A DNA stretch of 64,000 bases from Rhodopirellula sp. P2 (GTDB taxonomy: Bacteria > Planctomycetota > Planctomycetia > Pirellulales > Pirellulaceae), in the NCBI RefSeq assembly GCF_028768465.1, contig NZ_CP118225.1, forward strand, positions 6,615,001 through 6,679,000. Reading direction: 5' to 3'. A program made the translations under genes and the position numbers. Below, in pieces: positions 1 to 64,000 of this stretch (position 1 is its first letter; every line of letters starts with the position of its first letter). The notes under the pieces were generated by a model, which was given only the letters and a program-made list of their open reading frames with translations, was not told the DNA's origin and made no database searches.

Positions 1-90
1 ACCATTTTGATGCTGGCGGGACTGGACGCTTTGCGAACCATGCGGCACGTTCGGCATCGCCTGGATCACCTGCGTCAGAAGCGTCCCTGA
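1..90 (+). CDS. C-terminal end of an unidentified protein (partial)
   Basis: An open frame enters from the left edge in frame 1 and ends with TGA at 88-90. It encodes about 29 residues, including the stretch LDALRTMRHVRHRLDHLRQK, a basic, amphipathic-looking tail. It lies 171 bases upstream of the redox operon on the same strand, so it may belong to the same cluster, for example as an electron-donor subunit, but that is only inference. The fragment is too short to name a family. The gap 91-261 holds a short direct repeat (accggagggctc at about 100 and 179) and no gene that I can support. Confidence 0.5.
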   Translation, partial: TILMLAGLDALRTMRHVRHRLDHLRQKRP

Positions 91-261
91 GGATTTCTAC
101 CGGAGGGCTCGCGCGCTACCGCTTCGAAAAGAGGTTCCAAGAGAGCTCGCTTCGTTGCGTTATGAAGTGGAGGTGTTACCGGAGGGCTCACGAGTTTCCG
201 CTGCGACCGGGAATGTGAAACTTGTCCAGGGCGAGTTGTGTCTTGACTTTGGATCACGGCG

Positions 262-2127
262 GTGGCTATCGAGGCAGACATGATCACCGACGATTCCGTT
301 GCCGTGCGTCGTCCCCGACGATGGGACGAACCGATGGACCCGCATATGACCGATGCGGATGTGGGATGGCTGCGCGAACAATCGCCTTTTTCAGGCTTGG
401 ATCCGGCCGCGTTCCCCAAGTCGATTCCGCTGGACGGGATCCTCCGCAATGATTGCCGACTGCACCGTTTCGCTCACGGTGAAGTGATCGCTCGCGAAGG
501 GGACTACGCCAACAGTGCTTTCTTGGTCGTTGATGGTCACGCGGAACTTTTGACTCGCGAGTTGCCACCAGAACGATTGGGGCGGCGTGAAACCGAAAAA
601 GTGTCTTGGCCCAAAGCGGTCTGGCAACTGCTGCGTCCATCCGGCGTCCGGGAAGCTCGACGTCCCGAGGAAGTGGTCCCAAACGTCGAACTGCATTCCT
701 CCTCGCATCACGCGGAAGATCGTCCCCCTGTCCTGCAGCTGCAAGATTTTGATGGGCTAGTGCAGGCCGGCCAAAGCGTGCGGTTGGGGCCGGGCGAATT
801 GTTCGGCGAAGTCGCGGCGATGTACCGAGCCCCTCGCTCCGCGACCGTTGTTTCGCAAGGCGACAGCACGTTGCTGGAGATTCGACTGCAGGGCCTGAAG
901 ATGCTGCGTCGCGATCCCGCGTTCTCGCAGCGCATGGACGATCACTATCGCGAGAATTGGTTGCCGATTCACCTGCGTGAAATTCCCTTGCTGCGGTTTC
1001 TTCCCGAGCAGAACTTGCAACGAGTGGTTGCGGCGACGGTCCAACGTTCATTCGGTCGATTGGAATGGAACGCGGACTACAAGAAGACTCGCAAGCTGTC
1101 TCCGGCCGAGCAGATTGAAAGCGAACCGGTGGTGGCCACCGAAGGGCACCATGTCACCGATTTGATCATCGTTCGCAGCGGATTCGGCCGGGTATGCCAG
1201 AGCTACGGCGTGGCTCAACGGACCACCGCTTACCTCGGCAAAGGCCACCTGTTCGGGCTGGAAGAGATCGCGTTGGGAGTGACCAACGAAGACGGCCCCA
1301 TCAACTTGCCGCTGCAACATTCGCTTCGCGCGGTTGGGTTCCTGGACACGCTGCACATTCCAGTTGAGTGTTTCGCGACCGAGATCCTGCCGCACGTTCG
1401 CCGTAGCGAGCTGCCTGCTCCGGCCGCGAAAGCGTTGCTGCGAATGCCGGCGACGGAAGAAGCTCGCGAACGTCGCAGTGAAGAGCGCCCCAAGGTCGAA
1501 CTCCCGATCGTTTCGACTCCCTCGTCACACCACAACAGCGAAGACACCTGGCAGGATTTGCCCAGCCCCACGGGGACCTCGTTCGAACCCACGGGGTTGC
1601 TCGAGTTCATCGTTCAAAATCGTTTCAACAACGGTCGCGAAGCGATGATCATTGATTTACATCGCTGCACCCGTTGCGATGATTGCGTCAAAGCCTGCGC
1701 GAGCGTGCACGACGGAAATCCCCGCTTTGCTCGCGTCGGCGTGAATCACGATCGACTGCAATTCGTTCAAGCCTGCATGCACTGCACCGATCCCGTTTGC
1801 ATGATCGGTTGCCCGACAGGCGCTCTGCACCGCGAAGAATCCACCGGTCACGTTCGAGTTTCCGAATCGATTTGCATCGGCTGTGGAACGTGCGCCAAAG
1901 GGTGCCCGTACGGAAACATTGAAATGGAAGCGGTGAACGATCCGCAGGGTCGGCCCTACACCGACGAAGCCAGCAACCGCCCGATCACCAAAGCGACCAA
2001 GTGCGACATGTGCAGCGGTTTACCGACTGGTCCCGCTTGTGCCGCGGCGTGCCCGCATGATGCGATCGTGCGAATTGATTTGAGTGAGTCGCCGCCACTG
2101 GAAGATTGGCTGAGGAGACGAACATGA
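262..2127 (+). CDS. Dual cyclic-nucleotide-binding domain / four-cluster ferredoxin fusion protein
   Basis: Cytoplasmic-looking electron-transfer protein of 621 residues. Residues about 42-225 form a cNMP-binding fold with a canonical phosphate-binding cassette (GELFGE at 178-183, PRSATV at 191-196) and a loop insertion of about 50 residues. Residues about 240-385 look like a second, degenerate cNMP fold. Residues 460-605 form a DmsB/NrfC-type ferredoxin with four cysteine groups: C469/472/475/479, C505/508/513/517, C538/541/544/548 and C581/584/593/597. These should hold four [4Fe-4S] clusters. The listed start is GTG; the ATG at 280 is equally plausible. Its stop overlaps the next start by four bases (ATGA), so translation is probably coupled. 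Domain identities rest on motifs and are firm; the electron partner is inferred from the neighbours. Confidence 0.88.
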   Translation: MAIEADMITDDSVAVRRPRRWDEPMDPHMTDADVGWLREQSPFSGLDPAAFPKSIPLDGILRNDCRLHRFAHGEVIAREGDYANSAFLVVDGHAELLTRELPPERLGRRETEKVSWPKAVWQLLRPSGVREARRPEEVVPNVELHSSSHHAEDRPPVLQLQDFDGLVQAGQSVRLGPGELFGEVAAMYRAPRSATVVSQGDSTLLEIRLQGLKMLRRDPAFSQRMDDHYRENWLPIHLREIPLLRFLPEQNLQRVVAATVQRSFGRLEWNADYKKTRKLSPAEQIESEPVVATEGHHVTDLIIVRSGFGRVCQSYGVAQRTTAYLGKGHLFGLEEIALGVTNEDGPINLPLQHSLRAVGFLDTLHIPVECFATEILPHVRRSELPAPAAKALLRMPATEEARERRSEERPKVELPIVSTPSSHHNSEDTWQDLPSPTGTSFEPTGLLEFIVQNRFNNGREAMIIDLHRCTRCDDCVKACASVHDGNPRFARVGVNHDRLQFVQACMHCTDPVCMIGCPTGALHREESTGHVRVSESICIGCGTCAKGCPYGNIEMEAVNDPQGRPYTDEASNRPITKATKCDMCSGLPTGPACAAACPHDAIVRIDLSESPPLEDWLRRRT

Positions 2128-3062
2128 GCGTGGCTGAACGCCGCCGTTCCGCGTCCTCCCGACGCTGGCAACAACTTCGCACCGACGTGGTCTCCCGTTT
2201 TCGCAGCCGAGTGTTTGGCTCCGGCCGGGCTTGGTCATTTCGTCGTCGCCGGGTTGCGAGTTTGACCGTCGTCGCCATCGCGATTGCAGTGACGGCTTGG
2301 ATCTCGCAATCGCTGCACGCGGCTCTTTATCGCAGCAGTGTGATGACGGGATGGACGCTGCTGAGTTCGATTTTGATTTTGTTTGCGATCGGGATTCGAC
2401 GTCGAATCCCAATTCTGCCGCTGGGCACGATGAGCACCTGGACTCAAGTCCACATTTTCACGGGATTGTTCGCCTGCGGCGTGTTCGTGATGCATGTGCC
2501 CGCGATCGCGTCGGGACGATTGATCGCGGATGGTTGGTTGGAGGGAACGCTGAGCGCTCTGTTCATCGGCGTCAGCCTGTCAGGATTCTATGGCATTCTG
2601 GCGAGTCGTCGGCTGCCGGCTCGTTTGACCGCGATGGGCAGCCAACCACGCTACGACCAGATCGATTGGCACCGTGAACAATTGGCGGCACGCGCAACGC
2701 AGCGATTGGACAGTTTGACCAGCGTTGATTCTCAACGCGTCTTGGGCGAGTTTGACGATCAATACCTGCGTCGGTACCTCGAATCACCGCTTTCGTGGTC
2801 CCACCGTTTGTTCGCTCATTCGTTTCGACGTCGCCGTTTGGTGATCGGGTTGAAAGAGCTGCATCGATACTTGGAAGACGACGGCAAAGAAGTCGCGGAT
2901 GAGTTGGCTGGTTTGGTTCGCCGTCGCGATGAACTGGACACCCAGCACGCGCTTCAGTGGCGACTGCGAGCCTGGGTGGCGGTTCACGCCGTGATGTCGT
3001 TGGGGTTGGTGGCGCTGGCCATCATGCACACCATTCATGCATTGCAGTTTGTGGAATCATGA
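2124..3062 (+). CDS. Membrane protein, probable di-heme b-type cytochrome
   Basis: A 312-residue integral membrane protein. Hydrophobic segments lie at about 44-62, 74-92, 108-128, 140-160 and 284-307, and a charged cytoplasmic-looking region of about 110 residues lies between the fourth and fifth. Helix 3 carries H110 and H124, and the last helix carries H288 and H302. Both pairs are spaced 14 residues, as expected for two bis-His b hemes stacked across a membrane (known from cytochrome b proteins; the heme assignment here is inference). I do not recognise a named family. The gene starts with ATG inside the stop of the Fe-S gene and ends in an ATGA overlap with the decaheme gene, so the three proteins probably form one complex. 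Confidence 0.75.
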   Translation: MSVAERRRSASSRRWQQLRTDVVSRFRSRVFGSGRAWSFRRRRVASLTVVAIAIAVTAWISQSLHAALYRSSVMTGWTLLSSILILFAIGIRRRIPILPLGTMSTWTQVHIFTGLFACGVFVMHVPAIASGRLIADGWLEGTLSALFIGVSLSGFYGILASRRLPARLTAMGSQPRYDQIDWHREQLAARATQRLDSLTSVDSQRVLGEFDDQYLRRYLESPLSWSHRLFAHSFRRRRLVIGLKELHRYLEDDGKEVADELAGLVRRRDELDTQHALQWRLRAWVAVHAVMSLGLVALAIMHTIHALQFVES

Positions 3063-5341
3063 GACGCGACGACTTTCAACTGCCGACACCGCCACGGATC
3101 GAGCGTCCTGGGCACCCGTACTCCTGCGGTCGTTCACCGGGGTGCGATCGATGCCTGCAAGGCCCAAGCCTGACGGGCGAGTGTCCTTTCGCAAACAGCA
3201 ACGATCCGGAACACGAAGCGTGCCGTCCCCGGCGGACTTGGGCCGGTCGCCGTCGTCAATTCACGGCCGTGATGTTAGCGGTGCTGGCGATTGCGATGGT
3301 GATCCTGTTCGCGACTCGAATGACCCCCAAGGTGATCCAGCCCGGCAACCTGACAACCGCTCACTCGCAAATCTTGTCGGGTGAATTGGCTCAGGACCGA
3401 TGCGCGGCGTGCCACCAAAACGCGACCAGCAATGGTTGGCTGGCAGCGGCAGACGATTCGTCAGGCTCCGATTCAGCCGAAGGCAATGGATTCTTCAGCC
3501 TGGCCAGCTGGATCGGTGGCGGCGGACAACACGCCGACATGCCAACGGTGCCGATGACGGATTTGTGTCTGAATTGCCACGAGCAACAGATGCCGCGTCA
3601 GTCCGCGCGTTGGGCACACAACTTGTCACCTGAAATTCGTGATGAGCTGACCTTGGCTGCGATTGAAAAACGAGACGGCAAGGCATTTGATCTGGCAGCC
3701 AGCCTGAGTGACGCGAATCCTTCCGCCAACAGCGTGAAGGCTTCCGAGAACAGTTTGGCCATCCAAACGGTGAGCCGAACATCAGCGTTTCAAAACAACT
3801 TGGCGTGCAGCATTTGCCACCAAGAGCACCATGGCGCGGACGCGGACCTGGCCGCGATCACTGATTCACGTTGCCAAACCTGCCACGTCAATCAATTTGG
3901 TTCCTTCGCGGACTCGCACCCGGAATTTGGCCAGTGGCCTTACCAACCGACATCGAACATTCACTTCGATCACGGCCGCCACGCGAACATTCACTTTCCC
4001 AGCGAAGCAGAGAAGAACTCCAGCGATCCGTCAACGGGCAACCGCTTCGCGACGTTTGATTGCAAGACGTGTCACATCGGCCCAAGCTTTTCCAGTTTTG
4101 ACTTGGACTCCACCGATCCGGTGATGACCACGCTGCCTTACGAGATCGCGTGTGCCCCGTGTCATGATTCGTCCTTGCGAGTTCAGATTGCTGAGGGCCC
4201 ATCGCTGTTGCAATTGCCGACCCTGCCGGAAGACATCGCCGCACAAGTCAACCAGTGGCCGGAACTGGCGACGGGATTTGCTGACGGCCGTGTCGACGGT
4301 TGGATGGCGTTGATGTTGCGAACCGAAACCAGCGAATCAGCACTGCATCGTTTCCAACGAGTGGAAGCGGCCAACTGGGATTCGCCAATCGTTCAAGTCG
4401 AGGCGGTGTCGCTCGCCAAAGCCATCCGCAAGCTCTCTCAAGAACTGGCCACCTCCGGCCAAGACGCGTTGATGCAGCGTTTGATGGACGCCGGCGTGGA
4501 CGAGCGAACCGCTCAACCACTGGTCGAATCCTTCCCACCGCAACTCATCCGCGATGCGATGGGAGTTTGGTTTGGAGGCGTTCAACCGATTACCGCGACG
4601 GCGTCCGAGGCAGCCCCGGTTGCCGACTCAGGCTTCGGATTGCTGGACGATGAACTGGGAAAAGGCACGGCCGACCTGGATCCGTTGCTCGACGTTGATC
4701 CCTTGCTTTCCAATGACCCGTTGCTGGCGGATGATCCGTTGGCTGCTTGGGGAACCGCGGATGAGAGCGACACGGTGCCTGCCAAGATGGATTGGGCAGC
4801 GGAATTGGCCGCTCGATACGATGCGGCCAAGACACAATCGTTCGGCGGTTGGTACCGCGACGACTTGACCATGTCGATTCGGTACCGAGGCAAAGGTCAC
4901 TCCGACGCGGTGATGCGATCGATGATTGAAATCATCCAGCGTCTGCCAGGGGACGATCCGCTCAGGGAAACCATGTTGGCGCAGCCCGCTGTCCAAGCCT
5001 GTGTGGCGTGCCATCAAGTGAATTCGAATCCCGGATCGGAGCCAGCCTTGGCAAGCATGCGTTGGCGAGCTTTCCAAGCGAAGTCCGACGGAGACCGGCT
5101 GACCCATTTCTCGCACACGCCGCACTTGAACATTCAGGGACTGCAAGACTGCCAGCACTGTCACCAATTGGGCACGACCAATCCGGCCAATGCGGTGCAC
5201 ATGGAAGGCGAATCGCCGGTGGAATTGTCGCCGGAGTTTTTACCGATGACCAAAGCCAACTGTGCCAGCTGTCACACCAAGTCCGCAGCGGGGGATCACT
5301 GCACACGGTGCCATCGCTATCATGTGCATGATGTCCCATGA
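3059..5341 (+). CDS. Membrane-anchored decaheme cytochrome c
   Basis: A 760-residue protein with ten CXXCH heme c motifs: CAACH, CLNCH, CSICH, CQTCH, CKTCH, CAPCH, CVACH, CQHCH, CASCH and CTRCH. Six lie in the first half and four near the C-terminus. The middle, about 380-640, is heme-free and includes a D-P-L-L-rich acidic stretch. A single membrane segment at about 68-87 anchors the heme domain outside the cytoplasm. The 60 residues before it contain five cysteines (C23, C29, C32, C42, C55) that do not fit heme motifs and may bind a metal or cluster. The chosen start is the ATG that overlaps the upstream stop. It would accept electrons from the di-heme b protein. The multiheme identity is certain; the direction of electron flow is unknown. 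Confidence 0.92.
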   Translation: MRRDDFQLPTPPRIERPGHPYSCGRSPGCDRCLQGPSLTGECPFANSNDPEHEACRPRRTWAGRRRQFTAVMLAVLAIAMVILFATRMTPKVIQPGNLTTAHSQILSGELAQDRCAACHQNATSNGWLAAADDSSGSDSAEGNGFFSLASWIGGGGQHADMPTVPMTDLCLNCHEQQMPRQSARWAHNLSPEIRDELTLAAIEKRDGKAFDLAASLSDANPSANSVKASENSLAIQTVSRTSAFQNNLACSICHQEHHGADADLAAITDSRCQTCHVNQFGSFADSHPEFGQWPYQPTSNIHFDHGRHANIHFPSEAEKNSSDPSTGNRFATFDCKTCHIGPSFSSFDLDSTDPVMTTLPYEIACAPCHDSSLRVQIAEGPSLLQLPTLPEDIAAQVNQWPELATGFADGRVDGWMALMLRTETSESALHRFQRVEAANWDSPIVQVEAVSLAKAIRKLSQELATSGQDALMQRLMDAGVDERTAQPLVESFPPQLIRDAMGVWFGGVQPITATASEAAPVADSGFGLLDDELGKGTADLDPLLDVDPLLSNDPLLADDPLAAWGTADESDTVPAKMDWAAELAARYDAAKTQSFGGWYRDDLTMSIRYRGKGHSDAVMRSMIEIIQRLPGDDPLRETMLAQPAVQACVACHQVNSNPGSEPALASMRWRAFQAKSDGDRLTHFSHTPHLNIQGLQDCQHCHQLGTTNPANAVHMEGESPVELSPEFLPMTKANCASCHTKSAAGDHCTRCHRYHVHDVP

Positions 5342-6068
5342 TTTCCAACCGCCGTCTCCACGCACGAATCCGTTTGCCAGTCGCCACACGCGACCGGGTG
5401 CGATCCCGTTTCGTTTTGACCGGAACGAAGGCGGTTCGGACGAGCACTTCCAAAAAATCCTGGCCGGTCTGCGGCAACATCGCCTCGGTTTGATTGTTGG
5501 GAACCACGGGTCGGGCAAGTCAACGTTGCTGCATGGGATGGCGGAATCCCTGCAAGCCGAATTCCCCGGCGGGAAATGGATCCAGTTGACCGGTGAACCC
5601 GATCGATCACCGCTTCGCCGGTGTTCCAGCGTGCTGGCGAATGATCGTGCTGTCCGCGAGGTGCAGTCCACGGTTTCTGCCGGCGGGGTGTTGGTCGTCG
5701 ACGGAGCAGAACAATTGTCGCCCTGGGGCCGTTTTCAACTTCGACGTCGAGCCCAACGTGCGGGGCACGCTTGTTTGGTCACGGCCCACCGAGACCTGCG
5801 TGGCTTTCATGTGTTGCACCGAACCCAGGTGACCGCCAAGCTGATCGAAGACCTGCTGCAAGAATTGTTGCGGGAACACCCGGATGCTCACGAAAAATTG
5901 AGGCAGGCCCGCCAAGGAGGCTGGTCAGATTCGTTGGACGATGTCACCGACGTTCGCGAATTGTGGTCGCGACTTTATGATGTCGTGGGATTGCCAGCGG
6001 AGAAGTCTGAGTCAGGATGTTCCAGCAATCGTCTCGCCGCCCTTCCCGAAAACTGCCCCGACCACTGA
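5328..6068 (+). CDS. P-loop ATPase of the redox operon
   Basis: A protein of about 246 residues with a Walker A motif (VGNHGSGKST) near residue 55 and a Walker B-like strand (GGVLVVDGAEQL), resembling small AAA/ExeA-type ATPases. The C-terminal part is helical and charged. Starts at 5322, 5328 or 5331 are possible, and all lie inside the 3' end of the decaheme gene, so translation is probably coupled. No membrane segment or partner domain is visible. In this setting it could assist assembly or maturation of the redox complex, or act as a regulator; neither is shown by the sequence. The P-loop assignment is good, the role open. Confidence 0.72.
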   Translation: MMSHDFQPPSPRTNPFASRHTRPGAIPFRFDRNEGGSDEHFQKILAGLRQHRLGLIVGNHGSGKSTLLHGMAESLQAEFPGGKWIQLTGEPDRSPLRRCSSVLANDRAVREVQSTVSAGGVLVVDGAEQLSPWGRFQLRRRAQRAGHACLVTAHRDLRGFHVLHRTQVTAKLIEDLLQELLREHPDAHEKLRQARQGGWSDSLDDVTDVRELWSRLYDVVGLPAEKSESGCSSNRLAALPENCPDH

Positions 6069-6079
6069 GTTGATCCTTC

Positions 6080-6697
6080 ATGGCTGTTCGTTTGAACGTG
6101 ATCGTGCTGCGTCCCACCGGCGAGCATCGCCATTTCGACCCGGCCTGCGATGATGCCGTGGGGCAATTGCTCGGTCGGCCTGGTTTGGACCTGGTGTTGC
6201 TGGATCGGATTCCCGGGCCCGACGAATCGGGTACCGAACGGTTGGCGGTGGAATCCGTCGCGGGCGACGTTGCCTGTGTGGCTTGGACGGACGCCGACCA
6301 GGTCTCCGGACCACTGGGGTTGCTGGGCAAACGAGTCGCACGGGTGCCGCACCGCCGTGACGTGGACGCCGAACCGGTCCAAGCAGACGAACCAATCGCG
6401 AAGCTGTACCACTTTGACATGCGTCGCGAAGGAGCGTCGCAGACCATCTTGGCGGACCTGCAGGCCTTGCTGGCCACTCGTCAGACACCAACGTTTCAGA
6501 TTGGAGCGGGCGGTTCAGCGATGCCCAAGCGAGCGAGTGTGCCGGCGCCGCCCAAGCCCGATGTTGCACCGATTCAGAAGATCATTCCTTCTCCTACCAA
6601 GCCGTCGGCACCTGCTGTCGTGCCGCCTCCCTTGACTCCCAATCAATCCACGGACTTGGACGCGTTGGTGGATGAACTGGACGAGTTGGATCTTTGA
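6080..6697 (+). CDS. Hypothetical protein, last gene of the redox operon
   Basis: A 205-residue protein starting with ATG 11 bases after the ATPase stop. The first 145 residues look globular (alternating hydrophobic stretches such as LDLVLLDRIPG). Residues about 150-190 are Pro/Ala/Lys-rich and probably disordered, and the last 15 residues are acidic (LDALVDELDELDL). There is no signal peptide, membrane segment or known motif. The tight spacing makes it part of the operon. An acidic tail behind a flexible linker is often a docking element, but that is a guess. Confidence 0.7.
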   Translation: MAVRLNVIVLRPTGEHRHFDPACDDAVGQLLGRPGLDLVLLDRIPGPDESGTERLAVESVAGDVACVAWTDADQVSGPLGLLGKRVARVPHRRDVDAEPVQADEPIAKLYHFDMRREGASQTILADLQALLATRQTPTFQIGAGGSAMPKRASVPAPPKPDVAPIQKIIPSPTKPSAPAVVPPPLTPNQSTDLDALVDELDELDL

Positions 6698-7388
6698 ATG
6701 GAGCGAGCGTGCGAGGGTTGCAGATCGAATTGATTGCGAGCGGATTGGGTTGCGAGGGGGCTTGGCCGTTGAGGGTGGCCTGACGGAACAGTGGAGGACA
6801 ACTGTTCTACTCTGATGCCCGGACTGTGGAACACTTTGATTGCGCAAATTGTCATCCCGGTGGTGCAATCCCGGAATCGACTTGGCCTCCGCAATCAGAG
6901 CGTCAAGGGTGACGGCTTGTCGACTCAGTCCTCAACGACGTTTCAACGCTCGTAGGATGGGCACTCTTGCCCGTCTGAACCGGCCGAGACCACCCATCAC
7001 AACCCGACGCGTGAGCGAGGGACGGCCCCAACTCGCACGACGGCCCCATCCGGGGCGACCGTTTGTTTTCCGGCATCGGTCTCTCGGGGCTTCCGCCCCG
7101 AGCTAAGCAAGACGGCCCCATCCGGGGCGAAACCCAGACGCCAGCCACCATTGATTATTCAAACGTCCCGCGCAGAAACCCCCGGCTACCATCCTTCATC
7201 CCTCCCGGGATGAAGGGAGAAACAAACATTTCAATGGTTGCGAGGGGTTTGGCCGTTGAGGGTGGCCCGACGGAACAGTGGAGGACAACTGTTCTACTCT
7301 GGTGCGCTGCGCGTCGTCGTTCCAATCAACGGCCGTTCTCAGACCATTCCATTGGGATGAGAACGAACCGTTCGAGATGAACACCGGC
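6698..7388. repeat. Gene-free region of palindromic repeats
   Basis: No credible gene in 690 bases. The region holds two copies of the 22-bp hairpin (6786-6807 and 7273-7294, both followed by tctactct) and one copy of the block that begins cccgacgcgtgagcgaggga at 7003 and continues to about 7140 with paired motifs such as ggccccatccgggg and ctcggggcttccgccccgag. Short frames here translate to the familiar spurious TRRVSEG peptide and are not genes. The segment around 7186-7215 has another palindrome (catccttcatccctcccgggatgaagg). Confidence 0.8.
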
Positions 7389-9374
7389 TCACTCGATCGG
7401 GCGAAGGTTCAATGAACCGATGTGGATGCCGCCTGGTTCGTCGTAGCCAAAGATGCCGCTGACGCTGAAGTACTTTTCCAAGTCTTCCCATTTGGGCCAG
7501 TCATTCCGCCGCATCAAGTCGGCCACACGCCCCGCAATGGGATTGTCCCCGCCCCGGTTTTGAATCGACTGAGCGGTCTCTTCCGAGTTAGCCATTTCGT
7601 ACAGGATGCGGTACGACTCAGCATCACGATTGAACTGAAACAGAAACGGCGTTTCGCCTTCGAGTTTGGCTCCCAGTTCGCTGGTCAACAGCACGTAGTC
7701 TTCATCGTCGGCCAAGCGATCGATTTCGCCGGCCTCGGCACGGAGCATTTGCGTGACAATTTCACGACTGTCACAAAACAGCAACCAATCGCCGAGCAAC
7801 ATGACGCTGTTTTCGGGAACACGAATTCCAGCCCGATCCATCGTGGATTTCTCGGAGAAGTAAACCGTTTTGCCTCGAATGACTTCCGGTGTCATTCGTT
7901 GCGGCGGCACTTTGGCTTTGACCTTTTCCAGCAACTTGTCGGCCTCCTTGGCGTCCTTGACCTCGATCGCGATTGCGCGTGCCATGGAGTTCCAGTTGGC
8001 AGGCAACTGATAACGCTGGATGGTGACGACGCGGCCGGTCATCAATGGGAACACCTCTTCGGTGAGCGACACATCAAATCGTTCTTTGGCCGGCTTCTCC
8101 AAGTTCTTTTCAAAATTGCCTTCGCCCGCAAAACGGTTGACGATTTTGCCCATGTTCTTGAACGCTGTTTCGACATCCCACCCCACGCAGGTGAAGCTGG
8201 CCGCGTCGGCGGGAACCCAAACCGGCGGCGAGACCTCGATGTCCTCGGGACGCAGCACGCCGAAGAATCCATCACGAGGAGGATCGATCAACACATGCAT
8301 GTGTCCAACTGATTCAATGATTTCACCCCCGCGAAAAACACTGCCGCCGATCCCGCGAATTTTCTCGATGCCGAGGTCCTGGACAATCGGCGCGATGAAG
8401 AACGCCGAACCACTTCGGGCAATGATTCGTTTCGCGATGCCATAAGGATTGACGAAGAAGGTGATCTGCGGGATCTCTGCTTCCGCACCGATCGACCGAC
8501 TCATGACCGCGACGAAGTCCGCGTTTTGGGCCAGCGTTTCGGTTTCGGGAGACGAGGTGGTGGTAGAGCGTCGCGAGCGTCCGGACGATTGGCTGGTGTC
8601 ACGTTGTTCGTCGTTCAGTTTCTTGGCAATGGATTGAGCGATCGTTCGCCCCAGTCCGATGACATAGAAGCCGTCTTGTTCGAACCATTCGATGACGTCG
8701 CCATTGCCACGCTGGCGAACCAAACGTGTCAGTTCGATCGAACCGATCTGTTCGTTCTGGACGATGAAACGATTCTTTTCAGCCAGCTCCATCAAACGCC
8801 CAACCAGTGTTTCCATCGCTTGGTTGTTTGGCCCGGCATCGATCATGATCGCCACCGCGAAGGAATTCTGCTGGCGGCGTTTGGCTCTCAAGCGGCGAGC
8901 GATTGCGTCATCGTCTTCTTCCTCCTCGGCCTTCTGTTCGTCCGTTTTCTCTTCCGGAGGCGGGCCCTCGAGCAGTGCGATTGCGAGCTGGCCTTGCGGC
9001 AGTGACCGGAGCTCGTCGAGCGTCAGCCCCATTTCCTTGCCGGGTTGATCGAACAGATCGCTCAGGATTTGGTAGATGTCCGAGACGAAGGGACGCATTT
9101 TGGGGTCTTCCAACATTTTCCCCAGCGAGGATTCACCCCAGTCAGCGCGAATGTCATTGACATTGTCGACTCGCAAGTAGGCCAACGTTCCCGAAGGAAG
9201 CAGCCGGGGGGCCGGAACGGTGGTCCGAGTGTCTGCGGTCGCCGAGCTTTGCGCGGAGGCTTCGGGTGCCATGCCGATCGAGACCAGAACGCAGGCGGCT
9301 GCCGTTATCAACGTTACAACTGGAAACTTCCGTGCGAATGAGCGACTGAAAGACAAGGATCGAGGAGGAATCAT
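7389..9374 (-). CDS. Large secreted protein of unknown function
   Basis: A 661-residue protein with an N-terminal signal peptide (hydrophobic 17-34, cleavage likely after ASA near residue 41). The mature part starts with a segment reading LPSGTLAYLRVDNVNDI. A very acidic E/D stretch lies at about 142-155, followed by basic RRLRAKRR, and a Ser/Thr-rich linker lies at about 265-280. The rest looks like an alpha/beta extracellular protein. I recognise no catalytic motif. The start is the ATG at 9374, preceded on its strand by the divergent promoter region shared with the BON-like gene. Periplasmic or paryphoplasmic location is inferred from the signal peptide. Confidence 0.82.
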   Translation of the reverse strand: MIPPRSLSFSRSFARKFPVVTLITAAACVLVSIGMAPEASAQSSATADTRTTVPAPRLLPSGTLAYLRVDNVNDIRADWGESSLGKMLEDPKMRPFVSDIYQILSDLFDQPGKEMGLTLDELRSLPQGQLAIALLEGPPPEEKTDEQKAEEEEDDDAIARRLRAKRRQQNSFAVAIMIDAGPNNQAMETLVGRLMELAEKNRFIVQNEQIGSIELTRLVRQRGNGDVIEWFEQDGFYVIGLGRTIAQSIAKKLNDEQRDTSQSSGRSRRSTTTSSPETETLAQNADFVAVMSRSIGAEAEIPQITFFVNPYGIAKRIIARSGSAFFIAPIVQDLGIEKIRGIGGSVFRGGEIIESVGHMHVLIDPPRDGFFGVLRPEDIEVSPPVWVPADAASFTCVGWDVETAFKNMGKIVNRFAGEGNFEKNLEKPAKERFDVSLTEEVFPLMTGRVVTIQRYQLPANWNSMARAIAIEVKDAKEADKLLEKVKAKVPPQRMTPEVIRGKTVYFSEKSTMDRAGIRVPENSVMLLGDWLLFCDSREIVTQMLRAEAGEIDRLADDEDYVLLTSELGAKLEGETPFLFQFNRDAESYRILYEMANSEETAQSIQNRGGDNPIAGRVADLMRRNDWPKWEDLEKYFSVSGIFGYDEPGGIHIGSLNLRPIE

Positions 9375-9468
9375 TTTGGACGAGCTCGTGGGGGCTAGCT
9401 ACAATCAGAGAAGGAGTGTCACTCCCTCAATCGTATCCGAAACCCAACGTCCACCGAGCGATAGTCGC

Positions 9469-10140
9469 ATGAAACGAACGTCTCAAATTGTAGCGTGCCT
9501 GGCCGCGTCCACTCTCTGGATCGCCATGGGATCGTCGGCGATCGCTCAGCAGGGTGGAACAGGAACCGGCACGGGCGGACAAGCAGAAGGGACTATCAGC
9601 CAAGGCTTGGATCCTGACGCGGTCTTCAGTGAAGGCATCCAGCGAGGCGGAGCAGTGGGTGCCAACACCGCATCGCCCGTCGGTGCGGCCACGGTGTCCC
9701 AAGCCGGCGGAGGAGGCGGTGGCGGCACGGGAGGCGGAGCGTTCGGCGGCGGATTTGGTGGTGGCGGTGGCCTCGGAGCGGCCTTTGGCAGCCTGTTTGG
9801 CGGCGGCAATGCAGGCCGCGGCAACACGTCCTCCCCAGCGATTCGAACTCGACTTCGCAGCGCCGTGGAAGTCGCACCACTTCAATCCGGTCGTGTGCAG
9901 CAGTCCGCCTCATCGCGTCTGCGCGGCACCTCGAATCTGACCACCATCAACGGCAACTTGCCCGGCCGTATGAATTCTCAATCCTCGCGTTATGATGGCG
10001 TGAACGTTCAGATCCAAGATCGCACAGTCACGCTGAGCGGCATGGTTCGCAACGAATCCGACCGCCGAATGACCGAATTGCTGATGCGTTTGGAACCCGG
10101 CGTCTCGCGGATCGACAACCAAATCAGCGTCCAACCCTGA
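9469..10140 (+). CDS. Secreted glycine-rich protein with a C-terminal BON-like domain
   Basis: A 223-residue protein with a signal peptide (MKRTSQIVACLAASTLWIAM, cleavage after AIA). Residues about 78-122 are almost pure Gly with Phe/Ala, a flexible or self-associating stretch. The last 45 residues (from VNVQIQDRTVTLSGMV to ISVQP) match the BON fold pattern: a strand with a DRTVTLSG turn, then a helix with SDRRMTELLMRLEPGV. BON domains bind phospholipid or other surfaces in envelope proteins. The start is the ATG at 9469; the open frame runs further upstream but without a better start. It is divergent from the secreted protein at 7389-9374. Confidence 0.75.
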   Translation: MKRTSQIVACLAASTLWIAMGSSAIAQQGGTGTGTGGQAEGTISQGLDPDAVFSEGIQRGGAVGANTASPVGAATVSQAGGGGGGGTGGGAFGGGFGGGGGLGAAFGSLFGGGNAGRGNTSSPAIRTRLRSAVEVAPLQSGRVQQSASSRLRGTSNLTTINGNLPGRMNSQSSRYDGVNVQIQDRTVTLSGMVRNESDRRMTELLMRLEPGVSRIDNQISVQP

Positions 10141-10268
10141 CGCTGCCGTTGGACGTTGGTTGGCCATGATTTCCGTTTGCATTCCAGGCCAACGAAGCGT
10201 CTGATAGGGAAGTCACGCCGGATCAAAATCACACCGCCGCTTTCCTCTTTTCAATTTGTTTGACTCCG

Positions 10269-11366
10269 ATGGTCTCATTGCCGCTCGTCACGACCTCTGA
10301 TTCGGAGTCCGCCGGCCCCCGTAAAAAGCACTTGCTGAACTGGTCGCTCGATCAGCTCAAAGAATGGTTGCAAGAGCAGGGCCAAAAGCCCTTCCGCGCC
10401 AAACAAATTCGGCGTTGGCTGTTTTCCGGACGAGCCACCGCGTTCGAAGAAATGACGGACTTGCCGGCCAAGCTGCGAGCTCAGCTGGAAGAGCACTTTG
10501 CGATCTTCAACGCGACCGAAGCGCTCGTCTCGAAGTCCAAGGACGGCACGGAGAAAATCCTGATCCGATTGGTCGACGGGGGCGAAGTCGAATGCGTGTT
10601 GTTGCGGGACGGTCCGCGACGCAGCATTTGCGTCAGCAGCCAAGTCGGCTGTGCGATGGGCTGCGTGTTCTGCGCCAGTGGACTGGATGGCGTGGATCGC
10701 AATCTGACCGGCGGCGAAATCCTGGAACAAATGCTGCGACTGCAGCAACGCCTGCCCGCCACCGAACGGCTCAGCCACATCGTGATGATGGGCATGGGCG
10801 AACCGCTGGCCAATTTGCCAGGTGTGTTGGCCGCTCTCGACGTCGCTCGCAATGAAGATGGGCTGGGCATCAGCCCGCGACGCATCACGATCAGCACGGT
10901 GGGATTGCCACCGGCGATCGACAAACTGGCTGCAACCGGGATCCCGTACAACCTGGCCGTCTCGCTGCACGCCCCCAACGATGAACTGCGAAGTGAGCTG
11001 GTCCCGATCAATCGCAAGATTGGAATTGAACCCGTCTTGGAAGCCGCGGATCGATACTTCCACTCCTCGGGTCGGCGTTTGACGTTCGAATACGTGTTGC
11101 TGGGCGGGATCAACGACGGCGACGAACACGCGCGTCAACTGAGCCAAATTCTGCGCGGCCGCAGCGTGATGATGAACGTGATCCCCTACAACCCCGTTGC
11201 GGGTTTGCCCTATCGAACGCCCAGCGGGGCCGCGATCGCGCGTTTCCGAGCGATCTTGGAATCCGCGGGGGTGAACGTGAATTTTCGGCAACGCAAAGGC
11301 GACGAAATCAACGCCGCATGCGGCCAACTGCGTCGGAACCGCGGCGCCCAGAAAGCCGCGAAGTAG
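10269..11366 (+). CDS. rlmN: Dual-specificity 23S rRNA/tRNA adenine C2-methyltransferase
   Basis: A radical-SAM enzyme that methylates A2503 of 23S rRNA and A37 of some tRNAs. The length of 365 residues is normal for the family. The SAM/[4Fe-4S] motif is C128-AMG-C132-VF-C135. The two functional cysteines are in place: one in GEVECVLL (C109) and the methyl-carrying one in NAACGQLR (C351). MGMGEPLAN and the YNLAVSLHAPND segment are family signatures. A TTG at 10260 would add three residues; the ATG at 10269 is preferred. It stands alone between a secreted-protein gene and a repeat region. Confidence 0.96.
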   Translation: MVSLPLVTTSDSESAGPRKKHLLNWSLDQLKEWLQEQGQKPFRAKQIRRWLFSGRATAFEEMTDLPAKLRAQLEEHFAIFNATEALVSKSKDGTEKILIRLVDGGEVECVLLRDGPRRSICVSSQVGCAMGCVFCASGLDGVDRNLTGGEILEQMLRLQQRLPATERLSHIVMMGMGEPLANLPGVLAALDVARNEDGLGISPRRITISTVGLPPAIDKLAATGIPYNLAVSLHAPNDELRSELVPINRKIGIEPVLEAADRYFHSSGRRLTFEYVLLGGINDGDEHARQLSQILRGRSVMMNVIPYNPVAGLPYRTPSGAAIARFRAILESAGVNVNFRQRKGDEINAACGQLRRNRGAQKAAK

Positions 11367-11483
11367 CATTGAGCGGGAGTGGATCATCGCCCGACGCGTT
11401 CGTCTTCCAGTTTCAGTTCGCAGTTCAATTGTTGACCATCACGCAACTTCCCCCCGATTCCAAAGGGCGTGCAGTTGATCGAG

Positions 11484-11503
11484 CCCGCGTTTTGGCGGGT
11501 TTC
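11484..11503 (+). terminator. Possible rlmN terminator
   Basis: Stem cccgc (11484-11488) and gcggg (11495-11499) with a six-base loop, followed by tttctgcattt. It lies 118 bases after the rlmN stop. The stem is short and the T run is weak. Confidence 0.4.
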
Positions 11504-11993
11504 TGCATTTGAGAACCTCTCCCGAAACGAAGTTTGGGGAGAGCGATATACTAGGTCGAGCGACGCCGTTCAGGCGGACGCGAGGGTGAGGGCTGGGCAT
11601 CGGAAGCGGCGCGGATTGCCGTCCCCCGGAAATCTCGCTGAACGCTCGTTTTCCGACCCCTCCCGTTTTCGAGGTCGTGCACTTTTATTTCAGCCTCCCT
11701 TTGGGAGGGTCGGCCCGTTTCGGGCCGGGGAGGGTTACGCGCTGGTGCCGATGCTCGACCCTCCCCTCGCTTCGCTCGACCCTCCCAGGGGGAGGGTGAT
11801 GATAAACGCTTGGCAAGCACAGCATTTAAAAACTGCACGACCTCTTCGTCGGGCGGGGATCTTGAGCGACAAGTTGTGGAGGTTGGCCAGCGAATTCTCG
11901 CAATTGTGTTGACCCCTGTGGGCTGAATCGACTATTCCACGACCTTGGCGATGAACGCATCGCCATTTGTGTGTCAGTCATTCAATTCCAGGG
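11504..11993. repeat. Gene-free region with a GGGAGGGT-type repeat block
   Basis: About 490 bases without a supported gene. At 11515 starts cctctcccgaaacgaagt with ttggggagag, a hairpin element seen again at 12651. From about 11690 to 11800 lie paired cctccctttgggagggtcgg and ccctcccagggggagggtga units with gcttcgctcg between them. This is the inverse of the block at 15726-15860. The remainder to 11993 shows nothing further. Confidence 0.7.
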
Positions 11994-12632
11994 ATGGAAA
12001 ATATGTCCGTTTCAGTCATGCGGATCTTGGGTCGTTTTGCTCTTGGTTTCTCGGTCGCAGCCGCAACGCTTTCCATGACCGGTTGTGGTTCGTCCACCCC
12101 CGAATCAGTCGCCTCCCAATCCAGCACTGCCTCCCCAACCACCGCTGCTTCTGCGGACGAAGCTGAATCGGTTGTCGGTCAGTTTCTCGACCGAATTCGC
12201 CGTGGTGGCGCCGAAAACACCGCCATGACGCTGCTGACCAAGCGTGCTCAGTCGGAATTGGCTCGGATTGGACACGTCGTCCAACCGCTCGGTTCACCTG
12301 ACGCAGAAGTCACGATCACCCGCAGCGAAGAAGTCGGGATGGAACACCTTCCCGAAGGCCAGAAGTACCCCACGCGTTTGGTTCACTGCGTGTGGAGCGA
12401 GCCTTCCCAAGCCGATGGAACCAAACAAGAATTCCAAATTGTCCTGCCCGTCGTTCAACAAAGTGAAGGCTGGAGAATTTCGGGAATGGTCCTGGGGATC
12501 GCAACCGGCGAACCCGAGCTGATCTTGGACTTCGAAAACGGAGACGAAATGGCTCGCATCCTGAACGCTCAGGAACAAACCCAAACCGCCGCGGCCCCCG
12601 CTGCAACCGCCACCGAATCGATGCAGCGATAG
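11994..12632 (+). CDS. Predicted lipoprotein of unknown function
   Basis: A protein of about 212 residues. The N-terminus is a lipoprotein signal: basic start, hydrophobic FALGFSVAAATLSM, then the lipobox MTGC with Cys near residue 31. A Ser/Thr/Ala-rich linker follows, then a compact domain (about 55-190) that includes VVGQFLDRIRRGGAENTAM and ending in an Ala/Gln-rich tail. The domain resembles the small alpha/beta folds of SnoaL/NTF2-like type by pattern only. ATGs at 11994 and 12003 are both possible; both leave the lipobox intact. No operon partner. Confidence 0.75.
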   Translation: MENMSVSVMRILGRFALGFSVAAATLSMTGCGSSTPESVASQSSTASPTTAASADEAESVVGQFLDRIRRGGAENTAMTLLTKRAQSELARIGHVVQPLGSPDAEVTITRSEEVGMEHLPEGQKYPTRLVHCVWSEPSQADGTKQEFQIVLPVVQQSEGWRISGMVLGIATGEPELILDFENGDEMARILNAQEQTQTAAAPAATATESMQR

Positions 12633-12639
12633 TTCGTCC

Positions 12640-13360
12640 ATTTGCGTCCACCTCTCCCGAAACGAAGTTTGGGGAGAAGTGGAGCGAAGCGAGGGGAGCG
12701 GCTCCGCATTGGATCCAGCGCGTAACCCGCCCCGGCCCGAAGCGGTCCGACCCTCCCAAGAGGAGGGTGAAGGAAAACTGCACGACCTCCTTCGTCGGGC
12801 AGGGTTCTGACGGCGTCACTGGCACGGCAGTTAAGAACCGCAGGACCTCTGAATCCCGGGTGTCCCGCGAGACGTCTTTGGTTGGGAACGCCCTGTGGAA
12901 AATCCTCCGCCACGAAATCCGGCCTGAGGAAGATTCCACGCCATCTCTGAGTCTTGGCATTGTCCTCGGCAACCGGCTTCTAAGATGCCAGTCGCCCAGG
13001 CAAGCTCGCATTTCCCCGTGAAAACGCGAATCTGCGGGGCAGTCGACTGAATTCGCCCGGAAACCGTCGCCCCAATTTCGAGGGGCGAGCCTGGACCAGG
13101 ACTCCGAGTGGACGGCTCAAACCCACTCAGCAGAAGGAGTTTAGGTGCTTTGGGCAATTGACAACATTTACTAGCGAGCTACCGTAACGCAAAGTCACTG
13201 CAAGCGGTAATGTCACCGCACCTCCCCCCAAACCCCCTCTCATGGGCAAATTAGGGACGGAGTGTAAACGCAATTGATCAGGGTGACCGGATGCCACCTC
13301 AATTCAAGCGTGCGAACACGGATCGCACCGAAACCTCCGAACTTAACTCTGGAGAAACAC
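12640..13360. repeat. Repeat block followed by a featureless upstream region
   Basis: 12651-12790 is a second copy of the GGGAGGGT-type block (cctctcccgaaacgaagt, then gcgaagcgagggg, ccggcccgaagcgg and ccctcccaagaggagggt). From 12790 to 13340 I see no gene. The last 20 bases hold the strong ribosome-binding site tctggagaaac of the Cys-rich protein gene. Confidence 0.65.
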
Positions 13361-14086
13361 ATGAATCGGAATTTGGTGAAGGGTACCGCCGTCGTCGCAC
13401 TGATGTTGGGTGCGTCGTTGGCTTTCAGTAGCAATGCAAGTGCTTTCAAGTTCTTGCACTCCAACCAATGCTGCAACTCAGGCGGCTTGTTCAGCGGTTT
13501 GAAGGCACACAAGTGTGGCGGCGGATTGCTGGCCAAACTGAAGTCGAAGAAATGCTGTGCACCTGAGCCTTGCTGCGAGCCAGCTCCAGCACCTTGCTGC
13601 GAACCAGCTCCAGCACCATGCTGCGAACCAGCTCCTGCACCGTGCTGCGAAGCAGCACCTGCACCAGCACCTTGCTGTGGCACACCTGCACCTGTTGTCG
13701 AAGCAGCTCCTTGCTGCGGTGGCTCAGTTGCTCCTGTGATGGAAGGTTCCGTCATTCAAAGCAGCGAAGGCTTTGAATTGGCTCCAGGCGAAACTTTGGT
13801 TCCTGGTAGCGTCGTCAACGGCGAAGCTGCGGCAGCAACCGAAGAAGCTGCACCGGCTGCTCCCGTCGCTGACGAAGCAACGGACGCGACTCCTGCCGAA
13901 GAAGCTGCCCCACCAGCACCTGCTGCTGAGGAAGCTCCTGCTGCTCCAGCCGCTGAAGAAGCCGCTCCAGCCGCTGAAGAAGCTGCTCCTGCCGCACCTG
14001 CTGCAGAAGAAGTCAAAAGCAGCAGCGACCAAGCTCAAGAAGCTGCTCCTCCAGTGCCACAACCCGATGCCAACACCGACATCTAG
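13361..14086 (+). CDS. Secreted Cys-Cys repeat protein with Pro/Ala/Glu tail
   Basis: A 241-residue protein. The signal peptide ends at about SSNASA (residues 1-28). The Cys-rich part follows (about 36-125): CC pairs spaced by a repeated CCEPAPAP unit (four near-copies at about 69-96), plus further CC and CGG pairs. The C-terminal 100 residues are low-complexity EEAAPAAPAAEE and probably unstructured. CC pairs at regular spacing suggest disulfide cross-linking or metal binding in an envelope structure; the function is unknown. Expression is probably strong: a good ribosome-binding site (ctggagaaac) lies before the ATG and a strong terminator 47 bases after the stop. Confidence 0.85.
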   Translation: MNRNLVKGTAVVALMLGASLAFSSNASAFKFLHSNQCCNSGGLFSGLKAHKCGGGLLAKLKSKKCCAPEPCCEPAPAPCCEPAPAPCCEPAPAPCCEAAPAPAPCCGTPAPVVEAAPCCGGSVAPVMEGSVIQSSEGFELAPGETLVPGSVVNGEAAAATEEAAPAAPVADEATDATPAEEAAPPAPAAEEAPAAPAAEEAAPAAEEAAPAAPAAEEVKSSSDQAQEAAPPVPQPDANTDI

Positions 14087-14132
14087 TCCGTGCTGATTGA
14101 GTTTCGACTCCATCCATCGAGAATGAAATTCG

Positions 14133-14168
14133 AAACCCCGCCTGTGTTCTCACAGGCGGGGTTTTGTT
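14133..14168 (+). terminator. Strong intrinsic terminator of the Cys-Cys repeat gene
   Basis: Perfect 14-base stem (aaaccccgcctgtg / cacaggcggggttt) around the loop ttct, followed by tttgtttggtt. The stem spans about 14133-14164. Confidence 0.9.
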
Positions 14169-14224
14169 TGGTTGTCGTGGGTTGGTTGTGGCGGAACGCT
14201 GGCTTGGAACGCGAACGGGCCCAG

Positions 14225-14350
14225 GTACCGCTGGACGGCGTCTGGGTATCGCCCCGGATGGGGCCGTCCTGGGAATTGGGGGCGTCCCTCGCTCACCGGC
14301 TTGTTGATTCACTCGATTTCACAACCCGACGCGTGAACGAAGGACCCACA
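14225..14350. repeat. TRRVSEG-type repeat fragment
   Basis: Contains cgccccggatggggccgtcc at about 14250, gcgtccctcgctcacc at about 14282 and cccgacgcgtgaacgaagga at 14325. These are the same modules as at 6998-7146, 42236-42385 and 62036-62185, but diverged and partly rearranged. Confidence 0.7.
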
Positions 14351-14410
14351 GGCTCGTTGCAATGTCACGCGATCCCTCGCTAAGCAGGCACGCAGGATTG
14401 ATTGGGTTTC

Positions 14411-14835
14411 ACCTTGTGAGCCGTTTGGGCGTTCGCCCTGGACTGTCAAAAGGTTGGTATTGACACGGAAAATGCGACGTTGATTTTTATTCTGTCCTAC
14501 GCCCCAACGGGGCAGCTCTAAGATAGCCCCAGGCATCGCCTGGGGTTTCGTTACGGAGATTCCGACACCAGCCCCAACGGGGCGGCCCTAAGAAAGACTC
14601 CCCAAAACCCGCTAGGACCGCCCCCGTTGGGGCTTTGTAATCTTGGTCCCGCCACAACCCAGGGCGTTGCCCTGGGCTGGCATAGGGCTGCCCCGTTGGG
14701 GCGAAGTCGAGGAACGAAACCTGCGCAGTCCAAAGCGGTGGCAATACCAACCTTTTGACAGCCCAGCGTTAGCCCGGTTTTGCGTGGGAACCGTGGCAAA
14801 CGCCAAACGGCTCACATACCCGATGACACCTGCTT
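14411..14835. repeat. Nested palindromic element: GAGCCGTTTGG element carrying a 319-bp insert
   Basis: The outer element starts tgtgagccgtttgggcgttc (about 14415) and ends with the inverted ccaaacggctcac (about 14806-14818) and gatgacacctgctt. Inside it, 14443-14462 (ctgtcaaaaggttggtattg) and 14742-14761 are perfect 20-base inverted repeats bounding 319 bases. The insert itself is a set of hairpins with gccccaacggggc and cccaggcatcgcctggg motifs. A related outer element without the insert lies at 25046-25150. No coding capacity is supported, so it would be a non-autonomous element. Confidence 0.75.
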
Positions 14836-14913
14836 AACGCTTCGAGTTAGGATTCAATCAACAGGCCGTCAGGTGTCGGGTTGTGATTGACGGCCTCAGC
14901 GTTCGACGTGAAA

Positions 14914-15579
14914 TCAGTCTTCGTCGTCTTCGAACACGTCGTCCGCACCGGGAGTCTTGGGATCCTCGGGGGCTCGCTTGCGAAGCTTTCGTTGCAACGA
15001 CCGACGGTGGATGCCGAGCCTGCGAGCGGCTTCGGAGATGTTGTTGCCGCAATCAGACAGCACCCGGTGAATGTGTTCCCACTCGTTCCGAGCCAGCGAC
15101 GGTGCCGGGAACGCCAGCCCGCCTTCGGGAACGTTTTGCCCTGCACCGCGAATGAAGGCGGACAAGATGTCGTCCGTGTCAGCGGGTTTGCTCAAGAAGT
15201 TGACCGCACCGGCACGCACCGCATCGATCGAGGCGGGAATGCTGCCAAACCCGGACAGCATCAGGACGCGGCAATCCGGTTTGATCTCCAGCACGCGGCG
15301 CAACAGATCCAAGCCACTGCGACCTGGCATTCGCAAATCGAGCACCGCCAAATCGGTTGGTGATTGGCTGAACACGGCCACGGCTTCGTCGTAGTTGCCC
15401 GCCGTTGTGACGCGAAAACCACGGCTTTGCATGGCCACCGCCATCCGTTCGCGAAGCACGACGGTGTCGTCCACCAGCAAGATGCTTTCTGCCCCCACGG
15501 TTTCGGAGGTGCACACCTCGGATGGACTGGAATAGGGCAGCACACCGTCGTTGCCGCTGTTCGAATCAGAGAAACTCAT
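14914..15579 (-). CDS. regA: RegA/PrrA/ActR-type response regulator
   Basis: A 221-residue regulator. The receiver domain (about 31-145) has acidic D37-D38, phospho-acceptor D81 (AVLDLRMPG) and K131. A Pro-rich hinge follows, then a Fis-type helix-turn-helix at about 179-201 (SEAARRLGIHRRSLQRKLRK), the short DNA-binding domain typical of RegA. The C-terminus is acidic and about 35 residues extend the N-terminus relative to classical RegA (about 184). Its presumed kinase is the RegB-like gene upstream on the same strand, 705 bases away across repeats. RegA homologues control redox-dependent genes; the targets here are unknown. Confidence 0.85.
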   Translation of the reverse strand: MSFSDSNSGNDGVLPYSSPSEVCTSETVGAESILLVDDTVVLRERMAVAMQSRGFRVTTAGNYDEAVAVFSQSPTDLAVLDLRMPGRSGLDLLRRVLEIKPDCRVLMLSGFGSIPASIDAVRAGAVNFLSKPADTDDILSAFIRGAGQNVPEGGLAFPAPSLARNEWEHIHRVLSDCGNNISEAARRLGIHRRSLQRKLRKRAPEDPKTPGADDVFEDDED

Positions 15580-16284
15580 CGTTGCACCAGTGCATCAGTC
15601 GGTGGGAGTACGGGCGTTCCAGTATAGCAGTCCAAGGAAACGATTCAGCCCCACGGTCGGTGTGGATTTCGTCAGTCACCAGACCACAAAAGCCCACACA
15701 TTCGCCCCTCCGGTCGCCCCGTTTATCATCACCCTCCCCCTGGGAGGGTCGAGCGAAGCGAGGGGAGGGTCGAGCATGGGAACCAGCTCGTAACCCTCCC
15801 CGGCCCGAAGCGGGCCGACCCTCCCAAAGGGAGGGTGAAATAAAACGGCACGACTTCCAGAGCGAGGCTGAAGCACGAGGCGCCAACCGAGTCAAACGTT
15901 TTTCTGCAATGCTTGCGTGGTTGCTGGAAGGGTTCGAGCAGTGCGACGCGCCGGTTTGGAGTGGAATCGGGTGCGATGTGGCTTGGTGGCGGAGAGTTGC
16001 TCAATGGAACAGTTGAGGACAACGGTTCGACTCGAGTGTCAACATGCGTTTCGGCCGGGGTAGTGGGCAGATCGCTCGGGTGTTGGCATGCGGAGCACGG
16101 TGGGACTTCGATTGAAAAAGTCAAATTGACAATTTGAAATTGGAAAAATCCGGAGGGGAAGCCCGCAGAGAGTCAGGGCAAACGGCAACTCACTTTGCAG
16201 TTTGCAATTGAACTTTTTCAATGCCCCCACACTTTGCTCGATCCTCCCGGAGCGTGGCAGAAGGAAAGCCGCACGACCTCTGAA
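15580..16284. repeat. Repeat-filled gap between the regA-like and regB-like genes
   Basis: Holds a GGGAGGGT-type block at 15726-15860 (inverse of the one at 11690-11800), one 22-bp hairpin copy at 16007-16028, and at about 16108-16142 the motif gattgaaaaagtcaaattga with caatttgaaattg. The last is the inverse of segments at about 48055 and 48555. No gene is supported. Confidence 0.75.
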
Positions 16285-17727
16285 TCACTCCGTCGTGGTT
16301 GGTTCTTTGGGCAAAGGCAAACGCACCGTCGCGACCGTGCCCAATCCCGGCGTGCTTTCGAACTTCAGCGTGCCGCCCAATCGTGTGATCACGTTGCGGG
16401 TCAAGAACAGTCCCAACCCGATCCCACGGCCGGGTTCTTTGGTGGTGAAGAACGGATCGCCGGCGCGACCGAGGACTTCGCCAGACATGCCTTGCCCCTG
16501 GTCTCGCACCTGCAAACGAGCCTCTTCCCCGTCCACCAGCAACTCCACCGCGACAAATTGCTCCGGGGAACTGGCATCCAGTCCGTTGTGAATCAAATTG
16601 CGGATGGCTTGGGCAACCGCCTCCTCCGGCAACCACATCGGCTGGTCTTCCCACGAGGCATCCCCCTCAGGCTCCACGATCTCCACTCGGTGAGGGTCCC
16701 GAATGCCCTCGAGTGCGGTGTCGATCAAGTCGCCCAGCGTGGTCCGATTCCAACGCTGTGCCGCGGTGTCACCGGACGCCGCTCGCATTCGCGAAAGAAT
16801 TTGGCGGCACATCAGCAACTGGCCGTCGATCAAGGACAAGTCCTCGTCGACGGACTTGGGTTTGGGAATGTCCTCCAGATGCCGGGTCAATTCACGGCAG
16901 GCCACATCGATCGCAGAAAGAGGAGAGGCCAATTCGTGAGCTGCCCCCGCGGCCAGTGTCGTCAAACCTTCCAAACGCATCGCGTCCGCTCGTTCGGATT
17001 GGCTGCGTCGAAGATCCCGTTCTCGCAAACGCAACTGACGCGAAATTCGGGTCACAAAGTAGGACAAAACGGTGGCACAGGTCACGAAGGCAAACAGCAT
17101 TCCGCAGTCACGCAAATCCAGCGTTGCGATCAACCAACCGGGAGTCACTGCTGGCTGAATCGTCAGTCCCGCCACCGACCAAGAATCGATGAGCAAAACG
17201 ATGTAGCCAAGAATCGCCAGCCCAGTCAGCGTCCAGGTCAGCGGCGCGGTCAGGATCACGCCGCCCACGGCGATGTTCACCAGGTAAAACAAACTGAACG
17301 GGTTGTCCGCTCCACCGGTCAAGTACAACATCGCGGTGAGCGTGATCAGATCCATCGCCATCAGAACAAACGCCACTCGCAGCGGTGTCTCCGATTTGAA
17401 CTCACTGAGCACATTGGCGTGGCCGTCCATGCTTTGCGAAATCAAGTCTGCCTCGGCATCCACCCCGGCCTCCGACCAAGCCTGATCGGTTGCGGATTCC
17501 GTGGGCGACTTCCCGCGATTGCGTTCCGCTCGCGACAACCACCAACCGTAGGCACCGTTGGTGATGGCAGTGAAGATCACCAACATCAGCAGGGCGCTGA
17601 TGGGAAGCAACGTCGGTGTGAGCAACCGCGCAAAGAGAATCGTGATCAGCTGGCCAACAATCGCGAACGTCCGCAGTTGCAACAACCAAGTGGACGATCC
17701 CAGGGGCGCGGGTGCGATCAGCGGCAT
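16285..17727 (-). CDS. regB: RegB/PrrB-type redox-sensing histidine kinase
   Basis: A 480-residue membrane kinase. About six membrane segments lie between residues 20 and 225, with a charged loop at 66-113. The RegB quinone-site signature GG..NPF is present (GGADNPFSLFYL, from 138). The H-box is TTLAAGAAHELASPLSAI with phospho-acceptor H264, as in RegB rather than other kinase families. C307 (QLLMCRQIL) lies where RegB carries its redox-active cysteine, allowing for three extra residues. The HATPase domain follows with N-box RNLIHNGLDAS and G-boxes DQGQGMS and GRGIGLGLFL. It follows the UVR-motif gene by 16 bases. Confidence 0.88.
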   Translation of the reverse strand: MPLIAPAPLGSSTWLLQLRTFAIVGQLITILFARLLTPTLLPISALLMLVIFTAITNGAYGWWLSRAERNRGKSPTESATDQAWSEAGVDAEADLISQSMDGHANVLSEFKSETPLRVAFVLMAMDLITLTAMLYLTGGADNPFSLFYLVNIAVGGVILTAPLTWTLTGLAILGYIVLLIDSWSVAGLTIQPAVTPGWLIATLDLRDCGMLFAFVTCATVLSYFVTRISRQLRLRERDLRRSQSERADAMRLEGLTTLAAGAAHELASPLSAIDVACRELTRHLEDIPKPKSVDEDLSLIDGQLLMCRQILSRMRAASGDTAAQRWNRTTLGDLIDTALEGIRDPHRVEIVEPEGDASWEDQPMWLPEEAVAQAIRNLIHNGLDASSPEQFVAVELLVDGEEARLQVRDQGQGMSGEVLGRAGDPFFTTKEPGRGIGLGLFLTRNVITRLGGTLKFESTPGLGTVATVRLPLPKEPTTTE

Positions 17728-17743
17728 GGCAGGCTCGAGCGAC

Positions 17744-18478
17744 TCAGTGGGTTTCGCGACGAGTCAGCTCGTCTCGCAATTGAGCAGCCAATTCGTACTT
17801 TTCTTCTTGAACCGCCGCGTCCAGTCGTTCCCGCAATGTTTGTCCGACCGAGTATTCGTTGCGAAGCGATTCGCGAAGATCGACCAGTCGGACGATCAAT
17901 TCGTCCTCGTCGAAGTGTTCTTCGGCCTCGTGCTTGATAAAAAATTCACGCAGCGTGTCCAGCCCGCGGTTGATCGCTTGGATGGCTTCCTCGGGGGTGT
18001 TTTCTTCCAGTTCCCCGAGAGCTTCCGCTTGAGTGCGATGAAACAGAACAAACGGCCGATATTGCTCGTGCGATGAGATCCACTCGGGATCGTCAGACAT
18101 TTCGTCGCACAAATCCATCAATCGCAGCGTGTGATCGGCGTCCATCACCGCGCGGTGATAGAACTGCAACCGCAACCAGCAGATTCGGCGGTGATAGAAC
18201 TGCATGAATTCGCGATCGATTTCGTTGCAGTCTTTTTCGGAAAGTTCCGCGTCGGGATTCCCCAGGCGATTCATTTGCAGGTGCTGCAAATACGTTTCGC
18301 TGGACTCGATCAATTCGCCGTCTGGGCGGCCGGTTGTTTCCAGCTGGAGGATGCCCATGTCGACTCGCATCTGGATGACGTCGCGATCATCTTTGCCCTT
18401 GATCAGACGGACGTTGAGCGAAGAGGGGTCGAATTCCCAGCTGCGGAGAAGATCATCGAGATGCCGAGCACGCTTCAT
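17744..18478 (-). CDS. Helical protein with C-terminal UVR motif
   Basis: A 244-residue protein. The C-terminal 35 residues (TLRERLDAAVQEEKYELAAQ and onward) match the UVR (UvrB/UvrC-type) interaction motif that also occurs in McsA and Clp-associated proteins. The rest is mostly helical and acidic, with paired YHRR/YHRA segments near 105-125 and no catalytic motif that I recognise. The start is the ATG at 18478; the open frame extends 24 codons upstream without support. It is the first gene of an apparent two-gene unit with the RegB-like kinase, 16 bases downstream. Confidence 0.75.
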   Translation of the reverse strand: MKRARHLDDLLRSWEFDPSSLNVRLIKGKDDRDVIQMRVDMGILQLETTGRPDGELIESSETYLQHLQMNRLGNPDAELSEKDCNEIDREFMQFYHRRICWLRLQFYHRAVMDADHTLRLMDLCDEMSDDPEWISSHEQYRPFVLFHRTQAEALGELEENTPEEAIQAINRGLDTLREFFIKHEAEEHFDEDELIVRLVDLRESLRNEYSVGQTLRERLDAAVQEEKYELAAQLRDELTRRETH

Positions 18479-18586
18479 TGAGCAAGGATGCCAAAGTGAA
18501 TCAAAAGGGAGAAGATGGTTGCCGCGAATCATCCCATCTGACTCGCGCACGGGTCAGTATAGCAAGGGCCCGCCAAACGAGAACCT

Positions 18587-19015
18587 TCAATCGTCCAGGC
18601 GAGGCTTTCCACGCATGCGTTTCTTCTCGGATTGCTGGCGTTTTCCCTCCAACCGGCGCCGCTTGCTGCCCAGCGTCGGACGCGTCGCGTTGCGTTTTTT
18701 GGGGGGCACTCGACAACCCAGCAACATCGAGACCAAACGTTCGCGAGCGTCGGCAAGGTTTCGTGATTGGTCCCGCGTCGCTTCACTGTGGAGGACCATT
18801 TCGCCCTCTTTGTTGATGCGGGTCCCAAACTGGGTCACAAAACGCTTGCACCAAAATTCGTCGAATCCGGTTTGCGGCTCCGGCTTCCAACGCAGCGTCA
18901 CCTTGGAATTGACTTTGTTGACATTCTGCCCGCCCGGACCGCCACTTCGCGACGCCGACCAGTTCAGATCCGCTTCAGCAATGACAAAACGTTTTGTGAC
19001 GGGTAAATCAGCCAT
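18587..19015 (-). CDS. arfB: Alternative ribosome-rescue factor / peptidyl-tRNA hydrolase ArfB
   Basis: A 142-residue protein that hydrolyses peptidyl-tRNA on stalled ribosomes. The catalytic GGQ lies at residues 28-30 in SRSGGPGGQNVNKVNSKV, the class I release-factor signature. The C-terminus is the expected basic tail (KKRNATRPTLGSKRRRLEGK and onward) that enters the mRNA channel. Length and order match YaeJ/ArfB and exclude full release factors. The start is the ATG at 19015. Confidence 0.93.
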   Translation of the reverse strand: MADLPVTKRFVIAEADLNWSASRSGGPGGQNVNKVNSKVTLRWKPEPQTGFDEFWCKRFVTQFGTRINKEGEMVLHSEATRDQSRNLADARERLVSMLLGCRVPPKKRNATRPTLGSKRRRLEGKRQQSEKKRMRGKPRLDD

Positions 19016-19112
19016 GGCCTCAGGTTCTACAATGCATCTTGGATGGGGACCAGCGTCCGCTGCCGGATGCCACTTCAACAACTTGATTTCACTTCTTACC
19101 GAACGTTTCTCG

Positions 19113-20552
19113 ATGATCGCTCCACGAGCTCCCTTCATGATCCCGCCCCGCCTGCTGGCCAGCTTCCGAGCGATTGCTTGGACGCTGGTGTCATTTTCTC
19201 TCGGCTGGGCTCAATCGCCGCTCACCCAGCCCGACTGGCCCCGCTTTCTCAACGACGACTTCAGCGGCAGTGCGAAGCTCACCGAGTCGGCCCCCCAATC
19301 AATCGCTTCTTTGAACTGGAACGGTCAACCCAAATGCCACTGGGCTCTGGAGGTGGGAGACGGCTATGGGATCGGTGTGGTTCGCGGCAACAGCTACTTT
19401 CACTTCGATGAAACCAACGCCACCGAACGAATTCGCAAGATCGATCTGACCACCGGAGCAGTCCTGTGGTCGCGATCCTACCCGCTGAACTACCGCGACA
19501 TGTACGGGTACGAAACCGGTCCGCGATGCAGCCCGACGATCGCCGAATCAAGTGACGGCCCCGATCAAGCTCAGATTTTCACCTACGGCGTGGCAGGCCA
19601 ACTCACGGCGTGGAGTTGCGACTCAGGTGAGCAACAATGGACCGTCAATCTGAACGAGAAATATGACGTCGTGCAAAACTTCTTCGGCGCCGGTTCATCC
19701 CCGTTGATCGTTGACGAGCAAGTCATCGTGATGGTCGGCGGCAGTCCCGAGGAACAACAAACCCTGGCCCCCGGGCGACTGGATCGAGCGGTTCCGGAAG
19801 GGACGTTGATGGTCTCACTGGACCGCACCACCGGCGAGGTCAACTGGACCGGCGGAGACGACTTGGCCAGCTACAGCAGCCCACGCACAATCCAGATCGG
19901 CGGCAAGGAGTACCTGCTGATGTTCGCTCGCGATCATTTGTGGGTGTTGGATCCGACCGACGGCAAATCCCTGGGCAAGGTTGATCACCGGGCCGACATT
20001 CTGGAGAGCGTCAACGCGATGGTCCCGATCGTCGCTGGCAATCGCGTGCTGATCAGCGAGTGCTACGACGCGGGTGCGGCAGTCTATGACGTCCGTGTGA
20101 AAGGCAACCAAGCCACGTTCGAAACGGTTTGGAAAGATCCCGTCGGTCGCCGGCGATCTCAATCGCTGCGGGCGCACATGTCCACGCCGATCCTGCACAA
20201 AGCCAACCTGTACGCATGCAGCGGTCGAAATGCCCCCGACAGCGATTTCCGCTGCATCGATTTTGCCACCGGCGAGGTCAAGTGGACGGCACTGGATCGA
20301 CGACGCAGCACCGCGACCCGACTCGGCGACGTGTTGCTGGTGCTGAAAGAGACGGGTTCACTGCATTTCGTCCGAGCGACACCGGATCAGTTCCACGAAT
20401 TGGCGGTCTGGGAATTGGAGGTTGCCGCCGACGATCGTCCCGCTCTGCAATACCCGTGCTGGTCCGCTCCCGTGATTGTCGGCAATCGCATGCTCATCCG
20501 CGGCGACCAAACAGTCCTCTGCCTGGCACTGCCAGAGCACAATCCGTCCTGA
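19113..20552 (+). CDS. Secreted PQQ-like beta-propeller protein
   Basis: A protein of about 479 residues. A signal peptide (RLLASFRAIAWTLVSFSLGW, cleavage after AQS) leads into PQQ/quinoprotein-like blades with recurring strand-D-G-W patterns, for example LTAWSCDSGEQQWTVNL, MVSLDRTTGEVNWTGG, LWVLDPTDGKSLG and FRCIDFATGEVKWTAL. No heme motif or calcium/PQQ active-site signature is evident, so it is probably a binding scaffold rather than a dehydrogenase; such proteins are numerous in planctomycetes. ATGs at 19113 and 19137 are both possible. It is divergent from arfB with a gap of about 97 bases. Confidence 0.83.
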   Translation: MIAPRAPFMIPPRLLASFRAIAWTLVSFSLGWAQSPLTQPDWPRFLNDDFSGSAKLTESAPQSIASLNWNGQPKCHWALEVGDGYGIGVVRGNSYFHFDETNATERIRKIDLTTGAVLWSRSYPLNYRDMYGYETGPRCSPTIAESSDGPDQAQIFTYGVAGQLTAWSCDSGEQQWTVNLNEKYDVVQNFFGAGSSPLIVDEQVIVMVGGSPEEQQTLAPGRLDRAVPEGTLMVSLDRTTGEVNWTGGDDLASYSSPRTIQIGGKEYLLMFARDHLWVLDPTDGKSLGKVDHRADILESVNAMVPIVAGNRVLISECYDAGAAVYDVRVKGNQATFETVWKDPVGRRRSQSLRAHMSTPILHKANLYACSGRNAPDSDFRCIDFATGEVKWTALDRRRSTATRLGDVLLVLKETGSLHFVRATPDQFHELAVWELEVAADDRPALQYPCWSAPVIVGNRMLIRGDQTVLCLALPEHNPS

Positions 20553-20844
20553 TTCACTGCCCCGTACGATGGTCTTCCAAGACCGTCGAATTCAAACCGT
20601 ACGATGGCCTTCCAAGGCCGTCGACCCACCGGTGAAAAGGTCCTTCCAGGGTCCACTCCAACCCTGCCAAGGCGAAAGAACACGGTTTGGCCGGGCTTGG
20701 AAGCCCAGCCTACGAACACCAAGACCAATCCAACCGAGCACTTGAACCACTTCTTTGAACGGGTCGCTTTGCAGCCGCGTAAACTGGTGTTCCTGGCGAT
20801 CGCAGGACGCCACCCCATCGCTCGAACTCCCCACGAAACGATTC
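20553..20844. repeat. Intergenic hairpin pair after the propeller gene
   Basis: Two 14-base hairpins, ggtcttccaagacc (20571-20584) and ggccttccaaggcc (20606-20619), sit in a direct repeat with the flank cgtacgat before and gtcga after. A further ggtccttccagggtcc-like segment lies at 20639-20655 and cgggcttggaagccca at 20693. The rest to 20844 shows nothing beyond the upstream region of the vWA gene. Confidence 0.65.
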
Positions 20845-22587
20845 ATGGACACTTCCCAACCCAAATCTGATTCGCCGTCTCGCGACCGACGCGATCCCGT
20901 GGGTGGGGTGATCCACTCCTACCAAAAGTACGATCCGGTCGCTTTTCCGCCGCCCAGCCAACCGCCCCCGGACCTGGTGTCGCCCGCGTTTGAACAGGCG
21001 TTGATGTACGGCAACTTTCACGAACTGTCCGAGGAAGACCTGGCCAACGCGGTGAAGCTCGACCCCAGCCAGATCGCCGGCTTGGGCCCCAGCATCGATT
21101 TCCTGAAAGCGTTGCTGGAGGATCGCAAACGCAAGATTCTGGAAACCTACGAGGCTCGAACGGTCCAAAAGAAAGCTCGCAAAGCGTTTCACCAAGCCGC
21201 CAAAAAAGTGCAGCCCCCCGCCAAAATGGAAAAACTGTTCCAGATGGCGATCAATCAGGAGCAACCCTTCATGATTGAAAGGCTTTGGTACGAAGCCGGT
21301 GACGACAACGGGAACTTGGCCCGCCACCTGTTGGCGACCGGTTCGGCGATGGAGGACAAACACAACCTCGAAGAACTGGCGACCAAGTACGATTTCATCG
21401 GCCATGAATCGATGTCGATCCCCAAGGCACTCGAGGTCAAAGAAGAACTGGAAAAGATCGACGAACTGCTGCAACAACTCGAGGAAGCCGAGAAGTCTGC
21501 TCAGATCGGTTTGATCGACATGGACATGCTCAGCGAGTTTGCTCAGCCGGGCGACATGGAACAGCTCGAGGACATGCGACGACAAGTCGAAAACCTGATG
21601 CGAGAACAAGCCGAACGCCAGGGCTTGGAACGCAACAAAGATGGCTCCGGATTTCGGCTGACACCACAAGCCTACAAAATCTTCCAGGGTCGATTGCTGG
21701 AACAGATTTTCAGTGAACTCGATCCCTCCCGGACCGGCCGTCATGAAGGCAACGTGGTCGGCGAAGGAGCCGTGGAGCTGCAGCAGACCAAACCCTACGA
21801 GTTCGGTGACAGCGTCGCCAACTTGGATTTGCCGCAAACGATCATCAACGCATTGCTTCGCCAAAAGGATGAACGTCCGCTGCGATTGCACAGCGATGAC
21901 ATTGTGGTCCACAAGACCCGCAACCACCCCAAGGCCGCCACGGCGGTGATCATGGACATGAGCGGTTCCATGCGATACGAGGGCCAATACATCAACGTCA
22001 AACGGATGGCATTGGCGCTGCAAGGATTGATCAACAGCGAGTACCCCGGCGACTTCCTGAAGTTCATCGAGATGTACACCTTCGCCAAACTCCGGACTCC
22101 CGGCGAAATCATCGAGTGCATGCCCAAGCAGGTCACGATTCATGATCCCTGGGTGCGTTTGAAGTGTGACATGAGCAACCCGGACATCAGTGAGCACGAA
22201 ATCCATCCGCACTTCACCAACATTCAGCACGCGTTGCAAATGGCCCGCCAAAACCTGGCCACCTGCGACACTCCCAATCGACAGGTCGTGTTGATCACCG
22301 ACGGTTTGCCAACCGCCCACTTCGAAGGTGAGTGGCTGTACATGCTGTACCCGCCCGATCCGCAAACCGAAGAAGCGACGATGCGGGAAGCCCAACTTTG
22401 TGCCAAGGAAGGGATCACGATCAACATCTTCTTGATCCCCAGCTGGTCGCAAAGCGAGGAGGACATTCGGTTCGCCTACCGGATGGCCCAATCGACCCGC
22501 GGCCGCGTGTTCTTCACCAGCGGCAAGAACCTCGATCGATTTGTGCTCTGGGACTACGTCAACAATCGACGCAGCATCATCGCCTGA
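20845..22587 (+). CDS. von Willebrand factor A domain protein
   Basis: A 580-residue protein without signal peptide or membrane segment. The first 350 residues are helical with a coiled-coil-like region at about 190-265 (KEELEKIDELLQQLEEAEK). A vWA domain follows at about 360-560 with an intact metal-ion site: DMSGSM at 371-376 and LITDGLPTAHF further on. Cytoplasmic vWA proteins of this kind usually work with a MoxR/CbbQ-type AAA ATPase, as in metal-chelatase-like complexes; none is adjacent here. The start is the ATG at 20845. Confidence 0.8.
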   Translation: MDTSQPKSDSPSRDRRDPVGGVIHSYQKYDPVAFPPPSQPPPDLVSPAFEQALMYGNFHELSEEDLANAVKLDPSQIAGLGPSIDFLKALLEDRKRKILETYEARTVQKKARKAFHQAAKKVQPPAKMEKLFQMAINQEQPFMIERLWYEAGDDNGNLARHLLATGSAMEDKHNLEELATKYDFIGHESMSIPKALEVKEELEKIDELLQQLEEAEKSAQIGLIDMDMLSEFAQPGDMEQLEDMRRQVENLMREQAERQGLERNKDGSGFRLTPQAYKIFQGRLLEQIFSELDPSRTGRHEGNVVGEGAVELQQTKPYEFGDSVANLDLPQTIINALLRQKDERPLRLHSDDIVVHKTRNHPKAATAVIMDMSGSMRYEGQYINVKRMALALQGLINSEYPGDFLKFIEMYTFAKLRTPGEIIECMPKQVTIHDPWVRLKCDMSNPDISEHEIHPHFTNIQHALQMARQNLATCDTPNRQVVLITDGLPTAHFEGEWLYMLYPPDPQTEEATMREAQLCAKEGITINIFLIPSWSQSEEDIRFAYRMAQSTRGRVFFTSGKNLDRFVLWDYVNNRRSIIA

Positions 22588-22591
22588 CAAA

Positions 22592-22702
22592 AAAGTGGCA
22601 TCGGCTTCTATGCCTGTGATTCGAACCGACATTCACGCGACCACAAGTCGGAAGCCTACGCCACATGCTTTTCTCACAGGCTGGAAGCCCATGCCACTTT
22701 GG
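22592..22702. repeat. Imperfect inverted repeat between the vWA and yggS-like genes
   Basis: The left arm begins aaagtggcatcggcttct (about 22592) and continues atgcctgtga. The right arm (about 22674-22700) is its near-complement, ending gaagcccatgccacttt; about 25 of 28 positions pair. A related motif (gactggaagccgatcccac) occurs at about 26042. The element may end transcription of the vWA gene. Confidence 0.6.
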
Positions 22703-22726
22703 TTGGTGTTGTGTTAAAACGCCTGC

Positions 22727-23488
22727 ATGGCTGAACCAATCTCGAAACAACAGATGGCGTGCGATGAAGCGACCGCCAAGTCACGGATCGCGGAAAACTG
22801 GAGCACGGTCAGGCAATCCGTTTCCGAAACTGCGGAGCGATGTGGGCGTGCCCCCGACAGCGTTCGCGTGGTCGGTGTCACGAAGTACGTTGATGCCGAA
22901 ATCACCGGATGGTTGGTCGAAGCAGGGTGCCATGATTTGGGCGAGAACCGGCCTCAGTTACTGGAACAGAAATTCCAGACGCTCGATGACTCCAGCATTC
23001 GCTGGCACCAAATCGGCAACCTGCAGCGAAACAAAGTCCGACGTTTGCTTCCCGCCGATCCACTCGTTCACGCGATTGCCAGTGAACGGTTGCTCGATGC
23101 GCTGCACAACGAAAGCTTGCTTCAGTCGCGGTCCATTGACGGGCTGATCGAAATCAATGTCAGTGAAGAGGCAGCCAAAACCGGATTGCCCATCGAGCAG
23201 TTGGAACCGCTGTTGGTCCACTGGCGTGAGCTCGCGGGTTCCTCCACCGCGGGCCTGAAGATCACCGGTTTGATGGCGATGGCGGGCTGGGGCACCGATG
23301 AGGCCGCTGCGGCTCGACAGTTCGGGAAACTGCGAGAGCTTCGCGACCAAATGGAATCGGCCACCGGAATTTCGCTTCCTGAATTGTCGATGGGTATGAG
23401 CGGCGACTATCCCGCCGCGATCGCCGAAGGTGCCACACTCGTCCGCATCGGCACAAGGCTGTTTCAAGGGGTGCTGCCGACAGGTTGA
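22727..23488 (+). CDS. yggS: Pyridoxal-phosphate homeostasis protein (YggS/PLPBP family)
   Basis: A 253-residue member of the PLP-binding alanine-racemase-fold family. The PLP lysine is K53 in VVGVTKYV. Family segments LGENRPQ, WHQIGNLQRNKV, INVSEE..KTG, GLMAMAG and LSMGMSGDYPAAI.EGATLVRIGT are all present in order. It acts in the cytoplasm to keep free PLP in balance. The start is the ATG at 22727, after a repeat-rich gap. It stands alone. Confidence 0.95.
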   Translation: MAEPISKQQMACDEATAKSRIAENWSTVRQSVSETAERCGRAPDSVRVVGVTKYVDAEITGWLVEAGCHDLGENRPQLLEQKFQTLDDSSIRWHQIGNLQRNKVRRLLPADPLVHAIASERLLDALHNESLLQSRSIDGLIEINVSEEAAKTGLPIEQLEPLLVHWRELAGSSTAGLKITGLMAMAGWGTDEAAAARQFGKLRELRDQMESATGISLPELSMGMSGDYPAAIAEGATLVRIGTRLFQGVLPTG

Positions 23489-23539
23489 CGCCGAGTGCGC
23501 GAGACAGGTTCAAAGCAGAACGGTTGCGCGGCACTGAGT

Positions 23540-23686
23540 GCTTGGATGCATGGGGACGCTTGGATGCATGGGGACGCTTGGATGCGCGGGGTGCTTGGGT
23601 CCTGGTGCAATGGATGCGAGGATCGGCAAATGGCTTGGCGACGGAACGTGTGAGGACGGAACAATTGGGGACAATTGTTCTACTCT
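23540..23686. repeat. Short 18-bp tandem repeat and a 22-bp hairpin copy
   Basis: Three units of gcttggatgcatggggac occur at 23540-23592, the third degenerate. The hairpin gaacaattggggacaattgttc with tactct after it lies at 23659-23686 and has a perfect nine-base stem. Frames through the tandem repeat (RIQASPCIQASP) are not credible genes. Confidence 0.75.
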
Positions 23687-23716
23687 GGGGCCGACTCGGC
23701 GATTGCAAATCGCTTC

Positions 23717-24889
23717 CTACAAAGCTTGCATCAACGCTTCGCCGAAGGCTTGCCGGACCTGGGAGGCGTCGGCATTCGGAAAATTGGCTCGCTGGACCAT
23801 CAGGATCATCGCCACTTCCTTCTCCGGATCGATCCAAACCTGCGTCCCATGAGCCCCCCCGTGTCCAAACGTTCCCGGCGTCAGAGCCTTGGTCACGCCT
23901 TGCGGTTCGCCAATCACGCAGCAACCGATCGCCCATCCGTTGCCAGGAGTGAAACCGGTTTTCAAATCACCGGTGCAGATCGTTCGCATCTGCTGCACCG
24001 CGGCCTTGGACAACAATTGCTCATCGTCCACCCGGCCGTCTCGCAACAACATCTGGCAAAACTTGGCGTAGTCATCCGCCGTGGAAAACAGCCCACCGTT
24101 CGCTGCGGGGAATCGATTGCGATTCATCGCGGTGCCGCCGGATAGAACACTGACCGTGGCTTCTTCCAGACGCTTTGGTTTCTCGCCATCTTCCTCAACA
24201 ACGCGGTAGGTCTTCGTCAATCGCTCGTGCTGCTCCGGTGTCAGATAAAACGTCGTGTCCTTCATCCCGAGCGGCTGACAAATTCTTTCCTCAACGAAGC
24301 GATCAAAAGTCATTCCGGAAACCACCTCGACGATCCGGGCGGCGGTGTTGATGCCGGTTTGGCTGTATCGCCATTCGCTGCCTGGTTCGAACAACACTGG
24401 CAATTCCGCGTAACGTTTCGCGACAACTTCCAGCGTGGGATCCGTGTAAGCACTCTCACGCGGCAATTCGCTCATCCCGGAAGTGTGCGTCATCAGGTGT
24501 CGAATCGTGATGTTCGCGGGCGTGCCATCGGCCAACTTCAGATTCTTCATCCCTGGCAGATGCTTGGAGATTGGATCATCGACCGACAGCTTGCCTTCAT
24601 CTTGCAGCATTAACACGCAAGCCCCGGTGATGGGCTTGGTCATCGAAGCGATCCAAAACAGAGTGTCTCGTTTCAAGGGAATTGCCTCGGCGACGTCGGC
24701 CATTCCGACCACGCTGACATGCTTCACCGAATCCGGGCCGACCACCAAAGTGACTGCTCCAGCGATTTCTTTGTCCGCCACGAACTGTCGCATCGCTTTG
24801 GAGATCTCAGGTTCGTTGGCTCGAGCGCGATCGATCACCAAATTCCCAGCCACCAAACTCATTGCCAATGCACCTAAAATCCAACGCAT
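23717..24889 (-). CDS. Secreted serine hydrolase of the class C beta-lactamase / esterase family
   Basis: A 390-residue protein with a signal peptide (MRWILGALAMSLVAGNLVID). Catalytic S82-MT-K85 is the SxxK motif (FWIASMTKPITG). A YSQ motif (EWRYSQTGIN) stands for the family YxN, and HGGAHGTQ supplies the third motif. The fold is that of penicillin-binding-protein-like esterases; most such enzymes are not resistance determinants, and nothing here indicates drug hydrolysis. The start is the ATG at 24889 with the ribosome-binding site ggaggcgagatc. The longer frame to 25051 has no signal peptide in place. Confidence 0.87.
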   Translation of the reverse strand: MRWILGALAMSLVAGNLVIDRARANEPEISKAMRQFVADKEIAGAVTLVVGPDSVKHVSVVGMADVAEAIPLKRDTLFWIASMTKPITGACVLMLQDEGKLSVDDPISKHLPGMKNLKLADGTPANITIRHLMTHTSGMSELPRESAYTDPTLEVVAKRYAELPVLFEPGSEWRYSQTGINTAARIVEVVSGMTFDRFVEERICQPLGMKDTTFYLTPEQHERLTKTYRVVEEDGEKPKRLEEATVSVLSGGTAMNRNRFPAANGGLFSTADDYAKFCQMLLRDGRVDDEQLLSKAAVQQMRTICTGDLKTGFTPGNGWAIGCCVIGEPQGVTKALTPGTFGHGGAHGTQVWIDPEKEVAMILMVQRANFPNADASQVRQAFGEALMQAL

Positions 24890-25045
24890 GATCTCGCCTC
24901 CACCAAGAAAGAACTCACCAGCACCCGACACAATTGCCTGACGCACCCCAACACATTTCAGCAGTTGATTCACTGAACTGTTCAGACGTTCGCCTCCATT
25001 CCATACCACAGAATCGGGGCTAAGCAGGTCGGCTGGAATGATCGG

Positions 25046-25300
25046 GCACAACCATGTGAGCCGTTTGGTCGTTCGCCTGGCCTGCGCGTAAAAACCGTGG
25101 CTAATGCCAACGGCTCACATACCCGATGACACCTGCGTACCTGCTTAACAGCCTGCTGATTGAGTCGCAAACCGAATGACAACAATGAGCCGCTGGGCGA
25201 TAGCCACGGTTGGCCTCTGATTAACCGCCGCGAACGCGGTACGGCTCATTGAATCAACAGCGTGCGAACGCCCAAACGGCTCACAGGAAGAACCGAAAGC
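25046..25300. repeat. GAGCCG palindrome elements, including the empty form of the nested element
   Basis: 25046-25150 reads accatgtgagccgtttggtc, then cgttcgcctggcc, and closes with ccaacggctcacatacccga and tgacacctgc. It matches both flanks of the element at 14411-14835 without the 319-bp insert. Two more copies of the tgagccg...cggctca theme follow at about 25189-25248 and 25260-25287. The motif tcaatcaacagg or its inverse recurs at 14851, 25156, 25250 and 25993. No gene is supported between 24890 and 25467. Confidence 0.7.
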
Positions 25301-25467
25301 CGACTCGATCCATCGACACATTCTATTCGGGCCGACCAACACGATGTGTGCCCGCCCGCAGCACGGGATTTTCTTCGTCACGAATTTATGGCATGGTGGC
25401 AAACCGCGACGTGAACAGACTGAAGCAAGTCGCTTGCACGGCCCCCTCCTCGAATCGAGAATCATCG

Positions 25468-25878
25468 TTGGCGAAGAAGAAAATCGAGACGCGAATGCGA
25501 ACCTTTGGAATTCACTCCAAGTGGGATGGTGAATGCAAAGAACTCCCACGGTTCATCCGCAGCACCACCACCATCCCGGCTCGCGTGGACGTTGAATTTG
25601 GGTTCATCGTCAACATCAAGGGTGCCAAAAACCAAGAGTTATTTTTCTGCATTGATCACCCCGGCATCAAGGATGAACACGGCGAAACTCGCGCGCCCTT
25701 TGATGGTTCCGTGTACGTCAAAACCAACGACTGGAACTTCTACTTGGGCGACACGGTCTGGGACCCGATCGAGGACAAACTGGGTCCCTGGCAAATGTGG
25801 CTGGAAATCGACGGCAACATCATTGCCGAAAAAACCTTTGAGGTTGTCCCGGCATCGGATATGGCAGAAGCTTCGTAA
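25468..25878 (+). CDS. Small DUF3859-like protein
   Basis: About 136 residues if it begins at TTG 25468 (reading M-AKKKIETRMRTFGIHSKW), or 127 from ATG 25495. It is a beta-rich single domain: GIHSKWDGECKELPRFIRST, VEFGFIVNIKG, LGPWQMWLEIDGNIIAEKTF. The pattern resembles DUF3859, which I recall from such end motifs; I hold this loosely. No signal peptide or membrane segment. The open frame extends upstream to 25249 through repeats, and that part is unlikely to be coding. Confidence 0.62.
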   Translation: MAKKKIETRMRTFGIHSKWDGECKELPRFIRSTTTIPARVDVEFGFIVNIKGAKNQELFFCIDHPGIKDEHGETRAPFDGSVYVKTNDWNFYLGDTVWDPIEDKLGPWQMWLEIDGNIIAEKTFEVVPASDMAEAS

Positions 25879-26005
25879 GACATTGGGATAGCAGACGGTT
25901 GATTGATAACGTTCCCAGATCGAAGGCTCAGCCATTCGGCGCTAGCCCACGGTTCCTGGAGACGAACCGGACGCTATCGCGTTCCGGCTGACTCAATCAA
26001 CAGGC

Positions 26006-26026
26006 TGACAGGCCCCTAGCCTGTCA
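26006..26026. terminator. Hairpin between convergent genes
   Basis: Perfect eight-base stem tgacaggc (26006-26013) and gcctgtca (26019-26026), between the DUF3859-like gene and the end of purA. There is no clear T run, so its use as a terminator is uncertain. Confidence 0.4.
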
Positions 26027-26074
26027 ATTCAGCGCAACGACAGACTGGAAGCCGATCCCACAACAGCGCCGAGC

Positions 26075-27424
26075 CTACAGATCCATTGCTTTGGCTTCTT
26101 CGGTGAAGATCGTTTGGGCACGGTCGGGGCCGACCGACAACACACCCACCGGGATCCCCACCAACTCTTCGATGCGTTTGACGTAGGCCAGTGCCAATGG
26201 CGGGAAGTCATCCACCGAGCGGGCATCGTCGACGGGCGTGTTCCAGCCTTGGATCGTTTCGTAGATTGGCTTGCAACGACGAAGCTGTTCGGCATGAGCT
26301 GGCACGCGATGGATTTCTTTCCCATCCAGTTCGTATGCAACACAAACCTTCAGCTCATCGAAGTGAGCGAGCACGTCCATCATCATGAGTGCCAAGCGGG
26401 TCACACCAGACAAACGCGCGGTGTACCGAACGGCAACGGCATCGAACCAACCGCAGCGACGCGGGCGTCCGGTGGTCGTTCCAAACTCGTTCCCAAGCTT
26501 GCGAATCTTCTCGCCGGTTTCGTCTTCCAATTCACTCGGGAATGGACCACCGCCGACACGCGTGCTGTAGGCCTTGCAGACACCGAGGACCTGGTGGATC
26601 CACTTTGGTGGCACACCGGCACCGGCACAGACGCCGACCCCTGACGAGTTGCTGCTGGTGACGAAGGGGTAGGTCCCATGGTCGATGTCCAGCAAGGCAC
26701 CTTGAGCACCTTCAAACAACATTTTTTGATTGGCTTCGGCAGCGTCCAAAACCATGTCGGTGGTGTCCGCGATCATGGGAGCCAAACGCTCCGCCCAAGA
26801 AGCGGCCAGAGCGACCATCTTCTCAGGTGCGATCGACTCAAGTTCTTCCTCGGAAGCACCCAAGTTTTTCAACAACGCTTGTTTTTGTCCGGCGACCGTC
26901 GCGATGCGTTCATCGCGAGATCCTTCGATCAAGTCGATCATCCGAATCGCGTGGGTGCGTCCGACCTTGTCACGGTAACACGGGCCGATCCCACGGTTGG
27001 TGGTGCCGATCGATTCCCCGCGCACGGCGGTGGCGTTGATCGTTGCATCTTCGATCATGTGCCAAGGCATCACCAAGTGAGCCCGTTCACTGACCTTCAG
27101 ATTTTGAAAGACATCGATCCCGCGAGCTTGCAGGCCATCGATTTCTTGCAGCATCGTGGTCGGGTTGATCACGACGCCAGGGGTGATGACGTTTTGAACA
27201 TCGCTGTGCAAAATCCCGGACGGGATGTGATGCAGTTTGTAGGTTTCATCCCCCGCGACGACGGTGTGTCCCGCGTTGGCCCCGCCTTGATAGCGAACAA
27301 CCCAATCAAATCGTGGTGCCAACAAGTCGACGAGTTTGCCTTTGGCTTCGTCGCCCCACTGCAGACCAATGACGCAAGTACCGGACAAGAGATTCTCTTT
27401 CAGTGATGGAAGGGTCGTTGACAC
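26075..27424 (-). CDS. purA: Adenylosuccinate synthetase
   Basis: A 449-residue enzyme that joins IMP and aspartate using GTP, the first committed step to AMP. The signatures are complete: QWGDEAKGK (GDEGKGK-type with Ala for Gly), [18 protein letters not shown] and [16 protein letters not shown]. The start appears to be GTG at 27424, since no ATG lies before the conserved [10 protein letters not shown]. It lies 192 bases downstream of the transketolase gene on the same strand; no functional link is evident. Confidence 0.96.
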
Positions 27425-27616
27425 GAAAGGGCGATTCGTCGAGCGAACTGCACGCGAATTTTGCCGTTTCGTTTTCGATCAAGGTTGGTAAGAAGTCAGC
27501 CAAGGGCTGACACAAGATCATTCTCGCGGGCCGCCTCAGCGACCCAAACGCATCGTCATTGCTCGCCTCCCCGATTCGCAAACTGGCGAACAAGGGATTG
27601 GCTTGCAAACGGAGAC

Positions 27617-29662
27617 TCAGGACAAAGCGGCTTTGACCACCGAGTCGGCGTTGATGCCGAAGTGCTCGTAAACGGCATCGAATGGGCCACTGGCACCAAA
27701 CGAGTGCATGCCGATGAATTTGCCTTGCAAGCCAATCCAACGATCCCAGCACATTTGGATGCCAGCTTCGATCGCAACGCGGTTGGTGACTTCGGGTGGC
27801 AAGACTTCGTTGATGTAAGCGGCATCCTGCTGAGCAAAGATGTCCATGCAAGGCATGCTGACCACGCGAACCTTTTTGCCTTGCGCGGTCAATGTTTCAG
27901 CCGCGTCCACTGCCATGTAAAGTTCGCTGCCACTGCCCATCAGGATCACGTCCGGCGTGCCTTCGCAGTCGCTCAGGATGTAACCACCACGAGCACATCC
28001 CGACGCCGCGGCGTACTTGCTGCGATCCAGAGTGGGCATGTTTTGACGAGACAGCACAAACGCACTGGGGTGATCGTTGATTTGCATCGCGGTGCGGTAG
28101 CACTCAGCGACTTCGTTGGAATCACCCGGACGGAAGACGTTCAAACCAGGAATTGCACGGCAAGCGGTCAGGTGTTCGACCGGTTGGTGGGTTGGCCCGT
28201 CTTCGCCGACGCCGATCGAATCGTGCGTCAGGATGTACATGGTCGGTTGATGCATGATGCTGGACAATCGCATTCCACCACGCATGTAATCGGTGAAGAC
28301 GAAGAACGTCGCGGCGTATCCACGCAAACCGGACAAGCACAAACCGTTGGCGATCCCGGACATCGCGTGTTCGCGAATGCCGAAGTGCAGGTTGCGACCT
28401 TTGTATTGTCCTGGCAGGAATTCGCCCGCACCTTCGAACTTCAAGTCCGACTTGTTCGACGGTGCCAAGTCAGCACTTCCGCCGATCATGAAGGGAACGT
28501 TCTTGGCGATCGCGTTGAGGACCTTGCCGCTGCTGTTGCGAGTCGCGTCGCCTTTGGCGTCCGCTTCGAAGACAGGGATGTCTTTGTCCCAACCTTCCGG
28601 CAATTCGCCTGCGAACATGGCTTTCAGCTCAGCAGCCTTGGCGGGTTCGGCCGCTTGGTACTTGGTCCAAACGTCTTCCCACTGGCTCGATGCCGTTGCC
28701 CCGCGTTTGCCAACTCCTTCGGCGAAGTGTTCTTTCACACCGGCGGGAACGTAGAATTTTTCGTCTTCGGGCAAACCGTAAGACTTCTTGGCCAGGGCGA
28801 CTTCGTCCCATCCCAGAGGTGCCCCGTGGGCGCCGTGAGTGTTTTGCTTGTTGGGTGCACCGTAGCCAATGATCGACTTCACCACGACCAACGTGGGCTT
28901 GTCGCCGCAGGCTTGGAATTCGGCGATGGCTTTGCCGAGTGCGTCAACGTCGTTGGCATCGCTCACGTGCACGACGTTCCATCCGAGGCCTTCGAACTTC
29001 TTGCCCATGTCTTCGCTGAAGGCCAGGTCCGTGTCACCTTCGATGGTGATGTTGTTGTCGTCGTACAACCAGCACAGGTTGTCGAGTTTCAAGTGGCCGG
29101 CAATCGACGCGGCTTCGGTCGCGATGCCTTCCATCAGGTCGCCGTCGCTGCAGATGGCGTAGGTGTTGTAGTTGAACAGGGTCAAATCGTCGGTGTTGTA
29201 GTTGGCGGCCAACCACTTTTCGGCCATTGCCATTCCGACGCTGTTGCTGACGCCGGCACCGAGCGGGCCGGTCGTGGTTTCGATCCCAGCGGCTTCAGCG
29301 AACTCGGGGTGACCAGCACAAACGCTGCCGATTTGGCGGAATTTTTTGATGGCGTCCAGCGAGATGGATTCGCCACCGGTGGGTTTGCCGTAACGGTCGG
29401 TCGCTTCGACGCCGATCAGATGCAGCGTGCTGTAAAGCAGCATGCTGGCGTGGCCACACGACAACACAAATCGATCCCGGCCCGGCCAGTGTGGCTTGGC
29501 AGGGTCGTAATTCATCGTGTTTTGGAACAATTGGTACGCGATGGGGGCCAGCGCCATCGGCGTGCCAGGGTGACCACTATTGGCGGTTTGAACGGCATCC
29601 ATGCTGAGGCAGCGGATGGTGTCGATGGCGAGGGTTTGAATGTCAGTGGTGGTGGCAGTCAT
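27617..29662 (-). CDS. tkt: Transketolase
   Basis: A 681-residue thiamine-diphosphate enzyme of the pentose phosphate pathway. The N-terminal segment ANSGHPGTPM, the ThDP/Mg motif (CSDGDLMEG...DDNN), and the pyrimidine-domain segment from DYMRGGMRL to DGPTHQPVEHL are all present. The length is normal. ATG 29662 is preferred to GTG 29668. It is divergent from the proline-rich secreted protein across about 180 bases that must hold both promoters. Confidence 0.96.
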   Translation of the reverse strand: MTATTTDIQTLAIDTIRCLSMDAVQTANSGHPGTPMALAPIAYQLFQNTMNYDPAKPHWPGRDRFVLSCGHASMLLYSTLHLIGVEATDRYGKPTGGESISLDAIKKFRQIGSVCAGHPEFAEAAGIETTTGPLGAGVSNSVGMAMAEKWLAANYNTDDLTLFNYNTYAICSDGDLMEGIATEAASIAGHLKLDNLCWLYDDNNITIEGDTDLAFSEDMGKKFEGLGWNVVHVSDANDVDALGKAIAEFQACGDKPTLVVVKSIIGYGAPNKQNTHGAHGAPLGWDEVALAKKSYGLPEDEKFYVPAGVKEHFAEGVGKRGATASSQWEDVWTKYQAAEPAKAAELKAMFAGELPEGWDKDIPVFEADAKGDATRNSSGKVLNAIAKNVPFMIGGSADLAPSNKSDLKFEGAGEFLPGQYKGRNLHFGIREHAMSGIANGLCLSGLRGYAATFFVFTDYMRGGMRLSSIMHQPTMYILTHDSIGVGEDGPTHQPVEHLTACRAIPGLNVFRPGDSNEVAECYRTAMQINDHPSAFVLSRQNMPTLDRSKYAAASGCARGGYILSDCEGTPDVILMGSGSELYMAVDAAETLTAQGKKVRVVSMPCMDIFAQQDAAYINEVLPPEVTNRVAIEAGIQMCWDRWIGLQGKFIGMHSFGASGPFDAVYEHFGINADSVVKAALS

Positions 29663-29841
29663 CGGCACGCGCGAGATGGTTGGAGGAGCAAAATTTCAGA
29701 CCCCGAAAGCGTACCGGCGAGGCCCGAACCACGAAAGCCCCGGGGTGAAACAGCCCACCAAATCGTCTCCCCCCCGATTGTGCCTGTTGTACACTGGCGT
29801 CCCAGGACCCCACCGGCCCCCTTTTTTTCAGGCGGAAGAAG

Positions 29842-31317
29842 ATGAGTCAGCGAAACAAGACGAGGCCAATCAGCATGCTCGTGGCGGTCATCGTGACTTG
29901 CCTGTTCGGGATCACGAACGCGCAACCACCGGCGTTCCAGGGCCCCCAATTCAAAGGCCCCAACCGCGTCCAAACTTCGCCCGGCTACCAAGCCCCCACC
30001 CCTGAGCACCCTGATTCGCCCCATCAACCGGGCCCCCATCAACCGGGCCCCTATCAGCCCCCACGAGCCTACGCTTCGCCACGCGATCACGCTCAACAGT
30101 CGCCTCCATCACAGCCCCCGAGCTCATCCCAACCCCCGAACCCACCTCAGTACTGGAGCCCGCCTCAGTACCGCGGCCCGTCACCACAACCCGTCCCTCC
30201 CCAACAACACGCCCCGTCCCCAGGCCCCGCGGCCCACGAACAGAAAGCTCGGGAGTGGGCGATGTTCCTTCAGCATCAATTCCATCAGCGAGTGCAAATC
30301 GACACCGAACGCAAACTCAGCGAATTGCCTCGATTGATCCAAGAAGAACTGGGTGTCCCCTGCACACTCGACCAAGCCGCGATGCGAATCGCGAAAGTCG
30401 ACCCGTCCTCCGCGGTCGTCCAAGTGCGCGCGGCGGAGATTCCGTTGCAGGTTGCCTTGAAGCGAGCTCTGGCTCCACTGAACCTGGCCGCCAAGCTGAC
30501 CTCCGACGGTTTGGTGATCACCGCCGACTTCACGCGGCTCGCTCGGGCCGGCATCGCAACAGATCGCTGGGCGGAAATCTCTGCGGACGTCGCCGAGCAA
30601 ATGGAGTCCGACCTGGCCCAACCGGTGTCGATCAAGACCGACAACCTGCCACTGGACGAAGCGATCGAGTCGCTCCAAGAACACCTTCACCACAGCATTG
30701 AGATTGATGTGCATGCGTTGGAAGAGGAAGGCTTGTCAGCCGACATCCCAGTGAGAGTTCATTCCAAGTCGGCAAGCTTCCAGTCAACGATGAGTCGAAT
30801 GCTTCGCGACCAACAACTGACGCTCCAATTCGAACAGGAGGCATGGGTTGTGACCACGATCGCGATGGCCGAGGAACGCCCCCTGCATCGCATTTATTAC
30901 CTGGAAGCCACCGGGCTGACGGAGTCGATCTCCGAAACCATGAATCTGATCCAAGTCACCGTTGACCCCGAGTCCTGGGAAGCACTTGGCGGCACGGGCA
31001 CCATGGCGTCCTTGCCAACCGGCGGAACCAATCGCCCCGGAATCTTGGTGTCGACGACGCTGGCGACCCATCTCAGAATCGAAGCCCTCCTCGATGCACT
31101 CCGAGCGGGAACGGTCGGCGAGGACGTGCCGACCCAATCCGTGCCATACCAAGACCCATTGTCTTCAGGCAGTTTTCATTCGGGCGTGTATTCGGGAGCC
31201 TCCGCGCACGTGTTTGTGGGCAACGGAAACCCAAACGCTCCCAGCCAGAATGCTCCCGCTCCCCCAACGAACAACGGCCCGCCCAGCACGCCGCCACCAA
31301 CCGGCGGCATTTTCTGA
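29842..31317 (+). CDS. Secreted proline-rich protein with repeated alpha/beta domains
   Basis: A 491-residue protein with a signal peptide (hydrophobic MLVAVIVTCLFGITNA). Residues about 28-130 are Pro/Gln/Ser-rich (HQPGPHQPGPYQPPRAY). The central 300 residues hold two similar modules, VPCTLDQAAMRIAKVDPSSA with PLQVALKRALAPLNL and PVSIKTDNLPLDEAIESLQEH. Their pattern (strand, helix, VTVR-like strand, LxxALxxxL helix) recalls secretin/STN-type short domains repeated in planctomycete envelope proteins. The C-terminus is Pro/Asn-rich. The ribosome-binding site ggcggaagaag supports the ATG at 29842. Function unknown. Confidence 0.78.
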   Translation: MSQRNKTRPISMLVAVIVTCLFGITNAQPPAFQGPQFKGPNRVQTSPGYQAPTPEHPDSPHQPGPHQPGPYQPPRAYASPRDHAQQSPPSQPPSSSQPPNPPQYWSPPQYRGPSPQPVPPQQHAPSPGPAAHEQKAREWAMFLQHQFHQRVQIDTERKLSELPRLIQEELGVPCTLDQAAMRIAKVDPSSAVVQVRAAEIPLQVALKRALAPLNLAAKLTSDGLVITADFTRLARAGIATDRWAEISADVAEQMESDLAQPVSIKTDNLPLDEAIESLQEHLHHSIEIDVHALEEEGLSADIPVRVHSKSASFQSTMSRMLRDQQLTLQFEQEAWVVTTIAMAEERPLHRIYYLEATGLTESISETMNLIQVTVDPESWEALGGTGTMASLPTGGTNRPGILVSTTLATHLRIEALLDALRAGTVGEDVPTQSVPYQDPLSSGSFHSGVYSGASAHVFVGNGNPNAPSQNAPAPPTNNGPPSTPPPTGGIF

Positions 31318-31365
31318 GCGGATGCGTCTGCCCCAATTCGTCGACGGCGGCCTCCACCGTCGATC

Positions 31366-32428
31366 CTCACTCGCACTCGCCGGGCCCCCTGAGTGACAGC
31401 CTGCGACTCGCATCACATTCGTAGGCCGGACCAAGCGAAGCGCCGTTCCGGCAACCAAGTCCAACAGCATTCCAACGCCAAGACACGTCGCGTCCAACCC
31501 ACCTCAACACCGTCCGCGTCAAATGTCTCCCAGAAAAAAAGCCGACACGCGAACAGTTGGGGACAACCGTTCTACTCTCGCACTCGTCATCGCCGGGCCC
31601 ACTGAGTGACAACCTGCGACTCGCATCACATTCGTAGGCCGGACCAAGCGAAGCGCCGTTCCGGCAACCAAGTCCAACAGCATTCCAACGCCAAGACACG
31701 TCGCGTCCAACCCCACCTCAACACCGTCCGCGCCAAATGTCTCCCAGACAAAAAGCCGACACGCGAACAGTTGGGGACAACCGTTCTACTCTGGCACTCG
31801 CACTCGCCGGGCCCCCTGAGTGACAGCCTGCGACTCACATCACATTCGTAGGCCGGACCAAGCGAAGCGCCGTTCCGGCAACCAAGTCCAACAGCATTCC
31901 AACGCCAAGACACGTCGCGTCCAGCCCACCTCAACACCGTCCGCGCCAAATGTCTCCCAGACAAAAAGCCGACACGCGAACAGTTGGGGACAACCGTTCT
32001 ACTCTGGCACTCGCCGGGCCCCCTGAGTGACAGCCTGCGACTCACATCACATTCGTAGGCCGGACCAAGCGAAACGCCGTTCCGGCAACCAAGTCCAACA
32101 GCATTCCAACGCCAAGACACGTCGCGTCCAGCCCACCTCAACACCGTCCGCGTCAAATGTCTCCCAGAAAAAAAGCCGACACGCGAACAGTTGGGGACAA
32201 CCGTTCTACTCTCGCACTCGCCATCGCCGGGCCCCCTGAGTGACAGCCTGCGACTCACATCACATTCGTAGGCCGGACCAAGCGAAGCGCCGTTCCGGCA
32301 ACCAAGTCCAACAGCATTCCAACGCCAAGACACGTCGCGTCCACCCCCACCTCAACACCGTCCGCGTCAAATGTCTCCCAGACAAAAAGCCGACACGCGA
32401 ACAGTTGGGGACAACCGTTCTACTCTGG
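31366..32428. repeat. Five-copy tandem array of 207-214 bp units
   Basis: Units start (agtgac.gcctgcgactc) at 31392, 31605, 31819, 32026 and 32239; the spacings are 213, 214, 207 and 213 bases and the copies are nearly identical. Each holds gtaggccggaccaagcgaag with cgccgttccggcaac, then gccaagacacgtcgcg, and ends with the 22-bp hairpin (31551, 31765, 31978, 32185, 32399) and tctactct. Length differences come from short cactcg/catcg slips at the unit junctions. The last copy is cut inside the 3' end of the next gene. Frames run through the array on both strands, but the period is not always a multiple of three. Confidence 0.95.
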
Positions 32429-33496
32429 CTTGGTGTCGCGTTTGACGGAGGGCACCTTCAGCGGTTTTGTCTTGGGACCGTCCCAGACGTCTTCCACTTC
32501 TTGGCCACCAGCGGACTGGCGAAGCAGCAAGTACACGCCCCCGACCAAGGCCCAGCCGACGGTGATTCCAACGACGATTGGGAAACGCACAAGGAGTGCG
32601 GTCCAAACGGGATTCCGCAGCGTGGAGATCGCGGTCAAACCGACCAACTGCCAGCCACCCACCACGATCGCCAGCAACACAACCGCTGGCACCAACAACA
32701 GAACGAGCTGTGGCAGGCGGCGGAACGTGACCTCGTAGCCGCGGCTCAGGCAGTCCATCGCGTCCACCTTCTCTTGGCTGACCAGTGCCGCCAAACCGAA
32801 GGGAATCGCCGCCTTCGCCCCCGCCATCAACAACCCGACAACCAATGCGGCCGGAAGCGCCAGCGGTGCGAGCAAGAAACTCCAGACCAGGCGAGGTTGC
32901 TCTCCCGTTGCCACCCCATCGGCCAGCCATAAAAACAAGACCAGTGGCAACGCACACACCGCGGGCAACACACTGATCAAGAGCGCCGACTTCCAACGCC
33001 TGCCAATGATCTTCCAGGTCTCCACAAAGCCTGGCAAATCACGCCCGGCCGTCAGCAGGATTCCCAATCGCAACAACACCATCGCAATGGGAGTCCACCA
33101 AACGAACGTCCACAACACACCGGCCCAGTGGCCCATGAACAACGGCACGCCATCCATCCACGGGGCCGGAACCGGACGGCCCCATGGTCCGGTCCAAATC
33201 AAATCTCCCAGCGTCGTCGATGTCCGCCATCCGTCCGCGACCAGGGCCCCCGTGGCCGAGTGACCGACCAGTCGTTCCAGCCCAATCCGCCAAACCAAAT
33301 CCACGATCGCGACCAAGACCAACCAAACCGGCGCGCCAGCCAACCTGGCCACGCGTACCAACCGCAGCCACGGCATGACGTCCGTCCACGTCCGAACGCG
33401 ATCGAACAAGGGTTGCTCAGGCGGACGCGTGTACGACCGAATGGGCTCGTCGGCGGAATCAGTTTCAGGAGCAGTGTCAGACAAAACCGAACTCAA
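32420..33496 (-). CDS. Polytopic membrane protein of unknown function
   Basis: A 358-residue protein with about six membrane segments (at about 56-72, 128-150, 172-192, 205-228, 262-285 and 298-322), between a charged N-terminus and a basic C-terminus. Arg-rich turns and the GLAALVSQEKVDAMDCLSRG segment resemble proteins that gather several helices around a cytoplasmic loop. I recognise no family. No ATG precedes the first conserved stretch, so TTG at 33496 is likely. It follows the 976-residue protein by 40 bases on the same strand. Its TAG stop lies inside the last hairpin of the tandem array. Confidence 0.72.
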   Translation of the reverse strand: MSSVLSDTAPETDSADEPIRSYTRPPEQPLFDRVRTWTDVMPWLRLVRVARLAGAPVWLVLVAIVDLVWRIGLERLVGHSATGALVADGWRTSTTLGDLIWTGPWGRPVPAPWMDGVPLFMGHWAGVLWTFVWWTPIAMVLLRLGILLTAGRDLPGFVETWKIIGRRWKSALLISVLPAVCALPLVLFLWLADGVATGEQPRLVWSFLLAPLALPAALVVGLLMAGAKAAIPFGLAALVSQEKVDAMDCLSRGYEVTFRRLPQLVLLLVPAVVLLAIVVGGWQLVGLTAISTLRNPVWTALLVRFPIVVGITVGWALVGGVYLLLRQSAGGQEVEDVWDGPKTKPLKVPSVKRDTKPE

Positions 33497-33536
33497 AAGA
33501 TCAGGGCGTTCGCATGCCGCGACTCACCAGAATCGG

Positions 33537-36467
33537 TCACTCGCGAGGCATGGGAAAGAATCGCCAGTGTTGCGGATCGGGCAACGCTTGAAAATCAGAG
33601 GCCAATCGCCCGGCGTCGCCGCTCGGCGAACGGCCCGGCGTTGAATCCGCCGAATCCCCCGCCTGCGACGAACGCACGCGGACCCCAAATTGTTCTGTGA
33701 ACCGCGACCAGGAATCCGCTCGAGGCAAGATTTCGACCAACGGAATCGCGATTTCCGCCAACACCCGCGGCCCTCGACGGACAGACGACTCCGAATCAGC
33801 CCCGTCGCTCGATTCGTTTTCGCTCCATCCACTCAGTGCCGCGTACCAGTTCGGTTGCCAACGCACCGTGCCGTCCACCGACGCTTGACGGTTGCCTCGC
33901 GAGTCACACCCAAAACAAAACGATGACATCAAGTCGCCATCGCCATCGATCCATAACTCCAACGCCTGGGGCCGACCGGATTCGGTCTGCGAGCCCCCGG
34001 AGTTCCCGGAGTCAACCACCGCGACGTACAAGTATTCCCCGTCTGTCACACAGGCGAACATGAGATCGTCGGTGCGCTGCCAACGCAGATCACTCCAACA
34101 AGCATCGTCCAACTCACAATCCAATCGCGGTCGCGAAACAACGCGAGGCAAGGCGTTGGATTTCCGGGTTGGCGATCGCGTGGAAGAAGTCGATTCCTCG
34201 TCCGACGGACCCTCCCCCAGACCCACGCCCGAGATGCGTCGCGCCGCCATCACAACGGGATGGTATTCCCAGTTGGTTCGCTGACTCATCGGTGGCAGAG
34301 TCGGCAAGGAACTCTCCAGTGCTCCAGATGCCAGTGCATTCAGCGAACCGGCGCGAGCCATTCCGCCAGCCGACGAACGCGACTTGCTCGCAGGAGGGGT
34401 CGATTCATACGCCACCGGCTTCACCGCGAAAGGCGACAAAGATTGCGTTTGCCAATGCATCCCCGATTGCACTCCGTCTTGCTGACCGCCCGCGTTCCCG
34501 AAACCATTCCCTGCACGGGTGACGCCATCGCGATTGGCAGATCCAGTGCCGCCCCAATCGGGGTGCGAACCGCCGGCTTTCGACGCCAGCCAACCCGGTT
34601 GGCTCGGTGACATCGAGACCACCGAACGTTCAAAGCTTTCTTGTCGTGCCTGCAGCATGCAGTCCGCCCACCGCCGCACGGAGTCCACCGGCGCGGCATC
34701 GACCATCGTCCGCAACAGAATGTCTTCGCACGCCGTCAAGGATTGAGCGTGCTGCCAATTCCCCTCTGAACTGGCGAGCTGTGCTGCGTGCCGAGTTTGA
34801 ATCCACAACCACCACAGCATCCGCGTCCGATCCTCCGACGCCGTCCGAGGCAACAGAACCTCCAGCGTGTCAGCCAGCTCCTTGGAACGGAGCCCCGGGT
34901 CGCGGAGCAACTCTTTCAAACGTGACAACTGGCTCATCCTGGCGGTCGCAATTTGCAAGCGTCGTCGCGAGGCTTGGTCGGTCACACCGGAGCCAAACTG
35001 TTGACCGGCCGCCAGCACCAACCCTCCGGTCAGCGACAGATCCCGCCGAAGTTCGGTTGAGGTTCCTGGGACGGGCGACACCACCACGCTTTCGGGCACC
35101 GCCATCCCTGGGGCAACCACCATCATCGCATCCAATGCCAGATCGCCTGCCAACACGGCGCGCCCGGACAACAGCGCATCGCTGCGAAGAGCAACACTGC
35201 GGGAGGAACTGACGACGGCGCCAGCCTGCAACTCGCTGGCGTAAACCCGCCGAGGTTGCTTGCGTATCAATGACGCGGTCAATGGAAAATTGGAATCATC
35301 CAGCGTCGCACTCACCCAAGCCTTTCGCGTCGACTCCGGCAAATTCGCATCCAGCACCACCACCGCAGGCTGATGCTGCTGCAGCAAATCCACGCAAGGT
35401 TGCCGATCCGATGTGGGACTGCTGCACCAAACCGCTTTGGCGACTCCCAGTCGCATCGCCGCGTGCCGCACCCGGCCGAGCCTGCCAACGGTGTGCGCAC
35501 CGGCGGGCTTCGCAGAATCGAGCACGACGACGACACGCCGTTTCATTTCCAATGTTTCGCGACCGATCAATGCCCAAGGCACGGTCTGTTCCGAAGCCGC
35601 CACAAACATCACGGCGGGCGCGCGTCCGGCACCGCGCACAGGGTCCCAAGTTTGTCCATCGTCCGTCGATCGCTCGATGATCCCATGCGTCCCCACGCGA
35701 ACTCGCCATCCTTCGCCTTTGGTCTGGCGAGCCGATTGGCTGTCTTGAACCAATGCATCCTGACGCAACCAGTCATGCAACTTGGCGCGTGACTCGGGCG
35801 ATTGAGCGGTGTCTTCCAACCAAGTCAAACCGCCATCGAAGGAGTGAAAACGATTCCCGGCCGAAGCTTCCGCGTCGTCCCCGATTGCCTCCAAGGAACC
35901 AGCGGGCAGTGGTTCAGCATCAAAACTGTTTCGAACCGCCATCCGGTGCAACTTCGTCGCTTCCAACGCGTCGACTCGGTGCCAAGTCCGCCCAGCATCG
36001 TCGCTGGCGATCGCCACCCCACGACTCAGTCCCGTGACAGGTTCGTAGCCACCACCAACCGCGACCACGCGAGTTTCATTCAGAAAACGAACATCACACA
36101 GAGCCAAGTCGACTCCGGACGCCAAGTTCCGCCAGGTTCGGCCCGCGTCTTCACTGCGAACGATCACGCCCCAGTCACCCACGGCGACCAAAACATTGCC
36201 GTCGGGCGAGACAGAGACCGCGTGCAGCGAGGCATCCTCGGCGAATTGCGACGCCGAAACATACGTGGCAGGCAAATCAAAGGTTTCTGATGTCGAAGCC
36301 ACGTGGCGACTGCGAGTCGTGCCGGTCTTGCCAAACGCGTTGTAAAAACCAGGCATGGTTTGGCCGCTGGCAGGAGCCGCCATCCAGCCGGCCAGCAGTG
36401 CCGCCAGCAGGGGCAGCAACCGCAGAACCCAATTGCCAATGGGAAGTGAAACAACCGAAGCGATCAT
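33537..36467 (-). CDS. Very large secreted protein: BNR/YCF48-like repeats plus CBM9-like C-terminus
   Basis: A 976-residue protein. Signal peptide at 1-35 (LPLLAALLAGWMAAPASG). The N-terminal third has repeated strands with an SEDAGRTW box (VGDWGVIVRSEDAGRTWRNL, IASDDAGRTWHRV, ERSTDDGQTWDPV), the Asp-box pattern of BNR/YCF48 propellers. The middle is long and helical, with many Arg-rich helices. The last 200 residues (CELDDACWSDLRWQRTDDLM and onward, with ALELWIDGDGD) resemble the CBM9-like sugar-binding fold. It starts with ATG inside the crcB stop (ATGA overlap). The earlier frame to 36800 is a shadow of crcB. The domain reading is by motif; the function is unknown. Confidence 0.78.
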   Translation of the reverse strand: MIASVVSLPIGNWVLRLLPLLAALLAGWMAAPASGQTMPGFYNAFGKTGTTRSRHVASTSETFDLPATYVSASQFAEDASLHAVSVSPDGNVLVAVGDWGVIVRSEDAGRTWRNLASGVDLALCDVRFLNETRVVAVGGGYEPVTGLSRGVAIASDDAGRTWHRVDALEATKLHRMAVRNSFDAEPLPAGSLEAIGDDAEASAGNRFHSFDGGLTWLEDTAQSPESRAKLHDWLRQDALVQDSQSARQTKGEGWRVRVGTHGIIERSTDDGQTWDPVRGAGRAPAVMFVAASEQTVPWALIGRETLEMKRRVVVVLDSAKPAGAHTVGRLGRVRHAAMRLGVAKAVWCSSPTSDRQPCVDLLQQHQPAVVVLDANLPESTRKAWVSATLDDSNFPLTASLIRKQPRRVYASELQAGAVVSSSRSVALRSDALLSGRAVLAGDLALDAMMVVAPGMAVPESVVVSPVPGTSTELRRDLSLTGGLVLAAGQQFGSGVTDQASRRRLQIATARMSQLSRLKELLRDPGLRSKELADTLEVLLPRTASEDRTRMLWWLWIQTRHAAQLASSEGNWQHAQSLTACEDILLRTMVDAAPVDSVRRWADCMLQARQESFERSVVSMSPSQPGWLASKAGGSHPDWGGTGSANRDGVTRAGNGFGNAGGQQDGVQSGMHWQTQSLSPFAVKPVAYESTPPASKSRSSAGGMARAGSLNALASGALESSLPTLPPMSQRTNWEYHPVVMAARRISGVGLGEGPSDEESTSSTRSPTRKSNALPRVVSRPRLDCELDDACWSDLRWQRTDDLMFACVTDGEYLYVAVVDSGNSGGSQTESGRPQALELWIDGDGDLMSSFCFGCDSRGNRQASVDGTVRWQPNWYAALSGWSENESSDGADSESSVRRGPRVLAEIAIPLVEILPRADSWSRFTEQFGVRVRSSQAGDSADSTPGRSPSGDAGRLASDFQALPDPQHWRFFPMPRE

Positions 36468-36904
36468 GAGGTCCAGTTCCGAACGACCGACACCGCGGCC
36501 CAAAAAAGACACCAGCCAACGATGACATTGATCCCTAACAGCAGGGAACTGGCCAAAATTCGTCCCTGCGAGGCAAACACAGCGGTTTCGCCAATCAGGG
36601 TGCTGAAGGTCGTCAAACTCCCCAAAACACCGATCCGAATGGCCAACAGCGTGCGAGGTTGGGCCAGGGACGCCGCCCAGCCCGTCGCGACCCAATCCGA
36701 GGCCAGCCAAGCCTGAGAGAATTGATACAGCCCCCCCAAGGCGAAACACCCGAGCAAGTTTGCAAGCGTCGTGCCGACGCTGCCATGCATCGTCAACCAT
36801 CCACCTAACGGGGCAGAAACCACCATCAATGCGATCAGGTAGCGAAGAACGGCCCCAATGGAGCCACCAAGGGCGATCGCGAACAGGTCTAAAACAAAGC
36901 TCAT
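36464..36904 (-). CDS. crcB: Fluoride channel CrcB/Fluc
   Basis: A 146-residue membrane protein with four helices. The family motifs are GGSIGAVLRYLI, GTTLANLLGCFALGG (with the ion-path Asn) and GVLGSLTTFSTLIGE (with the Thr/Phe sites). It exports toxic fluoride as a dimer in the inner membrane. The start is the ATG at 36904, after gaggaac. Its stop overlaps the start of the 976-residue secreted protein. I saw no fluoride riboswitch in the 147 bases before it. Confidence 0.93.
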   Translation of the reverse strand: MSFVLDLFAIALGGSIGAVLRYLIALMVVSAPLGGWLTMHGSVGTTLANLLGCFALGGLYQFSQAWLASDWVATGWAASLAQPRTLLAIRIGVLGSLTTFSTLIGETAVFASQGRILASSLLLGINVIVGWCLFWAAVSVVRNWTS

Positions 36905-37051
36905 TGGGGTCAGTTCCTCGTTTTCACCATTGCCAGTCAGGGCTGAGGAATTTACGTTGGAGGGCCCTAGCTTCGGAAGTTTTTCACGATCGGAGCAAGG
37001 TCCATTTCGACTCTTTTCGAATCCCACTCTGTCCCCAGTAGTCAACCACCG

Positions 37052-38845
37052 ATGAGTACCGCTTCGAGCTCTTCCGACGCCAGCGCCGCGAAAGGCGATC
37101 AGCAACCGATGAATGGAGCCGATGTACTCGTCAAATCATTGGTCGATCACGGTGTCGAAATCTTGTTCGCCTACCCAGGCGGCTGCAGCATGCCGATGCA
37201 CCAGGCCCTGACACGTTACGGGGACTCGATTCGCACGATTCTGCCCCGCCACGAGCAAGGCGGTGCCTTCGCGGCCCAGGGTTACTCGCGCAGCACCGGC
37301 AAAATCGGCGTGGTGATGGCGACCAGCGGCCCTGGTGCCACCAACTTGGTGACCGCCATCGCGGACGCGAAACTGGACAGCATCCCGATGCTGTGCATCA
37401 CCGGGCAAGTTCCCACGGGATCGATCGGAACCGACGCGTTCCAAGAAACCCCGATGGTCGAAATCTGCCGCGGAATCACCAAACACCACTACCTCGTGAC
37501 TGACTTGGCTGATTTGCCTCGCATCATGAAGGAAGCCTTCCACATCGCCACCAGCGGTCGTCCCGGCCCCGTTTTGGTGGACATGCCCAAAGATGTTCAA
37601 TTGGGAAGCTTCCCAATCGACATGGATCCGGAAATGGATCTGCCTGGCTACACCCCTGAACCACCCAAGGTTGCCAGCGAAACGATCAAACAAATGGCTG
37701 CGGCCATCAAATTGGCGCGTCGCCCCGTGATCTACGCCGGTGGCGGGATCGTTTCCGGCGAAGCCAGCGAAGAACTTCGCGAACTGATCAAGAAAACGGG
37801 CATTCCAACCGTCACCACGATCATGGGCCTGGGCGCCGTTTCGCCTGACGACCCACGCTCGCTGGATTGGTTGGGCATGCACGGTGCCGCCTACGCCAAC
37901 TACGCCGTTCGCGATTGCGATCTGCTGATCGCACTGGGCGTGCGGTTCGACGACCGCGTGACCGGCAAAGTGGAAGCGTTCGCGAAAGACGCGAAGATCA
38001 TCCACGTCGACATCGATTCGTCCGAACTGAACAAGAACAAACAAGCTCACATCCCTGTTCGCGGCGACGTGAAGGATGTGCTTCGGGAACTGAACCAAAT
38101 CGTTCAGGCCCCCGAAATCGAAGCTTGGCAGAAAACCTGCACCGACCTGAAAGCCAAGTACCCGCTGAAGTACGACAATTCGTTCGACGGCATTTTGCAG
38201 CAGCACGCGATCGCGACGCTCAGCAAAATCACCGCCGATCGCGAAACGTACGTCAGCGTCGGCGTGGGCCAACACCAAATGTGGGCGGCTCAGTTCTTCA
38301 AGTTCCGCCAGCCGCGGACCTGGATGAGCAGCTCCGGACTCGGCACGATGGGTTTCGGATTGCCAGCCGCCATGGGTGTGCAAGCCGCTCACCCGGACGC
38401 TTTGGTCATCGACATCGATGGCGACGGCAGTTTCCAGATGAACATCCAAGAACTCGCCACGTGCTTCTGTGAAAAGCTGCCCGTGAAGGTCCTGTTGCTG
38501 AACAACCAACACCTCGGAATGGTCGTTCAGTGGGAAGACCGGTTCATGGACCGCAACCGTGCTCACACCTACCTCGGCCCCATCGATCACGAAGAAGCCA
38601 AGGGCAAGAGCACCGCGGATCGCTTCGAATACGCCAGCGACCGTTACCCGAACTTTGTGCAAATCGCCAAAGGCTACGGATGCGGAGCCGCCACGGTCAA
38701 AAAGAAAGCGGACCTCGAAGGTGCCTTGCGAGAAATGATCGATCACAAAGGCCCCTTCTTGTTGGACGTCGAAGTGCCCTACCAAGAACACGTGCTGCCA
38801 ATGATCCCCGGTGGAATGACCGTGGACGACATGCTCTTGGACTGA
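37052..38845 (+). CDS. ilvB: Acetolactate synthase, large (catalytic) subunit
   Basis: A 597-residue thiamine-diphosphate enzyme, first step of valine, leucine and isoleucine synthesis. The catalytic Glu lies in [15 protein letters not shown]. The [12 protein letters not shown] loop is family-typical, and the ThDP/Mg motif is [14 protein letters not shown]...NNQHLGMV. The length is normal. The start is the ATG at 37052, without a clear ribosome-binding site. No ilvN regulatory subunit or ilvC follows; accD comes 14 bases after the stop. It shares a 147-base divergent region with crcB. Confidence 0.95.
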
Positions 38846-38859
38846 TCCCGAAAGTGGAA

Positions 38860-39804
38860 ATGGATACCGCAGTGGAAAATCCCGCAGTGGATAGCGCAGT
38901 GAACAGCAACGGGCAACCGTCTTCAGCCGCGACGCCGTCAACCGCCGACGCAACACCGACCTCTCCCACCCCCAACCGACCCGCGCCCAACACGGCCGGC
39001 AATCGGAAACGAGGGGTGCCCGAGGGCGTGTGGCGGAAGTGCGACTCGTGCGGCGCGTCGCTGTTCTACAAAGAAGTCCAGCAACGCCTGAACGTCTGTC
39101 CCCAGTGCGATCACCACTTTTATGTGAGTGCCTGGGAACGAGTCGCTCAGGTGCTCGACGATGGCACGTTCGAACCAATGAACGAACATCTTCGGCCGAC
39201 GGACCCGCTCGAATTCAGCGATCGCCGCCCCTACGCCGAACGCCTGATCGGCGAACAGAAACGCACCGGCTTGACCGATGCGGTCCTGACCGGCACCGGC
39301 ATGATCCGCGCTCGTCGAGTCGCATTCGCAGTGACCGACAGTGCGTTCATCATGGGCAGCATGGGATCCGTCGTCGGCGAACGCCTGACACGATTGATTG
39401 AACGCGCCACAGAACAAAACCTGGCACTGATCATCATCAGCGCCTCCGGTGGTGGAGCCCGAATGCACGAAGGCATCCTGTCGCTGATGCAAATGGCCAA
39501 GGTCTCCGCCGCTCTTTCGCGCTATCACTCCGCAGGCGGACTGTTCATCAGTGTCCTGACCAATCCAACCATGGGTGGGGTTGCCGCCAGCTTCGCCTCG
39601 CTCGGTGACCTGGTCTTTGCCGAACCCAAGGCCCTGATCGGGTTTGCCGGACCGCGAACGATCAAAGCCACCATCGGCATCGAACTGCCCGAAGGGTTCC
39701 AAACCAGCGAATTCCTGTTGGAGCATGGCTACATCGATCGCATCGTCCATCGCAAAACTCTGAAGACAGAAATTGCCACCGCCATCGACTACTGCGGGAA
39801 GTAA
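38860..39804 (+). CDS. accD: Acetyl-CoA carboxylase carboxyltransferase subunit beta
   Basis: A 314-residue subunit that, with AccA, moves CO2 from biotin to acetyl-CoA in fatty-acid synthesis. The zinc ribbon is C-DS-C...C-PQ-C ([20 protein letters not shown] and PQCDHHF). The crotonase-like core has [33 protein letters not shown] and [20 protein letters not shown]. About 50 N-terminal residues are Ser/Thr/Pro-rich and look like an extension of the usual start; the ATG at 38860 is the first in frame. No accA nearby. The protein-kinase gene starts three bases after its stop. Confidence 0.95.
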
Positions 39805-39807
39805 CCG

Positions 39808-40725
39808 ATGGGGCTGTTCGATTCGATCAAAGGCGCGTTCTCCAAAGGCAGCGGCGGTTCACTGAAGCGGATCGATGTGGAGAAACGGTTCGAACGCTCA
39901 CGAACAGCAGCCACCGGCACGATGAGCAACTTCTTCGTTGCTTACGATCTGGAACGCAAAGAGAACGTCGGGGTCAAAATCCTCGACCCCGAAAAGTACG
40001 AACTGTTCGAAAGTCGCTTCAAGGGTTTGAACAAACCTTCCGAAGGCGAAATCGCGATGCAGATGAAGCATCCGCTGATCGTGAAGACCTTCGAACACGG
40101 CATCACAGCCAAAAACCAACGCATCTTGGTGATGGAATACATCGCCGGCGTGGGGATCCAAGACGTGATCGTGCGCAAGAAACGCGACGTCATTGATGGC
40201 AAAGAAATGCTGCTGATGCGAGAGATGGCCGAATCACTCGCCTACGTGCACGACCAAGGCTTCATCCACCGCGACGTCTGCCCTCGCAACTTCATTTGCA
40301 CCCCACCCGAAGAAGGTGACGACACTGTTTCAGGTGTCCGGCTGATCGATTTCGGCTTGTCCGTTCCCGCCACACCACCGTTCATGGCCCCCGGCAATCG
40401 CACCGGCACGCCACTGTACATGTGCCCGGAAATTGTACGCCGCCGAGCGACCGACCAACGCGTGGATGTGTTCTCGCTCGGTGTGACCTTCTACTGCCTG
40501 CTGACATTCAAACACCCGTGGCAAGGTGAGATCGTCAGCGGACGCGCGGCGCTGCAGCACGACACGGAAACCTCCACCCCGATTCTCGAACGCCGTGACG
40601 ACATCCACCCCAAAGTGGCTCGCGTGATCATGCGAATGATCGAACCGAATGTCGATGATCGACTGCCGTCGATCAAAGAATTTTTGATGCAAACCCGCGG
40701 CCTCGAATCCGCCTTCGTCAGCTAG
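39808..40725 (+). CDS. Cytoplasmic Hanks-type serine/threonine protein kinase
   Basis: A 305-residue kinase domain with no membrane segment or sensor domain. The ATP-site Lys is K57 (VGVKIL). The Gly-rich loop is replaced by RTAATGTMSNF, so nucleotide binding may differ. The catalytic loop is HRDVCPRN (D156, N161), the metal site DFG (181-183), and the activation segment ends in GTPLYMCPE (200-208). All key catalytic residues are kept, so it should be active. Its start lies three bases after the accD stop, implying co-translation. Confidence 0.9.
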   Translation: MGLFDSIKGAFSKGSGGSLKRIDVEKRFERSRTAATGTMSNFFVAYDLERKENVGVKILDPEKYELFESRFKGLNKPSEGEIAMQMKHPLIVKTFEHGITAKNQRILVMEYIAGVGIQDVIVRKKRDVIDGKEMLLMREMAESLAYVHDQGFIHRDVCPRNFICTPPEEGDDTVSGVRLIDFGLSVPATPPFMAPGNRTGTPLYMCPEIVRRRATDQRVDVFSLGVTFYCLLTFKHPWQGEIVSGRAALQHDTETSTPILERRDDIHPKVARVIMRMIEPNVDDRLPSIKEFLMQTRGLESAFVS

Positions 40726-40907
40726 CCAGCGGTGGTTCGCTGCCACGTTAGGCCGTGCCCTACTCTCCGTTGACGACCCCCGCCCTGCCACACGCATGAA
40801 AACGGTGGTGAACGGTTCGGTTAAACTGGTCTCGTCCTCCCTTGCCTGCATCCGCGGCACGAGTGACGCCCCACCTCCCCCCCCCCACCGCTCTCTCGGA
40901 ATCCATC

Positions 40908-41819
40908 ATGCCCAACCGCCGTGATTTTCTCGCTGGCTCGCTTGCCGCCGCGTCACTTGCTTCACTGCCAACTCGCAGTCTTTTCGCGGCGGATCCTGAA
41001 ACCGAGAGCCGGTGGCCCATCTGCGTGTTCACCAAGCCACTGAACTCGATGTCCTTTGACGAAATGGCCTCGGCACTTGCCGAAGCAGGTTTCGATGGCG
41101 TCGAAGCCACCGTGCGAAAAGGCGGCAACGTGGCCCCCGCAGAAGCCGCTGAGAAACTGCCCGCGATGCAAAAGGCGATGCAAAAGCATGGCTTGGAAAT
41201 CACGCTGATCACGACCGACATTGGTGACTTGGACGATCCACATCGAGCAACCGTTCTGGAAACCGCAGCCGATCTGGGCATCTCGCGATTCCGCATGCGA
41301 TACGGCAAGTACGACCGACAACAACCCATCGCGAGCCAACTGGATCACTGGAAACAACAATTCGGAAAGCTAGCAGACTACTGCGGGCAAATCGGGATGC
41401 AGGCCCTCTATCAAAACCATGCCGGCGAAAACTACCTGGGCGCCTCGCTCTGGGACCTCGACCGAGTCCTGACGGACATCTCGCCGGATCACATGGGTGT
41501 CGTCTATGACATCCGTCACGCCCAAGTCGAAGGCGGCATGAGCTGGCCGGTGACCTGGCGAATGATCCAGCCCCGCGTGCGAATGCTGTACGTCAAAGAC
41601 TATCAATGGGTCGATGGCCGGGTTGAAAACGTGCCCCTGGGCGATGGGCTGGTCAGCCAAAGATTCTTTGATGCGGTGAAAACCAGTGACCTGAAATGCC
41701 CGATCTCATTGCACGAGGAATACCTCGACCATCGCGACCCAGCGCTCGTCCCGCAACACCTGGAAGCCATGAGCACCGATCTAAAAACGCTTCAAAAACG
41801 ACTCGGCATCGACTCGTAA
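40908..41819 (+). CDS. TAT-exported xylose-isomerase-like TIM-barrel protein
   Basis: A 303-residue protein with a twin-arginine signal (NRRDFLAGSLAAASLASL, cleavage after FAA). The mature part has the sugar-phosphate isomerase/epimerase (AP endonuclease 2) barrel pattern: FTKPLNSMSFDEMASALAEA, GFDGVEATVR, HAGENYLGASLWDL, YDIRHAQVEGG, MLYVKDY and ISLHEEYLDH. These carry the usual metal-binding Glu/His/Asp positions. Folded export suggests a metal-bound enzyme acting on an extracytoplasmic sugar or polyol. The substrate is unknown. Upstream, 40885 has a run of ten C bases. Confidence 0.85.
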   Translation: MPNRRDFLAGSLAAASLASLPTRSLFAADPETESRWPICVFTKPLNSMSFDEMASALAEAGFDGVEATVRKGGNVAPAEAAEKLPAMQKAMQKHGLEITLITTDIGDLDDPHRATVLETAADLGISRFRMRYGKYDRQQPIASQLDHWKQQFGKLADYCGQIGMQALYQNHAGENYLGASLWDLDRVLTDISPDHMGVVYDIRHAQVEGGMSWPVTWRMIQPRVRMLYVKDYQWVDGRVENVPLGDGLVSQRFFDAVKTSDLKCPISLHEEYLDHRDPALVPQHLEAMSTDLKTLQKRLGIDS

Positions 41820-42567
41820 CGTGTTTCCGCAACCGCGGGGGACGTCGGGTTGAAACCCGACGCTATCGAATGCCACCGCTCCGCGGTTGGTTGGCGCCAT
41901 CTCGACCGAACAGTCGCGGAGCGACGGCATTTGGCCAGCCTTGGGTTTCAACCCAAGGTCCGACCGCGACCGACGCACACCCAAGTCGCGGAGCGACGAC
42001 AGTTGGCAACAAGCTCGGAACGATCTGTCGCCGCTCCGCGGCTTTAAATTGAGTTGCGGACACCCGAGACGTCGGGTTGAAACCCGACGCTATCGAATGC
42101 CACCGCTCCGCGGTTGGTTGGCGCCATCTCGACCGAACAGTCGCGGAGCGACGGCATTTGGCCAGCCTTGGGTTTCAACCCAAGGACTGGCCGCGACCAA
42201 CGCACACCCAAGTCGCGAAAGCCGCGGAGCGGCGACAGGGGCGGCTCAATTCTTCGCCCCGGATGGGGCCGTCGTTCTTAGCTCGGGGCGGAAGCCCCGA
42301 GATGGGTATGACGGAACGTGGACGGTCGCCCCGGATGGGGCCGGCGTGGGGATGCGCGCGGTCCCTCGCTGACGCGTCGGGTTTCGAGGCTGCGCTTTTG
42401 CAGTCGGTTTTGTTGGCCAACGGCCAACATCAACCCACCCGTTTTGGATCGAACTTGGCCGTTGGCCAAAATGAGAGCGTGTTCCCCTGGTCCAGGCCAC
42501 AAACAATTTGCAATTTGCAATTCGCATCGCGGAACAACGTCGCGCGCCTCGGTGGCAAACCACCGAG
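41820..42567. repeat. Direct repeat of about 150 bp plus a TRRVSEG-type block
   Basis: 41841-41999 and 42068-42217 are near-identical, offset 227 bases. Each holds cgtcgggttgaaacccgacg (perfect nine-base stem, two-base loop), cgctccgcggttgg, gtcgcggagcgacgg and cttgggtttcaacccaag (eight-base stem). 42236-42385 is an inverse TRRVSEG-type block (gccccggatggggcc, ctcggggcggaagccccgag, gtccctcgctgacgcgtcgg). Further on lies ttttgttggccaacggccaa, a local palindrome (about 42407). No gene is supported. Confidence 0.8.
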
Positions 42568-43344
42568 CTACAGGCCCCTGATTCCTTCGGCGATTTGATC
42601 CGTCAGTGCCGCTCGCAACGGATCATCGCCAGGCCCACAGAACCCCCAGTGCTCCCGGCGACGCCAGCCTTCGGCGTGCTCAAATTGCCCGCTCATCGTC
42701 CCCACCATGCGTGACAGATCTCGCATCGACTCGATGTAACTGTCCATGCCTTGGCTCTCGTCGAGCCATTGCTTTTGGCTGGCGTGACATGCCAATGCCT
42801 CGGCCTTCTGCTCCACGACATCCCCGTTGTCCACATAGAAATGCGGCGTCACCAACTCACCGGTTGGTTGACGACAACCGACGGGCTGAGCGTGATAGAC
42901 CGTCACCGGATCCATGTAGACCGGAGTCGGTGGAATGCTTTCAAGGTTCGGCATCCCGTGGGCGAAGGCGGCACTGACCGCCAACCGACAAGCGTTCTCG
43001 TGATCTTCCATGTAATCAATGGGCGAATGCGTCAACACGATCGACGCCTTGGACTGACGCACCACCGCGGCAACCCTCTGAACATTCTCGGTGGTGTAGG
43101 CGACTTCCATGTCCGCACAAATCGGAGGGTGAAAGGTTGCCCCGAGACACCTGGCGGCTTGTTTGGCCTCTTCCAATCGCGTCGCGGCACATTCCCGTGG
43201 CCCCAACGTGGTGCTGCCGCGAGAACCGTCCGCCACATTCATGTAGTGCAGATCCCAGCCACGCTGGCCAAGCAGCAACATCGTCCCCGCAAACAAGAAC
43301 TCAATGTCATCAGGGTGCGCGGCAACAGCAAGAACGGACGGCAT
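42568..43344 (-). CDS. PIG-L/LmbE family deacetylase
   Basis: A 258-residue zinc-dependent N-acetylglucosaminyl deacetylase fold. The AHPDD metal motif lies at residues 8-12 (VLAVAAHPDDIEFLFAGTM), and HSPIDYMEDH supplies the third ligand region. Family members deacetylate GlcNAc-inositol, GlcNAc-malate (bacillithiol pathway) or lipid-linked sugars; nothing here decides which. It lies 9 bases after the SprT-like gene, last in a five-gene operon. Confidence 0.88.
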   Translation of the reverse strand: MPSVLAVAAHPDDIEFLFAGTMLLLGQRGWDLHYMNVADGSRGSTTLGPRECAATRLEEAKQAARCLGATFHPPICADMEVAYTTENVQRVAAVVRQSKASIVLTHSPIDYMEDHENACRLAVSAAFAHGMPNLESIPPTPVYMDPVTVYHAQPVGCRQPTGELVTPHFYVDNGDVVEQKAEALACHASQKQWLDESQGMDSYIESMRDLSRMVGTMSGQFEHAEGWRRREHWGFCGPGDDPLRAALTDQIAEGIRGL

Positions 43345-43353
43345 CAGGGACCT

Positions 43354-44376
43354 CTACTTCGATGAAACGAGACTCAACTTTTCCAGAGGCACATAATACC
43401 GAACATAGCGGTCCCCGTTGCTGAACAACTCCCCTTTCGGATCATTCACCAGCACCGTGGCACGGCGAGTGATGCGATTGACGCGGCCGACCACTCGCCG
43501 CGTTCCTTCTCGAAACGCGACCTGGTCACCGACGCGAATGTTGAACTTGGTCGCGGCCCGCTCACGCTGGGTGATCAAATTGTGTTGGTAATCGGTGTGC
43601 CCAAAGAAGCTGCGTGCAATCGACTGAAAACGCTTTTGATTGCAGTTGCCCGCGTTCCAAATCAGCATCTCAATCAGGTGCGTCATCTCATGCTCGGCAA
43701 CTCGCTGCATCGCTTCCAAGCGATCGCGACACGTGCGCCCCGTGACTGTGACAGGCCGATCCACATCCTCGAACGTTTGAAACAACAACGTCGACGAAAG
43801 AATCATCTCAAAACGCCGCGGCCCATCCCGTTTGCCGCCGGGATAATGCGTCACGAGCTTGCCGGCGGCACTGGTCATCCGAGACGAAAACCCAAACTCC
43901 AACCCTTCCGCCTTTGCGACCGGCAACACGCGGCCTTCGAAGAAAGCTTCGTCGAGCAGGTGAATCAAACGCACCAAATCATCGCGTCCAACCCGCTTGA
44001 AGTTAGGCCGGTCAATCGTCCGACTGAGCCCCAGAACCTCGGCGTGAATCTCACGCTGGACGACAGGGATCCGCTGGGGGTCGGGCCGCCGCGTCTGCAG
44101 AAATTCCGCGAGCGCAAACAAAGTGTCCCGGTCGCGAGGCGGAACGACTCCTGGTGGAACCGCTGCTGAATTGGCGACTGGCTTGGACGCGTGTTTCGCT
44201 GACGTCGACGACTTGGCTGCCACCACAGAGGGCGCCGTCCCCTTCCGCCTGGAAGGAGCGGCCGGGGGCGGAGCCGACTTCGGCTGAACAGCCTTGGGCG
44301 GTGGAACTCTGCCAGGCTCCAGATCCGTGACGGGGCGTCGCTTGGGGGCCGGCCGTCGGTGCGGGGAAGCGGACAT
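43354..44376 (-). CDS. SprT-like zinc metalloprotease domain protein
   Basis: A 340-residue protein. Residues 1-75 are Pro/Ala/Lys-rich and disordered. From about 100 comes a SprT-like domain: helix DDLVRLIHLLDEAFFEG, FGFSSRMTSAAGKLV, and the metal motif H229-E230-MT-H233 (AEHEMTHLIEMLIW), with FGHTD supplying a later His. The C-terminal 60 residues (VAFREGTRRVVGRVNRITRR) look like a small beta barrel of KOW/SH3 type. SprT-like proteins act in DNA-protein repair or are of unknown role. The ribosome-binding site aaaggga lies before the ATG. 9 bases after terC. Confidence 0.83.
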   Translation of the reverse strand: MSASPHRRPAPKRRPVTDLEPGRVPPPKAVQPKSAPPPAAPSRRKGTAPSVVAAKSSTSAKHASKPVANSAAVPPGVVPPRDRDTLFALAEFLQTRRPDPQRIPVVQREIHAEVLGLSRTIDRPNFKRVGRDDLVRLIHLLDEAFFEGRVLPVAKAEGLEFGFSSRMTSAAGKLVTHYPGGKRDGPRRFEMILSSTLLFQTFEDVDRPVTVTGRTCRDRLEAMQRVAEHEMTHLIEMLIWNAGNCNQKRFQSIARSFFGHTDYQHNLITQRERAATKFNIRVGDQVAFREGTRRVVGRVNRITRRATVLVNDPKGELFSNGDRYVRYYVPLEKLSLVSSK

Positions 44377-44385
44377 CGGATCCCT

Positions 44386-45192
44386 TTAGGCTTGGGCTTT
44401 CTTTGGCGAGTTTGCTTTGGCGGCGTCCTGCCGAGCCAACAATGTCTTTTGGTATTTGCCTTGAACCACATCGACCACAATCAAAATCGCCAGCACAAAG
44501 TAGAACGTGCTCTTGGCCATCGCGTGCACTTCGTGACCGAACAACGCAACGTGAGCCAAGTGACCGCCTTCGCTGACCAACATCACCCCGACGATGAACA
44601 ACACGAACAGCCCCAGGACTTCGTACATGCGGTTCTTCTTCAAGAAATCCGCCACCCGGTCGGCCAAGAAAATCATCATCGCACCACTGATCACGATCGC
44701 CGTTGCCATGATCGCGAAACTCTTGGTGAGCGCCATCGCGCTGAGAATCGAGTCGAACGAAAAGACCAAGTTCATCATCACGATCAAACCAATCGTCTTG
44801 CCAACACTGGCTTTCGCCGAGTCTTCCGAATGCCCCAACTCAGGTTCGGCCAGCAAGTGATAGATCTCCTTGAGAGCCGTCCAGAGGATGAACGCGCCAC
44901 CAAACAAAACGATCAAGCTATGCCCGGAGATTGCAGCGTCAATGTAGCCATTGTGGAGCTCGACAAACGGCTCTTCCAGCAACACGATCAATCTCACGAC
45001 CACGAACAACAACACAATTCGCAAGATCACGGCCAATCCGATGCCGATCTTTCGAACCTTGGACTGCTGGTCCTCGGCGACCCGTTTGCTCTCAATCGAG
45101 ATGTAAAGCAGGTTGTCGAACCCCAACACCGCCTGCAACAGCACCAGCATCCCGAGCGTGAACAAACCGGAGATCGAAAACAGCTCAGCCAT
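44386..45192 (-). CDS. TerC-family membrane protein
   Basis: A 268-residue protein with seven or more membrane helices. Signatures include LLQAVLGFDNLLYISIESKR and LVFSFDSILSAMALTKS, both with conserved membrane Asp residues, as in TerC/Alx metal (Mn2+) transporters. The start is the ATG at 45192 (MAELFSISGLFTLGMLV). Likely role: Mn2+ efflux or metalation of exported proteins. It lies 35 bases after the pseudouridine synthase. Confidence 0.9.
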   Translation of the reverse strand: MAELFSISGLFTLGMLVLLQAVLGFDNLLYISIESKRVAEDQQSKVRKIGIGLAVILRIVLLFVVVRLIVLLEEPFVELHNGYIDAAISGHSLIVLFGGAFILWTALKEIYHLLAEPELGHSEDSAKASVGKTIGLIVMMNLVFSFDSILSAMALTKSFAIMATAIVISGAMMIFLADRVADFLKKNRMYEVLGLFVLFIVGVMLVSEGGHLAHVALFGHEVHAMAKSTFYFVLAILIVVDVVQGKYQKTLLARQDAAKANSPKKAQA

Positions 45193-45227
45193 GGCGACGA
45201 GATTCCAAGAAATTGCAGAGAGAAGAA

Positions 45228-46229
45228 TCAAAGAGAAGAGTCAGAAGACAACAGATCAAGAACGGCTTGCATGTCGGGAGGAATGGGCGCGGTCAGCGTC
45301 ATTTCCTTCCCTGTTTGCGGGTTGGTGAACGTCAACGCTCTGGCATGCAGGGCCTGACGCCCCAGCAAAACCTGCTGATCTTCGGGAGTCGGCTGCACAC
45401 CGGGCGTGGCGACTTCCATGCCGGCCATCCGGCGAATCTGCGAGCGGCTCAACTCGGAGTGACCACCGTACAATCGATCGCAAAGAATCGGGCAACCGAT
45501 GTGCGCCAGGTGAACTCGAATTTGATGCGTTCGCCCGGTCTTGGGCCGCACGTCGACTCGAGTCACACGGCCATGGCGTTCCACGACTTCGTAAAACGTT
45601 GACGCCGTCTTGCTGGTCGAATGGTCTTCACGGATCGCTTGTTTGTCGCGCTGGTACGGATGACGCCCGATCGATGCATGAATCCAGTCGCGATCTCGGT
45701 CAAGTCGACCGGATGTGATCGCGGTGTATTCCTTTTGCACCAATCGGTCGTGCCACTGGGCAGCCAAATTCAGGTGCACCGCGTTGTTCTTGGCAACGAC
45801 GATCACGCCGCTGGTGTCTCGGTCAAGCCGATGCACAATGCCTGGACGAGTGGGCCCGCCCACGTCGGATAGCGACTGAAACCGAAACGCGAGCGCGCTG
45901 GTCAGCGTGCCCGACCAGTGGCCACGCGCCGGGTGCACCACCATCCCCGCAGCCTTGTTGATGACGACCAATCCGTCGTCTTCATAGAGAATATCCAGCG
46001 GGATGTTCTCAGGCACCGTGTCATCGGATGCCGGGGGAGGCACGCGAAACCGGATCGTCTGCCCAGCTTTGATTTTGTAGCTGGGACGAATGACCCGCCC
46101 ATCGACTTCCGCACCATCGTTCTGAACCGCGTCCCGAATTTGCGATCGGCTGTAGCCATCGCAGGACTGGGTCAAGAACAAATCGATTCGAAACCCATGC
46201 GCGGATTCAGGAACGACGAATTCGCGCAT
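45228..46229 (-). CDS. rluD: RluD-type 23S rRNA pseudouridine synthase
   Basis: A 333-residue enzyme. The N-terminal S4 RNA-binding domain (about 12-70) leads into the RluA-family core with catalytic Asp in HRLDRDTSGVIVVAK and the end motif KTGRTHQIRVHLAHIG. Order and length match RluD/YlyB, although the exact target uridines cannot be read from the sequence. The ATG start at 46229 shares one base with the stop of the TPR gene (TGATG). Confidence 0.9.
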   Translation of the reverse strand: MREFVVPESAHGFRIDLFLTQSCDGYSRSQIRDAVQNDGAEVDGRVIRPSYKIKAGQTIRFRVPPPASDDTVPENIPLDILYEDDGLVVINKAAGMVVHPARGHWSGTLTSALAFRFQSLSDVGGPTRPGIVHRLDRDTSGVIVVAKNNAVHLNLAAQWHDRLVQKEYTAITSGRLDRDRDWIHASIGRHPYQRDKQAIREDHSTSKTASTFYEVVERHGRVTRVDVRPKTGRTHQIRVHLAHIGCPILCDRLYGGHSELSRSQIRRMAGMEVATPGVQPTPEDQQVLLGRQALHARALTFTNPQTGKEMTLTAPIPPDMQAVLDLLSSDSSL

Positions 46230-47281
46230 CACTCGTCGGATGCGGCGGGTTCATCGGCAGCGGGCGTTTCTTCTGTTGCAGGAGCTTTCTCAGCTGGCGT
46301 TTCCTCAGCAGGCGTTTCTGCTTCCACCGTTTCTTCTGCCGGAACTTCTTCTTTGGCAGCTTCCTCGGTGGACGCTTCTTCGGCCGCAGGCTCTTCCTTC
46401 ATTTCTTCGGCTGGCTCAGCGGCTTCTTCCGGAGCAGCCTCTTCCGCGGCGGCTTCCTCGGCAGGGGCTTCCGTTTCGGCGGCTTCTTCGGTCATCGCTG
46501 GCTCTTCGGTCATCGCTGGCTCTTCGGTTGCCTCTGCTTCCTCCGTCACTTCAGCACTGGCTTCGGTTGCATCGTCCATTGGAAAATCCAAGGGCGGCAG
46601 ATCCAAGTCTGGCAGATCGGGGAGTTCACCGGCTCCTGGCAACGACGGCGGCATGCTCGGTTCCGCTGGCGAGAAGTCTTGTTCTTGGAACCAGGCCAAG
46701 AACTCCTTGGCTTGAGGTGACGAGAGTGCGGCGACTCGAGCCTTGGCTTCTTCGATCATCGCGGCGGATTCGCCCACCGCCATCGCGGCTTCGTATTCCT
46801 GAACCGCTTCTTCGACGTTGCCCCGAGCTTCCGCGATTTGCGCGAGACCGTAATGGGCACGCGACTGGATCATGGCGTCGTTGCTCAGCTCCATCGCTTG
46901 CTTGTAAGCGTCGACGGCATCGTCGAGCAATGTTTCCGCTTCATCTCGACTGGTGTACAACGATGAGAACCCGAGTCCCATTTGCTGGCCACCTTGGTAA
47001 AGACGTGCCCAAGCCGCAGCGGAAGTCTTCGGGTATTGGGCGGCGATGGTCGCTAGACTCTCTGTGTCGCCGGTGATGGACGCATCGATCAACTGCAACG
47101 TGGCGTCGCTTCGATTGTCCGATCGTGTACTGGAATAGACTCCATATCCCAAGACAGCAACGAAAAACGCTGCGACACCCAAGGCAATTGTCTTGGAGTA
47201 AGGCTCAATCGAGTGATTCAACTTGTCGAGGACTCCGGCAAGTTCATTCTCGTTCAGCTGGTGACGTCGCTCGCTGTTCAT
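46229..47281 (-). CDS. Membrane-anchored TPR protein with long acidic tail
   Basis: A 350-residue protein. A cytoplasmic N-terminus of about 30 residues, one membrane segment (about 33-50, ALGVAAFFVAVLGYGVY), then TPR-like helical repeats (about 60-200; YKQAMELSNDAMIQSRAHYG, EEAVQEYEAAMAVGE). The tail of about 120 residues is built from E, A, P and T (TEEPAMTEEPAMTEEAAE) and is disordered. The first half resembles YfgM/BamD-associated helper proteins. First gene of the operon ending in the PIG-L gene. Confidence 0.8.
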   Translation of the reverse strand: MNSERRHQLNENELAGVLDKLNHSIEPYSKTIALGVAAFFVAVLGYGVYSSTRSDNRSDATLQLIDASITGDTESLATIAAQYPKTSAAAWARLYQGGQQMGLGFSSLYTSRDEAETLLDDAVDAYKQAMELSNDAMIQSRAHYGLAQIAEARGNVEEAVQEYEAAMAVGESAAMIEEAKARVAALSSPQAKEFLAWFQEQDFSPAEPSMPPSLPGAGELPDLPDLDLPPLDFPMDDATEASAEVTEEAEATEEPAMTEEPAMTEEAAETEAPAEEAAAEEAAPEEAAEPAEEMKEEPAAEEASTEEAAKEEVPAEETVEAETPAEETPAEKAPATEETPAADEPAASDE

Positions 47282-47395
47282 ACGTTCGCAGGGGTGAAGG
47301 GATTCGAATCCGTGAGCCCGAAGTATAGAAATCGCCGGAACTTAACGTCAAGACAAGCAAGGCAGGCAAGCCCCCATGAATGATCGCAAAAAAAC

Positions 47396-47788
47396 ATGAA
47401 TGCTGCACAAAAAACACGGGTTTTGATCGCGGAAGATGACCCCGTTCTGCGGCATTTGCTGCAATTCACATTGGACCGCGCTGGAATGGATGTGACCGCG
47501 GTCGCGGATGGACAACTGGCCTGGGACACGATTCAGTCCAACGAAAAGTTCGATGTGCTGGTCACCGACCACGAAATGCCCATCCTCAGCGGCCTGGAAC
47601 TGATCGGCCGCGTGGTCGAAACGTCGCCGATTTCAGTGATTGTCCTGTGCACCGCCAAGGGATTTGAAATCGACCCCGACAAAATTGTCGAACGCCCCGG
47701 CTTGGTTTCCCTGGTCAGCAAACCATTCAGCCCCAAACAACTGGTCAGCATCATCGAAGAGCAACTCGCAAAGAACGCCACCGAGTGA
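47396..47788 (+). CDS. CheY-like single-domain response regulator
   Basis: A 130-residue protein consisting of a receiver domain only. Acidic pocket E13-D14-D15 (LIAEDDPVL), phospho-acceptor at D58 in LVTDHEMPILSG, and K109 (LVSKPFSP). No output domain, so it probably acts by binding a partner. The upstream 114 bases are shared with the divergent TPR operon. A 1.2-kb repeat region follows. Confidence 0.92.
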   Translation: MNAAQKTRVLIAEDDPVLRHLLQFTLDRAGMDVTAVADGQLAWDTIQSNEKFDVLVTDHEMPILSGLELIGRVVETSPISVIVLCTAKGFEIDPDKIVERPGLVSLVSKPFSPKQLVSIIEEQLAKNATE

Positions 47789-47810
47789 GAGCGGCATTTT
47801 CTCATCCAAC

Positions 47811-48314
47811 GTAGGCCAGGTCCCACCTGGCGACCTCGCCAATGCCTTGGGAACCAAGCGAGGCGTCCAGCAGTTGGAGGCCGGATCAAGGACCGGAGGG
47901 ACGCCGCTCCGGCAGTCGTGGTGGTTGCGGCCGCGATGATCCGGACCTGGGTTGCCGGAACGGCGCTTCGCTTGGTCCGGCCTACGATTGTTCGAGCGTG
48001 TTGACCTGCCAAGCACCAACGCCAGGTGGAACCTGGCCCACGAGTCCGATTTTACAATTTCAAATTGTCACTTTCACTTTTTCAATCGAACTCACAGCAC
48101 GCTCCATCCACGCTGACGAGCACGAGGTCAGAGTAGAACAGTTGTCTCAACTGTTCCGTCGGGCAGGCCTCCAAGGCCAAGCCTCGTCGCACCCGAGTCA
48201 GCGTCAAACCGTTCGCTTCAAGCTGCTCGACGACACCCATCAGACACGCAAACATTTGGGGACAAATGTTCTACTCTGCGGATGCTTCCGCATCCCTCCG
48301 GGCAACCATCCGAC
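47811..48314. repeat. First unit of a ~0.5-kb direct duplication built of nested repeats
   Basis: 47811-48041 is bounded by gtaggccaggtcccacctgg and the inverse gccaggtggaacctggccca. Inside it, about 47880-47993, lies an inverse copy of the gtaggccggaccaagcgaag module of the 31.4-kb array (here ggcgcttcgcttggtccggc). Then come tttacaatttcaaattgtca, an inverted 22-bp hairpin copy (48136-48156) and a direct one (48251-48270) with tctactctg-like ends. No gene is supported. Confidence 0.8.
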
Positions 48315-48825
48315 GTAGGCCAGGTCCCACCTGGCGACCTCGCCAATGCTTGGGAACCAAGCGAGGCGTTCAGCAGTTGGAGGCCGGATCAAGGACCGGA
48401 GGGACGCCGCTCCGGCAGTCGTGGTGGTTGCGGCCGCGATGATCCAGACCTGGGGTGCCGTAACGGCGCTTCGCTTGGTCCGGCCTACGATTGTCCAAGC
48501 GTGTTGACCTGCCAAGCATCAACGCCAGGTGGGACCTGACCCACGAGTCCGATTTTACAATTTCAAATTGTCACTTTCACTTTTTCAATCGAACTCACAG
48601 CACGCTCCATCCAGGCGGACGACCTGGCGAGCACCAGATCAGAGTAGAACAGTTGTCTCAACTGTTCCGTCGGGCCACCCGCCAAGGCCAAGCCTCGTCG
48701 CACCCGAGTCAGCGTCAAACCGTTCGCGTCACGCCGCTCGACGACGGCGACCGACCACGCAAACATTTGGGGACAAATGTTCTACTCTGCGGATGCTTCC
48801 GCATCCCTCCGGGCAACCATCCGAC
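48315..48825. repeat. Second unit of the ~0.5-kb direct duplication
   Basis: Nearly the same order as 47811-48314, at an offset of 504 bases. The terminal-repeat element is 48315-48544, the AT-rich segment about 48555, and the hairpin copies are at 48647-48667 (inverted) and 48762-48781. Differences are concentrated in the segment before the hairpins (lengths 504 against 511). Confidence 0.8.
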
Positions 48826-48949
48826 GTAGGCCAGGTCCCACCTGGCGACCTCGCCAATGCTTGGGAACCAAGCGAGGCGTCCAGCCACCCCTTCTCGCAA
48901 GCACAACCTTCGCCTGCAATGAACCAACGCCAGGTGGGACCTGGCCTAC
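48826..48949. repeat. 124-bp element with terminal inverted repeats, simple form
   Basis: Ends gtaggccaggtcccacctgg and the inverse gccaggtgggacctggccta pair over about 21 bases. The inside has cgaggcgtccag and gcacaaccttcgcctgcaat but not the inserted gtaggccgga module found in the two preceding units. It has the same length as the element at 60612-60735. From 48950 to 49022 lies only the upstream region of the next gene. Confidence 0.82.
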
Positions 48950-49022
48950 GAACGCCGCTGACGGACTTGGCCTACAATGACGGAGGACGCTGTTCGAATT
49001 CCCGGAACCGCGAGGTGCGACG

Positions 49023-50192
49023 ATGAGAGGCAATCGATCCGGAGTGACGCTGCTGGAAGTGGCAGTGGTTTTGTTTTGCATTTTGATTGTGATGGCACTG
49101 CTGATCCCAGCGGTCACCGGACCACCTCGTGGTGGTCGCCGAAGCCAATGCTCCACCCAAATCAAAAACCTAAGCTTGGCTGCCATCCAGTACTCGGTTG
49201 CCAAGGACCAACTGCCAGGATGGGCGATGGAGTTCGGCCACTTCGGCTGGGATCCCGAAACCGAAACCATCCTTTCGCCTTTGATTGATCCCTCCGCCGA
49301 TTCCCCTGAAACCAGCTCGCAAAACCTCGCTCCTCATCGAAAGATCGGGCCCTGGGCGGTCGCGTTGTTGCCTTGGCTGGACGCTCAACCGACCTACGAA
49401 CACTGGACCGAGGACCGCTATCCGATCCTCACTCGGGCCGAAGGTTCCACCACCGGATTCAGCGGCCGAGGCTTTCACCCGCTGGCGACACCGAATCTGG
49501 CGATCATGCAGTGCCCAACGGATCCCACCCAAAGTGAGGACAGCGGACGCAACAGTTACGTCGCCAACGCCGGTATCTTCTTTCCACCGAGCGACATGAT
49601 CGCTGGCCAGCACACGATCTTTCACCCTGATGGCACAACCAAGACGGTCGCGTTTGCCGAATCAATGAGCAAGGAATTCGGAGCCTTTGGGAACCAGGTT
49701 TCCGCTCGCTTGGAACGATCCGACGCAGAGGCCCGCGTTCCGATCGCGAAACCAATTCGCCTGGATGACTTTCGCGATGGAGCGGGCAACACCGTCCTGT
49801 TCTCCGAATCGCTGCACGCGTTGTCTTGGCACCGATCAGGATTCGTCAACGATGAGGATTTGATCTTTGAGAGCCATCCCGACGAGGTGCTCTACCCGAA
49901 ACTCAGTCGATTCACCAACACGATGGTTTGGCACGGGGTGGACTGGAGCAACGGCAAGCAACCGCGAGAGATCCACCGGATCAACGGCGAACGCGAGCTC
50001 ACCGAAACGATGCAGATGAGTCGCACCAACGCCGCCGACTTGGCTCGCCCATCGTCCGCACATATCGAAGGAGTCAACGCAGCCATGGCGGACGGCGGCA
50101 CCCGTTTCATTTCGGAAACGATCGACCACCGTGTTTGGCAATCGCTGATGACACCCCGCGGCCACGAACCGATTTCAGATGATGCGATGTAG
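49023..50192 (+). CDS. DUF1559 prepilin-like protein with H-X9-DG C-terminus
   Basis: A 389-residue protein typical of planctomycetes. The N-terminus is a type IV pilin-like methylation site and helix (SGVTLLEVAVVLFCILIVMA, with Glu at position 5 after the Gly) followed by SQCSTQIKNLSLAAIQY, the DUF1559 start. Near the C-terminus is AHIEGVNAAMADGGTRFIS: His, nine residues, then Asp-Gly. Such proteins are thought to be exported pseudopilins; their role is unknown. The TAG stop is also the first three bases of a 58-base inverted repeat. Confidence 0.9.
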   Translation: MRGNRSGVTLLEVAVVLFCILIVMALLIPAVTGPPRGGRRSQCSTQIKNLSLAAIQYSVAKDQLPGWAMEFGHFGWDPETETILSPLIDPSADSPETSSQNLAPHRKIGPWAVALLPWLDAQPTYEHWTEDRYPILTRAEGSTTGFSGRGFHPLATPNLAIMQCPTDPTQSEDSGRNSYVANAGIFFPPSDMIAGQHTIFHPDGTTKTVAFAESMSKEFGAFGNQVSARLERSDAEARVPIAKPIRLDDFRDGAGNTVLFSESLHALSWHRSGFVNDEDLIFESHPDEVLYPKLSRFTNTMVWHGVDWSNGKQPREIHRINGERELTETMQMSRTNAADLARPSSAHIEGVNAAMADGGTRFISETIDHRVWQSLMTPRGHEPISDDAM

Positions 50193-50247
50193 CCGGATTC
50201 GCCAGAATTCGGTTGTGATCCAGTCCGAATTCTGGCGAATCCGGCTA
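50190..50247. repeat. Perfect 23-base inverted repeat at the end of the DUF1559 gene
   Basis: 50190-50212 (tagccggattcgccagaatt plus cgg) and 50225-50247 are exact complements with a 12-base loop. It lies between convergent genes and can form a very stable hairpin on either strand, so it may serve as a bidirectional terminator. There is no T run. The fragment ggtgggacctggcctac follows at 50255. Confidence 0.9.
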
Positions 50248-50267
50248 CGAGAGAGGTGGGACCTGGC

Positions 50268-51266
50268 CTACGGTTTGGCCGGCAAGCCTTGCATCGTTTT
50301 GCGGCGGCAGCAGTGCTTGAACTTATCGCCACTTCCGCAGGGACACGGATCGTTGCGTTGGACTTTCCCGCGACGTTTGCGACGACCGCGAAACAGACGC
50401 TTGGGATCCTGGTGGTACATTTTGCGAAGCATCGCGTAGAGCTTTGGGTTCTTGGCTTGCAACTGCGCCGGCTTTTCAAAGAAATACTCCGACAGCACGG
50501 CGAAGTACTCCGCCTCATTCGTGTACGCGTAGTCGTCGATCCCCGATCGCGTTCCTTCCGACTGCAGCTCTTGCCCCACCCACTTCACCCAAGGCTCAGT
50601 CACTTCCGCGGAAGCTGAGATCGGGATCCCATCGACCTCACCGTCGGCTTTGTCGACCAAGTGAGCGAACTCGTGAATGCCGACGTTGCGTTTATCGCCT
50701 GAATTTGCAAACCCTGCTAGCAACGACGGCTTGGACAAGATCATCACCCCGCTCAGATGATTCACACCGACCATCCCCAAGGTGTTTTTGTCGCCACCGC
50801 CTTCGGTTTGATAATCCGCACCAAAGGAACCGGGGTAGATCAGCACTTCGCCCAACCCGGAGTACTCGAAGTCCTCCAGCCCCATGATTGGGATCACTGC
50901 GCTGGCACCCACCAATGCTCGCGTTGTTTCATCGACGTCGGTGCGGATCCCTGTGACGGCGACCTCGTCCAGAAAGACCTTCATGCGATTGCGGAAACCG
51001 TCGCGTTGATCCTCGTCGAGCATACGGTAGTACACGACGTGCGTTTGCAACGCGGCTTCCCAAACGTCCGGGAAGGGCGCCGCCATGACTTGCAATCGCC
51101 GCACCGTTCGCCGCCGAAGCCACCAATGCACGGCCCACGCCAGCGGCAACGCGGCCAGAGCCCAAGGCCGAACCAACGCGACGCCAGCAATCAGCAGGGC
51201 CAAGGCGACAGAGATACCAACCGCCCAGAGACGGTTGGCTTGATCAGATTCAGGAGTGACAAGCAT
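50268..51266 (-). CDS. mtfA: MtfA-type zinc peptidase with C-terminal SEC-C motif
   Basis: A 332-residue protein. A membrane-spanning N-terminus (about 14-48), then the M90/MtfA fold with zinc motif H198-EF-A-H202 (GIHEFAHLVDKADGE) and NEAEYFAVLSEYFFE, which supplies the third ligand. The last 30 residues are a SEC-C zinc motif (RNDPCPCGSGDKFKHCC). E. coli MtfA is soluble and works on the Mlc repressor in glucose control; membrane segments and a SEC-C tail are extra here. Convergent to the DUF1559 gene. Confidence 0.88.
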   Translation of the reverse strand: MLVTPESDQANRLWAVGISVALALLIAGVALVRPWALAALPLAWAVHWWLRRRTVRRLQVMAAPFPDVWEAALQTHVVYYRMLDEDQRDGFRNRMKVFLDEVAVTGIRTDVDETTRALVGASAVIPIMGLEDFEYSGLGEVLIYPGSFGADYQTEGGGDKNTLGMVGVNHLSGVMILSKPSLLAGFANSGDKRNVGIHEFAHLVDKADGEVDGIPISASAEVTEPWVKWVGQELQSEGTRSGIDDYAYTNEAEYFAVLSEYFFEKPAQLQAKNPKLYAMLRKMYHQDPKRLFRGRRKRRGKVQRNDPCPCGSGDKFKHCCRRKTMQGLPAKP

Positions 51267-51447
51267 GGGAGTAGCATAGAGTGCTGAGGGCCAAGTTGCA
51301 GAGAGCGGAGAACGTGCTCCACCCCCTGAACTCCGGCTCCGTCTTTTCCCGCGTGTAGGCGAAATCCGGCTGGGTAGTTATTCTCGTGGCTCCGTCGGCC
51401 CATTGTGACGCCGACTCCCTCACTTCCACTCAGATTTCGGTTTCCCC

Positions 51448-52641
51448 GTGCACCGATTCGATTCCATTTCTGTTGCTGCTCCCGACGCCATTTTGGGACT
51501 GACCGAAGCGTTCAAAGCCGATGAACGCGACACCAAAATGAATCTGTCCGTGGGTGTTTACCAAGACGCAACGGGCACCACGCCCGTGCTGCGGTGTGTC
51601 AAAGAAGCCGAAAAACGGCTTTTGGAAACCGAATCGACCAAGGGCTACCTCTCCATCGATGGCCTGCCGGACTACCGCGAAGCCGCCCGGGAATTGATTT
51701 TCGGCGATCAAATCGCCCCCGAACGAGTGGCTGCGGTCCAGACACCAGGCGGCACGGGTGCCCTCCGCGTGGCGGCGGAATTCCTGGCCACTCAGTGCGG
51801 ACCGCTGCGGATCTTCTTGCCCACGCCAACCTGGGCCAACCACAACGCGATCATGGCCGCTGCCGGCTTGCCCGTGGAAACCTATTCCTACCTGGGTTCG
51901 GACAAAAAGACGCTGGACTTCGACGCCTTGATCGAAGACCTGAAAACCAAAACCAAGGCCGGCGACGCGGTCCTGCTGCACGCTTGTTGCCACAACCCAA
52001 CCGGAGTCGACCCGACACCGCAGCAATGGGAACAAATCGCCAGCGTCGTCGCGGAAAAGAACCTGACCCCGCTGCTGGACTTTGCCTACCAAGGCTTCGG
52101 CGAAGGCTTGGAAGAAGATGCCAACGGCGTTCGCACGGTGCTTCGGCATGTCGACGAAGCCATCGTGTGCTCGTCATTCAGCAAGAACTTTGGTCTGTAC
52201 AGCGAACGTGTCGGAACCGCTTGCCTGGTGTCCGGATCCGCTGACACCACCAAGGCAGCTCTCAGCCAACTCAAACGAGTCGTCCGAGCCAACTACAGCA
52301 ACCCACCCCGCCACGGCGGTGCCATTGTGGCCACCGTGTTGGGCGACGAGGGACTGACTCAGATGTGGCACGGAGAGCTCGCCGAGATGCGAACTCGGAT
52401 CGCTTCACTGCGACAACAATTTGTCGATGGAATGGCCGCGACAGGTGTCGACCAAGACTTCTCGTTCCTGTTGGACCAGAAAGGCATGTTCTCATTCAGC
52501 GGTTTGTCACCGATGCAGGTCGACCAATTGCGTAGCGAACACGGCGTGTATTTGGTGGGTAGCGGCAGAATCAACGTCGCTGGAATGAATGAGTCGAGGA
52601 TGGAATGGCTGTGCAACGCCGTGGCGTCAGTATTGCGATAG
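51448..52641 (+). CDS. Aromatic/aspartate aminotransferase (class I, TyrB/AspC type)
   Basis: A 397-residue PLP enzyme. The fold-type I signatures are PGGTGALRVAAEF, HACCHNPTGVDPT, LDFAYQGFGEG and the PLP lysine in SSFSKNFGLYSERVG; NYSNPPRHGG and the GMFSFSGLSP segment are specific to the AspC/TyrB subgroup. It transfers amino groups between aspartate or aromatic amino acids and 2-oxoglutarate. The start is GTG at 51448. The transporter operon begins 80 bases downstream and may be separate. Confidence 0.94.
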   Translation: MHRFDSISVAAPDAILGLTEAFKADERDTKMNLSVGVYQDATGTTPVLRCVKEAEKRLLETESTKGYLSIDGLPDYREAARELIFGDQIAPERVAAVQTPGGTGALRVAAEFLATQCGPLRIFLPTPTWANHNAIMAAAGLPVETYSYLGSDKKTLDFDALIEDLKTKTKAGDAVLLHACCHNPTGVDPTPQQWEQIASVVAEKNLTPLLDFAYQGFGEGLEEDANGVRTVLRHVDEAIVCSSFSKNFGLYSERVGTACLVSGSADTTKAALSQLKRVVRANYSNPPRHGGAIVATVLGDEGLTQMWHGELAEMRTRIASLRQQFVDGMAATGVDQDFSFLLDQKGMFSFSGLSPMQVDQLRSEHGVYLVGSGRINVAGMNESRMEWLCNAVASVLR

Positions 52642-52720
52642 ACTAGCCAAAGTCTGTCCAATGCATTGAAGATGAAACATGTTGCCGATGCCCTGTTTCC
52701 CTCCCTCCTGATTTTCCGCC

Positions 52721-54688
52721 ATGCCTTTGGAACTTCGTCGAGCGTTTTTGGTTGTGGCTGCCATCGTGGTGATGGTGTCCCTGATCTGGGCGTCTCGATT
52801 TGATGCGATGCCGCCGGCTGACTTCAGCTTTCAGAACGGCACCGATCCCAAAACGCTCGACCCACACCGAGCGACCGGCCAACCCGAAAGCCGGATTCTG
52901 TTCAACATTTTCACCGGTTTGCTGGAAGAGTTGCCAGAAGGCGACCCCGATCCGGAAACCGGCGTCCAGCCCATGACGCCTCAGCCGGGTATCGCTTCGT
53001 CTTACGAAGTCTCGCCGGACAACATGACCTACACGTTCCACTTGCGGGACGATGCCACCTGGAGCGACGGGGTCCCGATCACCTCGGCTGACTTTGTCTG
53101 GTCCTGGACGCGAATGCTGCATCCGGAGACCGCCTGCGAATACAACTTCCAATTGTTTGGCGTCCAGCACGCCGAGGCCTACGCGACCGGCGTCGTCCAA
53201 CCCGGCGACAAGGTCGAGGTCGAATTGTGGGACCGCCCTGGCGAAACCATCGACAGCGATCCAGCACCGCAAACCTTCCCCCGCGGGACCATCGTTCACG
53301 GCACCCTGAAGGCGCTCGACAAACCGCCCCAGCCCAACGTTCCGGAAGATGCCTCCAAGGAGGAAAAGTCCAAGGCCACTGCCGATTGGCAATCCGAATG
53401 GCTGTACACCGTTGACCTGGCCGGCAAAGACGGCGACGAAATCCTCTGGGACGAGGTCACCGAAACGGTCACCTACACCAAAAACTTGCAAACGCCTTTG
53501 GCGAAGAACAACACCCAGCGAGCCCACAATGTCCTGGTTGCCTTCGATCAACTGGGCGGCGTCGAAGCTCCCGACCCCTCCACGCTGATCGTGCATCTTC
53601 GCGACCCGCTTCCGTACTTCCCGTACCTGACCGCTTATTACCCACTGTTCCCGGTGCCTCGCCACTGCATCGAAGAACACGGCAAACCGATGTGGACACG
53701 GCCCGAGAACATTGTCACCTGCGGCCCCTACAAAATCGGCCTTCGAAAACTGCGTGATCGAGTCCGGTTGGTCAAAGACGAACGCTGGTACGACGCCGAC
53801 ACGGTGGGGATCGAAACGATCGACGCCCTGTCCATCGAGAGCCAAAACACGGCGCTCAACATGTACGAAACCGGCGAACTGGACTGGGTCACCGACCCGC
53901 CCGTCACCCTGATCGAAGAACTCAAGCAACGCGACGACTACCACGGCGCGCCGTACTTGTCGGTGTACTACTACGAACTGAACACCAAACGTCCGCCACT
54001 GAATGACGTGCGAGTTCGCAAGGCGCTTTCGATGGCGATCAATCGCGAACAGATCGTGCGAGAAGTCACCAAGGCTGGCCAACAACCTGCCTTCGCCTTG
54101 GTGCCGCCTGGAATCGCTGGCTACACCCACGTCAAAGGCAATCGCGGATCGCTCGAAGAAGCCAAACAACTGCTGGCCGAAGCAGGCTATCCCGGCGGAC
54201 GCGGCTTCCCCAAGTTCACGATTCTCTACAACACCAGCGAAAGCCACCGAGCGATCGCCGAAGTCATCCAGCAGCAGTGGCAGAACAACCTGAACGTCAA
54301 AGCTGACCTGCAGAACATGGAATGGGGCAGCTTCCTCGACAAGCGACAGCAACAGAAGTACGACATCTCGCGAGCCGCCTGGAACGGCGACTACCCCGAC
54401 CCGAACACGTTCTTGGATCTGTTCCTCAGCAAAAGCCCGCAGAACAACACGTCGTGGAGCAACCCTCGCTACGACGAACTGCTCTCCCTCGCGGCGTCCG
54501 AATCCGACAAAGTCAAACGCATGGACTTGCTGGCCGAAGCCGAAGCGATCTGGGCCGACGAATTACCTGCGATCCCCATCTATTACTACGTCGGACTGAA
54601 CATCATCAAACCCAACGTCAAGGGATTGTTCCCGACACCACAAGACACGCACCCGTTTCAAACGATTCGATTGGAACCCACGCCATGA
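52721..54688 (+). CDS. oppA: Oligopeptide ABC transporter, substrate-binding protein
   Basis: A 655-residue family 5 solute-binding protein. The N-terminus is a membrane anchor or uncleaved signal (AFLVVAAIVVMVSLIWASRF) without a lipobox Cys, unlike lipoprotein OppA proteins. The family start PKTLDPHRATGQPESRILFN, the YTFHLRDDATWSDGVPITSADFVWSW block, NDVRVRKALSMAINREQIV and DYPDPNTFLDLF are all present. A charged insert of about 60 residues lies near 190-240. First gene of a five-gene operon. Confidence 0.93.
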   Translation: MPLELRRAFLVVAAIVVMVSLIWASRFDAMPPADFSFQNGTDPKTLDPHRATGQPESRILFNIFTGLLEELPEGDPDPETGVQPMTPQPGIASSYEVSPDNMTYTFHLRDDATWSDGVPITSADFVWSWTRMLHPETACEYNFQLFGVQHAEAYATGVVQPGDKVEVELWDRPGETIDSDPAPQTFPRGTIVHGTLKALDKPPQPNVPEDASKEEKSKATADWQSEWLYTVDLAGKDGDEILWDEVTETVTYTKNLQTPLAKNNTQRAHNVLVAFDQLGGVEAPDPSTLIVHLRDPLPYFPYLTAYYPLFPVPRHCIEEHGKPMWTRPENIVTCGPYKIGLRKLRDRVRLVKDERWYDADTVGIETIDALSIESQNTALNMYETGELDWVTDPPVTLIEELKQRDDYHGAPYLSVYYYELNTKRPPLNDVRVRKALSMAINREQIVREVTKAGQQPAFALVPPGIAGYTHVKGNRGSLEEAKQLLAEAGYPGGRGFPKFTILYNTSESHRAIAEVIQQQWQNNLNVKADLQNMEWGSFLDKRQQQKYDISRAAWNGDYPDPNTFLDLFLSKSPQNNTSWSNPRYDELLSLAASESDKVKRMDLLAEAEAIWADELPAIPIYYYVGLNIIKPNVKGLFPTPQDTHPFQTIRLEPTP

Positions 54689-55614
54689 AAGACTTGCTCG
54701 GATTCCTCATCCGACGCCTCGGCTGGATGGCCATCACGCTGTGGGCGGTTTACACCGTTTCGTTCGTGCTGATGCGAGCCGCACCGGGCAGCCCCTTCAG
54801 TGCCGAGCGCGCGATGCCTCCTGCGATCGAGCAACAGATGCGAGCTCGGTACAACCTCGACGCACCGCCACTGCAGCAGTACTGGGACTACCTCTGGGGC
54901 ATCCTCAGCCGCGGTGACCTCAGTTGGTCAATCAAACTGGAAGACTACAGCGTCAACCAAGTCATCGCGGAAGGCTTCCCTGTCTCTGCCTCGCTGGCCA
55001 TCTTCGCGTTGGTTTTCGCGATCATCTTGGGCGTTTCTGCGGGAGTCATCTCTGCCGTTTATCGCGGCACGGTGGCCGACGTTGCGATGATGGCAACGGC
55101 GGTGCTTGGCATTGCCATTCCCAACTTTGTGTTGGCGTCGATCGCGATTTTGCTGTTCGTGTTTCTGATCCCGCTGTTCCCGGCGGCTGGCTGGGGAACA
55201 CTTCGACAAGTCACCTTGCCGGCGATTTGCTTGGGACTGCCCGTTGCCGCCTACATCGCTCGCCTGACCCGAGCCGGGATGCTGGAATCGCTCACCCGCG
55301 AACATGTTCGCACCGCGTTCGCCAAGGGACTTCCCAAACGCACGGTGATCATCAAACACGTGTTGCCCGGCGCGTTGCTTCCCGTGGTCAGCTACCTCGG
55401 CCCCGCCACGGCAGGCGTCCTGACGGGCTCGCTCGTGCTGGAAAAAATCTTTGCCTTGCCCGGCATGGGCAGCCACTTCATCTATGCCGCGACTCAGCGT
55501 GACACGACGCTGGCGACCGGCATGGTGCTGACCTACACCGTGCTGCTGTTTGTGATGAACACCATCGTTGACTTGGCCTACGCTGTCATTGACCCGCGAG
55601 TCGAACTGGAATGA
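54685..55614 (+). CDS. oppB: Oligopeptide ABC transporter, permease B
   Basis: A 309-residue permease with six membrane helices. The inner-membrane coupling motif is EHVRTAFAKGLPKRTVIIKHVLPGA (EAA loop), followed by GPATAGVLTGSLVLEKIFALPG. The start is the ATG overlapping the oppA stop by four bases. Confidence 0.95.
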   Translation: MKDLLGFLIRRLGWMAITLWAVYTVSFVLMRAAPGSPFSAERAMPPAIEQQMRARYNLDAPPLQQYWDYLWGILSRGDLSWSIKLEDYSVNQVIAEGFPVSASLAIFALVFAIILGVSAGVISAVYRGTVADVAMMATAVLGIAIPNFVLASIAILLFVFLIPLFPAAGWGTLRQVTLPAICLGLPVAAYIARLTRAGMLESLTREHVRTAFAKGLPKRTVIIKHVLPGALLPVVSYLGPATAGVLTGSLVLEKIFALPGMGSHFIYAATQRDTTLATGMVLTYTVLLFVMNTIVDLAYAVIDPRVELE

Positions 55615-56846
55615 ACCTTCCCGATTCAGGCAAGAACGAAGAGGCGCTCGCGAAACTGCTGGAGGAATCCCGCAAGATTCGCGGTGTCTCGCTTTGGAAA
55701 GACGCTTGGCGTCGGTTGCGTCGCAATCGTCCCGCCATGACCTCCCTGATCTTCTTGATCGGTTTGGGGCTGGTCGCGTTCCTCACGCCGATGCTGCCGC
55801 TGCAAAGCCCGCTCGATAAAGACCTCAACAACCGCCGCTTCCTTCCCCCCTCATTCGAATCGGTGACGATGGGATCGCGGGAAGGGCTGAAGTTCGCCGA
55901 CCGAAAATTGACCAGCCAACTGGCGCTCTTTGAAGCCGACATCGCCGAAGAAACCGCCGCGGCCATGGCAACCAAGGACCCGGCCGAACAAGCCAAGCAG
56001 CTGGAGTCGATCCAAGATCGCATCCGAGTCGAGCACCCCTTCAATCAACTTTGGAACCAACTCGGCAGCGTCTCTTTCCAGATGGTGAAAATTCGCGTCG
56101 CGATCTTTGGCGACTACGCGGTGCCATCGATTTTTGGAACCGACAAACTCGGACGCGACTTGCTCGCACGAGTTTTCTGGGGCGCTCGCGTTTCACTGGT
56201 TGTGGGCGTGGTGGCGACCTTGGTCAGTTTGGTGATCGGCGTCAGTTACGGCGCGATCGCCGGTTACTTTGGTGGCTGGGTCGACGCCGCGATGATGCGA
56301 ATCGTCGACATGCTGTATTCGATCCCGTTCATCTTTGTGGTGATTTACCTGGTCACGTTTTTGGGCGAAGAGAGCGTGAAGGCTTGGCTGGAAAGTTACG
56401 GCATCGATCAGATCATGATCTTCTACATCATCATCGGTGCGATCTATTGGCTGACGATGTCACGCGTCGTTCGCGGCCAAGTCTTGTCGCTCCGCCAAGA
56501 ACAATTTGTCGAATCGGCTCGCACGATTGGCGCCTCGTCGATGCGAATCGTGTTTCGACACCTGGTGCCCAACGTGCTCGGCATCGTCATCGTTTACCTG
56601 ACCTTGACCATCCCTGCCGTGATGCTGTTCGAAGCCTTCCTCTCGTTCTTGGGCTTGGGCGTTGCCCCGCCCGATGTGTCCTGGGGATTGTTGCTCAATG
56701 ATGGTGTGGAAGCCCTGTCCAGCGTCAAACTTTTTTGGTGGGTGGTGATTTTCCCAGGCGCCGCTCTGGCCATGACACTGTTCGCTTTGAACTTCTTAGG
56801 CGACGGTTTGCGTGACGCGTTGGATCCAAAGATGAAAAACCGATGA
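55611..56846 (+). CDS. oppC: Oligopeptide ABC transporter, permease C with long outer loop
   Basis: A 411-residue permease, about 100 longer than usual. The first helix (about 44-62) is followed by an extra-cytoplasmic loop of about 100 residues (about 66-170) that is helical and charged (LFEADIAEETAAAMATKDPA). The remaining helices carry the OppC signatures GTDKLGRDLLARVFWGAR and the EAA loop EQFVESARTIGASSMRIVFRH. ATGA overlaps at both ends. Confidence 0.94.
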   Translation: MNLPDSGKNEEALAKLLEESRKIRGVSLWKDAWRRLRRNRPAMTSLIFLIGLGLVAFLTPMLPLQSPLDKDLNNRRFLPPSFESVTMGSREGLKFADRKLTSQLALFEADIAEETAAAMATKDPAEQAKQLESIQDRIRVEHPFNQLWNQLGSVSFQMVKIRVAIFGDYAVPSIFGTDKLGRDLLARVFWGARVSLVVGVVATLVSLVIGVSYGAIAGYFGGWVDAAMMRIVDMLYSIPFIFVVIYLVTFLGEESVKAWLESYGIDQIMIFYIIIGAIYWLTMSRVVRGQVLSLRQEQFVESARTIGASSMRIVFRHLVPNVLGIVIVYLTLTIPAVMLFEAFLSFLGLGVAPPDVSWGLLLNDGVEALSSVKLFWWVVIFPGAALAMTLFALNFLGDGLRDALDPKMKNR

Positions 56847-57928
56847 ACCCAGCCCCCGGATCGCCCGCTGCCTCCTCAATGCCCGCAACAACCGACGCAA
56901 ACGACGCCCCTCGCGGGAACGACCAACCGCTCCTCCAGGTTGCCGATCTCAAGGTCAGCTTCAAAACAGATGAGGGGCAGGTCCAAGCCGTCCGCGGGAT
57001 ATCTTTTGATGTTCGAGCAGGGGAGACTGTGGGCATCGTTGGCGAGTCAGGCAGCGGAAAGAGCGTCACCAACTTGGCGATGATGGGACTGATCCCACAA
57101 CCGCCGGGACAAATTGATTCCGGAACGGCGTTGTTTCAAGGTCGCGACCTCCTGAAGATGACTGATCGAGAACTGCAAAGCGTTCGCGGCCGGCACGTCT
57201 CGATGATCTTTCAAGATCCAATGACGGCATTGAATCCACTGATGACCATCGAGCAACAAATGACCGAAATGACTCGGTTGCACTTGGGACTCACAAAGAA
57301 AGAAGCTTCCGCACGCGCGGTGGACATGCTGGGAATGGTTGGGATCACGTCACCCGAAAAACGCCTTCGCGATTACCCGCACCAATTCAGTGGCGGGATG
57401 CGGCAACGCGTGATGATCGCGATGGCACTGTCCTGCGAACCGGAACTGCTGATCGCGGACGAACCCACCACTGCACTGGACGTGACCATCCAAGCCCAAA
57501 TCATGGACCTGCTCGCTGACCTGCAAGAACGCAAGGGCACAGCGATTGTCTTGATCACGCACGACTTGGGCGTGGTGGCGGGTGTCGCTGACCGGGTGAT
57601 GGTGATGTACGCCGGACGCATTGTCGAAAAGGCCAACGTCAACGATCTCTTCGCGTCCCCCCAACACCCTTACACACTTGGCTTGCTCGGTTCATTGCCA
57701 CGATTTGACACCGATCGCCACGAGAAACTGCTGGCGATTCCCGGTGGCCCGCCCGACATGTCCGAACCCATCGTCGGCTGCGCGTTCTCGCCGAGGTGCA
57801 GCTTCGTGCAACCGGTTTGCGAGCGTGAAGAACCAACGCTGGCATTGAAAACAGAACCTGCCGGCGGTGCGAATCTGCCCGTCGTGCAACCTCACCTCGC
57901 GGCTTGCCATGTGGAGATGCCCTCATGA
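56843..57928 (+). CDS. oppD: Oligopeptide ABC transporter, ATPase D
   Basis: A 361-residue ATPase. Walker A GESGSGKSV, Q-loop IFQDPMTALNP, signature FSGGMRQRVMIAM, Walker B LLIADEPTTALDV, and the H-loop in LITHDLGVV. The OppD/DppD C-terminal extension has a four-Cys cluster region (C in VGCAFSPRCSFVQPVCERE), typically an iron-sulfur site in this family. ATGA overlaps on both sides. Confidence 0.95.
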   Translation: MNPAPGSPAASSMPATTDANDAPRGNDQPLLQVADLKVSFKTDEGQVQAVRGISFDVRAGETVGIVGESGSGKSVTNLAMMGLIPQPPGQIDSGTALFQGRDLLKMTDRELQSVRGRHVSMIFQDPMTALNPLMTIEQQMTEMTRLHLGLTKKEASARAVDMLGMVGITSPEKRLRDYPHQFSGGMRQRVMIAMALSCEPELLIADEPTTALDVTIQAQIMDLLADLQERKGTAIVLITHDLGVVAGVADRVMVMYAGRIVEKANVNDLFASPQHPYTLGLLGSLPRFDTDRHEKLLAIPGGPPDMSEPIVGCAFSPRCSFVQPVCEREEPTLALKTEPAGGANLPVVQPHLAACHVEMPS

Positions 57929-58965
57929 GCGCAGTCAACGCCCCACACGAAGCCACCCAAGGATCCGACAACGCCACCGCGGACCCACCGCTGCTGCAAG
58001 TCCGCGATCTGAAGGTTCACTTCCCCTTTCGACGTGGATCCCTGTTCAATCCCGAGCAAGGCCTGATCCGCGCCGTCGATGGCGTGTCGTTTGACATTGC
58101 CAAAGGCGAAACACTGGGGTTGGTCGGTGAATCCGGCTGCGGAAAATCGACCACCGCTCGCGCGATCATCAACCTGGTTCACCCAACCTCCGGCGACGTC
58201 CTGGTTGACGGCAAATCGATTGCGGGATTGTCCGACAAGGCGATGCTGCCGTACCGACGCCGCGTGCAAATGGTTTTCCAAGATCCTTTTGCCAGCCTCA
58301 ACCCACGAATGACCGTCGGTGGAATCATCGGCGAACCGCTCACCGTTCACAAACTCGCCTCCGGCAAAGACCGCCAACTCGAAGTCCTGCGACTGATGGA
58401 ATTGGTGGGCCTCAACCCTCGCTTCCTGAATCGCTACCCACACGAATTCAGTGGTGGCCAACGGCAACGCATTGGCATCGCTCGTGCCCTCGCGGTGCAA
58501 CCGGATTTGATCCTTTGCGACGAACCCGTGTCGGCACTCGACGTTTCGATCCAAGCCCAAATCATCAACTTGATGATGGACCTGCAGCAACGACTCGGCG
58601 TGGCGTACCTGTTCATCGCTCACGACTTAGCCGTTGTCCGCCACATCGCGACTCGCGTCGGCGTGATGTACCTCGGCCGAATCGCCGAACTCGGCACGGC
58701 CGAAGAACTCTACGCCGATCCCAAACACCCCTACACAGAGGCTCTGCTGTCCGCGGTCCCGGTTCCGGACCCGGTCCTGGCGGCGGAGCGGCGACGGATT
58801 GTCCTGCAAGGCGAAGTCCCCTCGCCGGACAAATTCTATCCCGGTTGCTCGTTCGCCGACCGCTGCCCGATCGTCGTGGACCGCTGCCGAACCGATCGCC
58901 CCGGATTGCCGGATCGATCGCACGCCGCTGCCTGTTGGGAGCGTGATGATCCGCCGGAAGTTTGA
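57925..58965 (+). CDS. oppF: Oligopeptide ABC transporter, ATPase F
   Basis: A 346-residue ATPase. Walker A GESGCGKST, Q-loop VFQDPFASLNPRM, signature FSGGQRQRIGIARA, Walker B LILCDEPVSALDV, switch H in FIAHDLAVV. The C-terminal Cys region (PGCSFADRCPIVVDRCR) matches the same family. The start is the ATG that overlaps the oppD stop. The def gene begins 56 bases downstream. Confidence 0.95.
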   Translation: MSAVNAPHEATQGSDNATADPPLLQVRDLKVHFPFRRGSLFNPEQGLIRAVDGVSFDIAKGETLGLVGESGCGKSTTARAIINLVHPTSGDVLVDGKSIAGLSDKAMLPYRRRVQMVFQDPFASLNPRMTVGGIIGEPLTVHKLASGKDRQLEVLRLMELVGLNPRFLNRYPHEFSGGQRQRIGIARALAVQPDLILCDEPVSALDVSIQAQIINLMMDLQQRLGVAYLFIAHDLAVVRHIATRVGVMYLGRIAELGTAEELYADPKHPYTEALLSAVPVPDPVLAAERRRIVLQGEVPSPDKFYPGCSFADRCPIVVDRCRTDRPGLPDRSHAAACWERDDPPEV

Positions 58966-59021
58966 TAAGCTGCGGGATTGATTGAACTCATCCGCCGTTT
59001 CGTTTTTTTGCCATCTTCATC

Positions 59022-59627
59022 ATGCCGTTGTCGATCATTCATTTCCCGCACCCGACACTCCGACACACCAGTCGTCCTATCGTGCGTGTGGATGCCAAGC
59101 TGAAGTCGATGGCCGAAGAGATGCTCGACCTGATGTACGAGTTTGACGGCGTGGGCCTGGCCGCCAACCAAGTTGACTTGCCCATCCGCATGTTCGTCGC
59201 CAATCCCACGGGAAAACGCGACGAAGGCGAGTCCTGGGTGATCCTCAACCCCGAGATCGACCGCCCCAAAGGCAACGACACCGCCCAAGAAGGCTGCCTC
59301 AGCGTGCCGGGCATCTACGGCCAAGTCAAACGCCCCAAAACCGTTCGCTTGCGTGGATTTGACCTCCAGGGCAACGAAATCAACCAAGTCCTCGATGGTT
59401 TCATGGCACGCGTGGTCCAACACGAAGTCGACCACCTCGACGGCATCATGTTCTTTGACCGCATCGGCGAAGAAGGCCTCCGCGACCTCGAAGACCAGCT
59501 CGAAGAATTCAAAACCGATTACGAATCCAAGCAGGGCACCGGGTCAATCGCCGACGAAGCCACACTGGCTCAACTGCGAGCCGAATGGGAAGCCATGTAC
59601 ACCGGCGGGACCACCTCGAATGGCTGA
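59022..59627 (+). CDS. def: Peptide deformylase
   Basis: A 201-residue metal enzyme removing the formyl group from nascent proteins. All three motifs are present: GVGLAANQV, EGCLSVPGI and QHEVDHLDG with the metal ligands Cys, His and His and catalytic Glu. A C-terminal extension of about 30 residues is helical. The stop overlaps the start of fmt by eight bases, so the two opposed enzymes of formylation are coupled. Confidence 0.96.
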   Translation: MPLSIIHFPHPTLRHTSRPIVRVDAKLKSMAEEMLDLMYEFDGVGLAANQVDLPIRMFVANPTGKRDEGESWVILNPEIDRPKGNDTAQEGCLSVPGIYGQVKRPKTVRLRGFDLQGNEINQVLDGFMARVVQHEVDHLDGIMFFDRIGEEGLRDLEDQLEEFKTDYESKQGTGSIADEATLAQLRAEWEAMYTGGTTSNG

Positions 59628-60615
59628 TTCCCTGCGTTATGTGCTGATGGGAACGGGCCCCTTTGCCGTGCCCTCCTTCGAAGCGATCCGGCAACAACTG
59701 GACTCCTCCGGCGACGAAATCCTCCGCGTGTTCGTGCGACCGCTGCCGCCCATCAAAAGCCGCGGTGGCCCGCCTCCGCAACCCGTTCGAGAATGGGCGG
59801 AATCACACCACCTGAACGTTGATGCTCCCGCCAGCATCAATGATCCCGAAACCGTGGCCAGCCTTGTCGCCATGAACGCGGACCTGCTCGTCGTTTGTGA
59901 CTACGGCCAAATCCTCAAACCAGAAGCGCTGCAAGCGGCCCGCCTGGGCGGCATCAACCTGCACGGTTCACTCCTGCCCGCCTACCGAGGCGCCGCGCCA
60001 GTCCAACGGGCTCTCTTGTCCGGCGACCGCGAAACCGGCGTGTCGGTGATTCACATGACCCCGCGACTCGATGGCGGACCGATCGTCTCGTCTCGCACCA
60101 CACCGATCGGCGACGACGAGACCTCCGGCGACTTGGAAATCCGCCTGTCCGAACTGGGCGTCGAGGCCACCCTCGAGGCAATCAATTCACTGCGAACGAT
60201 CGAATCACTTGAATCTCACGGGACGCTTGGCCAGCCACAGGACCCGGCAAAGATCTCGAAGGCACCGCGATTGTCCAAGGCCGAAGCTCAGATCGACTGG
60301 TCGGCCATGGCTCGCCAAATCGACTGCCTGGTGCGAGGCATGCAGCCTTGGCCGGTGGCCTTCACCCATGCGGCTGTGAACGAAAACAAACCACCACTGC
60401 GAGTTGCCATTCGGCAAGTCCGCACGGAAACGTTTGCCGCCGACCCGGCCAACGTCGGCCGAGTGCTCGAGCACGATGGACTGGCCATCGGTTGCGGCGA
60501 CGGCCAAGTCATCATCGAGCGACTTCAGCCAGCCGGCAAAAAAGAAATGTCCGGCCTGGACTTCAAACGCGGCCACCGCCTGACTGCCGGGCAACAACTG
60601 ATGGTCCAGCCGTAG
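59620..60615 (+). CDS. fmt: Methionyl-tRNA formyltransferase
   Basis: A 331-residue enzyme that formylates initiator Met-tRNA. Signatures are MGTGPFAVPSF, the folate/active site NLHGSLLPAYRGAAPVQRA, and the C-terminal tRNA-binding domain with GQPQDPAKISKAPRLSKAEA. The start is ATG at 59620 inside the def stop region. The final codons CCG TAG run into the 124-bp repeat at 60612, so the TAG belongs to the repeat. Confidence 0.95.
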   Translation: MADSLRYVLMGTGPFAVPSFEAIRQQLDSSGDEILRVFVRPLPPIKSRGGPPPQPVREWAESHHLNVDAPASINDPETVASLVAMNADLLVVCDYGQILKPEALQAARLGGINLHGSLLPAYRGAAPVQRALLSGDRETGVSVIHMTPRLDGGPIVSSRTTPIGDDETSGDLEIRLSELGVEATLEAINSLRTIESLESHGTLGQPQDPAKISKAPRLSKAEAQIDWSAMARQIDCLVRGMQPWPVAFTHAAVNENKPPLRVAIRQVRTETFAADPANVGRVLEHDGLAIGCGDGQVIIERLQPAGKKEMSGLDFKRGHRLTAGQQLMVQP

Positions 60616-60735
60616 GCCAGGTTCCACCTGGCAACCACGCCGATGCTTTGGAACAAAGCGAGGCGTCCAGTCCCCTCGCCTCGAAAGCACAACCTCCGCC
60701 TGCCAAGAACCACCGCCAGGTGAAACCTGGCCTAC
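60612..60735. repeat. 124-bp element with terminal inverted repeats at the fmt stop
   Basis: Ends gtaggccaggttccacctgg (60612) and the inverse gccaggtgaaacctggccta pair over about 21 bases with one or two mismatches. The inside is alike to 48826-48949 in length and motifs (cgaggcgtccag, gcacaacctccgcctgc). Its first TAG (60613-60615) is the fmt stop codon. Confidence 0.85.
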
Positions 60736-60769
60736 GCCTGTCGCCCTTTCCCACTTCCCTGCCCATCAA

Positions 60770-60796
60770 AAAACCCGGCGGGGTACGCCGGGTTTT
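60770..60796. terminator. Bidirectional intrinsic terminator
   Basis: Eleven-base stem aaaacccggcg (60770-60780) and cgccgggtttt (60786-60796) with a five-base loop. It serves fmt on the plus strand and the sugar-isomerase-like gene on the minus strand, since A and T runs lie on both sides. Confidence 0.88.
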
Positions 60797-60822
60797 CGCT
60801 TCGAAACACTTGCGAAAGCGAA

Positions 60823-61767
<945 letters not shown>

Positions 61768-62253
61768 GGCGGGCTGTTCCTAACGGTTCAGAGGTGGGGC
61801 GTGGGGACTTCAAAGAGGAAATTCAAGGGTGTTCACAACAAGCAGCACGAGCACATCAACAAGAGCGCAGCAGCGAATGCAAACCGACTCACAGTCTAGC
61901 TGAAACCCGTCGCAACGCGCAACAAATTCAGGCGTCCAGAGAACCACGATTTCACAAATCCTGATTGCCCCATCGCACCATCCGCACTGAGACACGGAAG
62001 CCTCAACAACGAGGGAGTCGTGACAAGCCCATCGACATCGCAACCCGACGCGTGAGCGAGGGACCACACCACCATCCCCCACGACGGCCCCTTCCGGGGC
62101 GACCTTCCCGTCTCGGCCTTCCATCTCGGGGCTTCCACCCCGAGCTAAGAACGACGGCCCCTGCCGGGGCGATGGAGGCAGCCGAGCGACGAGAAGCTAG
62201 AGGTCTCACTGTGACCCTGCGTCTCCTTCCCATTCCCGCTCTGCCCGCGCAGC
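61768..62253. repeat. Gene-free region with a TRRVSEG-type repeat block
   Basis: 62036-62185 has cccgacgcgtgagcgagggac (62044), ggccccttccggggcgacc, ctcggggcttccaccccgag and cggcccctgccggggcga, the same order as 6998-7146. 61768-62035 shows no gene or clear palindrome. Short frames here translate to spurious repeat peptides. Confidence 0.75.
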
Positions 62254-62292
62254 AAAATGACCGTGGACCCAACTGAATGAATCCACGATCAT
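62254..62292 (-). terminator. Terminator of the rplJ-rplL unit
   Basis: On the minus strand, arms atgatcgtgga (62292-62282) and tccacggtcat (62267-62257) with one mismatch, then TTTT (62257-62254). It lies 45 bases after the rplL stop. Confidence 0.72.
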
Positions 62293-62336
62293 TGACTGAT
62301 TTGACCGATCTCCGAACGAACCAATCCGGCTTCGAA

Positions 62337-62750
62337 CTACTTGAGTTCGACCGAGCCGCCAGCTTCTTCGACTTCGGCTTTGACCTTTTCAGCGTCTTCT
62401 TTCGAGACAGCTTCTTTCAGGGTTGCGGGGCAACCTTCGACCATCTTCTTGGCGTCCATCAACGATGCACCGGTGATGTTCTTGACAACCTTGACGACGT
62501 TCAGCTTCTTTTCGCCGAAGCTGGTCAAGACAACATCGAATTCGGTCTGCTCGACTTCAGCGGCACCACCACCATCGGCAGGACCAGCCATCATCACAGC
62601 ACCACCACCGGCGGCTGGCTCAATGCCATGCTCATCCTTGAGGTAGTCACTCAATTCTTTGGCTTGCTTCAGGGTCATGTTGGCGATCTTGTCGCCAAGT
62701 TCTTTTGCTTCTGCGCTGAATTCTGCGACAGCGGTTGCTTCATCGGACAT
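62337..62750 (-). CDS. rplL: Ribosomal protein L7/L12
   Basis: A 137-residue stalk protein of the large ribosomal subunit. N-terminal dimer domain (about 1-38), hinge rich in Ala/Gly (AAGGGAVMMAGPADGGGAAE), and C-terminal domain FDVVLTSFGEKKLNVVKVVK with ITGASLMDAKKMVEGCPATLKE. The start is ATG 62750 with gaggtag upstream. Unlike in most bacteria, rpoB does not follow it. Confidence 0.97.
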   Translation of the reverse strand: MSDEATAVAEFSAEAKELGDKIANMTLKQAKELSDYLKDEHGIEPAAGGGAVMMAGPADGGGAAEVEQTEFDVVLTSFGEKKLNVVKVVKNITGASLMDAKKMVEGCPATLKEAVSKEDAEKVKAEVEEAGGSVELK

Positions 62751-62798
62751 AGTCAAACTACCTCAAAAACGAAAAAGGTGATTCGGAAATGGTTCAGG

Positions 62799-62831
62799 GA
62801 AAAAGCCGGGACAAGGACACAGGCCCCGGCT
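62799..62831 (-). terminator. Attenuator-like hairpin between rplJ and rplL
   Basis: On the minus strand, arms agccggg (62831-62825) and cccggct (62810-62804) close a hairpin followed by five T (62804-62800). It fits an intrinsic terminator within the 97-base gap between rplJ and rplL. Confidence 0.65.
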
Positions 62832-62847
62832 ACTTGAGCAAAAACGA

Positions 62848-63372
62848 CTATTCGTCGCCTTCGCCCTTGGACTTGATCTGGCTGTTGAGCGTTTTGCCGG
62901 GGCCAAGCAACGCAGCGCTGAGTGCTGCACCTGGGCCAAGCATCTGGCCGACCAACATGGAAATTTGTTCTTCACGGCTGGGCCATTTGCTGACCGCCTT
63001 GACGGCATCTGGATCCAGTTTCTCACCGTCCATCACTCCGCCAGTGGTGGCGAATTTTTCGAACTTCTCTTTGTCCTTGTCCAGCCGGACGGCTTCCTTT
63101 ACCAGACTGACGAAGTCGCTTGAGCCCCAGAGCACGGCCACTTGCCCGTTCATTCCATCGAACGCGGGGTAGAGAGACGTGCCTTCAGTGGCGCGTCGGG
63201 CGAGCGAGTTTTTGACAACCATCATCTGGATGTCTTTTTGGCTCAGCTCACCACGCAGCTCGTTGGTCGCATTTGCATCCAGGCCGGAGCAGTTGACCAA
63301 CACGGCATCCTCCACGCCTTCAAGCCGACGCTTGAGATCGCGAGTCACCAGTTCTTTGACGTATTTACTCAT
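62848..63372 (-). CDS. rplJ: Ribosomal protein L10
   Basis: A 174-residue protein that anchors the L7/L12 stalk to 23S rRNA. N-terminal YVKELVTRDLKRRLEGVEDA and VVKNSLARRATEGT are L10 signatures; the C-terminal helix that binds L7/L12 dimers begins near GPGAALSAALLGPGK. ATG at 63372. Confidence 0.95.
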   Translation of the reverse strand: MSKYVKELVTRDLKRRLEGVEDAVLVNCSGLDANATNELRGELSQKDIQMMVVKNSLARRATEGTSLYPAFDGMNGQVAVLWGSSDFVSLVKEAVRLDKDKEKFEKFATTGGVMDGEKLDPDAVKAVSKWPSREEQISMLVGQMLGPGAALSAALLGPGKTLNSQIKSKGEGDE

Positions 63373-63544
63373 CGGATTTTTTCACTCGAAAGAGCCAAAC
63401 CTTGGCCGCAGTTGGATGTGATCGTTTGGGGTAGGATCAAGAACATTGATCCTCCAACATCAATTTGAAAACCAACGCTTTCAACCATGATGTTGGTTGA
63501 CCGGGGCAGCCCGATGAAGCGAATCATCGAGCCAAACCGTGCAG
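63373..63544 (-). promoter_or_regulatory. Possible L10 leader region
   Basis: The 172 bases between rplA and rplJ are rich in pairing segments, such as ggatcaatgttcttgatcc (minus strand, 63452-63434) and ccaacatcatggttg with a later ttgg. This is where many bacteria have the L10/L12 autoregulatory leader. I could not identify the conserved kink-turn, so the call rests mainly on position. Confidence 0.35.
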
Positions 63545-64000
63545 CTAGGTGGTAACGCGAACGCTAGGCGTCATCGTCGCACAGATCGCCACGCCTTTGA
63601 TGTACGTGCCCTTGATGGACTGAGGCTTCATGGCTGAGATGAAATCCACGAACGACGTGATGTTCTCTTCGAGTTTGCTGGAATCGAAGCTCATCTTGCC
63701 GACCATCGCGTGAACATTGCCACCCTTGTCGTTGCGGAACTCGACTTTACCAGCCTTGTACTCGCTGACGACTCGACCGACGTCAGGGGTCACTGTTCCA
63801 GCACGAGGGCTGGGCATCAAGCCACGAGGACCAAGCACACGACCCAAAGGTCCGACCAATCCCATCATGTCAGGGGCGGCGATGCAGACGTCGAAGTCTG
63901 TCCAGCCGTCTTTGATCTTCTTGGCCATGTCTTCTTGGCCGACTTCGTCCGCACCGGCTTCTTCAGCCGCTTTGGCAGCGTCGCCCTTGGCGAACACAAC
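63545..64000 (-). CDS. rplA: Ribosomal protein L1 (C-terminal part; cut by the window edge)
   Basis: About 151 residues of L1. Signatures [20 protein letters not shown] and [20 protein letters not shown], followed by [14 protein letters not shown]. The frame stays open to the window edge; the N-terminal part lies beyond 64000. L1 binds 23S rRNA and often represses its own operon. Confidence 0.95.

Follow-up and report, generated by a model that had tools for sequence, protein, structure and literature searches.

Membrane complexes that combine an iron-sulfur protein, a b-type cytochrome and a multiheme cytochrome c are a known kind of electron-transfer machinery. The Hmc/Tmc/Dsr/Cbc-type complexes contain other membrane subunits, of the NrfD/PsrC or NarI types, and we know of none among them with cyclic nucleotide-binding (CNB) domains. 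Where cyclic nucleotides are known to control extracellular electron transfer, they act at the level of transcription, e.g., via CRP in Shewanella. The pairing of b-type with multiheme c cytochromes is also known from CbcL/MtrH/MtoC, which comprise a diheme b-type membrane part and a multiheme c part with 3 to 23 CxxCH motifs and are adjoined by outer-membrane cytochrome/porin genes in some genomes (PMC6295460).

Gene content and limits of the locus

Our analysis concerns a stretch of 64,000 nucleotides from Rhodopirellula sp. P2 (the window; contig NZ_CP118225.1, positions 6,615,001 to 6,679,000). Five open reading frames lie on its forward strand at 262-2127, 2124-3062, 3059-5341, 5328-6068 and 6080-6697, joined by overlaps of 4, 4 and 14 bases and then separated by an 11-base gap, with the composition and order given in the first-pass annotation. 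Genes 1 to 3 (262-5341) are a conserved unit, and the system is larger than these three genes. That they form a trans-membrane electron conduit at the inner membrane, as originally proposed, is well supported by their encoding an iron-sulfur protein, a predicted diheme cytochrome b and an anchored decaheme cytochrome c, and these sequences also bear out a gene order that follows the physical path from the cytoplasm to the outside.

Gene 1 (262-2127) encodes a CNB-CNB-4[4Fe-4S] protein of 621 residues that Pfam matches, an AlphaFold2 model (pLDDT 79) and conservation point to as the cytoplasmic electron-entry subunit, with a sensor fused onto it as the first reading held. Pfam cNMP_binding (PF00027) is matched at 67.7 bits (cut-off 27.5), together with several Fer4 models, and also by 34/34 aligned relatives at E<=0.001; the best PDB matches of the model are the tandem CNB folds of PKG/PKA (Foldseek E 5.5e-17), in agreement with two cNMP-binding folds. 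In the four-cluster ferredoxin domain (1657-2061, Cys 469 to 597), the 16 cluster cysteines counted earlier are invariant in all 69 gene 1 sequences, window protein included, a set from which eight loci with a match short of CNB-A and matches below 150 bits were excluded. Its PDB relatives include HycB3 and formate hydrogenlyase subunit 2, and the NCBIfam models HmcB, DsrO and NrfC all score under their cut-offs. The ligand-site signature of CNB-A (802-846, residues 181-195) contains Glu183 in 69/69 sequences and Arg192 in 61/69, the position being occupied elsewhere by His (7 sequences) or Met (1); we take these two residues to be the Glu and the phosphate Arg of the phosphate-binding cassette, with Glu183 presumably contacting the ribose 2'-OH. 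Judged by this signature, CNB-A likely binds a cyclic nucleotide. By contrast, CNB-B (1039-1395, approximately residues 260-378, delimited by model, Foldseek and conservation) has a degenerate Glu/Arg signature in the window protein, a state shared by Oceanospirillum and the majority of the Planctomycetes examined, so that the earlier assumption of two ligand sites was too strong. No helix-turn-helix family is among the Pfam matches of gene 1 at E<=0.1, and a role as transcription factor was therefore rejected.

Gene 2 (2124-3062) encodes a membrane protein of 312 residues with five helices as read from its model and hydrophobicity, and its charge pattern agrees with an N-in, C-out topology. 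The two His pairs noted at first sight, His110/His124 (2451-2495) and His288/His302 (2985-3029), are each spaced 14 residues apart and invariant in 37/37 aligned sequences, suggesting a diheme cytochrome b that would carry heme b. Gene 2 matches no Pfam family over cut-off (PF01292, cytochrome b561/Ni_hydr_CYTB, reaches 14.8 bits against 30.1), and its 37 aligned relatives match DUF4405 (21/37), Ferric_reduct (10) and PF01292 (8) at E<=0.1. A membrane subunit of the NrfD/PsrC type was matched at E<=0.1 by neither gene 2 nor these relatives. Assignment to a known fold was likewise set aside, as Foldseek gave no PDB match at E<=0.001 and a profile search of PDB sequences gave a best E of 0.048.

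Gene 3 (3059-5341) encodes the anchored ten-heme cytochrome c of the first description, a protein of 760 residues with an N-terminal membrane anchor and ten CxxCH motifs, whereas none of 2000 shuffles had more than 1; a search for PDB relatives of this protein (P0003) found none (best E 0.3). Comparison with relatives brought out an N-terminal, predicted cytoplasmic Cys motif (C..GP...G.C; 3125-3223) that is duplicated in some of them and absent from others. The protein also has acidic DPL repeats at residues 541-565 (4679-4753), and DPL-like repeats recur in the unlinked pentaheme protein P0006.

Gene 4 (5328-6068) encodes an nSTAND1-like P-loop ATPase (31.6 bits against a Pfam cut-off of 27.1) and gene 5 (6080-6697) an unknown protein with no Pfam match at E<=0.1. 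The ATPase gene is present in 13/13 congeners and genes 1 and 3 in 11/13; it is kept in both congeners without the conduit (G299, G305) and lies on a separate contig in 2 of the 11 with it (G301, G302). We therefore rejected the ATPase as a conduit part and consider it a neighbour, and gene 5 was judged to lie outside as well on the basis of its pairing with the ATPase at loci, which speaks against the inclusion of both genes in the complex as first suggested. Upstream of the window in L004, a small membrane protein gene and a peptidase-like gene were set aside by position and sequence reading.

The conduit in related genomes

A test set beforehand asked whether the CNB-ferredoxin fusion occurs mostly without the cytochrome genes, and the opposite was found: cytochrome b is present at 42/43 fusion loci and a multiheme c (an ORF with at least six CxxCH) at 35/43, counts that are not independent across related genomes. 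At further loci, all three gene types are present in 29/29, and the locus and genome sets overlap (G408 = L033, G414 = L031). No ORF with at least three CxxCH is present at five MAG loci that do contain sequence for b and FeS (L023, L025, L037, L039, L046); L031 keeps an ORF with four. The distance from FeS to b genes reaches 53 kb in G428 and 3.5 kb in G467. In two Oceanospirillum species, FeS and b parts form a single ORF of 858 or 890 residues. Elsewhere, Pyr_redox is fused to CNB-FeS (L041, L137) or found in a Pyr_redox-Fer4-b arrangement (L097, L101), L091 has FHA-FNR-b, and L083 has Fer2_4 over cut-off with complex-I-type Fer4 models under theirs. The input modules of relatives thus belong to NAD(P)H-reductase families, and these fusions together with the FeS-b fusion indicate electron entry from the cytoplasm. 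In L041 and L093, the multiheme subunit also has an FHA domain. The CNB protein was not detected at 15/20 distant cytochrome b loci, showing that the b/c pair exists without it.

Many relatives have reductase, tetraheme, pentaheme and barrel-like genes clustered with the conduit, and the barrel-like and multiheme c proteins are a conserved pair in them. In Rhodopirellula sp. P2, the pentaheme/barrel-like pair lies about 4 Mb from the conduit; the pentaheme gene (C1:2566018-2568126) is present in the same 11/13 congeners. Of 196 genomes in the order, 39 have a strong match to gene 1, 39 to P0006 and 37 to both, at cut-offs (E<=1e-60 for gene 1, P0001; E<=1e-100 for P0006) that were picked after viewing the lists and that drop 14 P0001 matches confined to the FeS end and 15 P0006 matches. 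At a looser E<=1e-30, co-occurrence is weaker (38 genomes with both, 15 with gene 1 only, 16 with P0006 only and 127 with neither). The 17 pairs called unlinked comprise 13 on different contigs of multi-contig assemblies, one 29 kb apart and three farther apart on the same contig. The pentaheme protein has a Cytochrome_C554 domain. Its barrel-like partner has a signal-like N-terminus and a terminal Phe, gave a null result in an amphipathic-strand test (z=1.0) and has no Pfam or NCBIfam match.

Neighbouring cyclases and the question of gating

A class III cyclase gene is found at a distance of no more than about 550 bp from the cluster in 18/40 relatives and in 0/38 control stretches (Fisher 7e-7), a count that favours conduit-type cyclases because four conduit-side and three own-genome cyclases served as queries. 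The controls were taken at hand-picked offsets chosen before the scan, some of them on the conduit's own contig, with two each from G459, G069, G048, G152 and G107 and none from G487, G018, G176, G227, G164, G252 and G063. All positives belong to two families (13 in f98, 5 in f3), within which 18/26 conduit regions and 0/28 controls have a cyclase; none was found in the other 22/40 conduit regions, including 0/14 outside these families, at 41/43 fusion loci (several of them short) or within L004/L005 around the window. One neighbouring cyclase, at L084, adjoins a conduit without a detected CNB protein. The PF00211 catalytic domain is matched by 21/21 cyclase proteins scanned (E<=0.01), of which 4 have FHA and 2 GAF domains, and a gene resembling a phosphodiesterase lies 16 bp downstream of the cluster in Sphingobium. 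The Rhodopirellula sp. P2 genome itself has three class III cyclases, and one (C1:3494885-3497008) is about 30% identical over ~630 residues to conduit-side cyclases of four relatives; PF00211 is matched by the own-genome candidate at 29.4 bits (cut-off 21.9).

We infer from these observations a path on which a cytoplasmic reductant would deliver electrons to the four-cluster ferredoxin of gene 1, with those of NAD(P)H fed in by an FAD/NAD/2Fe-2S or fused pyridine-nucleotide reductase in the fuller clusters of relatives. They would then cross the membrane over two stacked b hemes of gene 2, one facing the cytoplasm (H110/H288) and one facing the periplasm (H124/H302), to the anchored decaheme c and reach the pentaheme c/barrel-like pair, probably continuing out of the cell. 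The cyclase beside the cluster in some relatives would make cAMP or cGMP, which at CNB-A would alter how the ferredoxin half docks or how redox-active it is and so switch electron flow post-translationally; by its position, that cyclase may provide the signal that switches the current. We hold this whole explanation, a conduit to an outer-membrane pair under cyclic-nucleotide control at CNB-A, to be evenly poised between right and wrong. Its fullest form is somewhat more tentative: a gated conduit from NAD(P)H to the exterior with a cognate cyclase, acting without new protein synthesis and based on a diheme b family that had escaped recognition and has members in Planctomycetota, Pseudomonadota and Nitrospinota.

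The same path could instead be constitutive, with CNB domains that have lost cyclic-nucleotide binding, serve only to keep the ferredoxin in position or recognise a different ligand, for example a nucleoside. The degenerate CNB-B, the replacement of Arg192 in some sequences, the lack of a detected CNB protein in most distant relatives and Foldseek matches that include trypanosome PKA subunits titled cAMP-independent, one of them guanosine-bound, would all suit such a conduit, but Glu183 is one of six invariant sensor-half residues (34 sequences) and cyclases and the phosphodiesterase-like gene adjoin some clusters, so that we regard it as rather unlikely though plausible. Alternatively, the diheme b may be coupled to menaquinol by electron exchange, in line with what has been proposed for CbcL/MtrH/MtoC, leaving the ferredoxin half as a second entry or exit. 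Five loci (L084, L087, L088, L090, L092) indeed have b and multiheme c with no CNB-FeS or Fer4 motif detected in the ORFs listed, the DUF4405, Ferric_reduct and PF01292 matches of gene 2 relatives point the same way (gene 2 itself staying under cut-off), and the CbcL family has been described as a quinol oxidase/quinone reductase (PMC6295460). The fusions that indicate cytoplasmic entry argue against this quinone-coupled complex, which we consider unlikely.

The control might also run in reverse, with the FeS half sensing electron back-up and altering cNMP binding, its release or the cyclase, making the cyclic nucleotide the output. Control in either direction would fit the present data, and the FHA and GAF domains of neighbouring cyclases as well as FHA on two multiheme subunits would be compatible with the reverse one. 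However, no CNB-cyclase fusion is among the proteins scanned and characterised proteins use the CNB domain to receive a signal, and we deem this logic quite improbable.

Relation to described systems

Since complexes of FeS protein, b and multiheme c are already a known kind, the first-pass statement that no described complex of this composition was known was too strong. A CNB domain or cyclase tied to a multiheme conduit was not met in the listed titles and abstract openings of the mostly open-access literature searched, preprints excluded, and it is this link that appears new rather than the kind of complex. If cyclic-nucleotide gating is true, the wire itself would be under the direct control of a second messenger, which would amount to a new principle of regulation and make the conduit an electronic analogue of cyclic-nucleotide-gated ion channels. 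It would also define an inner-to-outer membrane electron route for these Planctomycetes, allow a single ligand to be used to test what many unannotated multiheme gene clusters do and offer a switchable part for bioelectronics.

Like the Hmc/Tmc/Dsr/Cbc-type complexes, the locus combines an FeS protein, a membrane subunit and a multiheme c at the inner membrane. In CbcL/MtrH/MtoC, b and c parts share a single protein with mostly six helices, whereas here they are encoded by separate genes, with a five-helix b that has no Pfam match over cut-off and with an additional CNB-FeS protein. Porin-cytochrome (Pcc/Mtr) conduits likewise pair a barrel-like protein with a multiheme c, but the pair described here consists of a pentaheme protein with a Cytochrome_C554 domain and a barrel-like protein without a family match. 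The four [4Fe-4S] Cys sets of gene 1 are those of four-cluster ferredoxin subunits of the HycB/DmsB/NrfC type. Its CNB domain is shared with CRP/FNR, yet it is fused to an FeS domain and has no helix-turn-helix match. With PKA/PKG, gene 1 shares the tandem CNB fold and keeps the ligand-site Glu and, mostly, the Arg; its second site is degenerate, and its effector is a ferredoxin instead of a kinase partner.

The CNB-FeS protein and its cytochrome partners

The window (G000:C1:6615001-6679000) belongs to a 7.29-Mb single-contig Rhodopirellula-like genome, and re-reading it bore out the five ORFs, their overlaps and the motifs described in the first-pass annotation. The closest named relative of gene 1 is found in R. 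europaea 6C (94%), and the genome carries one full-length copy plus 2 further matches confined to the FeS part. Its product matches the cNMP_binding and Fer4 models of Pfam above cut-off, and the structures nearest to its AlphaFold2 model (pLDDT 79) are the tandem CNB domains of PKG and PKA. Across 69 CNB-FeS sequences, the window's included, all 16 cysteines and Glu183 of the CNB-A ligand site are invariant, while the position of Arg192 is occupied by Arg in 61, His in 7 and Met in one. Six residues of the sensor half are invariant among 34 sequences, 3 of them being the FGE of the ligand site; Phe181 is variable in the larger set of 69. The window protein, Oceanospirillum and most of the Planctomycetes examined have lost the ligand-site signature of the second domain, CNB-B; it is kept in the Nevskiaceae and Rhodospirillaceae forms and some distant planctomycetes (e.g., L082, L083, and L093).

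The predicted cytochrome b encoded by gene 2 matched no Pfam family above cut-off, and its model (pLDDT 91.7) matched no PDB structure at E<=0.001. Its alignment of 37 sequences has 10 invariant columns, of which 4 are His110, His124, His288, and His302, and the charge distribution fits an inside N-terminus and an outside C-terminus, a topology in which each face of the membrane has one His pair. By analogy to diheme b proteins known elsewhere, these pairs are predicted to hold two stacked hemes. Gene 3 encodes 10 CxxCH motifs (shuffled sequences reach a maximum of one) and shares acidic DPL repeats with P0006, an unlinked pentaheme cytochrome c of the same genome. Its N-terminal C..GP...G.C motif (window 3125-3223) is doubled in L024, L026, L033, L035, and L038 and missing from L014-L016, L019, L020, L022, L027, and L030; it could be a metal or cluster ligand on the cytoplasmic side.

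The ATPase gene (window 5328-6697, together with gene 5) lies on the same strand 3' of the conduit in 9 of 11 conduit-bearing congeners, and both genes stand divergently beside it in L014, L015, L016, L020, L022, L027, and L030. Upstream of the window, several ORFs resemble transposases or integrases by eye (L004:380-9731).

Distribution and partners of the conduit

A single search by pattern through the species-genome collection yielded 43 loci, and profile searches found cytochrome b at 42 and an ORF with at least 6 CxxCH at 35 of them, with coordinates running in the order FeS, b, c. Among the 8 loci lacking such an ORF, L048 is a weak hit rather than an orthologue, L034 ends with its contig and L031, a MAG locus, has an ORF with 4 CxxCH, its FeS frame being broken; the MAG loci L023, L025, L037, L039, and L046 contain cytochrome b and FeS sequence (truncated in L037 and L039, where the contig stops) and no ORF with at least 3 CxxCH. 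The cytochrome b profile matches in 80 of 294 planctomycete genomes. All 29 best loci beyond our own combine CNB-FeS sequence, b and at least 6 CxxCH; at 20 hand-picked distant loci, an ORF with at least 6 CxxCH is always present and a CNB-FeS protein in 5. Adjacency of FeS and b genes is not absolute, with gaps of 53 kb in G428 and 3.5 kb in G467. On a tree of 88 cytochromes b, the CNB-FeS label has to change 6 times, 4 of these being forced by well-supported branches, and some long branches are unsure.

In Oceanospirillum, Adhaeretor and others, the conduit adjoins genes for an FNR-type reductase, a tetraheme c554-like cytochrome, a barrel-like protein and a pentaheme cytochrome; Parvularculaceae and Rhodospirillaceae loci have the latter three but no FNR. 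A tblastn search of 40 conduit regions, whose ends limit the counts, recovered FeS and b in all 40 and the decaheme (38 regions), tetraheme (36), FNR (31), pentaheme (24), and barrel-like (19) genes in fewer. In our genome, P0006 (weakly related to a structurally characterised cytochrome c552, E 8e-6) and its barrel-like partner are unlinked to the conduit (L124:7825-11627, C1:2.564-2.568 Mb). Genes 1 and 3 and P0006 occur together in the same 11 of 13 congeners and are missing together from the same 2. Of 196 genomes from the order, 39 match gene 1 strongly, 39 match P0006 strongly and 37 match both (Fisher 4e-35, not corrected for kinship), leaving G414 and G483 (87% complete) with gene 1 only and G469 and G314 with P0006 only. 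G414 holds the decaying copy L031 and has no pentaheme match even at E<=1e-30. This looser cut-off gives 38 genomes with both, 15 + 16 with one, and 127 with neither (Fisher 5e-16). The 15 P0006 rows thus added show 34-44% identity, and 11 of them are from other genera of the family to which our genome belongs, with no gene 1 match, so distant pentaheme relatives exist without the conduit. The two genes lie within 25 kb in 20 of the 37 genomes; of the other 17 pairs, 13 are on different contigs, one is 29 kb apart and 3, our own included, are farther apart on one contig.

Input modules also vary. Genes 1 and 2 form a single ORF in two Oceanospirillum species, and L041 (Nevskiaceae) and L137 (Sphingobium) each have CNB-FeS and a pyridine-nucleotide reductase as one fusion, with a similar layout by eye in L042 and L047. 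Among planctomycetes, L083 fuses Fer2_4 and complex-I-type Fer4 models (the latter below cut-off) to CNB-FeS, and L091 is an FHA-FNR-b fusion. FHA domains at the N-termini of the L041 decaheme protein (12198-13916, above cut-off) and an L093 multiheme cytochrome c (7206-9062) hint at phospho-signal control; the L137 decaheme protein (11371-13167) has a sub-threshold N-terminal Yop-YscD_cpl match. In other planctomycetes, Pyr_redox-Fer4-b adjoins a 23-heme protein (L101) or a 26-heme protein (L097). Long ORFs with cytochrome b at one end adjoin 23- to 26-heme cytochromes c throughout L094-L097 and L101, their Fer4 and Pyr_redox parts being Pfam-confirmed in L097 and L101 only.

Cyclases and phosphodiesterase-like neighbours

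Class III cyclases adjoin L084, L128, and L129; in L042 and L043, a cyclase and the FeS gene are about 4 kb apart. Counted against 38 control stretches from the same genome set, cyclase matches occur in 18 of 40 conduit regions and in no control (Fisher 7e-7). All positives fall into two families, f98 (13/20 regions) and f3 (5/6), where controls give 0/28 (Fisher 2e-8 within these families); elsewhere, conduit regions give 0/14 and controls 0/10. In all 18, the cyclase lies at most ~550 bp from a cluster-gene match, mostly in divergent orientation to the reductase or tetraheme gene; in L143, an uncertain start makes the cyclase ORF overlap FNR. All 21 proteins of a set comprising 17 positives (without L143) and the cyclases of L084, L128, L129, and L042 match PF00211.

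Our genome has three class III cyclases; L004 and L005, around the window, gave no match to any of them. One (C1:3494885-3497008) aligns to the conduit-side cyclases of L162, L163, L170, and L171 at ~30% over ~630 aa (257-272 bits, versus 58-69 bits for the other two) and is not outstanding among the three against f98-type cyclases. Among plasmids, a protein search located the system in 12 Sphingobium records. On the one inspected, a CpdA-annotated gene begins 16 bp past the decaheme gene; it encodes a metallophosphoesterase that scores 136/400 for NCBIfam SpdA and 94/225 for CpdA, both below curated cut-offs.

A candidate gated conduit and its alternatives

We infer flow direction, heme loading, ligand and gating as follows. 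Electrons from NAD(P)H would pass via a reductase, which in relatives is either fused or encoded close by, to the four-cluster ferredoxin, from there over the two b hemes across the membrane to the decaheme cytochrome, and on to the pentaheme/barrel pair as a presumed outer-membrane partner. A cNMP bound at CNB-A would change the position of the ferredoxin half with respect to the b subunit. The same proteins might instead form a constitutive conduit, which we consider rather unlikely, or a quinone-coupled complex, which appears slightly less probable still; that the conduit serves as a redox reporter seems improbable.

CNB control joined to an FeS/b/multiheme-c complex, with a cyclase as neighbour, was not met in the literature searched, of which coverage is incomplete. 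Membrane redox complexes of FeS, b and multiheme c proteins are an established kind, and so is CNB control of enzymes and channels; a cognate cyclase acting through CNB-A on a gated electron conduit would, if borne out, be a categorically new control principle.
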